Shown here: positions 1-54,672 of the stretch, in pieces
How positions within the stretch are numbered: position 1 is the first letter of the stretch
Layout of the letters: each line of letters starts with the position of its first letter
Assembly: GCA_026398615.1 (NCBI GenBank)
Contig: JAPLSN010000010.1
Location: 1 to 54,672, forward strand
Direction of reading: 5' to 3'
DNA from: Spirochaetota bacterium
Lineage (GTDB): Bacteria; Spirochaetota; Spirochaetia; Treponematales; UBA12059
DNA: 54,672 nucleotides
The notes under the pieces: generated by a model
Databases searched by the model: none
What the model was told of the DNA's origin: nothing
What the model saw: only the letters and a program-made list of their open reading frames with translations
Made by a program: the position numbers and the translations under genes

Positions 1-78
1 CTCGGCGGCGACCCCGACCCCGGGCTCCAGGCCATGTTCGACGTGCTCTGCGAGGAGGCCGGCCGTGAAACCGCGTAA
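1..78 (+). CDS. sbcD: SbcD exonuclease subunit, C-terminal end (partial)
   Basis: The frame is open from the window edge to a TAA at 76-78 and encodes the last 25 residues of a protein, ending EEAGRETA. Its stop overlaps the start of sbcC by 14 bases, the usual arrangement of sbcD and sbcC. SbcD is the Mre11-type metallo-nuclease subunit of the SbcCD complex, which cuts hairpins and protein-blocked DNA ends. The tail itself carries no diagnostic motif, so the name rests on position and overlap. Confidence 0.6.
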   Translation, partial: LGGDPDPGLQAMFDVLCEEAGRETA

Positions 79-3073
79 ACTTTCCATTACAAATATTGGT
101 CCCTTCGTCGGCACCGTCTCCATCGACTTTTCCACGCTGGACGAAGTCTTCCTCGTCTGCGGCGACACGGGCGCCGGAAAGACGACCATCCTCGACTGCA
201 TGGCCTACGCGCTCTACGGGTCGGCTCCGGGCACGCGGGGAGGACGCGAACGCGACATGAAGTCACACTGGGCCGAACGGTACGAGGAAGCCGCCGTCGA
301 GTTCGAGTTCGAATCTGGCGGCGAACGCTACCATGTCGCCAGGAAGCCGGCGAGGGAACGCGCCAAGGCGAGGGGGACGGGCACGACCGACGCTCCCGCC
401 GAAGCCGTGTTCCGGAAACACGGGGAGGGCGCTTGGCGGGTGCTCGCCGCGAAAACCGGCGAGGTGGACGCCGAAATCCAGCGCGTCCTCGGGTTCACCA
501 AGGAAGAATTCTGGAAGATCGTCCTCCTGCCGCAGGGGGAGTTCCAGCGCTTCCTCGAGATGAATTCCAAGGAACGCGGGGAGATCCTGGAAAAACTCTT
601 CCCTGTGGAAATCCACGGTGCCGTGACGGAGCTGGCCAAGGCGAAGCTCCTGCGGGCCGAAGAAGCGGTCAAGAGGCTCGACGGGGACATCGCCGCCCTC
701 GGCCCGGACGCCGCCCCGGACGCCGCGGATGCGTCGCTGGAACGGAACGGCCGGGCGGTCGCCGCCGCCAAGACCGAACTCGACGCGGCGCGGGCAGCCG
801 AATCCTCCGCCAAGCAGTCCTTCGACCGGGCCGCCGACTCGGCCAGGGCCTTCGACGCGGCCGGCGAAGCCGCGCGGATACTCTCGGTTCTGGAATCCCA
901 GGGCCCCCTCGTGGAAACGAGGGAAGCCGCCCTGGCCGCGGCATCCCGTGCCAGGGAACTTTCGCCCCTCCTGGACGCCCTCCATGAAAAGGCGCTCGCC
1001 CTGGAATCGGCGGGGAAACGGGCTTCGGACGCCGAACGCCGCTTCGTCGAACTCGAAGCCGGAAAATCCGCGATCGAAGCCGCGGAGCGCGACCTGGCCG
1101 GGCTCGCCGAAAAGATCCGGGCATCCCACGCGCGGATCGGCGGGCTTCGATCCGCGGTCCAGGCCTGGAGCCGCTTCCTCGACTCCATGACCGCCCGGGA
1201 CGACGCGGCTGCGGAAGCCGGGCGCGCGTCCGCGGCGTCGGCCGCTGTGGACGAACGGCTCGGGAATACCCGGGCCGAAGCGGACCGGAACCGCCCCGGA
1301 ACGGAGGAAGAAAGCCGCACGCGGGAACGGCTCGATGTCGCCAGGACCGCGTTGAACGACGCTGCCAGGATCGTGGAGCTGTCCGTCAGACGGGCCCACC
1401 TGGGCGCAGCGCGCGAGGCAAGGGAAAGGGAGCTCGTTGACGCCAATGTCCGGATCGATGCGGCGAGGGACAGGGCTGAAAACGCCTCGCGCGACGTTGC
1501 CCGGATAGAGAAGGAGCGCGATGGGGCTTCCGCCGCTTTCCTGGCCGCTTCCCTCGTCGAGGGAAGCCCCTGCCCGGTCTGCGGCTCCGTCCACCATCCG
1601 AAGCCCGCGGTGGCTTCCGGTGATTCCGAGGAGCTGCGGTCCGCCCTGACCGCGGCGAAATCCGGCCGCGACGCGGCCTCCATCGAACTGGAGCGCCTGT
1701 CCGCCGACAGGGGCGGCGCGTCGACCGCCCTCCGGATGCTGGATGAGGAACTCGCGAAGTCCCCCGCGGATCTGCCTGGGCTGGATATCGCGGAAGCGGC
1801 GCGCGCGGCCGCCGAAACGGAACTGGCGGCGGCAACGACGGCACACGCCGGGCTCGAGGCACGCAAACGGCGGGCCGCCGGGCTCGACACCATCCTGTCC
1901 GACCTGGTCGCGGAATCCGGGAAGCTGTCCGCCGAAGCCGCGGGCCGCGCGGCAACCCTCGCCGCGGCGGACAGCTCCGTGAACGCCGCACGCGAAGCTG
2001 CCGGTCCTTCGGATCCCCATCCCCTCCTCGCCGAGGAGGAAACGGCAGCCGCGGTGGCGACCGAGGAGCACGGAGCGCTGGAGAGGCGCGTGGCCGGGTA
2101 CGGCAGGGACGTGGCCGCGGCAGGCGCCGAGCGTTCGGAAGTTCGTCGCGGGATGGAGGAAGCCGAACGGAGTTTCGACGCGACCCGGTCCCTCGTCGAT
2201 CGGGAACTGTGTCAACGCGGGTTCCGCGATGCGGACGAAGCGAGAGCGGCCGCATGGCCCGACGGTCGCATGGCGGCGGAGCGCTCCGGGTTGTCGGAGT
2301 ACCGCGAACGCCTCGCGGCGGCCAGGGACGGCGACGCGCGCTGTTCACGCGCCGTCGAAGGCCGGGAGCGTCCCGACCTGGCCGCGACGGAAACGGCACT
2401 GGGCCAGGCCGCGGCCGCGGTGACGGAGCTGGACAAGCGGCTCTCGGACGTTACCGGGACGGCTGCCGCCTTCGCCGACCAGGCCGCCAGATGCAGGCGA
2501 CTCCTCGAGGGACGCTCGAAGCTTGCAGCCGACAGTGCCCTGCTCAAGAAGCTCTTCATGGTTCTCAACGGCGATATCCAGGGCAAGCGCCTGAGTTTCC
2601 AGGCCTTTGCGCTCGGCCGCTGGTTCGAATCGGTCGTGGCCTGCGCCGCGGTGCGGCTCCATGAAATGTCCGACGGCCGGTACCGCCTTGCCCTGGACCG
2701 CGAAGCCAGCCGCGGCAACGCGAAAATCGGGCTCGAAATACTGGTATCCGATTCCTTCACGGGCAGGGATCGCGCGGCGGCCTCGCTCTCCGGGGGGGAA
2801 AAGTTCATGGCGTCCATCGCTCTCGCCCTCGGCCTCGCGGACGTCGTCTCCGGCCGCGCCGCCGGATCGCCCGTGGAATCGGTATTCATCGACGAAGGCT
2901 TCGGCTCCCTCGACGAGGACGCGCTGGACCGGGCGATCGAAGTCCTCGACCGCGTTCGGGCGGGACGCATGGTCGGGATCGTGTCGCATGTCGCGGAACT
3001 CCGGAGCCGGATTCCCTCCCGGATAGAAGTCCGCAAGGGCAGGACCGGTTCGACCATCGAGATCGTCGGCTGA
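65..3073 (+). CDS. sbcC: SbcC, ATPase subunit of the SbcCD nuclease
   Basis: This is a 1002-residue SMC/Rad50-like ATPase that works with SbcD in cleaving DNA hairpins and blocked ends. Walker A (GDTGAGKTT) is at residues 33-41. A long Ala/Glu/Arg-rich coiled coil is split by a zinc-hook CPVC motif near residue 503. The C-terminal lobe has the ABC signature LSGGEK near 908 and a Walker B/D-loop (FIDEGFGSLDED) near 941. The length matches the family. The start is a GTG inside the end of sbcD, so the two genes are translationally coupled. No terminator is obvious in the 33 bases before the convergent gene downstream. Confidence 0.95.
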   Translation: MKPRKLSITNIGPFVGTVSIDFSTLDEVFLVCGDTGAGKTTILDCMAYALYGSAPGTRGGRERDMKSHWAERYEEAAVEFEFESGGERYHVARKPARERAKARGTGTTDAPAEAVFRKHGEGAWRVLAAKTGEVDAEIQRVLGFTKEEFWKIVLLPQGEFQRFLEMNSKERGEILEKLFPVEIHGAVTELAKAKLLRAEEAVKRLDGDIAALGPDAAPDAADASLERNGRAVAAAKTELDAARAAESSAKQSFDRAADSARAFDAAGEAARILSVLESQGPLVETREAALAAASRARELSPLLDALHEKALALESAGKRASDAERRFVELEAGKSAIEAAERDLAGLAEKIRASHARIGGLRSAVQAWSRFLDSMTARDDAAAEAGRASAASAAVDERLGNTRAEADRNRPGTEEESRTRERLDVARTALNDAARIVELSVRRAHLGAAREARERELVDANVRIDAARDRAENASRDVARIEKERDGASAAFLAASLVEGSPCPVCGSVHHPKPAVASGDSEELRSALTAAKSGRDAASIELERLSADRGGASTALRMLDEELAKSPADLPGLDIAEAARAAAETELAAATTAHAGLEARKRRAAGLDTILSDLVAESGKLSAEAAGRAATLAAADSSVNAAREAAGPSDPHPLLAEEETAAAVATEEHGALERRVAGYGRDVAAAGAERSEVRRGMEEAERSFDATRSLVDRELCQRGFRDADEARAAAWPDGRMAAERSGLSEYRERLAAARDGDARCSRAVEGRERPDLAATETALGQAAAAVTELDKRLSDVTGTAAAFADQAARCRRLLEGRSKLAADSALLKKLFMVLNGDIQGKRLSFQAFALGRWFESVVACAAVRLHEMSDGRYRLALDREASRGNAKIGLEILVSDSFTGRDRAAASLSGGEKFMASIALALGLADVVSGRAAGSPVESVFIDEGFGSLDEDALDRAIEVLDRVRAGRMVGIVSHVAELRSRIPSRIEVRKGRTGSTIEIVG

Positions 3074-3106
3074 CCGTCTCCAAGGCGGAATTTCGCCGGG
3101 CGAACC

Positions 3107-4042
3107 TCAGATAAAAACGATCGACGAGAAGGAGCGGTGTCCCTCGAACTTGGCGCCGGGCGAAAAAAGGTCGTCGATCGGGGCCGGGATGGCGTCTTCG
3201 CATTCGCTGGACACGGTAATCCGGTTGTCACCCGCGTGGCGCAGGGCCAGATGATGGATGAAGTTGACGTCCTCGGAAACGATCGACCCCGTGGAACCCG
3301 GATGGCGCCAGACGGTCGAACCCGTATGGAAGACGAACTTGAAGCCGACGGGCACTTCGAGATGGAAAACCTCGTAGCCGACGATCGCGCGGTTCATGAG
3401 CAGTTCGAAGGCGAGCTTGATGGGCGGTTCGCCCGCGACGTCCTCGGGGAAGATGAGGAGGATCCCGGTCTGGTCCTTCATCCAGAGGAGCCCGTTTGCC
3501 TCCATGAACACGTTCGCCATGTACGACGCGTAGGCATCCTTGAGCGCCGCGAGCCGTTTTTCGCCGATCCGTTCCCGTAGGCCGCTCTGGTCGCAGATGG
3601 CCGCGTAGCAGAACATGAACCGGTATTCCCGCCCCTCGACGAGCTTCTTCCATCCGGGGAAACCCGTCTCCTCATCGTCGGTGGCAGCGCCCGCCCTGAC
3701 GGCGGCATCTTCGAGCCTGGCGATGTCCACTCCAGCCTTGAGGAGAGCCGGCCCGATGTAATCCATGGCGCCCGCGAAAAAGAGGGATGCCGGATCGGTG
3801 ATGTCGCCGCCCGGGTCGATGATGCCGACCGAGATGTCGCGATCGGAAAATTCCGATACCTTCCTGCGGAGCGCGCACTCCCCGAAGCCGGCGGCGTCAA
3901 TGTAGGGGAATGATTCCCCCGAAACGCGCTTGATGGTGCGCCCGAGGGAACGGGAGGGCAGAAGATCGACGTCACTCCCGAGTCGGGCTACGAACTTCCG
4001 GATCTGCAGGGAACCGGCGTCGCTGTAGATGGTGAACTTCAT
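3107..4042 (-). CDS. Catalytically degenerate class III cyclase-like protein
   Basis: This 311-residue protein has an unrecognised N-terminal half. Its C-terminal half (about residues 140-300) follows the class III nucleotidyl cyclase fold pattern, including an EDVN-like element near the end. Aligned by hand, the two metal-binding aspartates become Ala148 and Thr192. These are 44 residues apart, the spacing of the two aspartates in active cyclases, so the protein probably cannot catalyse. Its ATG overlaps the stop of the upstream cyclase-like gene (ATGA), so the two are co-translated. A role as a regulatory or structural partner in a heterodimer is inference. Confidence 0.6.
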   Translation of the reverse strand: MKFTIYSDAGSLQIRKFVARLGSDVDLLPSRSLGRTIKRVSGESFPYIDAAGFGECALRRKVSEFSDRDISVGIIDPGGDITDPASLFFAGAMDYIGPALLKAGVDIARLEDAAVRAGAATDDEETGFPGWKKLVEGREYRFMFCYAAICDQSGLRERIGEKRLAALKDAYASYMANVFMEANGLLWMKDQTGILLIFPEDVAGEPPIKLAFELLMNRAIVGYEVFHLEVPVGFKFVFHTGSTVWRHPGSTGSIVSEDVNFIHHLALRHAGDNRITVSSECEDAIPAPIDDLFSPGAKFEGHRSFSSIVFI

Positions 4043-4965
4043 CGCGTCTCCCCGTCGGGTTTGTAGTGGCTGAGGGTTCCGATGTCAGGACCGCTACCCG
4101 CGACGAACAGTTCCGCGAGCACCCTGTCGATCGTGGGCAAGGCTGCCGGCGAGATCGAAAGGGAACCGACCGGCGTCATCCTCATCTCCAGTTCGATGGC
4201 TTCCCGGACCGTCTCCTGCTTGAGCACGAGGTCCCTCGTCTCGTAGTAGGCCAAGGGTCCGACATGAACAGCCGAGCGGATGCGGATGGGAAGACCGAGG
4301 TCGTTTTCGAAGCGGTTGAACACGACGAGGTCGTTGAGGATCGCTATGCCGGCGAGCACGGCCATGGTCACGGGATGGCCGAACATGAACGCCGCGACGA
4401 TCCCGTCACCCTCCCTGAGCCAGATGCGGCCGCGGCGCTTTTCGATCTCGGACGACACGATCCGCGCCAGCGACTCGAAAGCCTTGGCGGCTGCTTTTTC
4501 GCCTTTTTCACGGACGATGACGGAGTTGCCGGCTATGTCCATCCGGTACACGGCGAGGCTGCGCTCTTCCCCCGGCCGTAGGCGGCCCCAGGTCGGGGTC
4601 GTCCGTATGTTCTGGTTTTCGAAAAAGGAACCCGTGTTGGAGTCGAAGTCGTAGCCCTCGGCGATCACCGCGCGGACGAGCTCGACGAGGCGGACGATCG
4701 GGTAGGGTTTGCCCATGAAGCCGTTACGTTCGATTTCGATGAGCCGCTCGACCAGGTCGATGAAGCGGTTGTCGTCGAGGATGTCCTCCAGGATGCGGTG
4801 CGCCGCATCGAGGGGCTGGACGGCAAGCTGGGGCGAAAAGCCAGTCCGTTCGTGGATGTCGTACCCGGGGAAAAAGTCCCTGGCCAGGCGCAGGAGCATG
4901 TCGCCGCTGAAAGATTCGCAGAGACTATGTTCCACGAGCTGGGCGAACGACGGTTTGATCTTCAT
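4039..4965 (-). CDS. Class III adenylate/guanylate cyclase-like protein
   Basis: A 308-residue protein with about 130 N-terminal residues of unknown function, then a class III cyclase-like domain. The first metal aspartate is in YRMDIAGNS (Asp143) and the second in REGDGIVAAF (Asp187), 44 residues apart as in true cyclases. The purine-selecting lysine normally four residues before the second aspartate is Leu, and the later VNxAxR element is only weakly kept, so activity and substrate are uncertain. It is the first gene of a two-gene unit. A purine-rich ribosome site (AAAGGA) precedes the ATG. No membrane segment or signal peptide is seen. Confidence 0.65.
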   Translation of the reverse strand: MKIKPSFAQLVEHSLCESFSGDMLLRLARDFFPGYDIHERTGFSPQLAVQPLDAAHRILEDILDDNRFIDLVERLIEIERNGFMGKPYPIVRLVELVRAVIAEGYDFDSNTGSFFENQNIRTTPTWGRLRPGEERSLAVYRMDIAGNSVIVREKGEKAAAKAFESLARIVSSEIEKRRGRIWLREGDGIVAAFMFGHPVTMAVLAGIAILNDLVVFNRFENDLGLPIRIRSAVHVGPLAYYETRDLVLKQETVREAIELEMRMTPVGSLSISPAALPTIDRVLAELFVAGSGPDIGTLSHYKPDGETR

Positions 4966-5093
4966 GCCGCGATTCCTTTCGCGCGCCCGGACCGGAACAT
5001 TGTCGTTCCGGCCAGGTCCCGGGTCCGGAACCCCCCGTCCGCTCCCGTTTCGCGTTCACTTTTTTTCTGCCTTCGATTTCCTGTCCGGTTGAA

Positions 5094-5122
5094 AGTATCA
5101 TCGCGCCGGCGCGCGGCGTCAA
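5094..5122 (-). promoter_or_regulatory. Predicted sigma-70 promoter of the cyclase-like pair
   Basis: On the minus strand TTGACG (5117-5122) is followed by a 17-base spacer and GATACT (5094-5099). The predicted transcript would have a leader of about 120 bases before the ATG at 4965. The spacer contains the self-complementary CGCGCCGGCGCG. The call rests on hexamer match and position only. Confidence 0.45.
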
Positions 5123-5189
5123 GGCTTCCGGCCATCAAGGCGCCGACTGGCGCGTTTTTGGCCCGGCTTCCGTGGATAGTGCGCGAGCA

Positions 5190-5219
5190 TTGCTCCGGCG
5201 CGTCCCGATATCGTATAGT
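5190..5219 (+). promoter_or_regulatory. Predicted sigma-70 promoter of the cyclophilin gene
   Basis: TTGCTC (5190-5195), an 18-base spacer and TATAGT (5214-5219). The predicted start near 5226 lies just upstream of the hairpin at 5232-5257, which would therefore sit at the very 5' end of the mRNA. With the minus-strand promoter at 5094-5122 this makes 4966-5315 a divergent promoter region with no gene in it. Confidence 0.45.
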
Positions 5220-5231
5220 CTGTCGAGGGTT

Positions 5232-5257
5232 TTTCAAAAGTCAGACGACTTTTGAAA
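5232..5257. repeat. Perfect 11-bp inverted repeat in the cyclophilin leader
   Basis: The arms TTTCAAAAGTC (5232-5242) and GACTTTTGAAA (5247-5257) are perfectly complementary around the loop AGAC. It lies about 60 bases upstream of the cyclophilin start and just after the predicted transcription start. It could be an operator or an mRNA 5' hairpin. No T-run follows, so it is not a canonical terminator. Confidence 0.6.
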
Positions 5258-5315
5258 TTGGCTCTGTCTACCCGTTTGTCGCGCAGGACGCGACGAACGG
5301 CAGAAAGGATGCGCG

Positions 5316-5822
5316 ATGACGTCAACCAAGGTGAAATTCGAGACGAGTATGGGGGATATCCTTATTGAAATGCTCGATGAGGCCAGCCCGCTGACCGTGG
5401 CCAATTTCGTCCGGTACGTACGGGACGGTTTTTACGATGGCACCGTTTTCCACCGGATCATTCCCGGCTTCGTGGTCCAGGGCGGCGGGATGCTCCCCGG
5501 GCTGGTCGAAAAGGATACGAGGCCCCCCGTGCGGAACGAAGCGGCCAATCGGGAACCCAACAAGCGCGGGACCCTGTCCATGGCCAGGACTTCCGATCCG
5601 GACAGCGCGTCGAGCCAGTTCTTCATCAATCTGGCCGACAACAAGGCCCTGGATCACGGCTCGCCGACGCCCCGGGGCTACGGGTATTGCGTTTTCGGGA
5701 AGGTGGTGGAAGGGATGGAGACGGTCGACGCCATGGCAAAGCTGAGCACGGGTGACAGGCATCCCCACCAGAACGTGCCCCTTGAGGATGTTCTGCTGAA
5801 AAAAGCGTCGTTCGTGGAGTGA
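5316..5822 (+). CDS. ppiB: Cyclophilin-type peptidyl-prolyl isomerase
   Basis: A 168-residue single-domain cyclophilin that catalyses cis/trans isomerisation of Xaa-Pro bonds. It carries the family core FHRIIPGFVVQGG with the catalytic arginine at 47, and SSQFFINL. The usual tryptophan of the cyclosporin pocket is replaced in the GYGYCVFGKV region, as in many bacterial PpiB proteins. There is no signal peptide, so it should be cytoplasmic. The start follows an AAAGGAT ribosome site. The gene is monocistronic and ends at a weak two-way hairpin before the convergent trpR-like gene. Confidence 0.93.
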   Translation: MTSTKVKFETSMGDILIEMLDEASPLTVANFVRYVRDGFYDGTVFHRIIPGFVVQGGGMLPGLVEKDTRPPVRNEAANREPNKRGTLSMARTSDPDSASSQFFINLADNKALDHGSPTPRGYGYCVFGKVVEGMETVDAMAKLSTGDRHPHQNVPLEDVLLKKASFVE

Positions 5823-5849
5823 AACCGGGCAAGATCCCTGAAGGTTCCT

Positions 5850-5871
5850 GAAAAAGCGCGTTCGCCTTTTC
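5850..5871. terminator. Weak bidirectional terminator between ppiB and the trpR-like gene
   Basis: GAAAAAGCG and CGCCTTTTC form a 9-bp stem with one mismatch around CGTT. A-rich and T-rich flanks on the two sides would serve both convergent genes. Confidence 0.45.
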
Positions 5872-5880
5872 GGCACCCTG

Positions 5881-6216
5881 TCAATGCTTGCGTTTTTCGA
5901 CCACGGTAACACCCGCCAGCACGAGCATGCGCTTGAAGGCCGAACCTGGTTTCTTGAGCTCGCGGCTACCCCGCGTGATCTTGCAGAGGCTCAACCTGAG
6001 ACGCCTCGCGATCTCCCGCTGGGGCAAGCCGCTGGCCAGGTCCTTGACCAGGGCCCAGCGCTTGGCGATTTCGTCCGCTTCCGACTTGGTAAAAATGCTG
6101 TAGAGGAAATTCTCAATCAGCAGGGGATCGTCCACCTTGGCGATGACCGTCGACATCTCGGTAAAATTCCGAGTTACGATTTCCTGATCGATCTCCGTAT
6201 CTTTCATCAGTAACAT
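5881..6216 (-). CDS. TrpR-like transcriptional repressor
   Basis: A 111-residue all-helical protein of the TrpR family. The helix-turn-helix covers LPQREIARRLRLSLCKITRGS (about residues 64-84); ITRGS is also present at the same place in E. coli TrpR. It is divergent from an ABC substrate-binding lipoprotein gene, an arrangement known for TrpR-controlled amino-acid or tryptophan uptake genes, so it probably represses that transporter when its corepressor is bound. An in-frame ATG three codons in (MKDTEI) has a TATTAT hexamer 7 bases before it, so the true start could be 6207. Confidence 0.8.
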   Translation of the reverse strand: MLLMKDTEIDQEIVTRNFTEMSTVIAKVDDPLLIENFLYSIFTKSEADEIAKRWALVKDLASGLPQREIARRLRLSLCKITRGSRELKKPGSAFKRMLVLAGVTVVEKRKH

Positions 6217-6269
6217 AATATCGTTTCCATTGAACAGAGGCTACTGGCAATATCATGGAAAAGTGGATT

Positions 6270-6299
6270 TTAACTTTACGGAACGTTTCTGTGTATGTT
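6270..6299 (+). promoter_or_regulatory. Candidate promoter of the ABC lipoprotein gene with a TrpR-like half site
   Basis: TTAACT (6270-6275), an 18-base spacer and TATGTT (6294-6299). The bases GTTAGTAC (6297-6304) run off the -10 and resemble half of a trp operator (ACTAGTAC). A second similar element, GTAAGTAC, lies about 30 bases downstream. The half sites are not a full palindrome, so the operator is a guess from context. Confidence 0.3.
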
Positions 6300-6401
6300 A
6301 GTACCCTGTTTGTTGTTTCTTTCAGTAAGTACAACCAGCTTCATATCCCACATTCGCGGGTGGCGGATGTGGATACACCCTGGGGAATACCGGAGGTCCG
6401 C

Positions 6402-7397
6402 ATGAAACGTATCCCAATCGCCTTCGCCACAGGCGCCATCGTGCTGGCTTTTTCCATTTTCGCAGCGGGCTGCGCCAAGCCCGCTCCCGTCGTCATCGTC
6501 GGCGTGGCGAAATTCGTGTCCCATCCAGCCCTCGACGCCCTCGAAAAGGGCGTCATCGAGTCGATCAAGGCCGCCAAGCCGGGTATCGCCCTGGATCTCC
6601 AGAACTCCAACGCCGACATGGGCACAGCCGCGCAGATCGCGCGCCGCTTCGCCGACGAAAAAGTGGCCGTCGCCGTGGGTATCGCCACGCCGACGGCGCA
6701 GGCCCTGGCCAACGCCATCAAGACCATCCCCGTCGTCTACTGCGCCGTGACCGATCCCGTGGCCGCAGGCCTCGTCGCCTCCCTCGACAAGGGCGGACCC
6801 AACATCACGGGCAGCTCGGACATGACCCCGCTCAACGAGCAGCTCGACCTCCTCATCAGGCTCAAGCCGATCAAGCGCCTCGGCCACGTGTACAACGCGG
6901 GCGAGGCCAATTCCTCCCGGATCGCGGAACTCGTGAAGGAATACTGCGCGGTGAAGGGCATCGAATTCGTGGGTGCCACCGTGGCCAACTCCTCGGAAGT
7001 GAAGCAGGCGGCGCTTTCCATAGCCGATCGCGTCGACGGCATCTACCTTTCCACGGACAACACGGTCTTTTCGGCCATCGATGCCGTCGCCGAAGTCGCG
7101 CTCGAAAGGAAACTGCCGGTCATCACCGCCGACCCGAGTTCGGCCGAAACCGTCCCCGTGCTGGGAGCGCTGGGCTACGACTACTACGCGATGGGGCTGG
7201 CGACCGGGAAAATCGTCGTGAAAATCCTGGATGGCGCGAAAACCACGGATATCCCCGCCTATATCCCGAGCGATCCGAAGGAAATGCTCCTCGTGCTCAA
7301 CCTCGACGTCGCCGCGAAGATCGGGATCGCGATCCCGAAGGAACTCGCCGACCGCGCGGCCATCCTCGTGGAAAACGGCGCGATCCGCAGGAAATAG
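6402..7397 (+). CDS. ABC transporter substrate-binding lipoprotein (TrpX-like family)
   Basis: A 331-residue lipoprotein. The signal peptide ends in the lipobox FAAGC with the acylated cysteine at residue 24. The mature part has the two-lobed periplasmic-binding-protein fold of the family that includes tryptophan- and tyrosine-linked substrate-binding proteins. The ATG at 6402 was chosen because GGAGG precedes it and the signal peptide starts there; a longer frame from 6255 has none of this. It should capture an amino acid or related compound for the permease that starts four bases later. The divergent TrpR-like gene supports tryptophan as the ligand, but this is inferred. Confidence 0.85.
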   Translation: MKRIPIAFATGAIVLAFSIFAAGCAKPAPVVIVGVAKFVSHPALDALEKGVIESIKAAKPGIALDLQNSNADMGTAAQIARRFADEKVAVAVGIATPTAQALANAIKTIPVVYCAVTDPVAAGLVASLDKGGPNITGSSDMTPLNEQLDLLIRLKPIKRLGHVYNAGEANSSRIAELVKEYCAVKGIEFVGATVANSSEVKQAALSIADRVDGIYLSTDNTVFSAIDAVAEVALERKLPVITADPSSAETVPVLGALGYDYYAMGLATGKIVVKILDGAKTTDIPAYIPSDPKEMLLVLNLDVAAKIGIAIPKELADRAAILVENGAIRRK

Positions 7398-7400
7398 CCG

Positions 7401-7600
7401 ATGTTCGAATCGGTGCTCGTCGAGGGCCTGGTCTACGGACTCATGGCCCTCGGCATATTCGTCTCCTTCAGGGTCCTCGATTCCCCCGACCTCACCCCCG
7501 GAGGATCCTTTCCCTTCGGGGTGGCCATGGCGTCGTCCATGATCGTCGCGGGAGTCCATCCCGTGCCCGCACCCGTCGCGGCCTTCCTGACGCCCGGTCT
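7401..7600 (+). pseudogene. Truncated ABC permease (N-terminal fragment)
   Basis: The frame begins MFESVLVEGLVYGLMALGI, a typical start for the inner-membrane permease paired with this class of lipoprotein. About 65 residues, with two hydrophobic stretches, look genuine. After roughly 7590-7605 the reading becomes Arg/Pro-rich nonsense, although the frame stays open to 7742, because the DNA is now the antisense of the opposing hydrolase gene. Most of the permease and the expected ATPase gene are absent. Either a deletion or rearrangement has joined two loci, or this is an assembly join. Confidence 0.75.
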
Positions 7601-8613
7601 AACGGGCCGGCAGTCTTCACGCCGGCGAAGAACGCCGCGTCGTCGTCCAGGGCCTTCAGGAAACTTTTCGACAGGTTGTGATCTTCCCCCTCGTAGCGTT
7701 CGAAGCGGAACACGACTCCCGCCTCCGCGAGTTTTTCCGTGAACGGTCCGCTCCACTCGAAAGGAACGGAATCGTCGGCAGTCCCGTGGCGGATCACGAG
7801 CGGCACGGTGATCCGGGCCAGGTTGTCGATGGGTGACAGCGAAGGGTACGTTTCCGGCCCTATCTCAAGCGCGAGAGCCTGCTCCTGGTTTTTCGCCCCC
7901 TCGGGATCGCGCTTTCTCATGTAGTGCAGGGTGTTTTCCGGGAACTGCGCCGTGACGCCCGCCCAGATCGAAGCGGCCTTGATCACCTTCGACGTCTCCA
8001 GGACGCGCAACGCCAGCTCGCCCCCCATGCTGTGGCCGAACAGGAACACGCGCGACATGTCCGCGCCGGTCAGCAGGGACAGGTCCGCGACGAGGTTGAG
8101 GACATCGATCGTGTAGTCGATCGTCCTGAACGATCCTACGGCGGCTCCTTCCGATGTTCCGTGGCCCCGGTAGTCGGGCTTGACGACGAGGTAGCCGTTC
8201 CGCGCGAACCTGGAGCTGACGCGGATGTACGACTCCTCGGTCGAATAGGCATTCGGGGGGATGTGGCCGTGCGCGACGATGACGACCGGGAAGCCGCCGG
8301 GCTGGGGATCGCGGTCCGGAGACTGGACGAGGGCGCGGAGGCGCAAACCTTCGCTGTCGTACGCGATCACCTTCGTCCTGGCTCCCCTGACGAGTCCCAG
8401 GTCCCGCAGCGTTTCGGGAGCCTTGCCGGAACCGTACGCCCGTTTTGAAAGGGCTTCGATGGAGTACGGGTGGGGTGCGGGCGCCACGGCTATCGGCGTC
8501 GCGGGAAGCGCAGCTTCGAGCGACCTGTCCGGCCGCGAACAGGAAAGCGGAGCGCCCGTCGACAGGAGCGCCAATATCGAAACAACCGTATGGAGCGATC
8601 GTAAATGCTTCAT
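7492..8613 (-). CDS. Secreted alpha/beta hydrolase lipoprotein with aberrant C-terminal tail
   Basis: An alpha/beta hydrolase of the dienelactone-hydrolase/prolyl-oligopeptidase type. The nucleophile elbow is GHSMGG, the acid is probably in GTADDSVP, and the histidine is in GEDHN. The N-terminus is a lipoprotein signal ending APLSC. All catalytic elements lie upstream of the junction near 7600. The last 35 or so codons, to the stop at 7492, are antisense to the truncated permease and are not native. The enzyme may still fold. The substrate is unknown. There is no Shine-Dalgarno sequence; a promoter ends 6 bases before the ATG, suggesting a leaderless mRNA. Confidence 0.8.
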   Translation of the reverse strand: MKHLRSLHTVVSILALLSTGAPLSCSRPDRSLEAALPATPIAVAPAPHPYSIEALSKRAYGSGKAPETLRDLGLVRGARTKVIAYDSEGLRLRALVQSPDRDPQPGGFPVVIVAHGHIPPNAYSTEESYIRVSSRFARNGYLVVKPDYRGHGTSEGAAVGSFRTIDYTIDVLNLVADLSLLTGADMSRVFLFGHSMGGELALRVLETSKVIKAASIWAGVTAQFPENTLHYMRKRDPEGAKNQEQALALEIGPETYPSLSPIDNLARITVPLVIRHGTADDSVPFEWSGPFTEKLAEAGVVFRFERYEGEDHNLSKSFLKALDDDAAFFAGVKTAGPLDRASGRPRRVRARDGLPRRSWTTPWPPRRERILRG

Positions 8614-8619
8614 CCCGCA

Positions 8620-8648
8620 ATAATAAGGAGAACGCGGCAGAAAGACAA
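8620..8648 (-). promoter_or_regulatory. Promoter giving a leaderless hydrolase mRNA
   Basis: On the minus strand TTGTCT (8643-8648), exactly 17 bases, then TATTAT (8620-8625). The ATG at 8613 begins 6 bases after the -10, where transcription would be expected to start. No ribosome-binding site is present. Confidence 0.5.
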
Positions 8649-8710
8649 ACAGGCGCCCGGGATGGATGGAAATTCCGTCTTGCCTCGGAAGTCGGCAAGG
8701 TTGTATCCTT

Positions 8711-8758
8711 GCGAGGGTCCGCTCAGGCGAGGGTCCGCTTGGGCAAAGGTCCGCTTGG
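8711..8758. repeat. Three 16-bp tandem repeats upstream of arfB
   Basis: Three consecutive 16-base units (8711-8726, 8727-8742, 8743-8758) share the core GGTCCGCT and differ at only a few positions. A partial fourth copy follows. A small inverted repeat, GCAAGG/CCTTGC, lies at 8695-8712. The array ends about 46 bases before the arfB start. Confidence 0.75.
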
Positions 8759-8804
8759 GCAAACGAAATCCGGATCGGGTTGAAACGGCGTGGAGGTTGC
8801 TATC

Positions 8805-9224
8805 GTGGACGAAACCTTGGTGCGAACCTCCGTGGAGGCGAAAGCCGATTTCGAATTTTCGCGCTCCGGAGGACCCGGGGGACAGAACGTCAACAAGGTG
8901 AACACCAGGGTCACCATCCGCGTATCGCTTCAGGATCTGGACGGCCTTTCGGACGCCGAGCGCGCGCGTGTCGCCGAAAAACTTGAGTCCCGCATCGCCG
9001 CCGGGCGGATCGCGGTGTCGGTCTCCGAGGAGCGCACCCAGGAAGCCAACCGCCGCCGGGCGGTGGACCGGATCGAGACCCTGGTCATCGCGGCGGCCCG
9101 CATCCCGAAACGCCGGAAGGCTACCAAGCCTTCACGCGCCTCAAAGGAGCGAAGGCTCGCCGAGAAGAGGTCGAAGTCCGCGATCAAGCGCGGCCGCAAC
9201 GACCGGGCGCATCCCGAAGACTGA
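8805..9224 (+). CDS. arfB: ArfB-type alternative ribosome-rescue peptidyl-tRNA hydrolase
   Basis: A 139-residue protein with the class I release-factor catalytic GGQ at residues 25-27 (SGGPGGQNVNK) and a highly basic C-terminal tail (KRRKATK, KRSKSAIKRGR). Both are hallmarks of ArfB/YaeJ, which enters stalled ribosomes lacking a stop codon and hydrolyses the peptidyl-tRNA. The GTG at 8805 is preferred because GGAGGT lies 7 bases upstream; an in-frame GTG at 8790 is the longer alternative. It ends at a strong hairpin shared with the convergent DEAD-box-like gene. Confidence 0.92.
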   Translation: MDETLVRTSVEAKADFEFSRSGGPGGQNVNKVNTRVTIRVSLQDLDGLSDAERARVAEKLESRIAAGRIAVSVSEERTQEANRRRAVDRIETLVIAAARIPKRRKATKPSRASKERRLAEKRSKSAIKRGRNDRAHPED

Positions 9225-9264
9225 TTTTGAAGCGACGCGCTCCGCGGAGGACGGCACATAAAAT

Positions 9265-9292
9265 GCCTCCCGGGTAAAAATCCCCGGGAGGC
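9265..9292. terminator. Bidirectional terminator between arfB and the DEAD-box-like gene
   Basis: A perfect 10-bp stem (GCCTCCCGGG, 9265-9274, with CCCGGGAGGC, 9283-9292) and an 8-base loop. On the minus strand it is followed by ATTTTATG, so it fits best as the terminator of the minus-strand gene. Confidence 0.75.
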
Positions 9293-9312
9293 TCCTTCAC
9301 ATGACGCGTGCG

Positions 9313-11484
9313 TTATTTTTTTTTACCGAACATTCCGAGAATCCGGCCCATGATTCCGCCTTTCTTCCCTTCGCGGGCGGGAGGATTTTCCTTCCGGACC
9401 GGCGGCCGTTGCTGCCGCTGCGCTCCCTCGTTCCTGCCGCCGTTGTCCTGCTTCGCGCCATCCTGGGGTTTCCCGCCTCCGCGCCGGCGGCGGCCGCCCC
9501 TGCGGTTGCCCGATGTGCCTGCCGGCCTGGGCTCGGAACCGGCTTCCGGACGACTGTCGAACCTGGCTTCGGAACGCCGTTCCTGCTTCCGCTCGGGTTG
9601 CCGTGCTTCCTGCTGCCGGACGGCGGGTTTGCCGTTTTGGACCGGCGTATCCGTCCTGGTTCCGCCTTCGTCCCGACGGCCGCGGCGACCGCGTTTCCGC
9701 CGCTTCTTGTCCTCTTCCCTCTTGTCCTCTTCCTGGACCATCTTCTTGCCGTACTTTTCCCGGTAGAGCTTCATCCGCTCTTCCATTGAGACGGCGTATG
9801 GGTCGGAAAGGGGCTTGGTATCGCGGTCGGAGACGCCGCGCGCCTGCTTGGGGCTTTTCCGCTTCCGTTCCCCGCGGTCGCTCCGGTCGCCGCGCTCGGA
9901 TTTTTCCTGCCTGCCTGAGGGCGTTTCGGGTCGTTCCCGCTTCGGGTTTGAAAAGGCGCCCGCTACCATGTCGATGCTGCCGCCCGTGGCTTCGGCGATC
10001 CCGTTGCGGATACGGTCCAGTCGTTGTGCGTCGGCAACCGCGTCGCGGTGATAGTCGTTCCGGCCGCCGTGCTCCCGGCGCTGCCGGCCCGGACCCTCCG
10101 GCCTCGACACGTCGCGCTGCTGGCGATTCCTGTCGTTCGCGTCGATGCGGTTGCCGTCCACGTCGCCTTCGGAATCGCGGGGTTTCAGGCTGCCGCGGAT
10201 TTCTGGCCTGAGCCCGGTCCGTTCGCCGGGACGTCCGGGCCGATCGTTCCTGCCGCCTCGAACATCGCGGATCGGTCTTCCCTCGCGTCCGTCCCGGGGA
10301 CGCCCGTCGCGCTGAGGCCGTCCGCCCTGGACTACCGGGCGTTTCCGCTCGAACACCATGCCCGAGCTCTTGTCGACGGGAGCGAACAGCGCCTCGTCCA
10401 CCTGGACCGCGTCCATGGATGTCCCCATGATCTGCTCGATCGCGGGAATGCCGTACACGTAACGGTCGCAGGCGAAGTTGACGATCCTCCCCGAATCCTT
10501 GTCCACGAGTTCGATCCGGGTGAGGTAGTTTTCTCCCTCGAGGGGAATGTCGTAGTTGATGAGAAGGGCGCAGAAACCCGCTTCGATGCCCTCGGCGCCC
10601 TCGTCGGTCAGGACCAGTACATCGAGTTCCCCGCGCTTCAGCCGGTCGACGATCACCGACTTCCTCTGTCCCGGCATGTTCCCGATGATGTACTCGCTCC
10701 TGAGTCCGTTCATCTCGAAGCGTTTGGCCGTCTCGTCGGCGGAATCCTTGAGGTTGCAGAAGACGCAGACGGGTCTCAGGTTCTCCCGGGTCATGATCCC
10801 GAGGGCGAGCCTGAGCTTCGCGTCGCTCGAGACATACCAGGTGGTCTGGGGAACCTGGCGGGCCCGTTCCGACTCGGCTTCGAGGAAGATCTCGGACGGA
10901 TTGTCTGCGATCTCGAAGGCGAAGCTCCGTTCCTTGGGACCCAGCAGGGACGAGAACAGCACCGTCCGCCGTTCCGCGGGGGGCGGGAGGAAGCCGCGAA
11001 GGACCTGCGCGCTGGGCATGAGGGCGGGCTCGGTCATTCGGTCGACGCCGTCGATGGCGACGAAGCCGAAATCGCCAAGCGAAAAGGTGTCCGACTCGTG
11101 GCGGAGGAGCAGGGAATCGAGCGAGCCTATGACGAGGGACGCCGAGCCGTCCGCGGTGTCGGGCTCCCTGCCGACCGTCCGCATGGTAATGCCGCAGGCC
11201 GCGGCGAGCGGGGCGGCGGCGCGTTCGACGGACGCTATATCCTTGTCCGCGGGCACGATGACGAGCGCGCGGCGACCGGCCCCCTCGTCCAGGAGCCATT
11301 GCATGGCGGGTACGAGGAAAGCGGCCGGCCTTCCTTCGCCCAACTTGACCTGGGCGCTGACGTTTTCACGCGCGCCGATGAGGCGCCCGATGGTCATTTC
11401 GATAAAAGGCGCGTAAGCCGATAACCCGGCCTCGCCGGCGCCGCGCACGAGATTTTCGTGCAAACCCAATTCGTGGAGATCCAT
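9313..11484 (-). CDS. DEAD-box-like protein with degenerate helicase motifs and a long basic tail
   Basis: A 723-residue protein. Residues 1-350 or so follow the order of a DEAD-box RNA helicase core, but the catalytic motifs are altered. The P-loop reads GEGRP (residues 49-53; no lysine), motif II reads DGVD (145-148) instead of DEAD, SAT is SSL, and HRIGRTGR is replaced by TRIELVDKDSGR. Motifs of the second lobe that shape the fold remain (VFCNLKDSADE, LINYDIP). The C-terminal half is low complexity, rich in Arg, Gly, Glu and Lys, and ends MFGKKK, as in RNA-binding tails. It is probably an ATPase-dead RNA-binding scaffold. The start at 11484 was chosen because similarity begins there; longer frames run into untypical sequence. 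Confidence 0.75.
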   Translation of the reverse strand: MDLHELGLHENLVRGAGEAGLSAYAPFIEMTIGRLIGARENVSAQVKLGEGRPAAFLVPAMQWLLDEGAGRRALVIVPADKDIASVERAAAPLAAACGITMRTVGREPDTADGSASLVIGSLDSLLLRHESDTFSLGDFGFVAIDGVDRMTEPALMPSAQVLRGFLPPPAERRTVLFSSLLGPKERSFAFEIADNPSEIFLEAESERARQVPQTTWYVSSDAKLRLALGIMTRENLRPVCVFCNLKDSADETAKRFEMNGLRSEYIIGNMPGQRKSVIVDRLKRGELDVLVLTDEGAEGIEAGFCALLINYDIPLEGENYLTRIELVDKDSGRIVNFACDRYVYGIPAIEQIMGTSMDAVQVDEALFAPVDKSSGMVFERKRPVVQGGRPQRDGRPRDGREGRPIRDVRGGRNDRPGRPGERTGLRPEIRGSLKPRDSEGDVDGNRIDANDRNRQQRDVSRPEGPGRQRREHGGRNDYHRDAVADAQRLDRIRNGIAEATGGSIDMVAGAFSNPKRERPETPSGRQEKSERGDRSDRGERKRKSPKQARGVSDRDTKPLSDPYAVSMEERMKLYREKYGKKMVQEEDKREEDKKRRKRGRRGRRDEGGTRTDTPVQNGKPAVRQQEARQPERKQERRSEARFDSRPEAGSEPRPAGTSGNRRGGRRRRGGGKPQDGAKQDNGGRNEGAQRQQRPPVRKENPPAREGKKGGIMGRILGMFGKKK

Positions 11485-12344
11485 CTCTTCTCTCGCTTTC
11501 GCTGAGATCCGTGCGGACGAAAAAGTCCGCAGGTGCGAATCGCCCTGCACGCAGGCAGTCATCAAGGCTGCCGGGCGGCGATTTCGCATGTCATTCTGCC
11601 TGTCATACAGGGTGCATAAAACAGAGATTTCCCGACGGCCCGTTACGGAAGCCGGATCCGCGCGCGGCATGGATGCGGGATCGTTCGTTGTTCCGTCGGA
11701 AGAGGCCTGCGCCGAGGCCTCGCGGGCGCGGTACACTCCGTCGCGTCCGGTCCAGGTTGCGATTGGCGGCCCGTCATCGATTCGCGGGCGGCCGTCCGTT
11801 GCGATAGCGCGGTACACTTTCCGGAGCCGTCCGACGGGCATACGCCGTAGTCGCGTCCGGGGTCCGCGGTTCGCGCGCCGTTCTTCGGGCGCGTCCGTTT
11901 CGGGCGCGGCGTGTCCGACCCTTCCGCCCGTCCGCTTCGCGTGGGCGATCAAGGGAAATCCGCGCGGCCCGATCGCCATCGAAGGCTTATCGGTGCGTAA
12001 ACTCTTTCGGAACCGGGCCGAAACCGGGATTCCGCTCCGTTATCCGGTCGGAACGGAACAGGATCGCGTCTCAGGCGATCCGGGAAAGCGTGACGGGTTA
12101 AAGAGAGTCGGGAAAGCGGTCGTTCACGGAGCCGCTCCATCCATCGCGTCATCTGCTCTCGTCAATATCCTAGCATGGTTCAGGTAAGGCTGTATATATG
12201 AATATTTCCTTCGGGGTTTCATGAAATTCCAACAAAACGGATCTTATATATAATATCTGTAATATATCATTCCTGCATGATGCTTGACTAAATCACGGAA
12301 AGCCAAGAAAATAAGGGCATTCAACCTATCCGGAGGACGGCCTC
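11485..12344. other. Long gene-free region between divergent genes, with an AT-rich block
   Basis: No convincing gene lies in these 860 bases. Open frames on both strands are Arg/Pro-rich and lack ribosome sites. Two related stretches beginning GCGGTACACT occur near 11734 and 11809. Bases about 12165-12300 are strikingly AT-rich for this genome and include TATAAT (12249-12254), TTGACT (12284-12289) and the palindrome TTTCATGAAA, so this is probably the promoter area of the NADH dehydrogenase gene. The rest could be a long 5' leader of the DEAD-box-like gene. Confidence 0.5.
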
Positions 12345-14306
12345 ATGAGCGAACCGAAACGCATACTTATCGTTGGAGGCGGCTACGGCGGCGTCTGGGC
12401 CGGCCTCCAGCTCGAACGACATTTCCGCAAGCGCGACGACGTCGTGATTACCCTGGTCGACCGGCACACCTGCCACACTCTCATGACCGAGCTCCACGAA
12501 GTCGCGGGCTGGCGCACCGATCCCGAGTCCGTGCAGGTCAGCTTCCGCAAGATTTTCGGCGCGCGCCGGATCGAATGCGTGACGGACGACATCACGAACA
12601 TCGACTTCGCCGCGAAAACGGCGACTGGCAAGGGCGCAAACTACAAGTTCGACTACATGGTGCTCGGCACGGGCGCCGAACCCGAATACTTCGGCATCCC
12701 CGGGGTCAGGGAAAACAGTTACAGCCTCTGGGCCTTCGATGACGCGATGCGGATCCGGCATCACCTCGAGGAAACCTTCGCGCGCGCCGCCGGTGAAACC
12801 GATCCCGCCAGGCGAAAGCGCATGCTGACCTTCATCGTCGCGGGCGCCGGCTTCACCGGCATCGAGATGATCGGCGAACTCCTGGAATACCGGGACACCA
12901 TGTGCCGCAGGCACTTTATCGACCCGAACGACGTGCGTGTCGTCAACATCGAAGCCCTTCCCGCCATCCTCCCGATCCTGGAGGCGCCGCTCCGCGAAAA
13001 AGCCGAAAAGTACCTCAAGCGCAAGGGCTGCGAACTCATGCTCAACGCCGGCATCGTCGGCGCCGAAAAAGGCAGGGTCCTGCTCAAGGACGGTTCCGCG
13101 GTGGAAACCGACACGTTCATCTGGACCTGCGGCGTGAAGGGCGGATCCTTCGGCGCGGGGCTCCCGCTGGCCAAGGCCGAGCGCGGCCGGGGCCGCATCG
13201 TCGTCGACCCTGAGATGAAATCCGCGGAGTACCCGAACGTCTACATCGTCGGGGATTGCCAGTTCTTCCTAGAGAACGGGAAGCCGCTCCCGCAGATCGT
13301 CGAGGCCGCCCACCAGACCGCCGAGGTGGCCGCCCACAACATCATCGCCGACATCGACGGCGGCAGGCGGAAGACCTTCAAGTCCGCCTTCCACGGCTTC
13401 ATGATCTCCCTGGGCGGGCGCTATGGCGTCGCCAACGCGGGCGGCATGAAGACCTCCGGCCTCGTCGCCATGGCCATGAAGCATCTGATCAACATGTACT
13501 ACCTCTTTAACATCGCCGGCGTGAACCAGGTCTGGGAATACCTCAAGCACGAATTCCTCGACATACGCGAGCGCCGCTCGGTGATCGGGGGCCTCGCCTC
13601 GTACAAGATCCGCGGCTACTGGCCGCTCCTCCTCCGCATGTGGCTCGGCTTCATGTGGGTGGTCGAGGCGACCAACAAGATCGCGGAAGGCTGGCTGGAC
13701 TTCTCGGACGGCCAGAGCAGGACCTGGTGGATGTTTTCTAAGGGAGTAACCCAGGCCGGCGTCAGGCTCGCCGAAGCCGTGTCCGCCGCCTCCGACGCCG
13801 CCGCGCCGGTAATCGAAGCCGCCGCCCAAGCCGTCACCGCGGCCTCCGGCGACTCAGGCTCAACCGCCGTCGATACCGTGACGCAGACCGTCGCGAAGAC
13901 CGTCGGCCCCTGGTTCGACACGGCCAGGACCATCCTCGATCCCGATTCGGGGCTCGTGACCTGGTTCCGCACGACCTTCATGGACGGAATTTTCGCCCTC
14001 GTCCCGTACGGCCTGTTCCAGGCCATGATCGTGTCCACGGAGCTGGCCATCGGGCTCGCGCTCTTCGGCGGTTTCTTCACCTGGCCCGCGGCCGCCGCGA
14101 GCATTGTCATGTGCATCGTCTTCACGCTCTCCGGAATGTTCGCGTGGAACCAGCTCTGGTTCCTCTTTGCAGCCATTCTCTGCCTGGGCGGCCTGGGAAG
14201 GGCCTTCGGCATGGACTACTGGTCGGTACCATTCTTCAAGAGAGCCTGGAACGGCACGAAATTCGCGCGCAGGTCCAGGCTCTACCTGGACGATCCCAGC
14301 AAGTGA
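12345..14306 (+). CDS. Type II NADH dehydrogenase fused to a DoxX-like membrane domain
   Basis: A 653-residue protein. The first 400 or so residues are an NDH-2 flavoprotein: the FAD-binding GGGYGG at 11-16, a second dinucleotide site VAGAGFTG near 165, and the FAD-contacting YIVGDC near 300. Such enzymes pass electrons from NADH to quinone without pumping protons. From about residue 425 a membrane part begins (YWPLLLRMWLG), then an Ala-rich linker, then about three more membrane segments up to residue 625, resembling DoxX-type domains. GGAGG precedes the start. A polyprenyl synthase gene follows at 73 bases, consistent with a quinone pool. Confidence 0.88.
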   Translation: MSEPKRILIVGGGYGGVWAGLQLERHFRKRDDVVITLVDRHTCHTLMTELHEVAGWRTDPESVQVSFRKIFGARRIECVTDDITNIDFAAKTATGKGANYKFDYMVLGTGAEPEYFGIPGVRENSYSLWAFDDAMRIRHHLEETFARAAGETDPARRKRMLTFIVAGAGFTGIEMIGELLEYRDTMCRRHFIDPNDVRVVNIEALPAILPILEAPLREKAEKYLKRKGCELMLNAGIVGAEKGRVLLKDGSAVETDTFIWTCGVKGGSFGAGLPLAKAERGRGRIVVDPEMKSAEYPNVYIVGDCQFFLENGKPLPQIVEAAHQTAEVAAHNIIADIDGGRRKTFKSAFHGFMISLGGRYGVANAGGMKTSGLVAMAMKHLINMYYLFNIAGVNQVWEYLKHEFLDIRERRSVIGGLASYKIRGYWPLLLRMWLGFMWVVEATNKIAEGWLDFSDGQSRTWWMFSKGVTQAGVRLAEAVSAASDAAAPVIEAAAQAVTAASGDSGSTAVDTVTQTVAKTVGPWFDTARTILDPDSGLVTWFRTTFMDGIFALVPYGLFQAMIVSTELAIGLALFGGFFTWPAAAASIVMCIVFTLSGMFAWNQLWFLFAAILCLGGLGRAFGMDYWSVPFFKRAWNGTKFARRSRLYLDDPSK

Positions 14307-14379
14307 CGCTTTCATTCGCGGGCGGCTTCGCGGTTTCGCGGCCTCCCGCGATCGGCGCCGGATCTTTCTCGAGGCATCC

Positions 14380-15345
14380 ATGAACGGGTTCTGGAACGAC
14401 CAGCCGCGAATCCGCTCGGAACTCGCCGAAGTCACGGCCCTCATCGAGTCGACGGTGAGGGTTGAGGGGTTCCCCGTCTCGGACGCCATCATCGAGCTGG
14501 TGCGCGCCAACGGGAAGATGCTGCGGCCGGCCCTCATTCTCGTATGCGCCGGCTTCGGCACGCCGGATCCGGCGCGACTGCATCCGCTCGCTGCTGCGGT
14601 GGAAATCCTCCACACCGCCACGCTCATCCACGACGACCTCATCGACGGCGCGCGGCTCCGGCGCGGAGTCCGCACGCTCCACGCCCGCTTCAACGCCTTG
14701 GAAGCGGTGCTCGCCGGCGACTTCCTGCTGTCCCGATGCTTCAGGCTGGCGGCCGAATCCACCACACCGGCCAACGCGAAAGCGCTGGCCGCGCTCGTGG
14801 AAGCCGTCTGCCTCGCGGAGATCGGACAGGACATGCGCAGGCATTCGTACTCCGCCAGCCCGCGCCTCTACTTCAGGACCATTGCGGGGAAGACGGCAGC
14901 GCTGTTTTCGCTGGCCTGCCACGCGGGCGCGGTCGAGTCGGGCTGCAAGCCGGACGTCGCGCAACGTCTCAGGCGTGCCGGCTACGACATCGGCATGGCG
15001 TTCCAGGTAATCGACGACATCCTGGACTTCGAGGGAGCCGAGGGCGTCATGGGCAAGCCGGTCGGCCGCGACGTCGCCGAGGGCCTGTGTACCCTCCCCC
15101 TCGTCTACGCCCTCTCAGAGCGGGGCGACGAGCTCCGTTCCCTCCTCGCGGAACGGCCGCTCGCCGAACCGACGGTGGCGAAGGTCGTCGCGATCGTCAG
15201 GGCTTCGTCGGGCCTTTCGCGCGCGCGTGAAAGCGCAGGGCTTCATACCGCGCGGGCCCTCCGGGAAATCGGCATGCTTCCCGACAAGCCCGCCCGGATC
15301 GAGCTTTGGAGCATCGCCGAACGCCTGCTCGTCCGCGACTACTGA
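14380..15345 (+). CDS. Polyprenyl diphosphate synthase
   Basis: A 321-residue trans-isoprenyl diphosphate synthase that extends allylic diphosphates with isopentenyl diphosphate. The first aspartate-rich motif is DDLID (residues 85-89), the second is in FQVIDDILDFEG, and GKMLRP is the early substrate-binding element. The product chain length cannot be read with confidence; a medium-length quinone side chain is the likely use given the NADH dehydrogenase gene just upstream. The ATG at 14380 fits family length; a weak GAGG lies 5 bases before it. Confidence 0.88.
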   Translation: MNGFWNDQPRIRSELAEVTALIESTVRVEGFPVSDAIIELVRANGKMLRPALILVCAGFGTPDPARLHPLAAAVEILHTATLIHDDLIDGARLRRGVRTLHARFNALEAVLAGDFLLSRCFRLAAESTTPANAKALAALVEAVCLAEIGQDMRRHSYSASPRLYFRTIAGKTAALFSLACHAGAVESGCKPDVAQRLRRAGYDIGMAFQVIDDILDFEGAEGVMGKPVGRDVAEGLCTLPLVYALSERGDELRSLLAERPLAEPTVAKVVAIVRASSGLSRARESAGLHTARALREIGMLPDKPARIELWSIAERLLVRDY

Positions 15346-15358
15346 CGGGCGCAGGAAA

Positions 15359-15405
15359 GCCCGGATATCCGGGCCAATTCAGGGTCGGTTGCTTCTGGAA
15401 TTGGC
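15359..15405. repeat. Palindrome and inverted repeat after the polyprenyl synthase gene
   Basis: A perfect 16-base palindrome GCCCGGATATCCGGGC (15359-15374) overlaps an 8-bp inverted repeat GCCAATTC (15373-15380)/GAATTGGC (15398-15405) followed by TTT. Together they may act as a weak terminator. The two structures are mutually exclusive at their shared bases. Confidence 0.4.
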
Positions 15406-15514
15406 TTTGGGATCGCTCGCGCTTATTTTCTTTCAGGCGAAGCGCTACGAAACATGCGCGGGAACAGGTTTGCTCATTCACCCCAGGTTGCCGGGACGCG
15501 ACCCCGCTTCGCGC

Positions 15515-15543
15515 TTGACGGGGCGGGACGACCGATCTACGAT
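15515..15543 (+). promoter_or_regulatory. Promoter giving a leaderless aminopeptidase P mRNA
   Basis: TTGACG (15515-15520), a 17-base spacer and TACGAT (15538-15543). The ATG at 15551 begins 7 bases after the -10, at the expected transcription start, and the 7 bases TCCCTCC contain no Shine-Dalgarno sequence. Confidence 0.6.
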
Positions 15544-15550
15544 TCCCTCC

Positions 15551-16936
15551 ATGACAGACGCCAGCATCCTGACCGCCCGCCGCGCCACGCTCCGCGCCCG
15601 CCTTGCCGCCCTCGGCGTCGACCGCGGCACCGTCGCCTTCCCCGGCAATGGCGAAAGCCCCATGAATTACCGTGACAATGCCTACCCGTTCCGGCAGGAT
15701 TCCAGCTTCCTGTATTTTTTCGGCCTCTCCCGACCTGACCTCGCCGCGGCTATCGAGCTCGAATCCGGGCATTCCGCGGTTTACGGCGACGAAGGGGACC
15801 TGGACGACATCATCTGGACCGGCCCGCTGCCGAGCCTCGCGTCCGCGGCCGAAGCCGCGGGCATCGGGACCGTGAAGCCGCGCGCGGCGTTCGCCCCGGA
15901 CCTCGGGAAGGCGGGAACGGCGCATTGGCTGCCGCCGTACCGCGCGGACACGCTGCACGAGCTGGCCGCGGCGCTCGGCATGGCGCCGGACGCCGTGAAC
16001 TCCAGCGCATCGCTCCCGCTCGTGAAGGCGATCGTGGGCATGCGCGAGATCAAGGACGACGCGGAGGTGGCGGAGCTCGAGAAGGCAGTCGGCATCACTG
16101 TCGCGATGCACAAGGCCGCGCTGGCCGCTGCGAAACCGGGCATGACCGAGGCGGCCGTCGCCGCCATCGTCACCCGCGAGGCAATCTCAGGCGGTGGGGG
16201 GCTTTCCTTCCCCGTCATCGCGACGACAAGGGGCGCCATCCTCCACAACCATGACCATTCGCGGGTCCTCGCCGAAGGCGGCCTCTTCCTCCTCGACGCC
16301 GGGGCAGAAACGGTTTCGGGATACGCAGGCGACCTCACGACGACCTTCCCGATCGGGCGGCGCTTCGATTCCCGGCAGAGGGAGATCTACGATATCGTGC
16401 TCTCGGCCGGCGAAGCGGGCTGCGCGGCAGCCAAACCCGGGCGTCCCTTCCTGGAAGCGCACCTCGCGGCCGCCAGGGCCATCGCCGTCGGCCTTGCGTC
16501 CCTCGGCATCATGCGCGGGGACCCGGATGATGCGGTCGCCGCGGGGGCCCACGCCCTCTTCTTCCCCCATGGCCTCGGGCACCAGCTGGGTCTCGACGTC
16601 CACGACATGGAGAACCTCGGCGAGCGTCACGTCGGCTACGACGGCGCCGGGCGGAGCGAGCAGTTCGGCCTTTCGGCCCTCCGTCTCGGGAAGGCGCTCA
16701 AGCCGGGCATGGTCCACACCGTGGAGCCGGGAATCTACTTTATACCCGAGCTGATCGCGCGCTGGAAGTCCGAACGGAAGTTCGAAACGTACATCGACTA
16801 CGCCGCGGTCGACCGCTACGCCGGCGTCGGCGGCGTGCGCAACGAAGTCAACCGGCTCGTGACCGCCGTCGGCGGCAGGACCCTTGGTCCGGCCTTCGAC
16901 AAGTCGGCGGCAGCCATCGAAGCGGCGCGGGGTTGA
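15551..16936 (+). CDS. pepP: Xaa-Pro aminopeptidase (aminopeptidase P family)
   Basis: A 461-residue M24 metallopeptidase that removes N-terminal residues preceding proline. An N-terminal AMP_N-type domain (FRQDSSFLYFFGL) is followed by the pita-bread catalytic domain. Candidate metal ligands are visible in LLDAGAE, GDLTTTFP, HGLGHQLGLDVHD, TVEPGIYF and the GGVRNEV segment near the end. There is no signal peptide, so it is cytoplasmic. The start at 15551 is set by a promoter that ends 7 bases upstream and by the family N-terminus. Confidence 0.92.
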   Translation: MTDASILTARRATLRARLAALGVDRGTVAFPGNGESPMNYRDNAYPFRQDSSFLYFFGLSRPDLAAAIELESGHSAVYGDEGDLDDIIWTGPLPSLASAAEAAGIGTVKPRAAFAPDLGKAGTAHWLPPYRADTLHELAAALGMAPDAVNSSASLPLVKAIVGMREIKDDAEVAELEKAVGITVAMHKAALAAAKPGMTEAAVAAIVTREAISGGGGLSFPVIATTRGAILHNHDHSRVLAEGGLFLLDAGAETVSGYAGDLTTTFPIGRRFDSRQREIYDIVLSAGEAGCAAAKPGRPFLEAHLAAARAIAVGLASLGIMRGDPDDAVAAGAHALFFPHGLGHQLGLDVHDMENLGERHVGYDGAGRSEQFGLSALRLGKALKPGMVHTVEPGIYFIPELIARWKSERKFETYIDYAAVDRYAGVGGVRNEVNRLVTAVGGRTLGPAFDKSAAAIEAARG

Positions 16937-17058
16937 ACGGCCGCCCGGTGCGGGCCGCCGGGATTCGTCACATGATGGAAGGCCGCGGGCCGCTTGGTCG
17001 CCTTTCCAGGTCGACCGGGCTTCGAGGATCTTCCGCACCGATGCCGGGTGCGAGGTCT

Positions 17059-17205
17059 TCAACGAGATTCGAAGCAGGTGTCCGTCGAGAACCGCGACCC
17101 TGCAGGCGGCGCTGATCCGGATGCCGCCTGCAGGGTCGCCACGCAAACCGCGGCGAGTCCGAAGGCTTCCTCGATCCAGCCCGCGGCGGCGGGTATCCTG
17201 CTCAT
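17059..17205 (-). CDS. Small ORF coupled to metF, possibly a gene remnant
   Basis: The metF stop is part of ATGA, which also opens a frame of 48 residues beginning MSRIPAAAGWIEEAFGLAA and ending FESR. The first 25 residues look protein-like. The frame then runs through a perfect 17-bp inverted repeat and stops. It may be the start of a once longer downstream gene, or fortuitous. Nothing else occupies 16937-17201. Confidence 0.25.
   Translation of the reverse strand: MSRIPAAAGWIEEAFGLAAVCVATLQAASGSAPPAGSRFSTDTCFESR
17094..17139. repeat. Perfect 17-bp inverted repeat downstream of metF
   Basis: GCGACCCTGCAGGCGGC (17094-17110) and its exact complement (17123-17139) are separated by 12 bases. 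It lies between the ends of the convergent pepP and metF genes. The stem is very GC-rich and no T-run follows on either strand. It may terminate transcription by a factor-assisted route, or be a mobile repeat. Confidence 0.6.
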
Positions 17206-18200
17206 GCTTCGCCCCGCTTCCCGGAACCGGGTGCCCCTCCGCCGGGTTGTCCGAAAATCGCGGCGAGGGCGTCGCGCGTAACCCCGCCCTTCCCCATGGT
17301 AAAGAAGTGGAGGGACGGCGCCCCGCCTTCGAGGAGTTCCGCGGCGAGATTGGCGGTCCAGATGAGCCCGACCGCGCGCTCTTGTCCCGGGCTCCGCGCG
17401 TCTTCGAGGGCGCGAAGCAGGGCTTCCGGGACGTCGACGAAAAAGTTGCTCGGGATCGACGAAGCCTGGGCTGCCCTGGTCAGGGGCTTGAGCCCGGGAA
17501 TGACCGGGACGTCCGCGCCGAGAGCGCGGAGGCGCCGGGTGAAATCGAAGTATTGCCGGGCTTCGAAGACCATCTGCGTGATCACGTACGACGCGCCGGC
17601 GTCTACCTTTTCCTTGAGACGGCGCAAGTCCGCTTCCGGGTTCGGGGCCGCATAGTGTTTTCCCGGATAACCCGCCACGCCGACGCGGAACGCGGTCGGA
17701 TGGCCATGGGCGGCAGGCGGCGAATACTCGCCGCGGTTCAGCGCCGAGATGTGGGCTACGAGCTCTGCCGCGCAGCCGTAGCCCTCCCCGGAATGAAGCG
17801 CGCGGGCGGTACGCAGGGCGGAAAAGCGCTCGTCGCCCCGGATGGCGAACAGGTCGCGGAAGCCCGCGTAGTGGAGATCAATGAGGACATCCTCCACGGT
17901 AAAACGGTCGGTTCCCGCCGCGACGACGTGTGGGACGGTTTCCACGTCGAATTCGCCGCGGATGGCCAGGCAGGTCCCGAGGGTTCCGGGCTTGGCCCGG
18001 AGCGGCATGAGGACCGGCCCTGCCGCGCCATCGCCGTAGGCCGCGCCGCCGGGATGGTCCGTGACGCTCGCGAAGGCGGGGCCGAAGGGCATGATGCCTT
18101 CGAGTACGCGGAACAGGTCGTCGAGTCCCGCGCCCCTCGAAGGCGGCACCACTTCGATCGAAAAGCGTTTTCCTTGCGCGATGGATTCCAGAACGCCCAT
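17202..18200 (-). CDS. metF: Methylenetetrahydrofolate reductase
   Basis: A 332-residue TIM-barrel flavoprotein of the MTHFR family, which reduces 5,10-methylene-THF to 5-methyl-THF. Recognisable elements are FSIEVVPPSRG at the N-terminus (with the catalytic glutamate), FAIRGDE, GVAGYPGKH, and ITQMVFEARQYFDF with the C-terminal IPGLKPL. AAGGAG lies just before the ATG. A cobalamin-dependent methionine synthase gene is not in the window. Confidence 0.92.
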   Translation of the reverse strand: MGVLESIAQGKRFSIEVVPPSRGAGLDDLFRVLEGIMPFGPAFASVTDHPGGAAYGDGAAGPVLMPLRAKPGTLGTCLAIRGEFDVETVPHVVAAGTDRFTVEDVLIDLHYAGFRDLFAIRGDERFSALRTARALHSGEGYGCAAELVAHISALNRGEYSPPAAHGHPTAFRVGVAGYPGKHYAAPNPEADLRRLKEKVDAGASYVITQMVFEARQYFDFTRRLRALGADVPVIPGLKPLTRAAQASSIPSNFFVDVPEALLRALEDARSPGQERAVGLIWTANLAAELLEGGAPSLHFFTMGKGGVTRDALAAIFGQPGGGAPGSGKRGEA

Positions 18201-18440
18201 GCCGTACTCCTTCCGGCCCGAAGACCTTGTACCGGGTCGCTTCGCGGCCCGGTTTTCGTGGACGCCCGGGGCGTCACATCATCAGGGAGAAGGAGGGACC
18301 ACGGAGGCATCCGCATCGAGTCATGGATGGCGCCTTTCTGGCAGACCTGAATGTGAATACCATAGCGCATCATGATCAACTCGGCCAGCCCGCAGGAAGG
18401 TCCGATGCCGCGTCCGTTTTCACGTGGGTCGACCTCGCAG

Positions 18441-18446
18441 TATACT
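18441..18446 (+). promoter_or_regulatory. -10 element 6 bases before the propeller gene start
   Basis: TATACT is followed by CGGAGC and then ATG, so transcription should begin at or within a base of the start codon. GGAG is too close to the ATG to act as a ribosome site. No good -35 is visible 17 bases upstream. Confidence 0.35.
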
Positions 18447-18452
18447 CGGAGC

Positions 18453-19469
18453 ATGGAAGAATCCGACGCGACCATTCGCTCCTTTCTCGAACTGACATGG
18501 AAAGACGACGGCATACCCCTCATCCAGCCCCCGGCGTTCTCGCCCCTCATCGCGGATCCGAGCTTCCTCTTTCCCGAGGAGACGCCGGACGGATGCTGGG
18601 CGCTCTTCGCGCATTCCGCGTGGGGGATCCACCGCTACCGTTCCGCCGACGGATCGTCCTGGGAGGATCTCGGCATCGTCGTGCGAAACGCGATGCGCGC
18701 CTTCGTCCGTCGTATCGGGGAGCGCTTCGTCCTGTTCTACGAACGCTACCCGCCCCTGGCACTGCCGATGCAGATACTGCCGTGCCGCCCGAGCTGGTCG
18801 AGCCGCATCGAATGCCGGACATCGTCCGAACTCTCGAGCTGGGGTACGCCACGGACCGTCCTGGCCCCCTCCCTCCCCTGGCACGAGGATTCCCGGCTCG
18901 GCAGGTCCCTCTCCAATCCCTGCCTCGTCCGGGACGGGGTTACATGGCGATTGTACTACTCGGCGTCGCTCGTCTACGTTCCGGATTGCGGCTTCGACGA
19001 GCCGAAGTATATCGGCTTCGCGTCGGGAACTTCCCATGAAGGCCCGTTCACGCCCGGTTTGCGCCCCGTCATCGATCCCGCCGAACCGCTCACGGCCGGG
19101 TCCGCCGCCGGTATTCCGGACGCTGCCGATACCATCGGCATCGCTGGTGCGCTTGGCGCCGGTTCCATGAAAGTCCTCCGTCTCTCCGATGGGTGGATAG
19201 GGCTCCAGAACGTGATTGCCGCGGACGGGGCGGGAACATCGCGCTCCACCCTCCGCGTCCTCGTCTCGAACGACGGAGCGTCCTGGCGACTGGCCGATCG
19301 GCCGCCCCTCCTGGAGCCATCCCCGGGATGGCGGAGTTCGCATGTCTACGCCTGCGATTGCCGCTTCCGTCCCTCCGAGGACAGGTGGCATCTCTACTAC
19401 AACGCGCGGGACGGCGCCGCGAAAGCCGCGGGCCGCGAACGGATCGGGCGGATAACGGCCAGGGCATGA
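18453..19469 (+). CDS. Five-bladed beta-propeller glycosidase-like protein
   Basis: A 338-residue protein without a signal peptide. Repeated patterns such as YRSADGSSWEDLGIVV, WRLYYSAS, YIGFASGTSHEGPF, VLVSNDGASW and WHLYYNARDG are typical blades of GH43/GH32/GH130-like propellers. The catalytic acids could not be assigned with confidence and the substrate is unknown. The first ATG consistent with the fold is 18453; an upstream in-frame ATG at 18372 gives untypical sequence. Transcription ends at a strong hairpin shared with dnaJ. Confidence 0.7.
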   Translation: MEESDATIRSFLELTWKDDGIPLIQPPAFSPLIADPSFLFPEETPDGCWALFAHSAWGIHRYRSADGSSWEDLGIVVRNAMRAFVRRIGERFVLFYERYPPLALPMQILPCRPSWSSRIECRTSSELSSWGTPRTVLAPSLPWHEDSRLGRSLSNPCLVRDGVTWRLYYSASLVYVPDCGFDEPKYIGFASGTSHEGPFTPGLRPVIDPAEPLTAGSAAGIPDAADTIGIAGALGAGSMKVLRLSDGWIGLQNVIAADGAGTSRSTLRVLVSNDGASWRLADRPPLLEPSPGWRSSHVYACDCRFRPSEDRWHLYYNARDGAAKAAGRERIGRITARA

Positions 19470-19522
19470 GCAGCCGAGGCGCTACCGGATCGCCGGGCCT
19501 GGGGTATGGCTCAACGATGAAT

Positions 19523-19565
19523 AAAGGCCGTCCCGGAAGCGCTTTCCGCTTCCGGGACGGCCTTT
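19523..19565. terminator. Strong bidirectional terminator between the propeller gene and dnaJ
   Basis: A perfect 19-bp stem (19523-19541 with 19547-19565) and the loop CTTTC. The stem begins AAAGG and ends CCTTT, so it can act in both directions. Confidence 0.85.
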
Positions 19566-19593
19566 GCGACACGGCATTGCCGTCTCTGCGGCA

Positions 19594-20721
19594 TTATTTT
19601 CCGAGTTCCGAGCGCTTGATCGGCTTGAGTTCCGGGGAATCGCCTTCCGCCCGGGACAGTTCCTCCAGAAGTTCCCTGCCCTTGCGCGAAAGTTTTTCCG
19701 GTACGCGGACGATGATCTTGATGTATAGGTCGCCGCGTTTCGCGCCGTGGGGAACGCCCTCCTCGCGGACGCGGAGCATCTTGCCGTGCTGGATGCCCGC
19801 CGGGATGGCCACCTTGATCTTCCTGCTGTCGATCGTCGGGACGGTCAGCTCGGAGCCGAGCGCGGCCTGGGCTATCGACACGGGCACGGCGCAATATAGG
19901 TCATACCCGTCGCGCTCGTAGAATTCGTGCGGCTTCACGTGGATGAACACGTAGAGGTCGCCTGGTTCTCCGCCATTGTGCCCGGCGTCGCCCTGGCCGG
20001 GAATCTGCACCCGTTTCCCGTCGTCCACGCCCGCGGGGATGGTGACCTTGATCTTCTGGCGCTTCTTGCCGAGTCCGGTCCCGCTGCACTCGCGGCAGGG
20101 ATTCTCGATGATATGGCCTTCTCCGCGGCACTGCGGACAGGTCTGGGCGATGGAAAAGAATCCCGAACTGCGCCTGACCTGTCCCGAACCCTGGCAGGTC
20201 GGGCAGACCTTTCGGCCGCCGCCCGTGGATGCACCGGTGCCGGAACAGGTCTTGCACGGTTCGTTCCGGAGGTAGGATATCTCCACGGCCATGCCGAACA
20301 CGGCCTGCTCGAAGCTGATTTCCAGATCGTACCTGAGGTCGTCCCCCTTGGGAACAGCGCCGTTTCGGCTCTTCGCACCCCGCGTGCCGCCGAAGAATCC
20401 CTCGAAGATGTTGGAAAAATCCCCGAAGCTCCCGAAAATATCCTCGAAATCCCGGAACACACCGGAAAAATCCTGCTGCCCGGGGGCGTTCATGCCTTCG
20501 ACGCCCGCGAAGCCGAACTGGTCGTAGGCTGAGCGCCTCTGGTCGTCCCCGAGGATCTCGTAGGCCTCGGTAGCTTCCTTGAAACTCTCTTCCGATTTCT
20601 TGTCGCCGGGATTCTTGTCCGGATGGAACTGGATGGCGAGACGCCGGTACGCCTTTTTGATATCGTCCTTCGAGGCGCCTTTTTCGACGCCGAGGACTTC
20701 GTAGTAATCGCGCTTGGCCAC
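19594..20721 (-). CDS. dnaJ: Chaperone DnaJ (Hsp40)
   Basis: A 375-residue type I DnaJ, co-chaperone that stimulates DnaK ATPase. The J-domain has HPD at residues 33-35, followed by a Gly/Phe-rich linker (about 75-125). A zinc region has four CxxCxGxG-type repeats ([32 protein letters not shown]). The C-terminal substrate-binding part includes [17 protein letters not shown]. It is downstream of dnaK in the same direction, but 195 bases containing an inverted-repeat element separate them. Confidence 0.97.
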
Positions 20722-20743
20722 GGGACTTCCTTAGAGAAGATTC

Positions 20744-20903
20744 GCCACAGAGACACAGATGCACGGAGGTGAAATCGGGGAAAAGGACATGGGAGACAAT
20801 CCTTCTCCGCCCGAATTATCCATGACTGCAGATCGCGACATGGGTGGGGGGAATTCGCATACGATCATTCCCCTTCGTCTCCGTGTCTCTGTGCCTCTGT
20901 GGC
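20744..20903. mobile_element. MITE-like inverted-repeat element between dnaK and dnaJ
   Basis: Two 25-base arms, 20744-20768 and 20879-20903, match as inverted repeats at 22 of 25 positions (core CCACAGAG and CACGGAG). They enclose about 110 bases without a coding frame. Similar cacagag-rich dispersed repeats are known in many environmental genomes. Size and structure fit a small non-autonomous element. It breaks the usual close spacing of dnaK and dnaJ. Confidence 0.6.
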
Positions 20904-20916
20904 TGGACTTCACGAT

Positions 20917-22866
20917 CTACTTCTTGTCGTCGTCATCGACGACCTTGTAGTCGACGTCTTCGGCGTTCTTCGGACCCTTCTGGCCGGCCTGCCCGTCGGC
21001 GCCGGCGTCTCCCTGGGAGCCCCCGCCGTCCGGGCCCTGCTGGCCTTGCGCGCCCGCTTGACTGCCGACGTTCTTGTAGATCTCCTCCGCCAGCTTGTAC
21101 GAAGCCTGTTTGAGGGCTTCGATCTTCTGTTTCATCTGCTCGATGTCGCCGGATTCGAGAGCCTTTTTCAGATCTGCCACGGCCGCGTCGATCTTTTCCT
21201 TGTCTGCGGGATTCACCTTCTCGGCGTAATCCTTGAGGCTCTTTTCCGTGGAGTAGACGAGGGTGTCGGCTTCGTTGCGGACTTCCGCGCGCTCCCGTTC
21301 CGCCTTGTCCTCGGCCGCGTGCGCCTCCGCTTCCTTGACCATGCGGTCGATCTCGGAATCGTTGAGCCCGCTCGACGCCTCGATCCGGATCTTCTGCTCC
21401 TTGCCCGTCCCCAAGTCCTTGGCGGACACGTGGACAATGCCATTGGCGTCGATGTCGAAGGTTACCTCGATCTGCGGGACGCCTCGGGGCGCGGGCGGGA
21501 TGCCCACAAGATCGAAGCGGCCGAGGGTACGGTTCTGTCCGGCCATCTCGCGCTCGCCCTGGAGCACGTGGATGGAAACCGCCGTCTGTCCATCCGCCGC
21601 CGTGGAAAAGATCTGGCTCTTGCGCGTGGGAATCGTCGTGTTGCGGGTGATCAGCCGGGTAAAGACGCTACCGAGGGTTTCGATGCCGAGCGAAAGCGGG
21701 GTGACGTCGAGAAGGAGCACGTCCTTGACGTCGCCGCCGAGGATGCCGCCCTGGATTGCGGCGCCGACGGCCACGGCCTCGTCGGGATTCACGCCCTTGG
21801 ACGGCTCCTTGCTGAAGAGGTCCTTCACGATCTGCTGGACCTTGGGGATGCGCGTCGAGCCGCCGACGAGTATCACCTCGTCGATCTGCGCGGCCGTCAC
21901 GCCTGCGTCGGTCATCGCCTTGCGGCACGGATCCTTGGAGCGCTCGAGGAGATCTTCGATCATGCGTTCAAAGGTTGCGCGCGTGATGGACTTCTGCAGG
22001 TGCTTGGGTCCCGAGGCGTCGGCGGTGATGCAGGGCTGGTTGATCTCCGCCTGCTGGACGTTCGCGAGCTCGATCTTGGCTTTCTCGGCGGTCTCCTTGA
22101 GGCGCTGGAGGGCCATGCGATCCTTGGAGAGGTCGATCCCGGAATCCTTCCTGAATTCGTCGATCAACCACTGCATGATACGTCGGTCGAAATCGTCGCC
22201 GCCCAGGTGCGTGTCGCCGTTCGTGGACTTGACTTCGAAGACGCCCTCGCCGAGTTCGAGAATGGAAATGTCGAAGGTGCCGCCGCCGAGATCGTATACG
22301 GCGATGACCTTCTCCTTCTTCTGGTCCTTGTTGAAGCCGTACGCGAGCGACGCCGCTGTGGGTTCGTTGATGATGCGCTTCACCTCGAGGCCGGCTATCC
22401 TGCCGGCATCCTTGGTGGCCTGGCGCTGGGCGTCGTTGAAGTACGCGGGAACCGTGATGACGGCTTCGGTGACCGGTTCGCCCAGGTAGTCCTCCGCGGT
22501 CTTCTTCATCTTCTGGAGGATGAAGGCGCTGACTTCCTGCGGGGAGTACATCTTGCCCGAGATGTCGATGCGGACGTCGCCGCCGTTGTCCGCCACCCTG
22601 TAGGGGACGAGTTTCGTCTCCTCGCCCACCTCGGCCATCCGGCGCCCCATGAAGCGCTTGATCGAATAGACCGTGTTCTCCGGGTTGGTGATCATCTGGT
22701 TCTTGGCCGGCTGGCCGACGACGCGCTCGCCCTTGGACGTGAAGCCGACGATGGACGGCGTGGTCCGCTGTCCCTCGGTGTTCGCGATGACGAGGGGCTC
22801 GCCGCCTTCCATGACTGCCACGCACGAGTTCGTGGTTCCGAGATCGATTCCGATTATCCTGCCCAT
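20917..22866 (-). CDS. dnaK: Chaperone DnaK (Hsp70)
   Basis: A 649-residue Hsp70 that binds unfolded peptides in an ATP-dependent cycle. The N-terminal ATPase domain opens with [19 protein letters not shown] and includes [17 protein letters not shown] and [13 protein letters not shown]. The substrate-binding domain contains LSLGIETLG. The lid ends in the acidic tail [18 protein letters not shown] precedes the ATG. It lies 137 bases downstream of grpE. Confidence 0.98.
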
Positions 22867-23003
22867 ATCTTCTCCTTAAGCCTGGAAAAACCGTCACGGC
22901 GTTCGCTGTCGCGAGACGCGGCGGTCATATTCTGCCATTCGACGCGGCGCTCGACGAAGCGACGCCCCAGTTCGTATTCATGCCGAACCCGCGGTTTCAG
23001 CGC

Positions 23004-23708
23004 TCAGCCGACCGGCGCCCCGATCGCGCCTTCATCCGCGCCATTTCCCGCCGCTTCGGCCCCTGCGGTTCCCGATCCGGCCGCGGCCGGTTTCGGCAGC
23101 CGGACCTTGACCTTGGCGGTGCGGAGGATGCGGTCATGGAGCCGGTACCCCTTCATGAATTCCTCGACCACCACGGGCGCGCCGCACTCGCCCTGCTCGG
23201 AGAGGACGGCTTCGTGCACGTTCGGATCGAATTCCATGCCGGTGGAATCGAAACGCCTGAGTCCGTACTTGGATTCCATGAGCGATAGAAGCGACTGCCT
23301 GATCATCACGACTCCGTCGTGCAGGACGTTGAAGTCCCGGGACGCGTCGGCGCTCTGCACGGCCCGGTCGAAATTGTCCATGACTCCGACGAGGTCGACG
23401 AGGAGCGCGGAATTGGCGTAGAGTGCCGAATCCTCCTTCTCGCGGAACATGCGCTTCCTGAAATTCTCGTAATCCGCGAGTTTCCTGAGATACTGGTCCT
23501 TGAGATAGGAATTCTCCGCGCTCAATTCGGCGACCTTGGCGTCGAGGACGGCAATCCGCGCTTCGGCCTCGGCTTTCGTGTCGAGACCCGGCTCCGTCAC
23601 TACTCCAGCGGTCATCGGTGGCTTGTCCGGCGGCGACGTACCTGCAGCCTGGTCGGTTCCGGCCTCGGGATGGGATTTTCGCTCACCGTCGGCATGATGT
23701 TTGGACAT
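23004..23708 (-). CDS. grpE: Nucleotide exchange factor GrpE
   Basis: A 234-residue protein that releases ADP from DnaK. A charged disordered N-terminus is followed by the coiled coil with LRKLADYENFRKRM, the core LVGVMDNFDRAV, and the beta-wing region ending VEEFMKGYRLHDRILRTAKV. A Gly/Ala-rich tail of about 30 residues is longer than usual. It heads the grpE-dnaK-dnaJ set. No hrcA gene and no CIRCE element (TTAGCACTC/GAGTGCTAA) was seen upstream. Confidence 0.95.
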   Translation of the reverse strand: MSKHHADGERKSHPEAGTDQAAGTSPPDKPPMTAGVVTEPGLDTKAEAEARIAVLDAKVAELSAENSYLKDQYLRKLADYENFRKRMFREKEDSALYANSALLVDLVGVMDNFDRAVQSADASRDFNVLHDGVVMIRQSLLSLMESKYGLRRFDSTGMEFDPNVHEAVLSEQGECGAPVVVEEFMKGYRLHDRILRTAKVKVRLPKPAAAGSGTAGAEAAGNGADEGAIGAPVG

Positions 23709-23825
23709 GGTTCCATCCGTTTTCTTTCAATATTTCAGGGAAACATCCCCGTCCGCGCGAATTCCTCGGGTTTCGACCGTTTCGAACGATCCTCCGGCGA
23801 CGGCGGATTCTCATCAATCTACGCT

Positions 23826-23855
23826 AAAGTAATAAAATATCTTTTTTATCGTCAA
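23826..23855 (-). promoter_or_regulatory. Possible promoter of grpE
   Basis: On the minus strand TTGACG (23850-23855), an 18-base spacer and the poor -10 TACTTT (23826-23831), in an AT-rich patch. The leader would be about 110 bases. It is not a heat-shock sigma-32 type match. Confidence 0.3.
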
Positions 23856-23899
23856 GGAGGAAGCGCAAACGGATGAGCCAATCCCCTGGCTGTCCCGCC

Positions 23900-23934
23900 T
23901 TGACAATACCCCGCAATGCCTTAAATTTAAGGCA
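23900..23934 (+). promoter_or_regulatory. rpoN promoter overlapped by an 18-bp perfect palindrome
   Basis: Consensus TTGACA (23900-23905), a 16-base spacer and TAAATT (23922-23927). The perfect palindrome TGCCTTAAATTTAAGGCA (23917-23934) covers the -10, where a dimeric repressor would block RNA polymerase. The palindrome is unrelated to CIRCE or parS sequences. Confidence 0.6.
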
Positions 23935-23993
23935 CCGGGGGCTGCAAGGTTACCGGAATCACCGGTTCCCCATCCGGGCAGGAGCGATGCGTT

Positions 23994-25379
23994 TTGCAGG
24001 TCCAAAGGCCGTCCTTGATCCAGGAACAGCGCCAGAAACTCAGCCCGCAGATGATCCAGTCGATCAAGCTGATGGCCCTGCCTCTCATCGAACTCAAGGA
24101 AGAGATTCAACACGAACTCGAAGCCAATCCCGCACTGGAAGTGATGGAGGATCGTTCCACCGTCTCCCTCGAAAGCATACCGGAAGAGCGTGAATCCGAG
24201 ACCGACCAGGCCCGTCTCTTCGAAAACGTCTCCGATCCGGGATTCGGACGCACCTGGGACGACGGCAACGATTCCAAACGCATGTTTCTCGAGGGAGCCA
24301 TCTCCATCCCCGAGACCCTCCAGGACCACCTGGTCTGGCAGCTCAGGCTCCAACCCATCTCGGAACGCAAGCGCTCGGTCGCGGAAAACCTCATCCACAA
24401 CCTGGACGCTGACGGGTTCCACAAGGAAGATCCCTATGTTGTCTGCAAGGATAGCCCCCCGGAACTCGTGAACGAGGCCATTCGCCTCGTGCGCGGATTC
24501 GAGCCGGTCGGCGTCTGCGTGAAGGGTTACCGCGAGTCCCTCGTCGTGCAGACCGAGCTTCTTCCCGACGCGCCGCCCCGCACGGTCGAGGTGGTTCGCG
24601 ACCACCTCGACCTCCTCGAAAAGGGCAGGCATACGGAGATACAGAAGCGGCTCAGGCTGGACGACACGACTCTCGACGCCATCATCGCGTTCATGAAGAA
24701 GCTGAATCCCTTCCCGGGCAGGCTCTACTCGGCTCAGGACGCCCGCTTCGTCACCCCGGACGTCCTCGTCAGGCTCCGCGAAGGGGAATTCGTCATTGTC
24801 CTCAACGACGAAGAGATACCGATCCTCGGAATCAATCCCTTCTTCGACCGGCTGTCATCCGAAAAGCACGACAGGGCCACGGACTCGTTCGTCAAGGACA
24901 ACGTGAGGAAAGCGCGTTTCTTCATCCACAGCATCCACCAGCGCAACAAGACCCTGCTCAACGTCGTGCGCGTCGTCGTGGAATTCCAGCGCGCGTTCTT
25001 CGGCAGGGGGCCGAAGCATCTCGCCCCGCTCACGCTCAAGGACGTCGCGAACGAGGTAGGCGTCCACGAAACCACGGTGTCCCGCATCGCCAACCGGAAA
25101 TACGTCCAGACCGACTGGGGCATCTTCGAACTGCGGTATTTCTTCACGAACTCGATCTCCGGCGCGGGTTCGTCGGGGTCGCGATTTTCCAAGGAAGGAG
25201 TCAAGCAGGTCATCAAGGAGATCATCGAGAACGAGGAGTTGGCGATGTCGGACAGGGACATCGCGGAAATCCTCGCGCGCCGCGGGATCAATCTCGCTCG
25301 GAGGACGGTTTCCAAATACCGTCTCGAGCTCAATATGGATTCTTCATTCGGCAGGAAGCACGGCAAGCCCCGGGCTTGA
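23994..25379 (+). CDS. rpoN: RNA polymerase sigma-54 factor
   Basis: A 461-residue sigma-54. The activator-interacting N-terminus is Gln/Leu-rich (QKLSPQMIQSIKLMALPL). An acidic linker, the core-binding domain and the HTH (VGVHETTVSRIANRKYV) follow, and the RpoN box appears as ARRTVSKYR near residue 440. The TTG start at 23994 is preferred: AGGAGC lies about 9 bases upstream and the nearby ATG at 23986 is out of frame. It is followed by hpf, as in many bacteria. The NtrY/NtrX pair encoded 3 kb downstream is its likely activator. Confidence 0.95.
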   Translation: MQVQRPSLIQEQRQKLSPQMIQSIKLMALPLIELKEEIQHELEANPALEVMEDRSTVSLESIPEERESETDQARLFENVSDPGFGRTWDDGNDSKRMFLEGAISIPETLQDHLVWQLRLQPISERKRSVAENLIHNLDADGFHKEDPYVVCKDSPPELVNEAIRLVRGFEPVGVCVKGYRESLVVQTELLPDAPPRTVEVVRDHLDLLEKGRHTEIQKRLRLDDTTLDAIIAFMKKLNPFPGRLYSAQDARFVTPDVLVRLREGEFVIVLNDEEIPILGINPFFDRLSSEKHDRATDSFVKDNVRKARFFIHSIHQRNKTLLNVVRVVVEFQRAFFGRGPKHLAPLTLKDVANEVGVHETTVSRIANRKYVQTDWGIFELRYFFTNSISGAGSSGSRFSKEGVKQVIKEIIENEELAMSDRDIAEILARRGINLARRTVSKYRLELNMDSSFGRKHGKPRA

Positions 25380-25449
25380 GCCGAAGGCAAGAGCCAAAGG
25401 CGAATGCCGAGTTGGCCGATTCCATCACTATTCTTCAAGGAGGGACTTG

Positions 25450-25740
25450 ATGAACATCGACGTACGTTCCAACCACTTCGAGATGAACGAGATATCGCGG
25501 GCATACCTCGACAAGAAATTGGAGCGGCTGAACTTCGCGAAGGATGCGATCCAGGACCTCTCCTTTTCCTTCACGAAAGAGAAGGAGTTCAAGTGCGAGG
25601 CGACGATACATTTCAAGTGGGGAGAGCGGGCGCATATCGTCGAGCATGACTTTGACATCGATCCGGGCATCGACAAGCTCGTGGACAAGATGGAGATCAA
25701 GATAGCCAAGGACAAGGAACGGATGAAGGAGCACAAGTGA
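25450..25740 (+). CDS. hpf: Short ribosome hibernation promoting factor
   Basis: A 96-residue protein of the HPF/YfiA (sigma-54 modulation) family. It has the conserved N-terminal beta-alpha pattern (DVRSNHFEMNEISRAYLDKKLERL) and IDPGIDKLVDKMEIKI. It binds the 30S decoding area and helps inactivate ribosomes in stationary phase. Only the short form is present, without the long-form C-terminal dimerisation domain. AAGGAGG is ideally placed before the ATG at 25450. It lies between rpoN and hprK, the order found in many genomes, and ends at two tandem hairpins. Confidence 0.93.
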   Translation: MNIDVRSNHFEMNEISRAYLDKKLERLNFAKDAIQDLSFSFTKEKEFKCEATIHFKWGERAHIVEHDFDIDPGIDKLVDKMEIKIAKDKERMKEHK

Positions 25741-25742
25741 TC

Positions 25743-25804
25743 CCCGGTGCGCCCTGACGGGCGCACCGGGAAAAGCGGCCGCCGAGAAGGGCGGCCGCTT
25801 TTTT
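25743..25804 (+). terminator. Tandem hairpins ending the rpoN-hpf transcript
   Basis: A perfect 12-bp stem (25743-25754/25759-25770, loop TGAC) is followed at once by a second stem, 13 bp (25771-25783/25790-25802) ending in six T residues. The second is a textbook intrinsic terminator. Confidence 0.9.
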
Positions 25805-25946
25805 GCATCCGGCACCGATCTTCAGCGCCCCGAACGGCCGTTCCCCGAAATGACAAAGGCGGGATTCCGGGTACCGGGAAAGCGAGCCTGAGTACCTTCA
25901 TTCCCGTTTGCCATCGCGGCACTTGTATAGTAGACTTCAAGACCCG

Positions 25947-26936
25947 ATGGAACAGCAACATTTCACGATCCTCGATCTCCTCGACCTCGACCTCAAGGAA
26001 CACGACGCCCTTGACCTGCGTTGTCTGGGCGGGCGCAAGGGCCTCGTGCGCGAACTTTCCGTCCCCGACCTGAACCGGCCGGGACTCGCCCTGTCAGGCT
26101 TCTTCGAATCCTTCGCCAACGAGCGCATCCAGATCTTTGGGAGGGGCGAATCGGCGTATCTCTCGACGCTCGCCGCCGCGGGGCGCACTGATACCGTCGA
26201 GGCCATGTTCCGCTTCCCCATCCCCTGCTGCATCTTCACGCAAAGCCTCACGCCCGACGCGGCCTTCATGGCCATCGCGGAAACAGCCGACTGCCCGGTA
26301 CTCCAGACCAGCCTTTCGTCGAGCGAGTTCACGGCACGCATCATCCGCGTGCTCTCCGACATCTTCGCTCCAAGAGCCACCATCCACGGCGTACTCGTCG
26401 AGGTCTTCGGCATCGGCATCCTGCTGACCGGCGATTCCGGCGTCGGGAAAAGCGAAACGGCGCTCGAGCTCATCGAGCGCGGCCACCGGCTCGTGGCTGA
26501 CGATGTCGTGGAAATACACTGCATCGCGGGGAACATCCTGATGGGCCAGGGCGCCAACAAGATGATCGGGCACCACATGGAGATCCGGGGCCTGGGCATC
26601 ATCAACGTCACGCACCTGTTCGGCGTCGGCGCTATCCGCGACAAGAAACAGATCCAGCTGGTCTGTGGCCTCGAGGAATGGGACGCCGCCAAGGTCTATG
26701 ACCGCATCGGCACAGACGAGAACACGACGGACATCCTGGGCGTACGCGTGCCCCAGCTCGACATCCCCGTGAAACCCGGACGCAACATCCCCATCATCAT
26801 CGAGACGGCCGCCATGAACGAGCGCCTCAAGAAGATGGGATACCACTCCGCCCAGGAATTCAACCAGAACATATTGAGGTGGCTCGAAAGCGAAAGCGCC
26901 CGCGCCGTGTACTTCAGCCGCGACGAGACGATCTAG
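25947..26936 (+). CDS. hprK: HPr kinase/phosphorylase
   Basis: A 329-residue bifunctional enzyme that phosphorylates HPr on Ser46 with ATP and reverses it. The C-terminal catalytic domain carries the P-loop TGDSGVGKS (residues 161-169) and the family signature around MEIRGLGIINV. The N-terminal HPrK_N domain spans residues 1-130. A TATAGT -10-like hexamer (25926-25931) lies 15 bases before the ATG. It precedes ptsH by 117 bases, so kinase and substrate are encoded together. No sugar-specific PTS components are in the window, suggesting a regulatory rather than transport role. Confidence 0.95.
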   Translation: MEQQHFTILDLLDLDLKEHDALDLRCLGGRKGLVRELSVPDLNRPGLALSGFFESFANERIQIFGRGESAYLSTLAAAGRTDTVEAMFRFPIPCCIFTQSLTPDAAFMAIAETADCPVLQTSLSSSEFTARIIRVLSDIFAPRATIHGVLVEVFGIGILLTGDSGVGKSETALELIERGHRLVADDVVEIHCIAGNILMGQGANKMIGHHMEIRGLGIINVTHLFGVGAIRDKKQIQLVCGLEEWDAAKVYDRIGTDENTTDILGVRVPQLDIPVKPGRNIPIIIETAAMNERLKKMGYHSAQEFNQNILRWLESESARAVYFSRDETI

Positions 26937-27053
26937 CTCGGGCCCCCGCTCTTGATGCCGCTTGCAGTGGAATTGCGACAATTGCGTTGTGCCGTAACGG
27001 CCGCTCTCGGTCGCCTCGACACCTCGATGGATCCGACGACCAGGGAGACTGCC

Positions 27054-27320
27054 ATGATCGAGCGCGAGATAACGATATGCAACCGCGCGGGCATCCACGC
27101 CAGGCCCGCGGCGCTCATAGTCCAGACCGCGGCCAGGTTCAAGTCCAAGATCATGCTCGAGAGGGCCGGCAGCCGCATCAACGCCAAGTCGATCATGGGA
27201 ATCATCACGCTCGGCGCGGGCTTCGGCACCGTGCTCAAGCTGATCACCGACGGAGACGACGAGAACGAGGCGGCGAGCGCGCTCGCGACCCTGTTCGACA
27301 AGAAATTCGAGGAAGAATGA
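27054..27320 (+). CDS. ptsH: HPr phosphocarrier protein
   Basis: An 88-residue HPr. The active-site histidine is His15 in RAGIHARPAA, the residue phosphorylated by enzyme I. The regulatory serine is Ser46 in NAKSIMGI, the target of HPr kinase encoded just upstream. Both numbers match canonical HPr. The start at 27054 follows a GGGAG purine stretch. Its stop overlaps the ntrY start (ATGA), coupling it to the sensor kinase. Confidence 0.95.
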   Translation: MIEREITICNRAGIHARPAALIVQTAARFKSKIMLERAGSRINAKSIMGIITLGAGFGTVLKLITDGDDENEAASALATLFDKKFEEE

Positions 27321-29071
27321 CCGGATTCCGGATCGGCGCGAACCGCCGGACCGACATCATCGCCATCGCGATCATCTACGTCGTCGTGCTCGCGGGTTCC
27401 TGGGCGCTTGCGTCTTCCCTCGTCTTCGAGGGCTCTCCCGCTCCCGGCTTCCGGAACCTCGTAGTCCTGCTTCTCCTGGCCATCGTTCCCGTCGCCCTCG
27501 TCGGGGTTACCGCCTGGCGCATCCACCTCCTCGCGGCCGACCGCGACAAACGGGTTTTCGGCAGTAGGCTCCGCATCCGCGTGGTTATCGCGTGCTGCGT
27601 GGTCATGGTCATGGCGTCCATCCCGCAGGCGGCCTTCCTCGGGGGACTCGCGCTCAAGGCGGTCGAAGCCCCCGCGTCGAAGAAGGTCGGCGCGGCCGTC
27701 GACTCCGGCCTCAAGCTCGCGCTCGACGGCTATGACGGCATCATCGGTCGCCTCGGCTTCGAGACGCGTAATGATGCGCCGCTCTTCGTCGAACGCTCGG
27801 GCGGCAATGCGGGCCGCGTCCTTTCGCTGCTTGGCCGTCGCGACCCCCTCATAGCGGCTGTCGAGGTTTTTTCTGCCGGAGGATCCTCGTCGTTCGCGGG
27901 AGACGAACGCGCGAGAACGGATCCCGCCACGGCCCGGGACGCCCCGGACGGCATACTCGACAGGAGGGTGTTCGACGACGGCAGCCTCGTGCGGTGCCGG
28001 CAGGGGCTGGCGGCCGGAGCGTTCTCTTCCGTGGTCGTCACCGGGTTCATCCCCGAATCCGTCGTGTCCGTGGCCGAAACCATGAGCGAAGCGACCGCCG
28101 AGGTGGCGCGGATTCGAGGCTTCGCCTCGTGGTTCGGACCCCTGATCTGCTACCTGTACCTCGTCTTCGTCCTGCCAGCGCTCACCCTGGCAGTCCTGTT
28201 CGGGCTGGAGGCGGCTGACGCCGTCGTCCGCCCGCTCGCCGCCGTCAACGAGGTGGTGAACAGGGTGGCGGACGGCTCCGAAAGCGCCCGCCCCTTCGTC
28301 AAACCCGACAACGAACTCGGCATCGTCCTTTCGTCGTTCAACCGCATGCTGCGGGAGCTGGAGCGCTCGCGGGACGAAGCGGTCACCGCGGAGAAAATCT
28401 CGGCGTGGCAGGATATCGCCCAGCGCCTCGCGCACGAACTCAAGAACCCCCTCACACCCATCAAGCTGACCGCTGAGCGCGTCCTCAGGCGCTGGGCGAA
28501 CGATCCGACGGCTGTCGGCGAGATACTCGAAAGCTCGATGCTCGCCATCATCCAGGAAGCGGACGGCATGAACGCCCTCCTCCAGGAATTCCGCACCTTC
28601 GCGCGCCTTCCCGAGCCCCAGCTCGACTGGGTCAACCTCCGCACCCTCGTGTCGGAAGCGGTCGCGCCCTACAAGACGGGCTACCCGGATGTGAACTTCG
28701 ACGCCGACGCCGTCCCCGACGACTTCGTGATCCGGGTCGACCGGGCCCAGATGCGGCAGAGCCTGGGCAACCTCATCGCCAACGCCATCGACGCGATGGA
28801 CGGCTCGGGCGCCGTGTCGTTCCGGGCCGACCTTGTCAAGAACGAGGAATCCCGCTATTGTAGGTTTCAGGTGCGGGACTCCGGCCGCGGAATAGCCCGC
28901 GAGAACCGCGACCGTGTCTTCACACCTTATTTTACGACAAAACCGAACGGAACCGGCCTGGGATTGGCCATAGTCCGGCATATCGTACACGACCACGGCG
29001 GAAGGATCCGATTCGAATCCGAACCCGGGGCCGGAACGGTATTCATCATCGAATTCCCCGTAGACCGTTAG
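27317..29071 (+). CDS. NtrY-like sensor histidine kinase
   Basis: A 584-residue membrane kinase. Three N-terminal membrane segments (about 13-33, 46-66, 92-112) precede an extracytoplasmic stretch of about 150 residues, and a further segment near 280 leads into a HAMP-like linker. The HisKA H-box is AHELKNPLTPIK, with the phospho-histidine near 372. The ATPase domain has NLIANAIDAM (N box), RDSGRGIA (G1) and TGLGLAI (G2). It overlaps ptsH by 4 bases and lies 8 bases before ntrX, so it is one operon. It most likely phosphorylates NtrX; the stimulus is unknown. Confidence 0.9.
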   Translation: MTGFRIGANRRTDIIAIAIIYVVVLAGSWALASSLVFEGSPAPGFRNLVVLLLLAIVPVALVGVTAWRIHLLAADRDKRVFGSRLRIRVVIACCVVMVMASIPQAAFLGGLALKAVEAPASKKVGAAVDSGLKLALDGYDGIIGRLGFETRNDAPLFVERSGGNAGRVLSLLGRRDPLIAAVEVFSAGGSSSFAGDERARTDPATARDAPDGILDRRVFDDGSLVRCRQGLAAGAFSSVVVTGFIPESVVSVAETMSEATAEVARIRGFASWFGPLICYLYLVFVLPALTLAVLFGLEAADAVVRPLAAVNEVVNRVADGSESARPFVKPDNELGIVLSSFNRMLRELERSRDEAVTAEKISAWQDIAQRLAHELKNPLTPIKLTAERVLRRWANDPTAVGEILESSMLAIIQEADGMNALLQEFRTFARLPEPQLDWVNLRTLVSEAVAPYKTGYPDVNFDADAVPDDFVIRVDRAQMRQSLGNLIANAIDAMDGSGAVSFRADLVKNEESRYCRFQVRDSGRGIARENRDRVFTPYFTTKPNGTGLGLAIVRHIVHDHGGRIRFESEPGAGTVFIIEFPVDR

Positions 29072-29079
29072 GCGGAACA

Positions 29080-30459
29080 ATGAGCACGATCCTCGTCATC
29101 GACGACGAGCCCGGAATCAGGACCACGGTTCGCGATATTCTCGAAGATGAACGCTACAAGGTCGTTACCGCGGAGGACGGCATCGTCGGTCTCGAAGCCT
29201 TCAGGACCGAACGTCCGGACCTGATCGTCCTCGACGTGCGCCTGCCCCGAATGGGCGGCATGGAAGTCCTCGGCGAGATGAAGAAACTCCGCCCCGACAT
29301 CGAGATCATAGTCATCTCCGGCCACGGCACGATCGACATGGCCGTCCAGGCGGTCAAGCTCGGCGCCTTCGACTTCCTCGAAAAACCCCTTTCCATAGAC
29401 CGGCTCCTCACCTCCGTCCGGAACGCCACCGCCCTGGGGAGCCTCCGCGCCGAGAACCGGCGCCTGAAGCGCGTCGTCCGGGAGGACGACGCAATCATCG
29501 GTGAATCAGCGCCCATCAGGGAAATCCGGACCCTGATCGAACAGGCCGCGCGTTCGGATGCCCGCGTCCTCATCACGGGACCCAACGGAACCGGCAAGGA
29601 ACTCGCGGCCAGGCGCATCCACGCGCTGGGACGCAGGGCGGAAGGCCCCTTCGTCGAAGTCAATTGCGCGGCCATACCCGATACCCTGATCGAAAGCGAA
29701 CTCTTCGGCCACGAAAAGGGCGCGTTCACGGACGCCGTGTCGCGGAGGCGGGGGCGGTTCGAGGCGGCGCACGGCGGCACGCTCTTCCTCGACGAAGCGG
29801 CGGACCTCACCCCAGCCGCGCAAGCCAAGCTGCTTCGCGTCCTCCAGGAGATGCGCTTCGAACGCCTGGGCGGCGAGGAATCGATCGAAGTCGACGTCCG
29901 CGTCATCGCGGCCACCAACAAGGACATTTCCGCGGAAATCGCCGCGGGCCGTTTCCGCGAGGATCTCTACTTCCGCCTCAACGTCGTTCCCATCCGGATG
30001 CCGCCGCTCAGCGAGCGCCCGGAGGATGTCCCCGTCCTCTGCAGCTACTTCCTCCAGAAGCTTGCCCAGACCGAGGGCGCGCCGAGAACCATCTCGCCGG
30101 AAGCCATGGAAGCGCTCCGTGCGTACCCTTGGCCCGGAAATGTCAGGGAACTCAAGAACTTCATCGAGCGCCTCTGTGTCATGAGCGACGAGGACACGAT
30201 CTCCGCCGGCACCGTCACGCATTTCCTCGGCAAGAGCGGCCGTTCCAAGCCGAAAGCCGGCCGCGAACGGCCGCTCGTCCCGGAAGAATTTTCCTCTCTC
30301 AAGCTTTCAGCGGCGAAAGATTTTTTCGAAAAATCGATGATCCTTCAAAAACTCCGCGAAAACGGGTATAATGTCGCGAGAACGGCGGAAGCGCTCGGGC
30401 TCTACCCGAGCAACCTCCATTCCAAGATCAAGAAGTACGGTATCGGGGGTGTCGCATGA
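29080..30459 (+). CDS. NtrC/NtrX-type sigma-54-dependent response regulator
   Basis: A 459-residue activator with three domains. The receiver carries the phospho-acceptor Asp52 (LIVLDVRLPRMGG). The AAA+ domain has GPNGTGKE as Walker A and LFLDEAAD as Walker B, and its sigma-54 contact loop reads GAFTDA instead of the usual GAFTGA. A C-terminal Fis-type HTH is ARTAEALGLYPSNLHSKIKKYG. It is cotranscribed with ntrY, and rpoN is in the same cluster. The stop overlaps the lexA start (ATGA). The 3' end also contains a likely internal promoter for lexA. Confidence 0.92.
   Translation: MSTILVIDDEPGIRTTVRDILEDERYKVVTAEDGIVGLEAFRTERPDLIVLDVRLPRMGGMEVLGEMKKLRPDIEIIVISGHGTIDMAVQAVKLGAFDFLEKPLSIDRLLTSVRNATALGSLRAENRRLKRVVREDDAIIGESAPIREIRTLIEQAARSDARVLITGPNGTGKELAARRIHALGRRAEGPFVEVNCAAIPDTLIESELFGHEKGAFTDAVSRRRGRFEAAHGGTLFLDEAADLTPAAQAKLLRVLQEMRFERLGGEESIEVDVRVIAATNKDISAEIAAGRFREDLYFRLNVVPIRMPPLSERPEDVPVLCSYFLQKLAQTEGAPRTISPEAMEALRAYPWPGNVRELKNFIERLCVMSDEDTISAGTVTHFLGKSGRSKPKAGRERPLVPEEFSSLKLSAAKDFFEKSMILQKLRENGYNVARTAEALGLYPSNLHSKIKKYGIGGVA
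30319..30372 (+). promoter_or_regulatory. Internal promoter for lexA with an upstream palindrome, inside ntrX
   Basis: TTCAAA (30344-30349), 17 bases, then consensus TATAAT (30367-30372), giving a leader of about 77 bases to the lexA ATG. Nine bases before the -35 lies the near-perfect palindrome GATTTTTTCGAAAAATC (30319-30335), a candidate LexA operator. This lies in coding DNA, so the match could be chance. Confidence 0.5.
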
Positions 30460-31049
30460 AAACCCTCACCTCGAGGCAAAAAGAAGTCCTTGGCTTCATC
30501 TCCGTCTATATCGACGAGCATGCCTATCCGCCCACGATCAGGGAAATCGCCGAATCCTTCGCGGTATCCGTGAAGGGCGCGTACGACCACATCAAGGCGC
30601 TGGAAAAGAAGGGCGTCATCAAGCTCGGCGAAAACCGTTCCAGGTCGATCGAAATCGTCGATCGCGCCCGACGGGAAATCGAGGAAGTGCCGCTTATCGG
30701 CACCGTGGCCGCGGGGAAACCCGTGTTTGCGGTCGAAAACTACGAGGGCACCGTCCGCGTTCCCTGCGAAATGACGAAGTCCCGCAACTGCTTCGCCTTG
30801 CGGGTCAAGGGCGACAGCATGAAGGACGCGGGCATCTTCGACGGCGACGTCGCGGTCATCGAGGAACGTCAGGTCGCCGACAACGGCGACATCGTCGTGG
30901 CCATGCTCGAAGACGCCGTGACCCTTAAACGCTTCTTCAAGGAACCGGGAAGGGTCAGGCTCATGGCCGAGAATCCCGGCTACTCCCCGATCTATTCGCA
31001 GGACGTCCGCATTCTCGGCCGCTTGCGGGGCATCATCCGGACCTACTGA
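30456..31049 (+). CDS. lexA: SOS repressor LexA
   Basis: A 197-residue LexA with an N-terminal winged helix (TIREIAESFAVSVKGAYDHIKALEKKG) and a C-terminal S24 self-cleavage domain. The scissile Ala86-Gly87 is in GTVAAGKP. The catalytic serine is Ser121 in GDSM and the lysine is Lys158 in VTLKRF. It represses DNA-damage genes until RecA triggers autocleavage. It overlaps ntrX by 4 bases, which is unusual; a promoter inside ntrX may supply damage-responsive control. holA starts one base after its stop. Confidence 0.95.
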   Translation: MKTLTSRQKEVLGFISVYIDEHAYPPTIREIAESFAVSVKGAYDHIKALEKKGVIKLGENRSRSIEIVDRARREIEEVPLIGTVAAGKPVFAVENYEGTVRVPCEMTKSRNCFALRVKGDSMKDAGIFDGDVAVIEERQVADNGDIVVAMLEDAVTLKRFFKEPGRVRLMAENPGYSPIYSQDVRILGRLRGIIRTY

Positions 31050-31050
31050 C

Positions 31051-32043
31051 GTGCCGGTTGCTCCCGTCCAGATTTTCGCGGGTCCCGAGATCGGCCGCCG
31101 CAACGAGGCCGTCGACCGTCTCAAGGCGCAGCTCTCGAGGGAATGGGGAGAGGCGCCCGAAGAACACCGTCATTACGCGGGTGAAACCGGGGTCAACGAT
31201 CTCCTCTCCCTGCTCATGAACGGCAGCCTCTTTTCCGCGGGGAAGCTCGTGTTCTGCCTCGGCGCCGACGCGATCAAGGTCAAGGCGGAAACGCAGGCGC
31301 TCGCCGCTTACGCGCGGAAACCTGCCGAGCGGACCGTCCTCCTCCTCGTCACGGAGGCTTTCGGCATCGACAAGGCGATCGAAGACGCGGTCGGCAAGAA
31401 CGGCAAGCAGATATTCTGGGAACTTTTCGAAGACGAAAAGGAACGGTGGATCGTCGATTTCTTCAGGCGTGAAGGCGTTGGCCTCGAGGCCGAGGCCTGC
31501 GAAGCCATTCTCGAACTCGTGGAAAACAACACCGACGCGCTCAGGACCGAGTGCTCGCGACTTGCCCTGTTCGCGAAGCGCGGCGGGATCATCACCGAAT
31601 CCGACGTCGAAAGCTACATCGCGCACAACCGCGAAGAGGACGCTTTCAGCCTGTTCGACAGGATGTGCGCCGGAAATTTCGAAGACGCGCTCGAGGTTCT
31701 GGACGCCATCCTCGCCGGCCGCGACGGGAACGGCGTCGGGATACTCGGCGGCCTGCTCTGGTCCTTCAGGCGCCTTGCTGCCATCCACGAGCTCATGACC
31801 TGTGGCCGCCAGTACGAGGAAGCCGCCCGATCGCAGCGCGTCACGAGCCGGAAGCTTCTGTCGACCTACGACGCGGCGCGGAAACGCTGGACCGCCGGAA
31901 CCTGCCGCTCGCTCGTCGCCTTCGGCGTGGACATCGACATGAGCCTCAGGTCGATGGGCGCCGCCAACGAACGCGTGCTCCTCGAACTGTTCGTCTACGG
32001 AGCCATGGTTCGGAAGGGTCCCGTACCGTTGGCACGCTGCTGA
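31051..32043 (+). CDS. holA: DNA polymerase III delta subunit
   Basis: A 330-residue HolA-like protein, the delta subunit of the clamp loader that opens the beta clamp. It shows the family pattern of an N-terminal P-loop-less AAA-like domain (PVQIFAGPEIGRRNEAVDRL, NGSLFSAGKLVFC) and later helical domains (LRTECSRLALFA, EEDAFSLFDRMCAG, LWSFRRLAAIHEL). The start is a GTG one base after lexA. It is the last gene of the ntrY-ntrX-lexA-holA row and ends 12 bases from a convergent ferredoxin gene. Confidence 0.88.
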   Translation: MPVAPVQIFAGPEIGRRNEAVDRLKAQLSREWGEAPEEHRHYAGETGVNDLLSLLMNGSLFSAGKLVFCLGADAIKVKAETQALAAYARKPAERTVLLLVTEAFGIDKAIEDAVGKNGKQIFWELFEDEKERWIVDFFRREGVGLEAEACEAILELVENNTDALRTECSRLALFAKRGGIITESDVESYIAHNREEDAFSLFDRMCAGNFEDALEVLDAILAGRDGNGVGILGGLLWSFRRLAAIHELMTCGRQYEEAARSQRVTSRKLLSTYDAARKRWTAGTCRSLVAFGVDIDMSLRSMGAANERVLLELFVYGAMVRKGPVPLARC

Positions 32044-32055
32044 AAAAAAATCGGG

Positions 32056-32370
32056 TCACGGCGTATCCTTCACGACAGGCAAGACGATTTCCAGTTCCAG
32101 TTCGCCGGCCACGTAGGTTTGGCAGGCCAGGCGCTCGTCGGGGGCGGCTCCGACCGCGGCCAGGCGCGCAGCTTCCCGCCCGCCGACCGCCGACAGGAGC
32201 CCCTTCGCGGATACGACGCGGATCCTGCACGTACCGCATTCGGCCTTCCCGCCGCACGCGTGCCTGATTGGCAGCCCTTCGAGCGACAGTGCGTTGAGTA
32301 CGGAAGAGAGCGGCGCCGCATGCACGATCCGCGAGGGACCGCTTTCGCGCCTGATGACGAGCGTGCCCAC
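32056..32370 (-). CDS. [2Fe-2S] ferredoxin
   Basis: A 104-residue protein with the plant-type ferredoxin cluster-binding pattern CGGKAECGTC followed later by LACQTY, supplying four cysteines for a 2Fe-2S cluster. It is a small soluble electron carrier; its partner is not evident. The GTG start lies 5 bases after the stop of the diguanylate cyclase gene. An in-frame extension to 32550 exists but is antisense-like and overlaps that gene. Confidence 0.85.
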   Translation of the reverse strand: MGTLVIRRESGPSRIVHAAPLSSVLNALSLEGLPIRHACGGKAECGTCRIRVVSAKGLLSAVGGREAARLAAVGAAPDERLACQTYVAGELELEIVLPVVKDTP

Positions 32371-32375
32371 GGCTA

Positions 32376-33488
32376 TCAGTCCGAGACGGTGACCCTGTCC
32401 CGCCCTTCCTGCTTGGAGCGATAGAGGGCCTTGTCGGCGCGGTCGATGATGGACTTGGCGGAAATATCGCGCGGCGGATCGTACTGGGCCACGCCGAGCG
32501 AGATGGTCACCTGGAGCTTGAGCCCCTCGTACTCCGTGACGGAATCGCACACGGACTTGCGGATGCGTTCCGCGATGAGGCGCGTATACGGCGCGTCGGT
32601 ATCCGGGAGGAGGACGCAGAATTCCTCACCGCCGTACCTGGCGGCCAGGTCGATCGTCCGGATGCTCCCGTGGATGAGCCGTGCGACGTGCTGGAGGACC
32701 ACGTCGCCGCAGGAATGGCCATAGGTGTCGTTGAACTTCTTGAAGTGGTCTATGTCGCACATGATGACGCTGAGCGGCTGCCCGGTCTTGGCCGCGCTTT
32801 CCATCCTTTCGAAGAGTACGGTGTAGAAATAGTGCTTCATCTTGAGCTTCGTCATCATGTCGGTGGTCGTCATCTCGAAAAGGAAGGAGTTGTTGATGGC
32901 GATCGCGGCGAATATGGCGATGTTGAGGACGTACTCCCGTTCGGCTTCGGTGAACTCGGCGCCCTCGATCTGGTCGCCGAGCAGAATGATGCCGTTGACC
33001 ATCCCCTTGGCCTTGAGTGGAACGACGAGGCTGGGATCCAGGGATTCGAGGCACCTGATGCCGTTGAAACCGCCGAGCCGTTCGCTTATTTCCGCCAGGG
33101 TGTAGCTCCGGTACCCGATCTGGAAAAGTTTGATGAGCTCGTGATCTTCACGGATCGAATAGTCGATGCCGTCCTCGAGTCCGAAACCCTGGAAATTGCG
33201 GTGGAAGCTGAATACGGAAGTGTCGAGACCTTTCTTGGCGAAGAGCCCTGCCTTGAGCACCTTCATCTGGCCCATGATCGTGAAGAGTATCGAATCTATC
33301 AGGTTTTTGTAATCGAGGGTCGAATTGAGGCTTTTCGACACTTCGAGCAGTTGCTTGAGATCAAATATCTGTTTTTCATATTCGTCCCGGAGCGCATCGA
33401 GTTCGACGCTACCGCCTGCGAAAGCCCCATCGGGCGCCTTGGGGAAGGTCACGTCGTCAGTATAGCGGAGCACCCGGCAAAATGCCAT
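32376..33488 (-). CDS. GAF-GGDEF diguanylate cyclase
   Basis: A 370-residue soluble signalling enzyme. A coiled segment (about 30-60) leads to a GAF-like sensory domain (about 60-200) and a GGDEF domain (about 215-370) with an intact GGEEF active site. RTID five residues before it is the RxxD inhibitory site for c-di-GMP. It should make c-di-GMP from two GTP. An alternative GTG start at 33452 is possible: TATACT lies 6 bases before it and neither start has a Shine-Dalgarno sequence. It lies 6 bases after the preceding gene and 5 before a ferredoxin gene. Confidence 0.92.
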   Translation of the reverse strand: MAFCRVLRYTDDVTFPKAPDGAFAGGSVELDALRDEYEKQIFDLKQLLEVSKSLNSTLDYKNLIDSILFTIMGQMKVLKAGLFAKKGLDTSVFSFHRNFQGFGLEDGIDYSIREDHELIKLFQIGYRSYTLAEISERLGGFNGIRCLESLDPSLVVPLKAKGMVNGIILLGDQIEGAEFTEAEREYVLNIAIFAAIAINNSFLFEMTTTDMMTKLKMKHYFYTVLFERMESAAKTGQPLSVIMCDIDHFKKFNDTYGHSCGDVVLQHVARLIHGSIRTIDLAARYGGEEFCVLLPDTDAPYTRLIAERIRKSVCDSVTEYEGLKLQVTISLGVAQYDPPRDISAKSIIDRADKALYRSKQEGRDRVTVSD

Positions 33489-33494
33489 AGCATG

Positions 33495-34328
33495 TCATGG
33501 GCCGGAGCCCTCGAAGGTGCGTCCGACGAGGCGGTACGAAGCTTCCCGAATCGTCGTCTCGAGGCGCTCGCGATCCTCTGGCCGTATGGCGACGATAAAA
33601 CGATCGTCCGGCCTGCCCGACAGGGTCCCGGGCCGGAAAGGGCGAAGCGCGATCCCGGTCCCTGCGCATGCTTCCTCGAGGGTGGCTGCAAGCCCGCCCC
33701 GGACCGCCCGCGCGAACGGCGCGATCAACCCGGACACGATGCGGACGAGGACATCGCGGGCTTTCGCGGGATTCCCTCCGTCCGACACTACATAGACGAG
33801 CCGGCCGGAATCCGCAAAGTAAGCGCTGACGGCCTTGCGGACGTCGAAAATCCTCCCGATCGCGGCCATCGCGGGTTCCCCCACGACGGCGATTTCCGGG
33901 CTCGCGGGGAAGAAAGGAACTGGAATCATGCCGCCTGCCGTCGGAACCTCGGCAACGATACGCGCCAACATCGCCTCCGGCCATGGCGCTGAAGACCGGA
34001 GCGGGGTGGCTGTTTTCGCGCGAACGTGCATGATGGCGCAGCGGCGGGGATCACCGCCTGCGGCCAGAATAACCCGGTAGGCTTCGTCGGTTGCCCTTGC
34101 GGCTTCCTGTGTGGTCGCCTGGGAAACGCATGCTCCGTCATACACGACCCCGGAAAGGGTCGCCGCGCCGATGACGATGCCGGCGTTGCCTTCTCCCCGC
34201 GGAGCCGTCACGACCCCGGCCCGGGGAAGGGCCCGCCCTCGTTCAAAAAACCGGTCAAGGCTATCCGATATTTCGGCATCCGGAAATCCGAGCAGGCCGG
34301 AGAGCCCGGACGGAGCTTCATCGCTCAT
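33495..34328 (-). CDS. Conserved-looking protein of unknown function
   Basis: I do not recognise this 277-residue protein. It has no signal peptide or membrane segment. It contains two alpha/beta-like halves (for example GNAGIVIGAATLSGVVYDG and SGRLVYVVSDGGNPAKARDVLVRIV) and a C-terminal stretch (DDRFIVAIRPEDRERLETTIREA) that resembles a small ferredoxin-like fold. The start was set at the ATG at 34328; in-frame ATGs at 34364 and 34418 are possible. It is the first gene of a row with the diguanylate cyclase and the ferredoxin. Confidence 0.55.
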   Translation of the reverse strand: MSDEAPSGLSGLLGFPDAEISDSLDRFFERGRALPRAGVVTAPRGEGNAGIVIGAATLSGVVYDGACVSQATTQEAARATDEAYRVILAAGGDPRRCAIMHVRAKTATPLRSSAPWPEAMLARIVAEVPTAGGMIPVPFFPASPEIAVVGEPAMAAIGRIFDVRKAVSAYFADSGRLVYVVSDGGNPAKARDVLVRIVSGLIAPFARAVRGGLAATLEEACAGTGIALRPFRPGTLSGRPDDRFIVAIRPEDRERLETTIREASYRLVGRTFEGSGP

Positions 34329-34464
34329 TGGGGAGACACCGGAAACACGTGCCGATCCGCGCATCTCATGAGCCCGCGAAAATGCCGTCCACCGCAACCC
34401 GGGTTTCCTTCGCGACACCGACGACCGGCCGCGACGTACGTCATGGCTCCACTGTCGCCATTTT

Positions 34465-36267
34465 TCAATAGAATAGCCGGATTTCTTCGATCTTCGCCTT
34501 GTGACGCATTTTCAGGAACATCGAATTGGATGCCCTGTTGAAAAAATAACCCGATGCGTCGTAGATCTCGAAGGATTCATCGGGGCGGTAGTTGATGCCG
34601 TAGAGCTGGATGTTCACGAAAGGTTTCAAGCCGTAGAGAACGAGATGGTGCGCCGCGAGCGGGGGAAATTCGGTCCGGAACACGATCTTGGACTGCTCCG
34701 TCGAAACCTGGATGGATGGGGAACAGGTCCACGCCCAGACGCCGGGGCCGAGCTCGCGGTAGAACGGCACTTCGTGCGGATAGTACGGATTGTCGGCAAC
34801 GAGCGGGTAGAGATCTTCGGGCGGCAGGTATGCGGAAACCGGGACTTTCCCCGTGAGATCCTGGTTCCCGGGAACGAAACCGTTCGCGTCCGCCAAGGCG
34901 AGAACACCGGTGACGAGGCTCTGCCCGACACCGACGAATACTTCGCGGCCTGAAGCCGTGCCGAAGCGTATCAGTTCGCGTCCCGCGACGACGGACAGGA
35001 GAAGGTCGCAGTCCCCGTCGGACGAGGCTTGCAGGAAAAAGCCGTTGTTGTATCGTTTGATGGCTGGAAGCAGGTTCCGCTCGGCCGCGGCCTCGAACCT
35101 CGAAAACGGGTTTTCGCCGGCCTTCATGAAGTCTCGGGCATCGTTCGAAGCCGCAAGCGCATTGACCGCCTGGCGGACCGTCAGCTGGGCCGGATCGATG
35201 GACTGTATCGCCTGGAACGCGCCCTGGGCCAGGGAATACGGCGCGCGGTCGAGGAGGAAGAGAGCTATCGACGTCCGGTCAAAGAGTTCGGGCGACTTGT
35301 CCTGGATGGCTTTTTCGAACCGCTTGACCTCGGCAAGCGCCGCCTCCTCCATCGCCTTGGTCCGCGGAAGGATCCCTCCCAGATACGGCGAGCTGAGATA
35401 GCTCAAGGAAGCGACGTACTTCGTCTTCGCCGGTTTCATCCGCTCGAGGGCGGCGGGTCCCGCGCCGCGCCTGAAGGCTTCCGCAACGTACGCCGTGAGG
35501 GCCTTCTCGGAAAATACCGCATTCCCTCCGGGCGATTTCCATGCGAACGCTCCCTCGTCGAAACGCGCCGTCGAAAGGCCGGTCCAGGTCTTGGCCACGA
35601 AGGCATCGATCGCGCGGCGGTAGGCGGCGGGATCCATAGGCGCCTGGGCCATCACCTGCGGCGAAATCGCGGGGGCGCCTTCGCGTTCCAGCCTGACGAC
35701 GAAGGGACGGGTCCGTCCTCCGGCGGCATCGAGCGTGATCGTCCTGCGCTTCTCGTCGATGGCGTCTGACGGAAGCTCGATCGCGTATCCTCCCTCGCGC
35801 GTGACGAGGCGGATGCCGCCTTTGCCCCGCTCCATCCGGGTTCCGCGGACGAGGGCGTAGGCCAGCTCGACCGAAACTGCCTGATCCTTGAATGATGGCT
35901 CGACGCTCAGGCGGGCGCCGGTCTCGTCGGAGGAAGAGAACGAAAGGGAAACCCCGTTGTCGAACGCGATCCTCCAGCCGAACGGGATATCGGTCCTGGC
36001 GACGGGAACGCCGGGACGTCGTTCGCCATTCGCGGCGACGGCCTGGAGCGGGCGCCTCGCGGAAAATTCGAAACGCAGGCCCGAGAGATCCGCGACGACG
36101 GAGCCCAGGGACCCGCCGACGGATTCCACGCCCCCTCGCAGGGATAGGGAACCGTACACGGCGCGAAGGTCGCCGTGTACGGGAAATTGGATGACGACAA
36201 TGAGGCCGAATATTCCGATATACAGGAGGAGAATGCCGATGGCTCGCCAGAAAGCAGGGGTTTTCAT
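34465..36267 (-). CDS. Large membrane-anchored protein of unknown function
   Basis: A 600-residue protein with one N-terminal membrane segment (FWRAIGILLLYIGIFGLIVVIQF, about residues 5-27) and a long extracytoplasmic part. Beta-rich elements near the start (YGSLSLRGGVESVGGSLG) are followed by an Ala/Lys-rich helical middle and a C-terminal region rich in Tyr and Phe. No enzyme motif was found. The ATG at 36267 is preferred over 36276 because a promoter (TTGCCT-17-TAAAGT) puts the transcription start next to it, with no Shine-Dalgarno sequence. It is probably envelope-associated. Confidence 0.6.
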   Translation of the reverse strand: MKTPAFWRAIGILLLYIGIFGLIVVIQFPVHGDLRAVYGSLSLRGGVESVGGSLGSVVADLSGLRFEFSARRPLQAVAANGERRPGVPVARTDIPFGWRIAFDNGVSLSFSSSDETGARLSVEPSFKDQAVSVELAYALVRGTRMERGKGGIRLVTREGGYAIELPSDAIDEKRRTITLDAAGGRTRPFVVRLEREGAPAISPQVMAQAPMDPAAYRRAIDAFVAKTWTGLSTARFDEGAFAWKSPGGNAVFSEKALTAYVAEAFRRGAGPAALERMKPAKTKYVASLSYLSSPYLGGILPRTKAMEEAALAEVKRFEKAIQDKSPELFDRTSIALFLLDRAPYSLAQGAFQAIQSIDPAQLTVRQAVNALAASNDARDFMKAGENPFSRFEAAAERNLLPAIKRYNNGFFLQASSDGDCDLLLSVVAGRELIRFGTASGREVFVGVGQSLVTGVLALADANGFVPGNQDLTGKVPVSAYLPPEDLYPLVADNPYYPHEVPFYRELGPGVWAWTCSPSIQVSTEQSKIVFRTEFPPLAAHHLVLYGLKPFVNIQLYGINYRPDESFEIYDASGYFFNRASNSMFLKMRHKAKIEEIRLFY

Positions 36268-36278
36268 TGTGGTCATGG

Positions 36279-36307
36279 ACTTTATCAGGTTTCCAGGCCA
36301 AAGGCAA
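36279..36307 (-). promoter_or_regulatory. Promoter giving a near-leaderless mRNA for the large membrane protein
   Basis: On the minus strand TTGCCT (36302-36307), 17 bases, then TAAAGT (36279-36284). The expected start near 36272 leaves a leader of about 5 bases before the ATG at 36267. Confidence 0.45.
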
Positions 36308-36354
36308 CCTTGGCGACCCTGATCACGGCAGAGCATCGCCAGCGGCGGCCATCC

Positions 36355-36383
36355 TTGCCTACGCTGAGCCAAAACGATACCAT
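36355..36383 (+). promoter_or_regulatory. Predicted promoter of the TPR lipoprotein gene
   Basis: TTGCCT (36355-36360), 17 bases, TACCAT (36378-36383). The leader is about 65 bases to the ATG at 36456. Confidence 0.4.
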
Positions 36384-36455
36384 GAACACCGGAGTTCCGG
36401 TCGGGCGAAAGCCATAGACCCCCGATGGCAAGCCCGGCAACAACGGAGAAACACG

Positions 36456-37931
36456 ATGGCCCGCATGAATCACCATGAACGTCCGAGCTTAAAAACCTGC
36501 CTTGCGGCCATCGCGCTCGCAACGCTGTTGACGACGGCGCTCGGCGCCTGCGCGACATCAGCGAAAGCCGCGCAACCCGCGGCCGTGCGCGCGGCCGCCA
36601 CCATTCCGGCCCGCGACCCGGCCGCGCTCGACCGCGAACGGGAACGCGCGGCCCTTGAGGCGATCAGCGCGAAACTGAAGGCCGGCGACACGAAAGGAGC
36701 CAGGGACATCCTGGCCGGCCTGATCGAAAAAAATCCCGGCAAGGCCGAGTACCGTATCATGCTCGCTTCCATCCTCGTCTCGGAAAGCGACTTCGATGGC
36801 GCTCGCGCCGCCGCACGGGAAGCAGCGAGGCTGGATCCGGCAGGAACCGGACCGACGTACCTCCTTGCCGAGATAGAACACTTCGCGGGCAACATGGCTG
36901 GCCGCAAGAAGGCGCTTGAAGAATTGCTCGCCATGGCCCCGACCGATCCGCGGGCGCTGGTAGCCTACGGTGACGCCCTGTTCGAGGAAAAGAACGACGC
37001 AGGCGCCTCCATGCACTATACCAAGGCGCTGGAAACCGCCCCGACCCATCCGGCCGCCCTCGTGGGGATGGCCAGGGTCCTCTACAGGGCTGCGAAGTAC
37101 GAGAAGGCCGACAAGTTCCTGACCAAAGCCATCGAGTCCGACCCGCGCTCCGCGACGGCGTGGTCGGAACGCTCGCGGACCCGCTACCATCTCGGGCTGT
37201 ACAAGGAAGCGGAACGCGATATTGACGAAGCCATAGCGCTGGAACCTGGAGTACCCTGGCACCACCTCGATCGCGGAACCCTCCTTCTCGAAACGAGGGA
37301 GTTCGACAAGGCGCTCGACAGTTTCAGCCGAGCGATCGAACTCGAACCCGGCTACTTCCTCCCCTATATCTACCGCGCCGGCATCTACGAAGAATTGAAC
37401 CGCGACGCCGAGGCGCTTGCCGACCACGAAAAGGCAGTCACGCTCAACCCAGAGTACTGGTACTCCTGGGAATCGATCGGCATCGCTGCCTTCAGGACGG
37501 GCGATTTCGCCAGGTCGCGCACGGGCTTTGAAAAGGTCTTCGAGCGGGAACCGGAACGTTTCGACTACGCGGTCATGGCGGTCATCGCAGCCTACCGTTC
37601 CGGCGCGGACGCCGCCGCACGCGCCCTCGCCGCGGACCTGCTCCCCCGCATCGACCGGGAAAAGCACCCGACCTGGTGGCTCCTCGTCCGTCTCCTGTAC
37701 GACCGCAACGACCAGAGTTCCGAACTCGAACTCAGGCTCAATGCCGAGAGAAAGCTGGACACCAAGTCAGAGGTCCTTTTCTGCCTCGCGGAATATTGGC
37801 TGATCAGAGGCAAGGACGAAATCGCCTGGGCGTACCTGTCGCTGGTCCGTGACATGCGAAGGGAAGGAACTTTCACGATGCGGCTCGCTGCCGGGGAACT
37901 GGAGCGCCTCGGGACCCGGAGCGTCAACTAG
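36456..37931 (+). CDS. TPR-repeat lipoprotein
   Basis: A 491-residue protein with a lipoprotein signal ending TALGAC, then at least eight tetratricopeptide repeats. Repeat hallmarks include AWSERSRTRYHLGLYKEAERDIDEAIALEP and HLDRGTLLLETREFDKALDSFSRAIELEP patterns. TPR arrays form superhelical scaffolds for protein binding, here on the periplasmic side of a membrane. The partner is unknown. ACGGAGA precedes the ATG. The DHH phosphoesterase gene begins one base after its stop, so they are probably cotranscribed. Confidence 0.85.
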   Translation: MARMNHHERPSLKTCLAAIALATLLTTALGACATSAKAAQPAAVRAAATIPARDPAALDRERERAALEAISAKLKAGDTKGARDILAGLIEKNPGKAEYRIMLASILVSESDFDGARAAAREAARLDPAGTGPTYLLAEIEHFAGNMAGRKKALEELLAMAPTDPRALVAYGDALFEEKNDAGASMHYTKALETAPTHPAALVGMARVLYRAAKYEKADKFLTKAIESDPRSATAWSERSRTRYHLGLYKEAERDIDEAIALEPGVPWHHLDRGTLLLETREFDKALDSFSRAIELEPGYFLPYIYRAGIYEELNRDAEALADHEKAVTLNPEYWYSWESIGIAAFRTGDFARSRTGFEKVFEREPERFDYAVMAVIAAYRSGADAAARALAADLLPRIDREKHPTWWLLVRLLYDRNDQSSELELRLNAERKLDTKSEVLFCLAEYWLIRGKDEIAWAYLSLVRDMRREGTFTMRLAAGELERLGTRSVN

Positions 37932-37932
37932 T

Positions 37933-38907
37933 ATGGAAGACCCGGCATTCGGGCGCCTGGTCGCGCTGCTCCCGCGCGACAGACCGGTCGCGGTGCAGAC
38001 CCACGACAGGCCCGACATCGATGCCTTCGCCGCCGCGTATTCCCTTTCGCGGCTTCTCCAGCTCGACGGTTTCGACGCGAAATGGACGTGGCGCGGTCCC
38101 ATCAGGAGCCGCAGCCTCGCAAACCTGATCCAGTACCTCCAAGTTCCCGACATCCCGTGGCCCGGTACCCCGGAAGCCTCACTGGTCATCGTCGACGGGA
38201 TCCCGGAAAACGGCAACGTCTCGCTCGTACCCGGAAAACTCGTCGCGGCGATCGACCACCACGAATCCTCGGCCAGCTCCCTCGCCGAGTTCACGGACAT
38301 CCGGCCGACCGTGGGCGCCTGCTGTTCCATCATCGCGGAATACTGGAAGCAGGCCGGCAGGATCCCCGGGAAAGCCATCGCGACGGCGCTGATGGCGGGC
38401 ATCCAGTCGGACACCGATTTCCTTTCGCGGGAAGCCCACGACCTGGACCTCGAGTCCTTCGCTTCCCTTTCGCCCCTTGCCGACCGTGATGCCGCGACCG
38501 GCATCGTCAAGATCGCCATCGACTCGGACGACCTTTCGCTCATCTCGAGCGCGCTCGCATGGTCGGTCGTGGAACACGACCGCTTCTTCGCGGCCCTCCC
38601 GGAACCCTGCCGCCAGGAAGTGCCGTCAGTCCTCGCCGATTTCGCCCTGCGCGCGAGCGACGTCAGGATCGCCATCGTCGCCGTCGTCGACGAGGAAGGC
38701 TGCAGGATTTCCGTCAGATCCCGAGACCCGGCCCTCCCCGCCGCCGCGATCGTCCGCGCCACGCTCGAAGGCATCGGGTCGGGAGGCGGACATTTCCGCG
38801 GTGCGGGCGGATTCATCCCGGCCGCCACGTTTCCCGGAGAACGCCGCCTCATGGCGCGCTTTTTCGCCGTCATCGATTCGCTGGAACTGCACGTGAAAGG
38901 GAACTGA
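37933..38907 (+). CDS. DHH/DHHA1 family phosphoesterase (NrnA-like)
   Basis: A 324-residue cytoplasmic protein of the DHH superfamily, which includes nano-RNases and pAp/c-di-AMP phosphodiesterases. The N-terminal domain has THDRPDIDAF (metal-binding His24, Asp28, Asp30), IVDGIPENG and the namesake IDHHESS. The C-terminal DHHA1 domain has the substrate-binding GGGHFRGAGG. The first motif differs from the common HxNPDGDA, so the exact substrate is open. The start at 37933 is one base after the TPR lipoprotein stop. Confidence 0.8.
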   Translation: MEDPAFGRLVALLPRDRPVAVQTHDRPDIDAFAAAYSLSRLLQLDGFDAKWTWRGPIRSRSLANLIQYLQVPDIPWPGTPEASLVIVDGIPENGNVSLVPGKLVAAIDHHESSASSLAEFTDIRPTVGACCSIIAEYWKQAGRIPGKAIATALMAGIQSDTDFLSREAHDLDLESFASLSPLADRDAATGIVKIAIDSDDLSLISSALAWSVVEHDRFFAALPEPCRQEVPSVLADFALRASDVRIAIVAVVDEEGCRISVRSRDPALPAAAIVRATLEGIGSGGGHFRGAGGFIPAATFPGERRLMARFFAVIDSLELHVKGN

Positions 38908-38971
38908 GAAAACAGGGAACGGCCCCCGCGATGCGACCTCGTTGCCGTGTTTCCTCGGCGAATGATATTGC

Positions 38972-39000
38972 TTGCCAGGGATCCCGAAGCGGATTATTGT
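38972..39000 (+). promoter_or_regulatory. Predicted promoter of the TraB-like gene
   Basis: TTGCCA (38972-38977), 17 bases, TATTGT (38995-39000). The leader would be about 48 bases and includes AAGGAGCG before the ATG. Confidence 0.5.
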
Positions 39001-39054
39001 CTCCAACCGCGCCCGCATGGCGATATTCTGTGAATTACCCTTCAAGGAGCGACC

Positions 39055-40230
39055 ATGGCCAAGACGGTTCGCCGGGTCGAGATCGGCAGCCGCGTCGTTC
39101 TCGTAGTCGGAACGGCGCATATTTCCAGGGAAAGCGTCGAGGAAGTCACCTCGATCATCGAAACCGAAAAACCCGGCCGCGTCTGCGTGGAAATTGACGA
39201 AGCGCGCTTCCGGAGCATGACGGGCGGCTCGGATTGGGAGAGCCTTGACGTCGCGCGCATCATCAAGGAAGGCAAGGGTTTCTTCCTGCTCGCCAACCTC
39301 GCGCTGGCATCCTTCCAGCGGAGGCTCGGCGCCGGCGTCGACGTGAAACCGGGCGAGGACATGATCGCGGCCGTCAGGGCAGCGGAGGGCCTGGGCATTC
39401 CGTACTCGTTCTGCGATCGCGACGTGCAGATCACCCTGCGCCGGGCGTGGACCCGCTGCGGGGTATGGAGCAAGGCAAAACTCCTCGCGAGCCTCGTCTC
39501 CGGCGCCGTGACGAACGAAAAACTGTCCGCCGAGGAGATCGAGCGGCTCAAGCAAGGCAGCGAGCTCGACGACATGATGCGGGAACTCTCGGATTACCTG
39601 CCGAAGGTCAAGGAAGTCCTCATCGACGAACGCGACCGCTACCTTGCCGCGCGGATATGGGAAAGCAGGGAACCGATGGTCGTCGCCGTCGTCGGCGCCG
39701 GCCATGTCGAGGGAATCGCGGCGTGGCTCGCCCGTTTCGAGTCCGGGGAAGCGACGACCGACACCTCCACGATCGATTTCGTGCCTCCCCCTTCGGTCCT
39801 GTCCAAGGTCGCAGGCTGGCTCGTACCGGCGCTCATCGTCGGTCTTATCGGACTGGGATTCGCCCGTTCGGGAGCCGAGGTAAGCCTCGCCCTCATCCTC
39901 AGGTGGGTGCTCCTCAACGGCTCGCTCGCCGCTTTCGGCGCGGCGCTGTGCCTGGCCCACCCTCTCTCCATCCTCGTCGCCTTCCTCGGAGCGCCTATAG
40001 CCACCCTGAACCCCTTCGTCGGCGTCGGGCTGTTTTCAGGGCTCGTGGAAGCCGTCATGCGGAAACCCATGGTGCGGGACTTCGAACGGCTCAACGAGGA
40101 TATAGGGACCGTCCGCGGATTTTACCGGAACCGGGTAACCCACATCCTCCTCGTCTTCTTCCTCTCGTCGCTCGGCGGCGCGATCGGCAACTTCATCGCA
40201 CTGCCCTTCCTGGCAGGAGGAGCAGTCTGA
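39055..40230 (+). CDS. TraB/PrgY-type membrane protein
   Basis: A 391-residue protein of the TraB/PrgY family, related to the Tiki/GumN metalloprotease-like fold. The N-terminal domain has VGTAHISRESVEEV and the conserved VVGAGHVEGI near 220. The C-terminal third carries about four membrane segments (WLVPALIVGLIGLGF, ILRWVLLNGSLAAFGAALCLA, LFSGLVEAVM region, HILLVFFLSSLGGAIGNFIAL). In enterococci PrgY limits pheromone activity; the role here is unknown. It is alone between its own promoter and a two-way terminator. Confidence 0.85.
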   Translation: MAKTVRRVEIGSRVVLVVGTAHISRESVEEVTSIIETEKPGRVCVEIDEARFRSMTGGSDWESLDVARIIKEGKGFFLLANLALASFQRRLGAGVDVKPGEDMIAAVRAAEGLGIPYSFCDRDVQITLRRAWTRCGVWSKAKLLASLVSGAVTNEKLSAEEIERLKQGSELDDMMRELSDYLPKVKEVLIDERDRYLAARIWESREPMVVAVVGAGHVEGIAAWLARFESGEATTDTSTIDFVPPPSVLSKVAGWLVPALIVGLIGLGFARSGAEVSLALILRWVLLNGSLAAFGAALCLAHPLSILVAFLGAPIATLNPFVGVGLFSGLVEAVMRKPMVRDFERLNEDIGTVRGFYRNRVTHILLVFFLSSLGGAIGNFIALPFLAGGAV

Positions 40231-40267
40231 CCCGGGCATGAAGGCGCTTGCTCCGACGCCGTTAAAA

Positions 40268-40298
40268 AAAGGGCTCGGAATCGCCGTCCCGAGCCTTT
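40268..40298. terminator. Bidirectional terminator after the TraB-like gene
   Basis: A 7-bp stem GGCTCGG (40272-40278)/CCGAGCC (40289-40295), extended by A-T pairs. A seven-base A tract upstream and TTT downstream let it serve both convergent genes. Confidence 0.7.
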
Positions 40299-40319
40299 CG
40301 CATGCGAGCAATACGCCTG

Positions 40320-41933
40320 TTACGGCAATTCATCCACCGTGGCCACGGGTGCTTCACCCGGGGGGTTGACATCCATGAAGTTTTTCATGACGTGTACGAG
40401 CAGGTCCATGAGACGCTTGCCTTCGATGACCTGTCCCATGATTTCCTTGTTCCGCGCTCCGCCCATGGAACGGATGTTCGTGACGAGGTCCGGGCTGGAC
40501 CGCCGGTAATCCTTGACGAGGTCGGCGATCGCGTCGCTGAGCATCTTGTAGAGCCCGGCTTCGTCCTCGCAGATATCGCGTACGCGCTCGTTCGTGCCGT
40601 CCACCAGGCGCTGCAGGATCTGGAGCACGTCCTTCCCGTGCCTGAGTTCCTCGACGTAGCGCCTGAGTGCGGATGCAGTCATGCGCCCCGTGCCGGAAAA
40701 CTGGTCCTCGAAGTCCACGATCCGGGGAACCGTCCGCTCGCACTGGAACAGGATGTTCGCCAGGTTGTTCTGGAAAACCTTGTCGTCGAAATATCCCTCG
40801 ACGAGGATCTTCTTGATCGGCTCCTTGAGTTTCGGCTCGAAAATACTGAAGACGAAGGTCTTGAGGATGCGCAGGGGTTTTACGTGGGTGAAGCCGTAGG
40901 GCGTCTCCTTCCTCAGGAACGCGTCGGTTTCCTCGTCATAGCTGTCCGCCTGGAGGATTTCCATGTCGCCGAACAGACCCACGATATCGGAGGCGATGGC
41001 GTTCTCGTGAAGCTCGCGGCGAACGCGCTCCCGATCCTGGTCGAAACGGACCGACAGCCGTTTCCGGTAGAGATCCACGAAATCGCGCCGTTCCCGGGTC
41101 ACGACCGGCTCGTAGAGCGGATCGTCCTTGAGGATGCGGATGAGGCTGAGCAGTATTTCCCGGTCGAGTCGGTAGGCCAGGACCTTGTTGAGCGCGGCGA
41201 AGATCTTGTCGATTTTCCTTCGCTGGTCCTCGCCCGCGGAATTGGATGAGTGCCGTTCGAGTATCCGGAGTACGTTGCCCCCGAGTGGCGGGTCGAAGGA
41301 AAAATCGGCGAGAAGATAGTACACGTCCATGAGTTCCGCGAGGAGCTGTCCGCCCTCCGAAGGCTGGAAATCCGGTTTCCGCCGGGAGTCGTCCATGTTG
41401 ATCCCCGGATCGAAAAAACCCAGGACGCGCTCCCAGTCGTACTTGCAGATTTCGATGAACCGATCCATCTCGACGAGCTCCCCGTTGATGCCGGAGGCCG
41501 AGTTGAGGCTGGACAGCAGGTCGGCAAAGCGCTTGAATTCGGCGGAAATGGCGTCGAATTCCTCGTCGGTGCGGATGGCCCGTTCGACGCGGCCGCGAAG
41601 ATCGTCATAGCTGAAGTACTTCTTCCGGTCCTGCTCCTCGGGCGGCAGGTTGCAGTCGATGAGGTAATCGTAATATTTTTGGGATACCCTCAAGTCGGCA
41701 TTTGCGACGGTCTTGTGAACGAGCTCGACGAGTGGCCGGAGCGCCAGGGCGAACGAGTACACGGCCTGCGCGAAGCCTGGAAGAACCAGGCTGCCCCTGA
41801 TCCGGTAATATGGCGGCTTGAGCTGCTCCAGCCGCTTCTGGAGCTTCCTGATCTCGGCTTTCCTGATCGTGTCATGGGACGACCCACCGAGAAGGCGCTT
41901 CCAGTAGTCTGTGATGATCGTCCATAAAGACAT
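40320..41933 (-). CDS. DUF5312-like spirochaete-type conserved protein
   Basis: A 537-residue soluble helical protein of unknown function. It resembles, from memory, the DUF5312 proteins annotated in treponemes and borreliae. Visible features are SLWTIITDYWKRLLGG at the N-terminus, an early basic heptad region (IRKLQKRLEQLKPPYY), a beta-poor middle, and a C-terminal segment GKRLMDLLVHVMKNFMDVNPP. No catalytic motif is evident. The gene is monocistronic and shares a terminator with the TraB-like gene. Confidence 0.6.
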   Translation of the reverse strand: MSLWTIITDYWKRLLGGSSHDTIRKAEIRKLQKRLEQLKPPYYRIRGSLVLPGFAQAVYSFALALRPLVELVHKTVANADLRVSQKYYDYLIDCNLPPEEQDRKKYFSYDDLRGRVERAIRTDEEFDAISAEFKRFADLLSSLNSASGINGELVEMDRFIEICKYDWERVLGFFDPGINMDDSRRKPDFQPSEGGQLLAELMDVYYLLADFSFDPPLGGNVLRILERHSSNSAGEDQRRKIDKIFAALNKVLAYRLDREILLSLIRILKDDPLYEPVVTRERRDFVDLYRKRLSVRFDQDRERVRRELHENAIASDIVGLFGDMEILQADSYDEETDAFLRKETPYGFTHVKPLRILKTFVFSIFEPKLKEPIKKILVEGYFDDKVFQNNLANILFQCERTVPRIVDFEDQFSGTGRMTASALRRYVEELRHGKDVLQILQRLVDGTNERVRDICEDEAGLYKMLSDAIADLVKDYRRSSPDLVTNIRSMGGARNKEIMGQVIEGKRLMDLLVHVMKNFMDVNPPGEAPVATVDELP

Positions 41934-41990
41934 GCGGGAATTGTACCGCTCCGCGTCGTCCGGCGCAAGCGCGCATGGGCAACGGAAGTC

Positions 41991-42506
41991 TCAAGCCATC
42001 ACCCGCGGCGACTCCCGGCTTTCCAGGTAATACCAAACGGCATCCCGGCCGACGCTCCGCCCGCTTTCCGCCGGCCAGGGAGATTTTTCGACCAAGGCTT
42101 CGGGGGCCACGATCGGGGCTTTCAGTTTGAGCGCCAGCGCAATGGCGTCGGACGGGCGGACGTCGCGTTTCCACGTCCGCAATCCCTGGCGATATACGAT
42201 CCTCGCCAGATAGCGGCCGCCGTTGTCATCAATGCCGGGTATTCCAAGGGGTCCATCGTCGCGAAGCTCCGCGCGATCGAAACGAAATCCGTGGTCGCGG
42301 AACATCGAAACCAGGATATCATGCGTCCGGGGTTTCGACGGTGACACGCCCTCGAGTTCGAGGATGACCGTTCCGGCTTCCGAGGGGCCGACCGGCACAC
42401 CCACCTTGCGTCCCGTGGTGAAATCCTCGAGAACGACGAGCGAAGCGGCTCCATCCCTGATGATTGCGATTCCGCGAACCCGCAGTTCAATCATTTTCGC
42501 GCGCAT
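41991..42506 (-). CDS. Bifunctional nuclease family protein (DUF151)
   Basis: A 171-residue protein with the BFN/DUF151 core: MIELRVRGIAIIRDG at the start, the acidic-rich middle, and RPSDAIALALKLKAPIVAPE. Members have RNase and DNase activity in plants and are widespread in bacteria. No Shine-Dalgarno sequence is present. TATATT lies 7 bases before the ATG, so the mRNA may be leaderless. An internal ATG (residue 5) is an alternative start. Confidence 0.85.
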   Translation of the reverse strand: MRAKMIELRVRGIAIIRDGAASLVVLEDFTTGRKVGVPVGPSEAGTVILELEGVSPSKPRTHDILVSMFRDHGFRFDRAELRDDGPLGIPGIDDNGGRYLARIVYRQGLRTWKRDVRPSDAIALALKLKAPIVAPEALVEKSPWPAESGRSVGRDAVWYYLESRESPRVMA

Positions 42507-42513
42507 GTTCTAG

Positions 42514-42519
42514 AATATA
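42514..42519 (-). promoter_or_regulatory. -10 element 7 bases before the bifunctional nuclease start
   Basis: On the minus strand TATATT is followed by CTAGAAC and ATG. The -35 region is poor. The rest of 42520-42813 holds no gene, only the cheR promoter. Confidence 0.35.
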
Positions 42520-42674
42520 GTGCTGGACGAATGATATTTCATTCCGACGGATCGTATTTCCCGGCGAGAAACTCCCAGATGCCGTATTTCCCCTTCCAGC
42601 CTGCGCATTCGAGGCGGAAATGCCGGACCGAAGGCCGAACCCTCCGCAGCGTGGCGGACCCGGGCAGCCCGTCA

Positions 42675-42704
42675 TTGACAGCGCCTGAAAGCGACCGCTA
42701 CACT
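42675..42704 (+). promoter_or_regulatory. Predicted promoter of cheR-cheB
   Basis: Consensus TTGACA (42675-42680), an 18-base spacer and TACACT (42699-42704). The leader is about 100 bases. Confidence 0.55.
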
Positions 42705-42813
42705 TTCCATTGATCGCCGTATCGTCGAGTCGGAGATCCCGGAGCGGCGGGATGGGTGACGATCGGTCCCCGTCCGGAAAACGTCTTCAACCCTGCTCGA
42801 GAAAGGTCGCCGC

Positions 42814-43629
42814 ATGTCCGATTTCCTGACGGACGCTGATTTTGAACTCTATCGCAAGCTCATCTACGACGAAAGCGGAATCCATTTCTCCGAAACCAAC
42901 AGGTCCATCCTCGAAAGCCGCCTGCGCGAACGCCTGCGGGACAAGAAACTCGACAGTCTCCGCGACTATTTTTCGCTCATCACCAGCAACCGCGAAGAGC
43001 TCAAGACCCTCCTCGACTCGGTGACGACGAACCTGACGCGCTTCTTCCGCAACCAGGCGCATTTCGACGCGATGGAGAAGCACGTCGTACCGGAACTCCT
43101 CAAGGTCAAGCAGGCCGACGCCGGGCATACCCTTCGGATCTGGAGCGCCGGATGTTCCACGGGTGAAGAGCCCTTTACCATTGCCATGCTGCTCAGGGAG
43201 ACCCTGCCGCCCTCCTGGAAATTCGAGATCGTGGCGAGCGACATCAGCCTCAAGTCCCTCATGGTGGGAAAGGAAGGCTTCTACAACGACGTCCGCGTCC
43301 AGGGCATCCCCGACAACTACCTCGCCAAGTACTTCGAGAAGAAACCCACCGGATACCAGATACGGGAAGACATCAAGAAATCAATACGTTTCGATTACCA
43401 TAACCTGAAAAACGATTCCGGCCTCAGGAACATGGACGTCGTGTTCTGCCGGAATGTTCTCATCTATTTCGACGAAGTCGCCCAGAAAGCCTCGATCGAG
43501 CGTTTCTGGGAAGCCATGGCGCAAAAATCGTTCCTTTTCATCGGACACAGCGAATCGCTGTTCGGCATGAACACGAAGTTCGAATTCGTGAAGACCGATT
43601 GGGCCTGCTTCTACAGGAAATGGCTCTGA
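42814..43629 (+). CDS. cheR: Chemotaxis protein methyltransferase CheR
   Basis: A 271-residue SAM-dependent methyltransferase that methylates glutamates of chemoreceptors. The N-terminal CheR all-alpha domain includes SGIHFSETNRSILESRLRERL and NLTRFFRNQAHF. The catalytic domain has the SAM-binding IWSAGCSTGEEPFTIAM and VVFCRNVLIYFDE. The end (FIGHSESLFGMNTKFEFV) is typical. cheB follows 19 bases later, so the antagonistic pair is cotranscribed. No cheA, cheW or receptor gene is in the window. Confidence 0.96.
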   Translation: MSDFLTDADFELYRKLIYDESGIHFSETNRSILESRLRERLRDKKLDSLRDYFSLITSNREELKTLLDSVTTNLTRFFRNQAHFDAMEKHVVPELLKVKQADAGHTLRIWSAGCSTGEEPFTIAMLLRETLPPSWKFEIVASDISLKSLMVGKEGFYNDVRVQGIPDNYLAKYFEKKPTGYQIREDIKKSIRFDYHNLKNDSGLRNMDVVFCRNVLIYFDEVAQKASIERFWEAMAQKSFLFIGHSESLFGMNTKFEFVKTDWACFYRKWL

Positions 43630-43648
43630 CAATGCCCCGGAGGTTCCC

Positions 43649-44779
43649 GTGCCCTTGAAGGATCCAGTTTCCGTCCTCGTCGTCGACGACTCCGCCCTCA
43701 TGAGAAACCTCGTGTCCAAGATGATCGAATCCACGTCCGGGCTGGTGGTGGCCGACAAGGCCATGAACGGGATTTTCGCGCTCCACAAGATCCCGCGCTG
43801 CAATCCCGACGTCATCGTCCTGGACATCGAGATGCCCGAAATGAACGGCATCGAGTTCCTCAAGGAACGCAAGCGCCTGGGGATTGACATCCCGGTCATC
43901 ATCCTGTCCTCGGTCGCCCGGAAGGGCGCCGAGATCACCATGGAAGCCCTGGCCCTCGGCGCATCCGACTTCGTCACCAAGCCTTCCGGCTCGGTCTCAT
44001 CGGATATCCACACGGTCGCCGGCGACCTTTCGAAGCTGCTCCTTGCGTATGGATCCCAGTACAAGCAGAACAGGAAGGAGGCGCCTCCAGCCCTCCGCTC
44101 GGAACTCCGCGAACGGATCATCGAAGCCTTCCCCGACGAAACACCCCTCGTCGAAGCCCGGAAGGCGCCCGAAAAGATCACGCCGCTGCGGCAGACCGGA
44201 CGGATCGAGATCATCGCCATCGGGATCTCGACGGGAGGACCGAACGCCCTTCGCACCGTCTTCTCGAACCTGGACCTATCGCTGACCCAGCCGATCCTCG
44301 TCGTCCAGCACATGCCCGCCGGATTCACCGAGGAATTCGCGAAAAGCCTGAGCCGGGTCTGCCCACTCGAAGTGAGGGAAGCCGCGGACGGAGACCTCGT
44401 GAAACCGGGACGGATACTCATCGCTCCGGGAGACCGTCATATCGAGGTGGAAAAGAAAACCCTCGCTACGATCGTGCGCGTTACCGAAGGCCCGCCGGAA
44501 AACGGACACAGGCCAAGCGCCGACGTGTTGTTCAGGTCTGTCGCGAAGGAATTCGGCAACCACGCGCTCGGCGTCATCATGACGGGCATGGGCCGGGACG
44601 GCGCAAGGGAACTCGGATCGATCTATCGCGAGGGCGGTTACACCATCGGCCAGGATGAAGCGTCCTGCGTCGTCTACGGGATGCCGAAGGTAGCCCACGA
44701 GTACGGGTACGTCATGGAGCAGGTAGGACTGGAAGGCATGGCCGCCAGGATCCGCGAGGTCGCGGGGCAGCTCCGTTGA
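43649..44779 (+). CDS. cheB: Chemotaxis response regulator methylesterase CheB
   Basis: A 376-residue two-domain protein. The receiver domain has VDDSALMR and the phospho-acceptor Asp59 (VIVLDIEMPEMNG). After a linker, the methylesterase/deamidase domain shows the catalytic serine in GISTGGP, the histidine in VVQHMPAGF, and the aspartate in TGMGRDGARE. Phosphorylation by CheA activates removal of receptor methyl groups. The start is a GTG with GGAGG six bases upstream. Confidence 0.96.
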   Translation: MPLKDPVSVLVVDDSALMRNLVSKMIESTSGLVVADKAMNGIFALHKIPRCNPDVIVLDIEMPEMNGIEFLKERKRLGIDIPVIILSSVARKGAEITMEALALGASDFVTKPSGSVSSDIHTVAGDLSKLLLAYGSQYKQNRKEAPPALRSELRERIIEAFPDETPLVEARKAPEKITPLRQTGRIEIIAIGISTGGPNALRTVFSNLDLSLTQPILVVQHMPAGFTEEFAKSLSRVCPLEVREAADGDLVKPGRILIAPGDRHIEVEKKTLATIVRVTEGPPENGHRPSADVLFRSVAKEFGNHALGVIMTGMGRDGARELGSIYREGGYTIGQDEASCVVYGMPKVAHEYGYVMEQVGLEGMAARIREVAGQLR

Positions 44780-44800
44780 GGCGAAGCGTGCCGGGATCGT

Positions 44801-44846
44801 AAAAAAAAGCCGGCCTGAGGGGGCGAATTACCCCTCGGGCCGGCCG
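44801..44846 (-). terminator. Terminator of the nifU-like gene
   Basis: A 14-bp stem with one wobble pair (44809-44822/44831-44844) and an 8-base loop. Read on the minus strand it is followed by eight T residues. It may also stop cheB transcripts from the other side. Confidence 0.8.
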
Positions 44847-44867
44847 CTGTACGGATGGCGCCTGGCT

Positions 44868-45092
44868 TCAAGCCTGGACGACTTCCCGCACCTCGGGCAC
44901 CATCTTCTTGAGATAGCTCTCGACGCTCATCTTGAGCGTCATGGTCGACATGGGGCAGGACCCGCACGCGCCCGTCAGCCTGACCATCACCCGTCCGTCG
45001 TCGGAAACGGACACGAATTGTATATCGCCGCCGTCCGCCTGGAGCGACGGGCGGACATCCTCGATGGCCTTCTTGATCGACTCGATATTCAT
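44868..45092 (-). CDS. NifU-like iron-sulfur cluster scaffold protein
   Basis: A 74-residue protein equal to the NifU C-terminal domain, with the cluster-binding GACGSCPMST (CxxC) and the family start IEDVRPSLQADGGDIQF. Such stand-alone Nfu domains carry Fe-S clusters to apoproteins. The start at 45092 follows AAGGAG. It has its own promoter and terminator. It could serve the 2Fe-2S ferredoxin encoded 13 kb away, but there is no direct link. Confidence 0.9.
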   Translation of the reverse strand: MNIESIKKAIEDVRPSLQADGGDIQFVSVSDDGRVMVRLTGACGSCPMSTMTLKMSVESYLKKMVPEVREVVQA

Positions 45093-45109
45093 GCGATCTC
45101 CTTGCCGAT

Positions 45110-45139
45110 ACCATACTGAAGCGGTGGGCGACGGGTCAA
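45110..45139 (-). promoter_or_regulatory. Predicted promoter of the nifU-like gene
   Basis: On the minus strand TTGACC (45134-45139), an 18-base spacer and TATGGT (45110-45115). The leader is only about 10-12 bases but holds an AAGGAG. Confidence 0.5.
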
Positions 45140-45172
45140 GTTCGCCCTGTCGCGCGGGGACCCGACCGGAAC

Positions 45173-47551
45173 CTACTCGCCGAACAGCTCGAGCAGGTCC
45201 ACGGTCACGCCGCGGATGATCCCCGACGCGCCCAGCATGCTCCCGTCCGTCGCCGAAAATGCGAATTCCGTCACGTCGAAATCCCGGATCGTTCCCTTCA
45301 CCGAGGAAGGATCGAGCACGGCTGCGATGCCGGACAATACGATGCGGTTTCCGGATAGTTCGACTATTCCGTCCAGCCGGAAGATGGCCCCGCCCAGCTC
45401 GAACGACAGAGCCGACCTGAGCCTGGCGGAATCCCATGAGAGCGATCCGTCCGCCGATGTACGGATGCCATCGAAGACCGCCGCCGCGGCCGGGGAATCC
45501 GGCATGACGGCGAATGAACAGCCGTTGAACGAAATTCCGATTCTCCCCTCGTCCAGGAACGCCGTCATGGTCGCCGCGGAGAGCGGCGCGTCGCCCGAAC
45601 GCAGCAGGAAGGGACCCGTTTCCCGCCTTGTCCTGAATTCGGGAACTCCCCCGTCGCCGGGAAACCGCAGCCTGGACAGTTCCATCCTGGTTCCCGCGAC
45701 GCTTTCCGGAAGATGGGAAGGAAGCTCGATCTCCCCGAGGAACCTTACCGAATCATCGCGGAACAGGATCCGGCTCGGGAAAACCACGGCTTCGGCGAAT
45801 TCGAAGGGTTCGAACGCGGCGACATCGATCGAGCCGTCCAGCCGGATCGATGTTTCCCCGGCTCGCACGGTGCCGGTGCTGACCGTGGACCGCAGTTCCG
45901 CGCTCATGCCCGCCGCCAGGATCCCATCCATCCCGAGCCGCAACGCGCCGAACGTGAACGTCGCCGTGGAGGTCCCGACGACCAAACCTTCGGGGATGGC
46001 TTCGCACTCGAAAGAATGGTCGGGCCGGAACTTCACGCGGTCGAATTCGAGGTTTTCCCCGCCGAGCCAGGCTGGCAGATTCACGGCTACCCTGGCTTCG
46101 ATGATGCCTTGCTCCGCTTTCATGGACAGCAGACGCGACTTCCCTTCGTAGAGCGGCAGCCCGGTCTCGGATTCCGGTTCGAACACCGAATCGGGGAAGG
46201 ACAGATCCGTAGCGGTATTGCCGGATACGGTGCCGACCGGGAATCCCATGGAGCCGAACTCGACGAAGGCCGAACGCGATTCCAGCGCCGCGAATCCATC
46301 CGGTCCCAATTCAACGGAAAGCCCCCGTGCCTGGGCGTCCCAGCCCATGATTGCCAGCGAAACGGGTCCCTCCACGGAACTCGCGTAAAAAACGCCGCTT
46401 CGAAGCGAGTTCGTGCTGACCGTGCCCGCAGGAAGTTCCAGCTCCGCCCCGCCGAAGGCCTCGGGCAGCACGAGATGACCTTCGCCTTCCGCCGCCCCGT
46501 TCCTGAATCCCGTCAACCGGAAATCCAGTACCCAACCGGGGGCGGATCCGAATTCGAGGAATCCGCGCGAAATGACCCCGGACAGTTCGCCGCCCGTCCT
46601 CATGGCGAATGACGCAAGCGGGACGCTTCCCTGTCCGGCCAGCTTGGCATCGCCGGAAACCGAAGCCCTAAGCATAAAAACTCCAGGTCCGATGCGTTCG
46701 ATCACCGCCGAGGAGACCGCCACGCGTCCGATGCCCGGCAGGTCAGCCGTTCCGGCGGCGAGGGACCCCGATCCCGGATCCAGGCTCCATCCGGGCATGA
46801 CGACCATGTTCTCGTACGCGATCGCGGCCGACACGGCGCCCGAGGGCGTATCGGGTCCGACGGCGCCGCCCGTGAAAACGAGCCCGGAATCGGGGAACGC
46901 CATCCCCGTCGCGGTGAGGCGAATGCCATCGAACCTGAGCGCCACGCCGCCCCGTTCGACGACATTGCCTGCGATATCGGTGAAGGTGCCTCGTCCGCAG
47001 TCGGAGACGGGCCTGCCGACAATGCCGCCGGCCTCGATCCGCAGCTTCGCGAACCCGGGGAACGAAACGTCCGGCGGTTGGCCGGGATCGCCCTCCGCGG
47101 GCGGCTCGGTATACCTTCCGCCGGGCGGAGGCTCCAGTTCGAAATGGCCGATCGTCACCGAATCGCCGACGACGACGACGTCCCGTGCGATCCCGAAGAA
47201 TCCGCGGAGCAGGACACGGGCGCGGATGCCGTCAACTTTCCCCGCCACCCGGTACCCGCTCGCGTCGATGAAGGAGAGCGGGGCGTCGCTCCGCTCGGTC
47301 CACGAAGGCGGATCGATCAACCTGGACGGTTCCGGGGCCGGTCCGCCTTCAGGCAGGTAGTCCGGAAGCGGATCCACGAAACGCAAGCCTTCCGTGCCGA
47401 TGGGAATCGATTCGCCGCGAACGGGTGCCCCGGGTGCGGTGGCGCATGACGCGGCAACGCACAACACCGCCGCACATGCGGCGATACGATGGAGGAGAAC
47501 GGAAGGTCGGCGGTTCGGGCTGGTCTCAGGGTGCATGGCGCGCTCCATCAT
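45173..47551 (-). CDS. Large beta-rich lipoprotein of unknown function
   Basis: A 792-residue protein with a lipoprotein-type signal ending VAASC (Cys36, or Cys31 from the internal ATG at residue 6). The mature part is almost entirely beta-strand and repeats patterns such as LRFDGIRLTATGMAFPDSGL and FRPDHSFECEAIPEGLVVGTSTATFTFGALRL, suggesting tandem beta-solenoid or beta-sandwich units. I do not recognise a family. It overlaps the preceding propeller gene by 4 bases (ATGA), so the two are cotranslated and probably work together at the cell surface or periplasm. Confidence 0.65.
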   Translation of the reverse strand: MMERAMHPETSPNRRPSVLLHRIAACAAVLCVAASCATAPGAPVRGESIPIGTEGLRFVDPLPDYLPEGGPAPEPSRLIDPPSWTERSDAPLSFIDASGYRVAGKVDGIRARVLLRGFFGIARDVVVVGDSVTIGHFELEPPPGGRYTEPPAEGDPGQPPDVSFPGFAKLRIEAGGIVGRPVSDCGRGTFTDIAGNVVERGGVALRFDGIRLTATGMAFPDSGLVFTGGAVGPDTPSGAVSAAIAYENMVVMPGWSLDPGSGSLAAGTADLPGIGRVAVSSAVIERIGPGVFMLRASVSGDAKLAGQGSVPLASFAMRTGGELSGVISRGFLEFGSAPGWVLDFRLTGFRNGAAEGEGHLVLPEAFGGAELELPAGTVSTNSLRSGVFYASSVEGPVSLAIMGWDAQARGLSVELGPDGFAALESRSAFVEFGSMGFPVGTVSGNTATDLSFPDSVFEPESETGLPLYEGKSRLLSMKAEQGIIEARVAVNLPAWLGGENLEFDRVKFRPDHSFECEAIPEGLVVGTSTATFTFGALRLGMDGILAAGMSAELRSTVSTGTVRAGETSIRLDGSIDVAAFEPFEFAEAVVFPSRILFRDDSVRFLGEIELPSHLPESVAGTRMELSRLRFPGDGGVPEFRTRRETGPFLLRSGDAPLSAATMTAFLDEGRIGISFNGCSFAVMPDSPAAAAVFDGIRTSADGSLSWDSARLRSALSFELGGAIFRLDGIVELSGNRIVLSGIAAVLDPSSVKGTIRDFDVTEFAFSATDGSMLGASGIIRGVTVDLLELFGE

Positions 47552-49269
47552 GGCTTCACGAACGCCAGGGTGCCGTCGCGTCCCGGCTCGAAGCGCCCGA
47601 GATAGCGGCCACCGCTCACCACGATGGCCCCGGACCAGCCGCGATCGGCATCGAAGAGCTGGAAAACGACCGAAGAACCGTCGGCGGGCAGGATTTCGCG
47701 CCCGCTACGCCTGACCGGATCGCTTGTTCCGTCGGCCGCCTTGATGGAAGTCCCGAGCGCTTTCCCTCCCAGTCGTATCGTCCACGCGCCGCCCGAGCGC
47801 GCCGCGTACAGGAGCCTGCCGGAAGCGTCGATGCCGAGTCCCTCCGCTTCGTCGTAAGGACCATGGCGAATCTTGCCCGAGTACAGCGATTCCCCGCCCG
47901 CATCCTTGACCTCGAAGGCGGCGGAATTCCCCGGAAAATCCAGGAACCGGAGTTCAGTGAAGGGACCCATCCGGGTGCCCGAAAAGGAAACGTACCAGCC
48001 ATCGTCCCCGTCTCTCGTCGCGACGACGGACGGGAAACCGCCGTCGAGCGAGCCATCGGCCGTCCACCAGTCGAGTTCCGTCGCAAGAACCGAGCGTTTC
48101 CCGTCCGAAAGCAGGGCTTCCCCGCCTCCTTCGGACACCACATCCAGGATCATCCGGGAACCGTCCCTGAGGATGCCAAAACTGCGGAGATCGCCGTCGA
48201 TCCTCGTCTGGAAGCCGTCCCCGGTGACCCAGGCACCGCCCTTCAGGTCGTCGACGATCGCCGCGAAGCGCGATCCGTCGGCCGAGTACCGCAGGCCGCG
48301 AACGCCAAGGAAAGGTCCGAAGCGCGTTTTCGTCTCGACGACATACGAAAACTTTCCGTCCGCCTCGACGAAGGCGGCGCGGCGACCGGTCGGATCGACG
48401 ACCGCCACCGGTCGCCCATCGGACCCTGATTTGTCGCCCGCGGCCGCCGGCGGATACGGACCGAAGGGACCGGCGATCTTCCTGCCGGCCTCCATGATGA
48501 ACCACATCCATCCATCGGGACCGGAACGGGCGGACGCGTATCCGGGCGTACGGCCATCGGAGGCCCACCCGGCAAACCGGACGGCGGCGAAGGGACCGTA
48601 TGCGATATCGTTGTGGCAAAAAAACGCCCTGCCGCGATGGTCGAGCGCCGCGTATGCGAACGATGAACCGTCAGGCGACAGGACGAAAGGTTCAAGCTCC
48701 GCCCAGTCGCCGAGGAGGCGCCCTTCAACCGCGTAGCGCATGCCGCCTGAGTCCGTGACCCGGCACAGGAATTCCGCCTGAGGCCCGAGGAAGGCGACCG
48801 TCGTTCCGTCGATCGCGAACGGGAATTCAGCGCCATCGACGACGGTGACGGGGACTCCATCGGCGTTTTCCGCCGAGAAGGCAAGGCGTTTCCCGTCGGG
48901 GCTCCACCCCAGGAGACGGGCGGAACGGTAGGGACCCGAAGCCGCCCCGCCCGTGACGACTTCAATCGCACCATCGGCGTCACGAGCCACCAGGGCGGTT
49001 CGTTTCCCTCCCGGCGCCGTGGAAACCTCCAGAATTTCCGCGTACGGCCCCAAGCGAGAACCATCCTGGAACACGATCCACCGCGAACTTTCGCCTGCAG
49101 CCTGGGCAAGCACCGAATACGAGCCCGGGAAAACCCCGTACGCTTCGACGATGACCTCCCCCGATTCGGGCCTGACCGGCAGGGAAACGCGTTCCTCCGC
49201 CGCCCCGGGTGTCACGCGGACGACGAGCGAGAGTGCAATCAGGGCGCCAAACCATGTATTCCGATGCAT
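47548..49269 (-). CDS. Secreted WD40-like beta-propeller protein
   Basis: A 573-residue protein with a cleavable signal peptide (cleavage likely after TPGAA). Blade-like repeats recur: GWSPDGKRLAFSAEN, LSPDGSSFAYAALDHRGRAF, VDPTGRRAAFVEADGKFSYV, YSADGSRFAAIVDD and similar, each resembling PD40/WD40-like propeller strands and often paired with GPY or GPF motifs. No catalytic residues are apparent. It is the first gene of a two-gene unit with the large beta-rich lipoprotein. No Shine-Dalgarno sequence is seen before the ATG. Confidence 0.65.
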   Translation of the reverse strand: MHRNTWFGALIALSLVVRVTPGAAEERVSLPVRPESGEVIVEAYGVFPGSYSVLAQAAGESSRWIVFQDGSRLGPYAEILEVSTAPGGKRTALVARDADGAIEVVTGGAASGPYRSARLLGWSPDGKRLAFSAENADGVPVTVVDGAEFPFAIDGTTVAFLGPQAEFLCRVTDSGGMRYAVEGRLLGDWAELEPFVLSPDGSSFAYAALDHRGRAFFCHNDIAYGPFAAVRFAGWASDGRTPGYASARSGPDGWMWFIMEAGRKIAGPFGPYPPAAAGDKSGSDGRPVAVVDPTGRRAAFVEADGKFSYVVETKTRFGPFLGVRGLRYSADGSRFAAIVDDLKGGAWVTGDGFQTRIDGDLRSFGILRDGSRMILDVVSEGGGEALLSDGKRSVLATELDWWTADGSLDGGFPSVVATRDGDDGWYVSFSGTRMGPFTELRFLDFPGNSAAFEVKDAGGESLYSGKIRHGPYDEAEGLGIDASGRLLYAARSGGAWTIRLGGKALGTSIKAADGTSDPVRRSGREILPADGSSVVFQLFDADRGWSGAIVVSGGRYLGRFEPGRDGTLAFVKP

Positions 49270-49383
49270 TGGTACGGTATGTCTCCATTGGAATCCCCTG
49301 GCCGGGATGCACTGTCGAGTATGGCGCCCCGAGGCCGGCAGGGCAAGCCGGATCGACGTCGATAGCCCTGTTCCCGTGTTCCA

Positions 49384-49392
49384 TGCTATGAT
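49384..49392 (+). promoter_or_regulatory. Possible extended -10 promoter of parAB
   Basis: TGCTATGAT is an extended -10 (TGnTATGAT) without a clear -35. It lies about 155 bases before parA, in the 278-base gap between divergent genes that otherwise shows nothing. Confidence 0.35.
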
Positions 49393-49547
49393 TACCAGCT
49401 GAATTCCATCTTCGGATTCGTTCGCGAAATCCCTTTATCCCGGTGTCGGACGCCGGATCGTCCAGGGGAAAGACTCCTCAGGGACGGCGTCGCCGGGAGA
49501 AATGGCGACGCTGACGCTCGGCAACCATTGCCCGTCGAGGAACGTTC

Positions 49548-50303
49548 ATGGCCAGAACGATAGTATTCGTCAACCAGAAAGGCGGCGTCGGCAAGACGAC
49601 AAGCGCCATCAACCTGGGCGCCTACCTGGCGCTCGCGGGCAACAAAGTTCTCCTCGTGGACTTCGATCCGCAATCCAACCTCACGAGCGGCGTCGGCGGG
49701 AAAAACGGGTCGAAGGGCATCTACGAAGTCATCTCCGGCACGGCATCCCTCGAGGAGATACTCGTCCGGACCAAGGTCGACCGCCTTGACCTCGCCCCTT
49801 CTTCCATCGACCTGTCCGGCGCGACCGTCGAGCTGATCGACCGGGACGACAGGAACAATTTCCTCAAGCGGGCGCTGGCCTCGGTCCTCGACCGGTACGA
49901 CTTCATCCTCGTCGACTGCCCACCCTCGCTCGGCATCCTCACGCTCAACGGCCTCTCGGCTGCCGACGAAGTGCTCATCCCCCTCCAATGCGAATACTTC
50001 GCACTCGAGGGCCTGTCGCTCATCCTGAAGACCATCAGCCTCGTCCAGAGAAGCATCAACCCGCACCTGAAAGTCGGAGGCATCCTGTTTACCATGTACG
50101 ATTCGCGCACCCGGCTCGCCCAGGACGTCGTCCAGCAGGTGACGCAGTACTTCAAGGACAGGGTTTTCCGGACAATCGTGCCGCGCAACGTGCGACTGTC
50201 GGAAGCCCCGTCGCATGGACTGCCGGTCTGCCTGTACGACGCGGACTGCATCGGCGCCAGGAGCTACGAAAAACTTGCCGCGGAGGTGATCGAACGTGGC
50301 TAA
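49548..50303 (+). CDS. parA: Chromosome partitioning ATPase ParA (Soj)
   Basis: A 251-residue Walker-type ATPase that binds DNA in its ATP form and moves ParB-parS complexes. The deviant Walker A is QKGGVGKTTSAIN (with the signature lysine), Walker A' is VDFDPQSNLT, and Walker B is FILVDCPPSLG. There is no N-terminal HTH, as in chromosomal Soj proteins. GAGGAA precedes the ATG. It overlaps parB by 8 bases. Confidence 0.96.
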   Translation: MARTIVFVNQKGGVGKTTSAINLGAYLALAGNKVLLVDFDPQSNLTSGVGGKNGSKGIYEVISGTASLEEILVRTKVDRLDLAPSSIDLSGATVELIDRDDRNNFLKRALASVLDRYDFILVDCPPSLGILTLNGLSAADEVLIPLQCEYFALEGLSLILKTISLVQRSINPHLKVGGILFTMYDSRTRLAQDVVQQVTQYFKDRVFRTIVPRNVRLSEAPSHGLPVCLYDADCIGARSYEKLAAEVIERG

Positions 50304-51231
50304 GCACGGATTGGGCAGGGGACTCGGAGCGCTCATCCCGGAAAGCGAACTGGAAATCACCGTGTCCCCGGCGTCGGGGCGCAACGCCACGGTCGACGAA
50401 CCGGTTCGGGCCGAGGCCGAGGCATCCCACGGGATCCGGATGGTACCCCTCGGTCGAATCCGCACGAGCCCCGATCAACCGCGTAAGGCCTTCAACGAGG
50501 AAACCCTGCGGGAGCTTGCCGACTCGATAGCGCGCCACGGCGTCATCCAGCCGATCGTGGCCGAGGACGACGGCTCGGGCGGATTCGTCATCATCGCGGG
50601 CGAACGCAGGTACCGGGCCGCCGAAAAAGCAGGGCTCCGCGAGATTCCGGTGATCGTCAGATCCTTCTCCCACGAGAAGAAACTCGAGATCGCCCTCGTC
50701 GAGAACGTCCAGAGGGAAGACCTCAACCCGATCGAGGAAGCCGAAGCCTATCGATCCCTCATGGATCTCACCGGCTCATCCCAGGAAGAAATCTCCGAAA
50801 AGGTCGGCAAGAGCCGGTCGGCCGTCGCGAACGCGCTCAGGCTGCTCAAGCTTCTGCCGGAAGCCATGTCCTCGGTACGGTCAGGAACGCTGTCTGCCGG
50901 TCATGCACGTGCCGTCCTCTCGGTGCTCAATCCATCCGACCAGGTCGTCCTGTGCAGGCGGATCGCCGAACAGGAACTTTCCGTCCGGCAGGCCGAAGCA
51001 CTCGCCGCCGAACTCAACAATGGCGGCCGCGCATCCTCCGCGGTACACGCGAGGAAAGCGCCGCGCCCCCTTCAGCCGGAAATCGCGGAACTCGAACAGC
51101 GGCTGATCGGCTACCTCGGCACGAAAGTGACGCTCAAAGGCGACTCCAGGAAAGGCGCCATCACGATCGAATACTTCTCGCTCGATGATCTGGAACGCGT
51201 CATCGAGCTCATGACGAACAACCGGGCATGA
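50296..51231 (+). CDS. parB: Chromosome partitioning protein ParB (Spo0J)
   Basis: A 311-residue parS-binding CTPase. It opens with KHGLGRGLGALIP, has the ParB/Srx motifs IRTSPDQPRKAF and GERRYRAAEKAGL, and the HTH SQEEISEKVGKSRSAVANALRLL. A C-terminal dimerisation domain ends SLDDLERVIELM. The start is a GTG inside parA. No full parS (TGTTTCACGTGAAACA) was found in the window. Confidence 0.96.
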   Translation: MAKHGLGRGLGALIPESELEITVSPASGRNATVDEPVRAEAEASHGIRMVPLGRIRTSPDQPRKAFNEETLRELADSIARHGVIQPIVAEDDGSGGFVIIAGERRYRAAEKAGLREIPVIVRSFSHEKKLEIALVENVQREDLNPIEEAEAYRSLMDLTGSSQEEISEKVGKSRSAVANALRLLKLLPEAMSSVRSGTLSAGHARAVLSVLNPSDQVVLCRRIAEQELSVRQAEALAAELNNGGRASSAVHARKAPRPLQPEIAELEQRLIGYLGTKVTLKGDSRKGAITIEYFSLDDLERVIELMTNNRA

Positions 51232-51249
51232 ATCGCGAGGTCGCCATGA

Positions 51250-52692
<1,443 letters not shown>

Positions 52693-52717
52693 ACGCACGC
52701 CGCCAATTGGCGAATGC

Positions 52718-52767
52718 AAACCGGCCCCCCTGCCGCATCGGCGATGCTGCAGGGGGGCCGGTTTTTT
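52718..52767 (+). terminator. Strong intrinsic terminator of enolase
   Basis: A long perfect outer stem (52718-52733 with 52749-52764), with inner pairing GCAT/ATGC, followed by a run of T residues ending at 52767. Confidence 0.9.
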
Positions 52768-52840
52768 ACAGTATGGTAATCGATCGAGCAATACAGGGAA
52801 AAACCGCATGAACCGTCGTCGGGCTCGGGATGAAAGGTCC

Positions 52841-53242
52841 TCACGTTCGACCGATCTTCTTCAGGATGTCATCCAATTCCGCTCCGTCAATCCGTGCGTT
52901 CCGGCGGAAGCTTTTGACCAGGAACGCCCTTTTCCCGTTCTTCGCGTTGAAGTCTACCTCCACGGGATCATCATCGATCAGGATATCGCCACCCATGTCC
53001 CTCAGGTCCTTCCTTGCCCCCAGATCATGCGGATCGTAATCCTCCCTGCAGATCAATGCACGAAAATATTTCCTGATGCCATGATGCATGAGGATCCCGT
53101 ATGCCCTGGATTTTTTCGAATTGGTCCACAATACAAGTTCATGGTTTTTCGAGAGGGTCTCGAGGAACCCGACGATGCCGGGCCGTAGGGACGCTCCCAA
53201 CTCGTCGACGAGGGTATTGTCCAGGTCGATGGCTATCTTCAT
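52841..53242 (-). CDS. HAD-like NLI-interacting-factor-type phosphatase
   Basis: A 133-residue protein with the HAD motif I DLDNTLVD near the N-terminus, motif II in ELVLWTNSKKSRA, and a late acidic motif ILIDDDPVEVD. The pattern LWTNS resembles FCP/NIF-type phosphatases. The substrate is unknown. The ATG at 53242 gives motif I at residues 6-9; an in-frame extension to 53380 adds untypical sequence. The 175 bases upstream hold no recognisable gene. Confidence 0.75.
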   Translation of the reverse strand: MKIAIDLDNTLVDELGASLRPGIVGFLETLSKNHELVLWTNSKKSRAYGILMHHGIRKYFRALICREDYDPHDLGARKDLRDMGGDILIDDDPVEVDFNAKNGKRAFLVKSFRRNARIDGAELDDILKKIGRT

Positions 53243-53418
53243 CGCATCACCCCGGCCGACCTGGCAGCGCTGTCCATCGTCGTGCGCCATCCTCCGGGAC
53301 GGACCCTGCCATGCCTTCGACTCGGCCATTTCCACTCCCGGTCCTGCCGCAATGGCTCGTCGCCAGGCGGGTTCCGGCACGTTCCCGCTCGCGAGGCTCC
53401 CGCTTTGCGCGCAAGGCC

Positions 53419-53898
53419 CTACCGTATCGTCTTCATGTGAAAGAGCATCCGTTCCCGCCGGAACCCAAGCTTTCCATACAGGTTGTTCGCGCGTTCGTTA
53501 TCCAATTCCGTATGCAGCTGGATCCTGCGGCAATCTTCTTTCCGGGCGCATCGTTCGATGGTCCGCATGATCGTTTCGGCGACTCCCCTGCCCCGGTACC
53601 CCGGTTCGACATACAGATCGTCCACGTTCCATGCCATACCTTCCGACCAGACGCTGTACACGAGCTGGACATTGGCGAACCCGACGATCGCAGCTCCGTA
53701 TTTGGCCACGAACACCCTCATGATCGCGGGCATCCCGAGTATTTCCCTGTAAATCGACCTCATCCCCGACTCGTCCGGGAAATTCATGCTGTCCCAGTAT
53801 TGGTATTGTTCCTTGACTTCTTCGATGAAGCGAATATTCAGCCTGCAATAGTCGGATTCATCCCCGGGAACACATTCCCTGACCGTGGTTCCGTCCAT
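53419..53898 (-). CDS. GNAT-family N-acetyltransferase
   Basis: A 159-residue single GNAT domain. The acetyl-CoA pyrophosphate loop is EPGYRGRGVAETIM (RGxGxA/G pattern), and the C-terminal ELDNERANNLYGKLGFRRE is typical of motif B. The substrate is unknown. GGAGG precedes the ATG at 53898. It lies 14 bases after the truncated pyrophosphatase frame and is probably cotranscribed with it. Confidence 0.88.
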   Translation of the reverse strand: MDGTTVRECVPGDESDYCRLNIRFIEEVKEQYQYWDSMNFPDESGMRSIYREILGMPAIMRVFVAKYGAAIVGFANVQLVYSVWSEGMAWNVDDLYVEPGYRGRGVAETIMRTIERCARKEDCRRIQLHTELDNERANNLYGKLGFRRERMLFHMKTIR

Positions 53899-53912
53899 GA
53901 TTTCCTCCGGGT

Positions 53913-54347
53913 TCAGTTCAGCTGCACCGCTCCATCGTCCTTGCATTTCTCCAGCATCGCTTCCGCCTCGCGTCTTCCCACGAACCTTCCGAAACCGATC
54001 CTGATTTCCGGGAATCTCGAGAAAATGACCGTGATGAATGCCCTGATGCGATCGAGCTCCACCGACCCGAACTCGACGATCTCGTCCTCCGGCTTCACGA
54101 TCGCCTTGAGATCCGTCTCCCCGCCTTCGGAGAACTCGAGGATGCCGATCGCCCGGCATTCCACGATATCCCCGGAATGCAGCTCGTTCTCCGTGATGAC
54201 GAAACAGTCGATACCGTCCCCGTCCTCCCCCCTCGTACCGAGGATGAAACCGTACGGAAACGGATATGGTTCCAACAACGCGTCCGTCCTGAGATGCTCG
54301 AGCGTTGCCTCGTCGAACCTGTTCTTCAGATTATAAACGTCCCGGAA
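53913..54347 (-). pseudogene. Inorganic pyrophosphatase with N-terminus removed by IS30 insertion
   Basis: The frame is open from the IS30 transposase stop and reads VYNLKNRFDEATLEHL, then PYPFPYGFILGTRGEDGDGIDCFVI. DGDGID matches the family I pyrophosphatase signature of three metal aspartates. No ATG is present upstream; a TTG at 54278 is the first usable start. The IS end lies only about five codons before the recognisable sequence, so the native start and promoter were lost. A perfect TATAAT at the junction may drive an N-truncated form. The remaining protein would hydrolyse PPi if still folded; this is uncertain. Confidence 0.75.
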
Positions 54348-54358
54348 TCAAGTTTGAA
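54330..54358 (-). promoter_or_regulatory. Hybrid promoter at the IS30 junction
   Basis: On the minus strand TTCAAA (54353-54358, at the IS end), exactly 17 bases, then consensus TATAAT (54330-54335, flanking DNA). Transcription would enter the pyrophosphatase remnant and the acetyltransferase gene. Confidence 0.45.
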
Positions 54359-54672
54359 GTGCGAGAGGAAGACCCCAAAAGGCCTCTCGCGGTGTCCGGT
54401 AGCCTAGCAACTTCCTAGGGCGATTATTGAGCTTATCGACAATCCTGGCAAGCTCTTTTTCCGTTAGGTCCGCAAAGGATCTGCTCTTTGGCAAATATTG
54501 CCGGAGCAGTCCGTTCGTGTTTTCGTTTAGCCCCCGTTCCCAAGAGTGATATGGGTGGGCAAAGTAGACCTTGCCGCCAAGGCGTTTTGCGAGTTCCTTA
54601 TGCTTGGCAAATTCCTTGCCGTTGTCGACTGTATATGTCTTCCTGTACTTCTTCGGTATGTTCCTGAATGCC
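54348..54672 (-). mobile_element. IS30-family insertion sequence, transposase 3' end (partial)
   Basis: The minus strand encodes the last 107 or so residues of an IS30 transposase. DNGKEF supplies the second catalytic aspartate, ERGLNENTNGLLRQYLP holds the third acidic residue, and KLNNRPRKLLGYRTPREAF is the family C-terminal motif. The stop TGA is at 54348-54350, and the IS terminal repeat must lie between there and about 54336. The N-terminal half of the gene and the other IS end are outside the window. Confidence 0.92.

Follow-up and report, generated by a model that had tools for sequence, protein, structure and literature searches.

A helicase-derived protein without DEAD-box catalytic motifs, and of RhlB-like origin, is very probably a clade-wide pseudohelicase in one order of spirochetes

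The minus strand of the window, by which we mean the whole 54,672-nucleotide stretch of DNA analyzed, carries a gene whose product joins a core of DEAD-box layout to a long basic tail (Table 1). Translation was assigned to the ATG at position 11484, since homologs begin at the matching site; a second in-frame ATG lies upstream at 11979, but the homolog starts favor 11484. Convergent with this gene is an ArfB ribosome-rescue hydrolase gene (positions 8790 to 9224, plus strand; NF006718, above cut-off). The window protein matches the Pfam models Helicase_C (43 bits, E = 6e-11) and DEAD (26.4 bits, barely above the cut-off of 26). The top NCBIfam models for both this protein and an active paralog in the same genome are RhlB models, although the window protein does not reach the RhlB equivalog cut-off (131 versus 588 bits), and, among proteins of solved structure, it is closest in sequence to DEAD-box helicases such as Dhh1, CshA, and eIF4A. 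Chance resemblance or a wrong reading frame was rejected on the basis of these Pfam and NCBIfam matches and of the fold predicted by AlphaFold.

Table 1. Features of the window protein and its gene (positions in the window; aa, residues of the protein)
Feature	Position	Strand	Remarks
Very probable DEAD-box pseudohelicase gene, from the RhlB-like family	9313..11484	-	723 aa
RecA-like lobe 1, aa 1-205	10870..11484	-	Q, I, Ia, Ib, II, and III positions all degenerate; predicted, pLDDT >90
Former Walker A/motif I, LGEGRPA, aa 47-53	11326..11346	-	R in 32/39 pseudohelicases, K in 0/39
Former motif II, IDGVDR, aa 144-149	11038..11055	-	E of DEAD kept in 1/39
RecA-like lobe 2, aa 206-372	10369..10869	-	Pseudohelicase-specific FCNL, LTDEGA, and NYDIPLExExYxxR conserved
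Basic, largely disordered R/G-rich tail, aa 373-723	9316..10368	-	Net charge +40 over aa 371-723
Short tail helix, aa 481-500, RIRNGIAEATGG	9985..10044	-	In many pseudohelicases, almost absent from active relatives
Tail helix, aa 567-597, with MEERMKLYREKYG	9694..9786	-	Common to active RhlB-like relatives
C-terminal peptide GGIMGRILGMFGKKK, with short helix 711-718	9316..9360	-	Common to active relatives

An AlphaFold model of residues 1 to 400, built from a 38-sequence alignment, has a mean pLDDT of 93.4 and consists of two RecA-like lobes in the DEAD-box order. Only DEAD-box helicases figure among the top PDB matches of this predicted core (Z up to 29), in agreement with the core order and layout proposed in the preliminary description. 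Whole-chain rmsd values to these matches are large, about 8 to 18 Å, which we interpret as the modeled lobes standing at a different angle to each other, while the single-lobe structures 3ber and 2pl3 fit lobe 1 at 2.0 Å over 200 residues. The same core layout is found in the RhlB and CshA types, which are the bacterial DEAD-box degradosome helicases; unlike them, however, the window protein and its relatives have lost the residues of the Q motif, Walker A, DEAD, and the arginine fingers. In the window protein LGEGRP stands for GxGKT, DGVD for DEAD, and SSL for SAT, exactly as first described, and HRxGRxxR is missing, the motif VI position reading TRIELVDK. The rest of the protein contains neither a canonical P-loop nor a DEAD motif; hidden canonical motifs, the finding that had been named as fatal to the idea of a lost ATPase, can thus be rejected.

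We found 41 homologs of this type, all in two families (f1 and f4) of one spirochete order, where they form a single clade. Its support is 100/100 in a careful tree of 51 sequences (22 pseudohelicases), and its SH-aLRT value is 100 in a quick tree of 79 sequences (38 pseudohelicases). The sequences inspected from families f2, f3, and f5 are canonical without exception, as are all 14 of the class-level matches inspected outside the order, and the organism titles of the matching contigs are those of spirochete metagenome-assembled genomes (MAGs). In two loci (L061 and L062), what looked like additional cluster members upstream of the gene proved to be out-of-frame ORFs. When compared with the other DEAD-box paralogs of the genome, the clade groups with RhlB-like sequences at 100% support, and it shares a tail motif with them. 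The pseudohelicase is therefore a product of duplication within the RhlB-like DEAD-box family of these spirochetes, as far as sequence comparison can establish descent. The careful tree places the duplication inside families f1 and f4 (94/100), while AU tests leave a branching of the pseudohelicases outside f1 and f4 unrejected (p = 0.53 and 0.48). In genus g17 the pseudohelicase sits on a very long stem (1.98 changes per column in the quick tree) and its motif V region is altered (LVVSNDNLE), as if it had been released into yet another role.

The preliminary description had advised looking for an active paralog elsewhere in the genome, and one is indeed present: a canonical RhlB-like gene (locus L002, G000:C9:36311-37498), which encodes the full set of canonical motifs and a tail of the same plan and whose product is 34% identical to the pseudohelicase. 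The tail had been described as a gain. Active relatives carry a tail of similar R+G content and positive charge (median lengths of 216 and 242 residues versus 235 in pseudohelicases), as well as the same EERxxLYxxKYG helix, which was found in 36/36 pseudohelicases, 23 of 25 canonical sequences of the order, and 10 of 14 of the wider class. The tail was thus inherited rather than gained, and, judging by these shared peptides, the ancestor of the RhlB-like family in these spirochetes already had it. In the full-length AlphaFold model it is of low confidence except for three helices (residues 481 to 500, 567 to 597, and 711 to 718), which coincide with conserved peptides. The first of these sets the two groups apart: a RIRNGIAEATGG-like motif occurs in 21 of 36 pseudohelicases, versus 1 of 25 and 0 of 14 canonical sequences (1/39 in total). 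A scan of GTDB genome contigs with the EERxxLYxxKYG peptide returned 157 stretches, 83 of which encode family members, nearly all from spirochetes. EER[LM]xLY[RK]EKYG and C-terminal GLLxxLxxLFGKK-like peptides are common to canonical and pseudo RhlB-like spirochete proteins, and the same tail peptides were seen in single MAG contigs labeled Aminicenantes (L129) and Acidobacteria (L140). The C-terminal 45 residues were considered as a candidate membrane-targeting helix; their hydrophobic moment is mostly no better than that of shuffled sequences.

This shared architecture raises the possibility of a dedicated regulator, which would use the common tail helices to compete with the active RhlB-like enzyme for the same partner, or to dimerize with it there, and so tune RNA unwinding or decay. 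Both proteins possess an ExKSxGM linker, the R/G-rich tail, the EERxxLYxxKYG helix, and the C-terminal peptide, and most f1 genomes with a pseudohelicase also encode the active enzyme. Canonical orthologs were sought across 149 genomes of the order, in which they show at least 52% identity to the paralog while the next matches reach at most 42%. Nine f4 genomes (G030, G033, G036, G044, G050, G053, G062, G077, and G083) have a pseudohelicase, yet no canonical RhlB-like ortholog was found in them; all are at least 91% complete and belong to one sublineage of related genomes (g17, g20, and allies), so that the absence may reflect a single loss. The loci that keep the pseudohelicase under these circumstances are L059, L060, L170, L171, L173, L174, and L176 to L180 (f4, g17, g20). 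Since one f4 sublineage does without the paralog, the pseudohelicase cannot be an obligate subunit of it everywhere, although it may be a subunit where both exist. We therefore regard a dedicated regulator as unlikely, if the most serious of the alternatives to the scaffold proposed below.

The degenerate motifs are conserved as degenerate throughout the clade. Motifs were scored in 39 pseudohelicases, the two further relatives being fragments without lobe 1, and in 44 canonical sequences of the same alignment, all 44 of which retain the Q, Walker A (K and T), DEAD, and motif VI residues. As motifs I and II served to sort sequences into the two groups, the counts for these motifs are partly circular, whereas those for motifs Q, III, and VI are independent. 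The Q-motif glutamine is present in none of the 39 pseudohelicases, the Walker A threonine has been lost, and so have most of the arginine fingers. Motif VI, called unrecognizable at the outset, has not vanished entirely: its first arginine is the sole residue kept throughout (39/39). The motif split coincides with the fully supported clade of the tree, with no intermediates among the scored sequences. On the evidence of the sequences, the ATP-binding and hydrolysis residues were lost in the ancestor of the clade, in one evolutionary event. Because GxGKT, DEAD, and the HRxGRxxR arginine fingers are all lacking, these proteins should not be annotated as active DEAD-box helicases. The RNA-contact arginines of motifs Ia and Ib in lobe 1 are mostly lost as well, which makes RNA binding of the canonical kind by the core unlikely.

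A protein that binds nucleotide but does not hydrolyze it, acting as a nucleotide-sensing RNA clamp, might be suspected from the arginine that replaces the Walker A lysine in most members, a conservative and retained exchange. The remaining seven, however, have G, T, S, or L at this position, and the losses of the Q-motif glutamine, the Walker A threonine, and the arginine fingers also speak against a nucleotide clamp, which we consider improbable.

The gene is under selection. NG86 dN/dS ratios between close species are 0.16 to 0.36 for lobe 1 in six of seven pairs (the seventh gives 0.54, at a dS of only 0.17) and 0.09 to 0.27 for lobe 2; those of the active paralog are 0.04 to 0.17 and 0.015 to 0.11, respectively. 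The ratios indicate purifying selection on the pseudohelicase that is weaker than that on the enzyme. Members of both families share as gene neighbors a divergent pyridine-nucleotide oxidoreductase and a polyprenyl synthase, with an alpha-glucan phosphorylase-like gene beyond them in several members, and the copies look orthologous because of this conserved neighborhood; in the g5 and g9 genera the neighbors differ on one side. The conserved neighbors are metabolic genes only, none RNA-related, and offer no clue to function. The low dN/dS of the core and the syntenic locus argue for a selected protein rather than a decaying gene. Decay on the way to loss is scarcely credible and is rejected for the clade as a whole: the core does evolve several times faster than that of the active paralog, and the gene is apparently absent from some genomes (G002, G005, G011, and G012 in f1; G025 and G059 in f4), but against decay stand reading frames that are intact in about 40 species, a dN/dS far below 1, conserved motifs peculiar to the clade, and the conserved locus. 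With a conserved predicted fold, lost catalytic residues, and a selected gene, the clade protein has the attributes of a pseudoenzyme and is very probably a pseudohelicase. The initial suggestion of a helicase-derived protein without ATPase motifs is borne out by the clade-wide loss, the retained predicted fold, purifying selection, and the active paralog in the same genome.

Constraint has moved to the second lobe, according to the sequence comparison. In 15 genomes that contain both proteins, the pseudohelicases average 33% pairwise identity over lobe 1 and 49% over lobe 2, and the corresponding values for the active enzyme are 80% and 79%. The lobe 2 signatures FCNL, LTDEGA, and NYDIPLExExYxxR are new, and most are still visible in members at 22 to 30% identity. 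Such greater constraint, together with new signatures, is what would be expected if lobe 2 became an interaction surface.

We propose that the pseudohelicase acts independently of ATP as a scaffold, a role that we favor moderately. Its disordered basic R/G-rich tail would hold RNA with little specificity, while the former motor face of lobe 2 would serve as a new conserved surface, formed by the three signatures, on which protein partners dock; the short tail helices could provide further docking sites. An RNA-binding scaffold, the role suggested originally, is plausible in view of the inherited, largely disordered tail and the selected lobe 2, the only grounds for RNA binding by the tail being its charge and composition. 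The partner would most likely belong to the machinery for RNA decay or processing served by the RhlB-like enzyme, although the RNA-decay setting itself is tentative. Since RNase Y is present in the genome and a search of it for RNase E/G found none, an RNase Y-type assembly would be the likeliest setting. For the combined picture of a vertically inherited, clade-wide bacterial DEAD-box pseudohelicase, whose lobe 2 was rebuilt as a docking surface, which outlived and possibly replaced its active parent in one sublineage, and which works as an ATP-independent RNA scaffold, the arguments seem to us evenly balanced.

Pseudohelicases are a very thin class, for which the open-access literature searched names one DEAD-box example, Utp25, and one bacterial example, PriA. 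Utp25 has been called the first fully validated pseudohelicase, the PriA of Deinococcus radiodurans being the only earlier proposal (PMC9539457). Like the spirochete protein, Utp25/Def has a predicted two-lobe DEAD-box fold in which the motifs are vestigial, lacks functional DEAD and ATPase motifs, and bears a disordered extension; a scaffold or helicase-cofactor role has been proposed for it, and it is thought to have arisen by duplication and divergence (PMC9539457). It differs in being a eukaryotic, nucleolar component of the SSU processome with N-terminal disorder, essential in yeast (PMC9539457), whereas the spirochete protein is bacterial, of RhlB-like origin, and extended at its C terminus; no common pseudohelicase descent is implied. 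D. radiodurans PriA (PMC4504706) is likewise a bacterial helicase with degenerate motifs, and it has been summarized as showing negligible ATPase and unwinding activity together with binding of nucleic acid and a helicase partner (PMC9539457); it is, however, a DNA replication-restart helicase of another family and not a DEAD-box RNA helicase. A bacterial DEAD-box pseudohelicase was not found in the open-access papers searched, which is weak evidence given that scope, but it accords with the remark that none was familiar in spirochetes. With dozens of orthologs, an active paralog, and lineages that have one without the other, the role of a helicase after loss of its motor becomes directly testable. 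There is also a warning here, in that some genes of these genomes that score as DEAD-box helicases probably do not encode enzymes.

Elsewhere in the window, inspection by eye revealed a TrpR-like regulator (5881 to 6216, minus strand), an ABC-type substrate-binding protein (6255 to 7397, plus strand), and a permease-like ORF starting at 7401 (plus strand), whose permease-like sequence seems to be lost some 70 residues in, where the opposite strand carries an alpha/beta-hydrolase gene (7492 to 8613, minus strand). The segment from 5881 to 8613 looks like a truncated tryptophan-type transporter operon.
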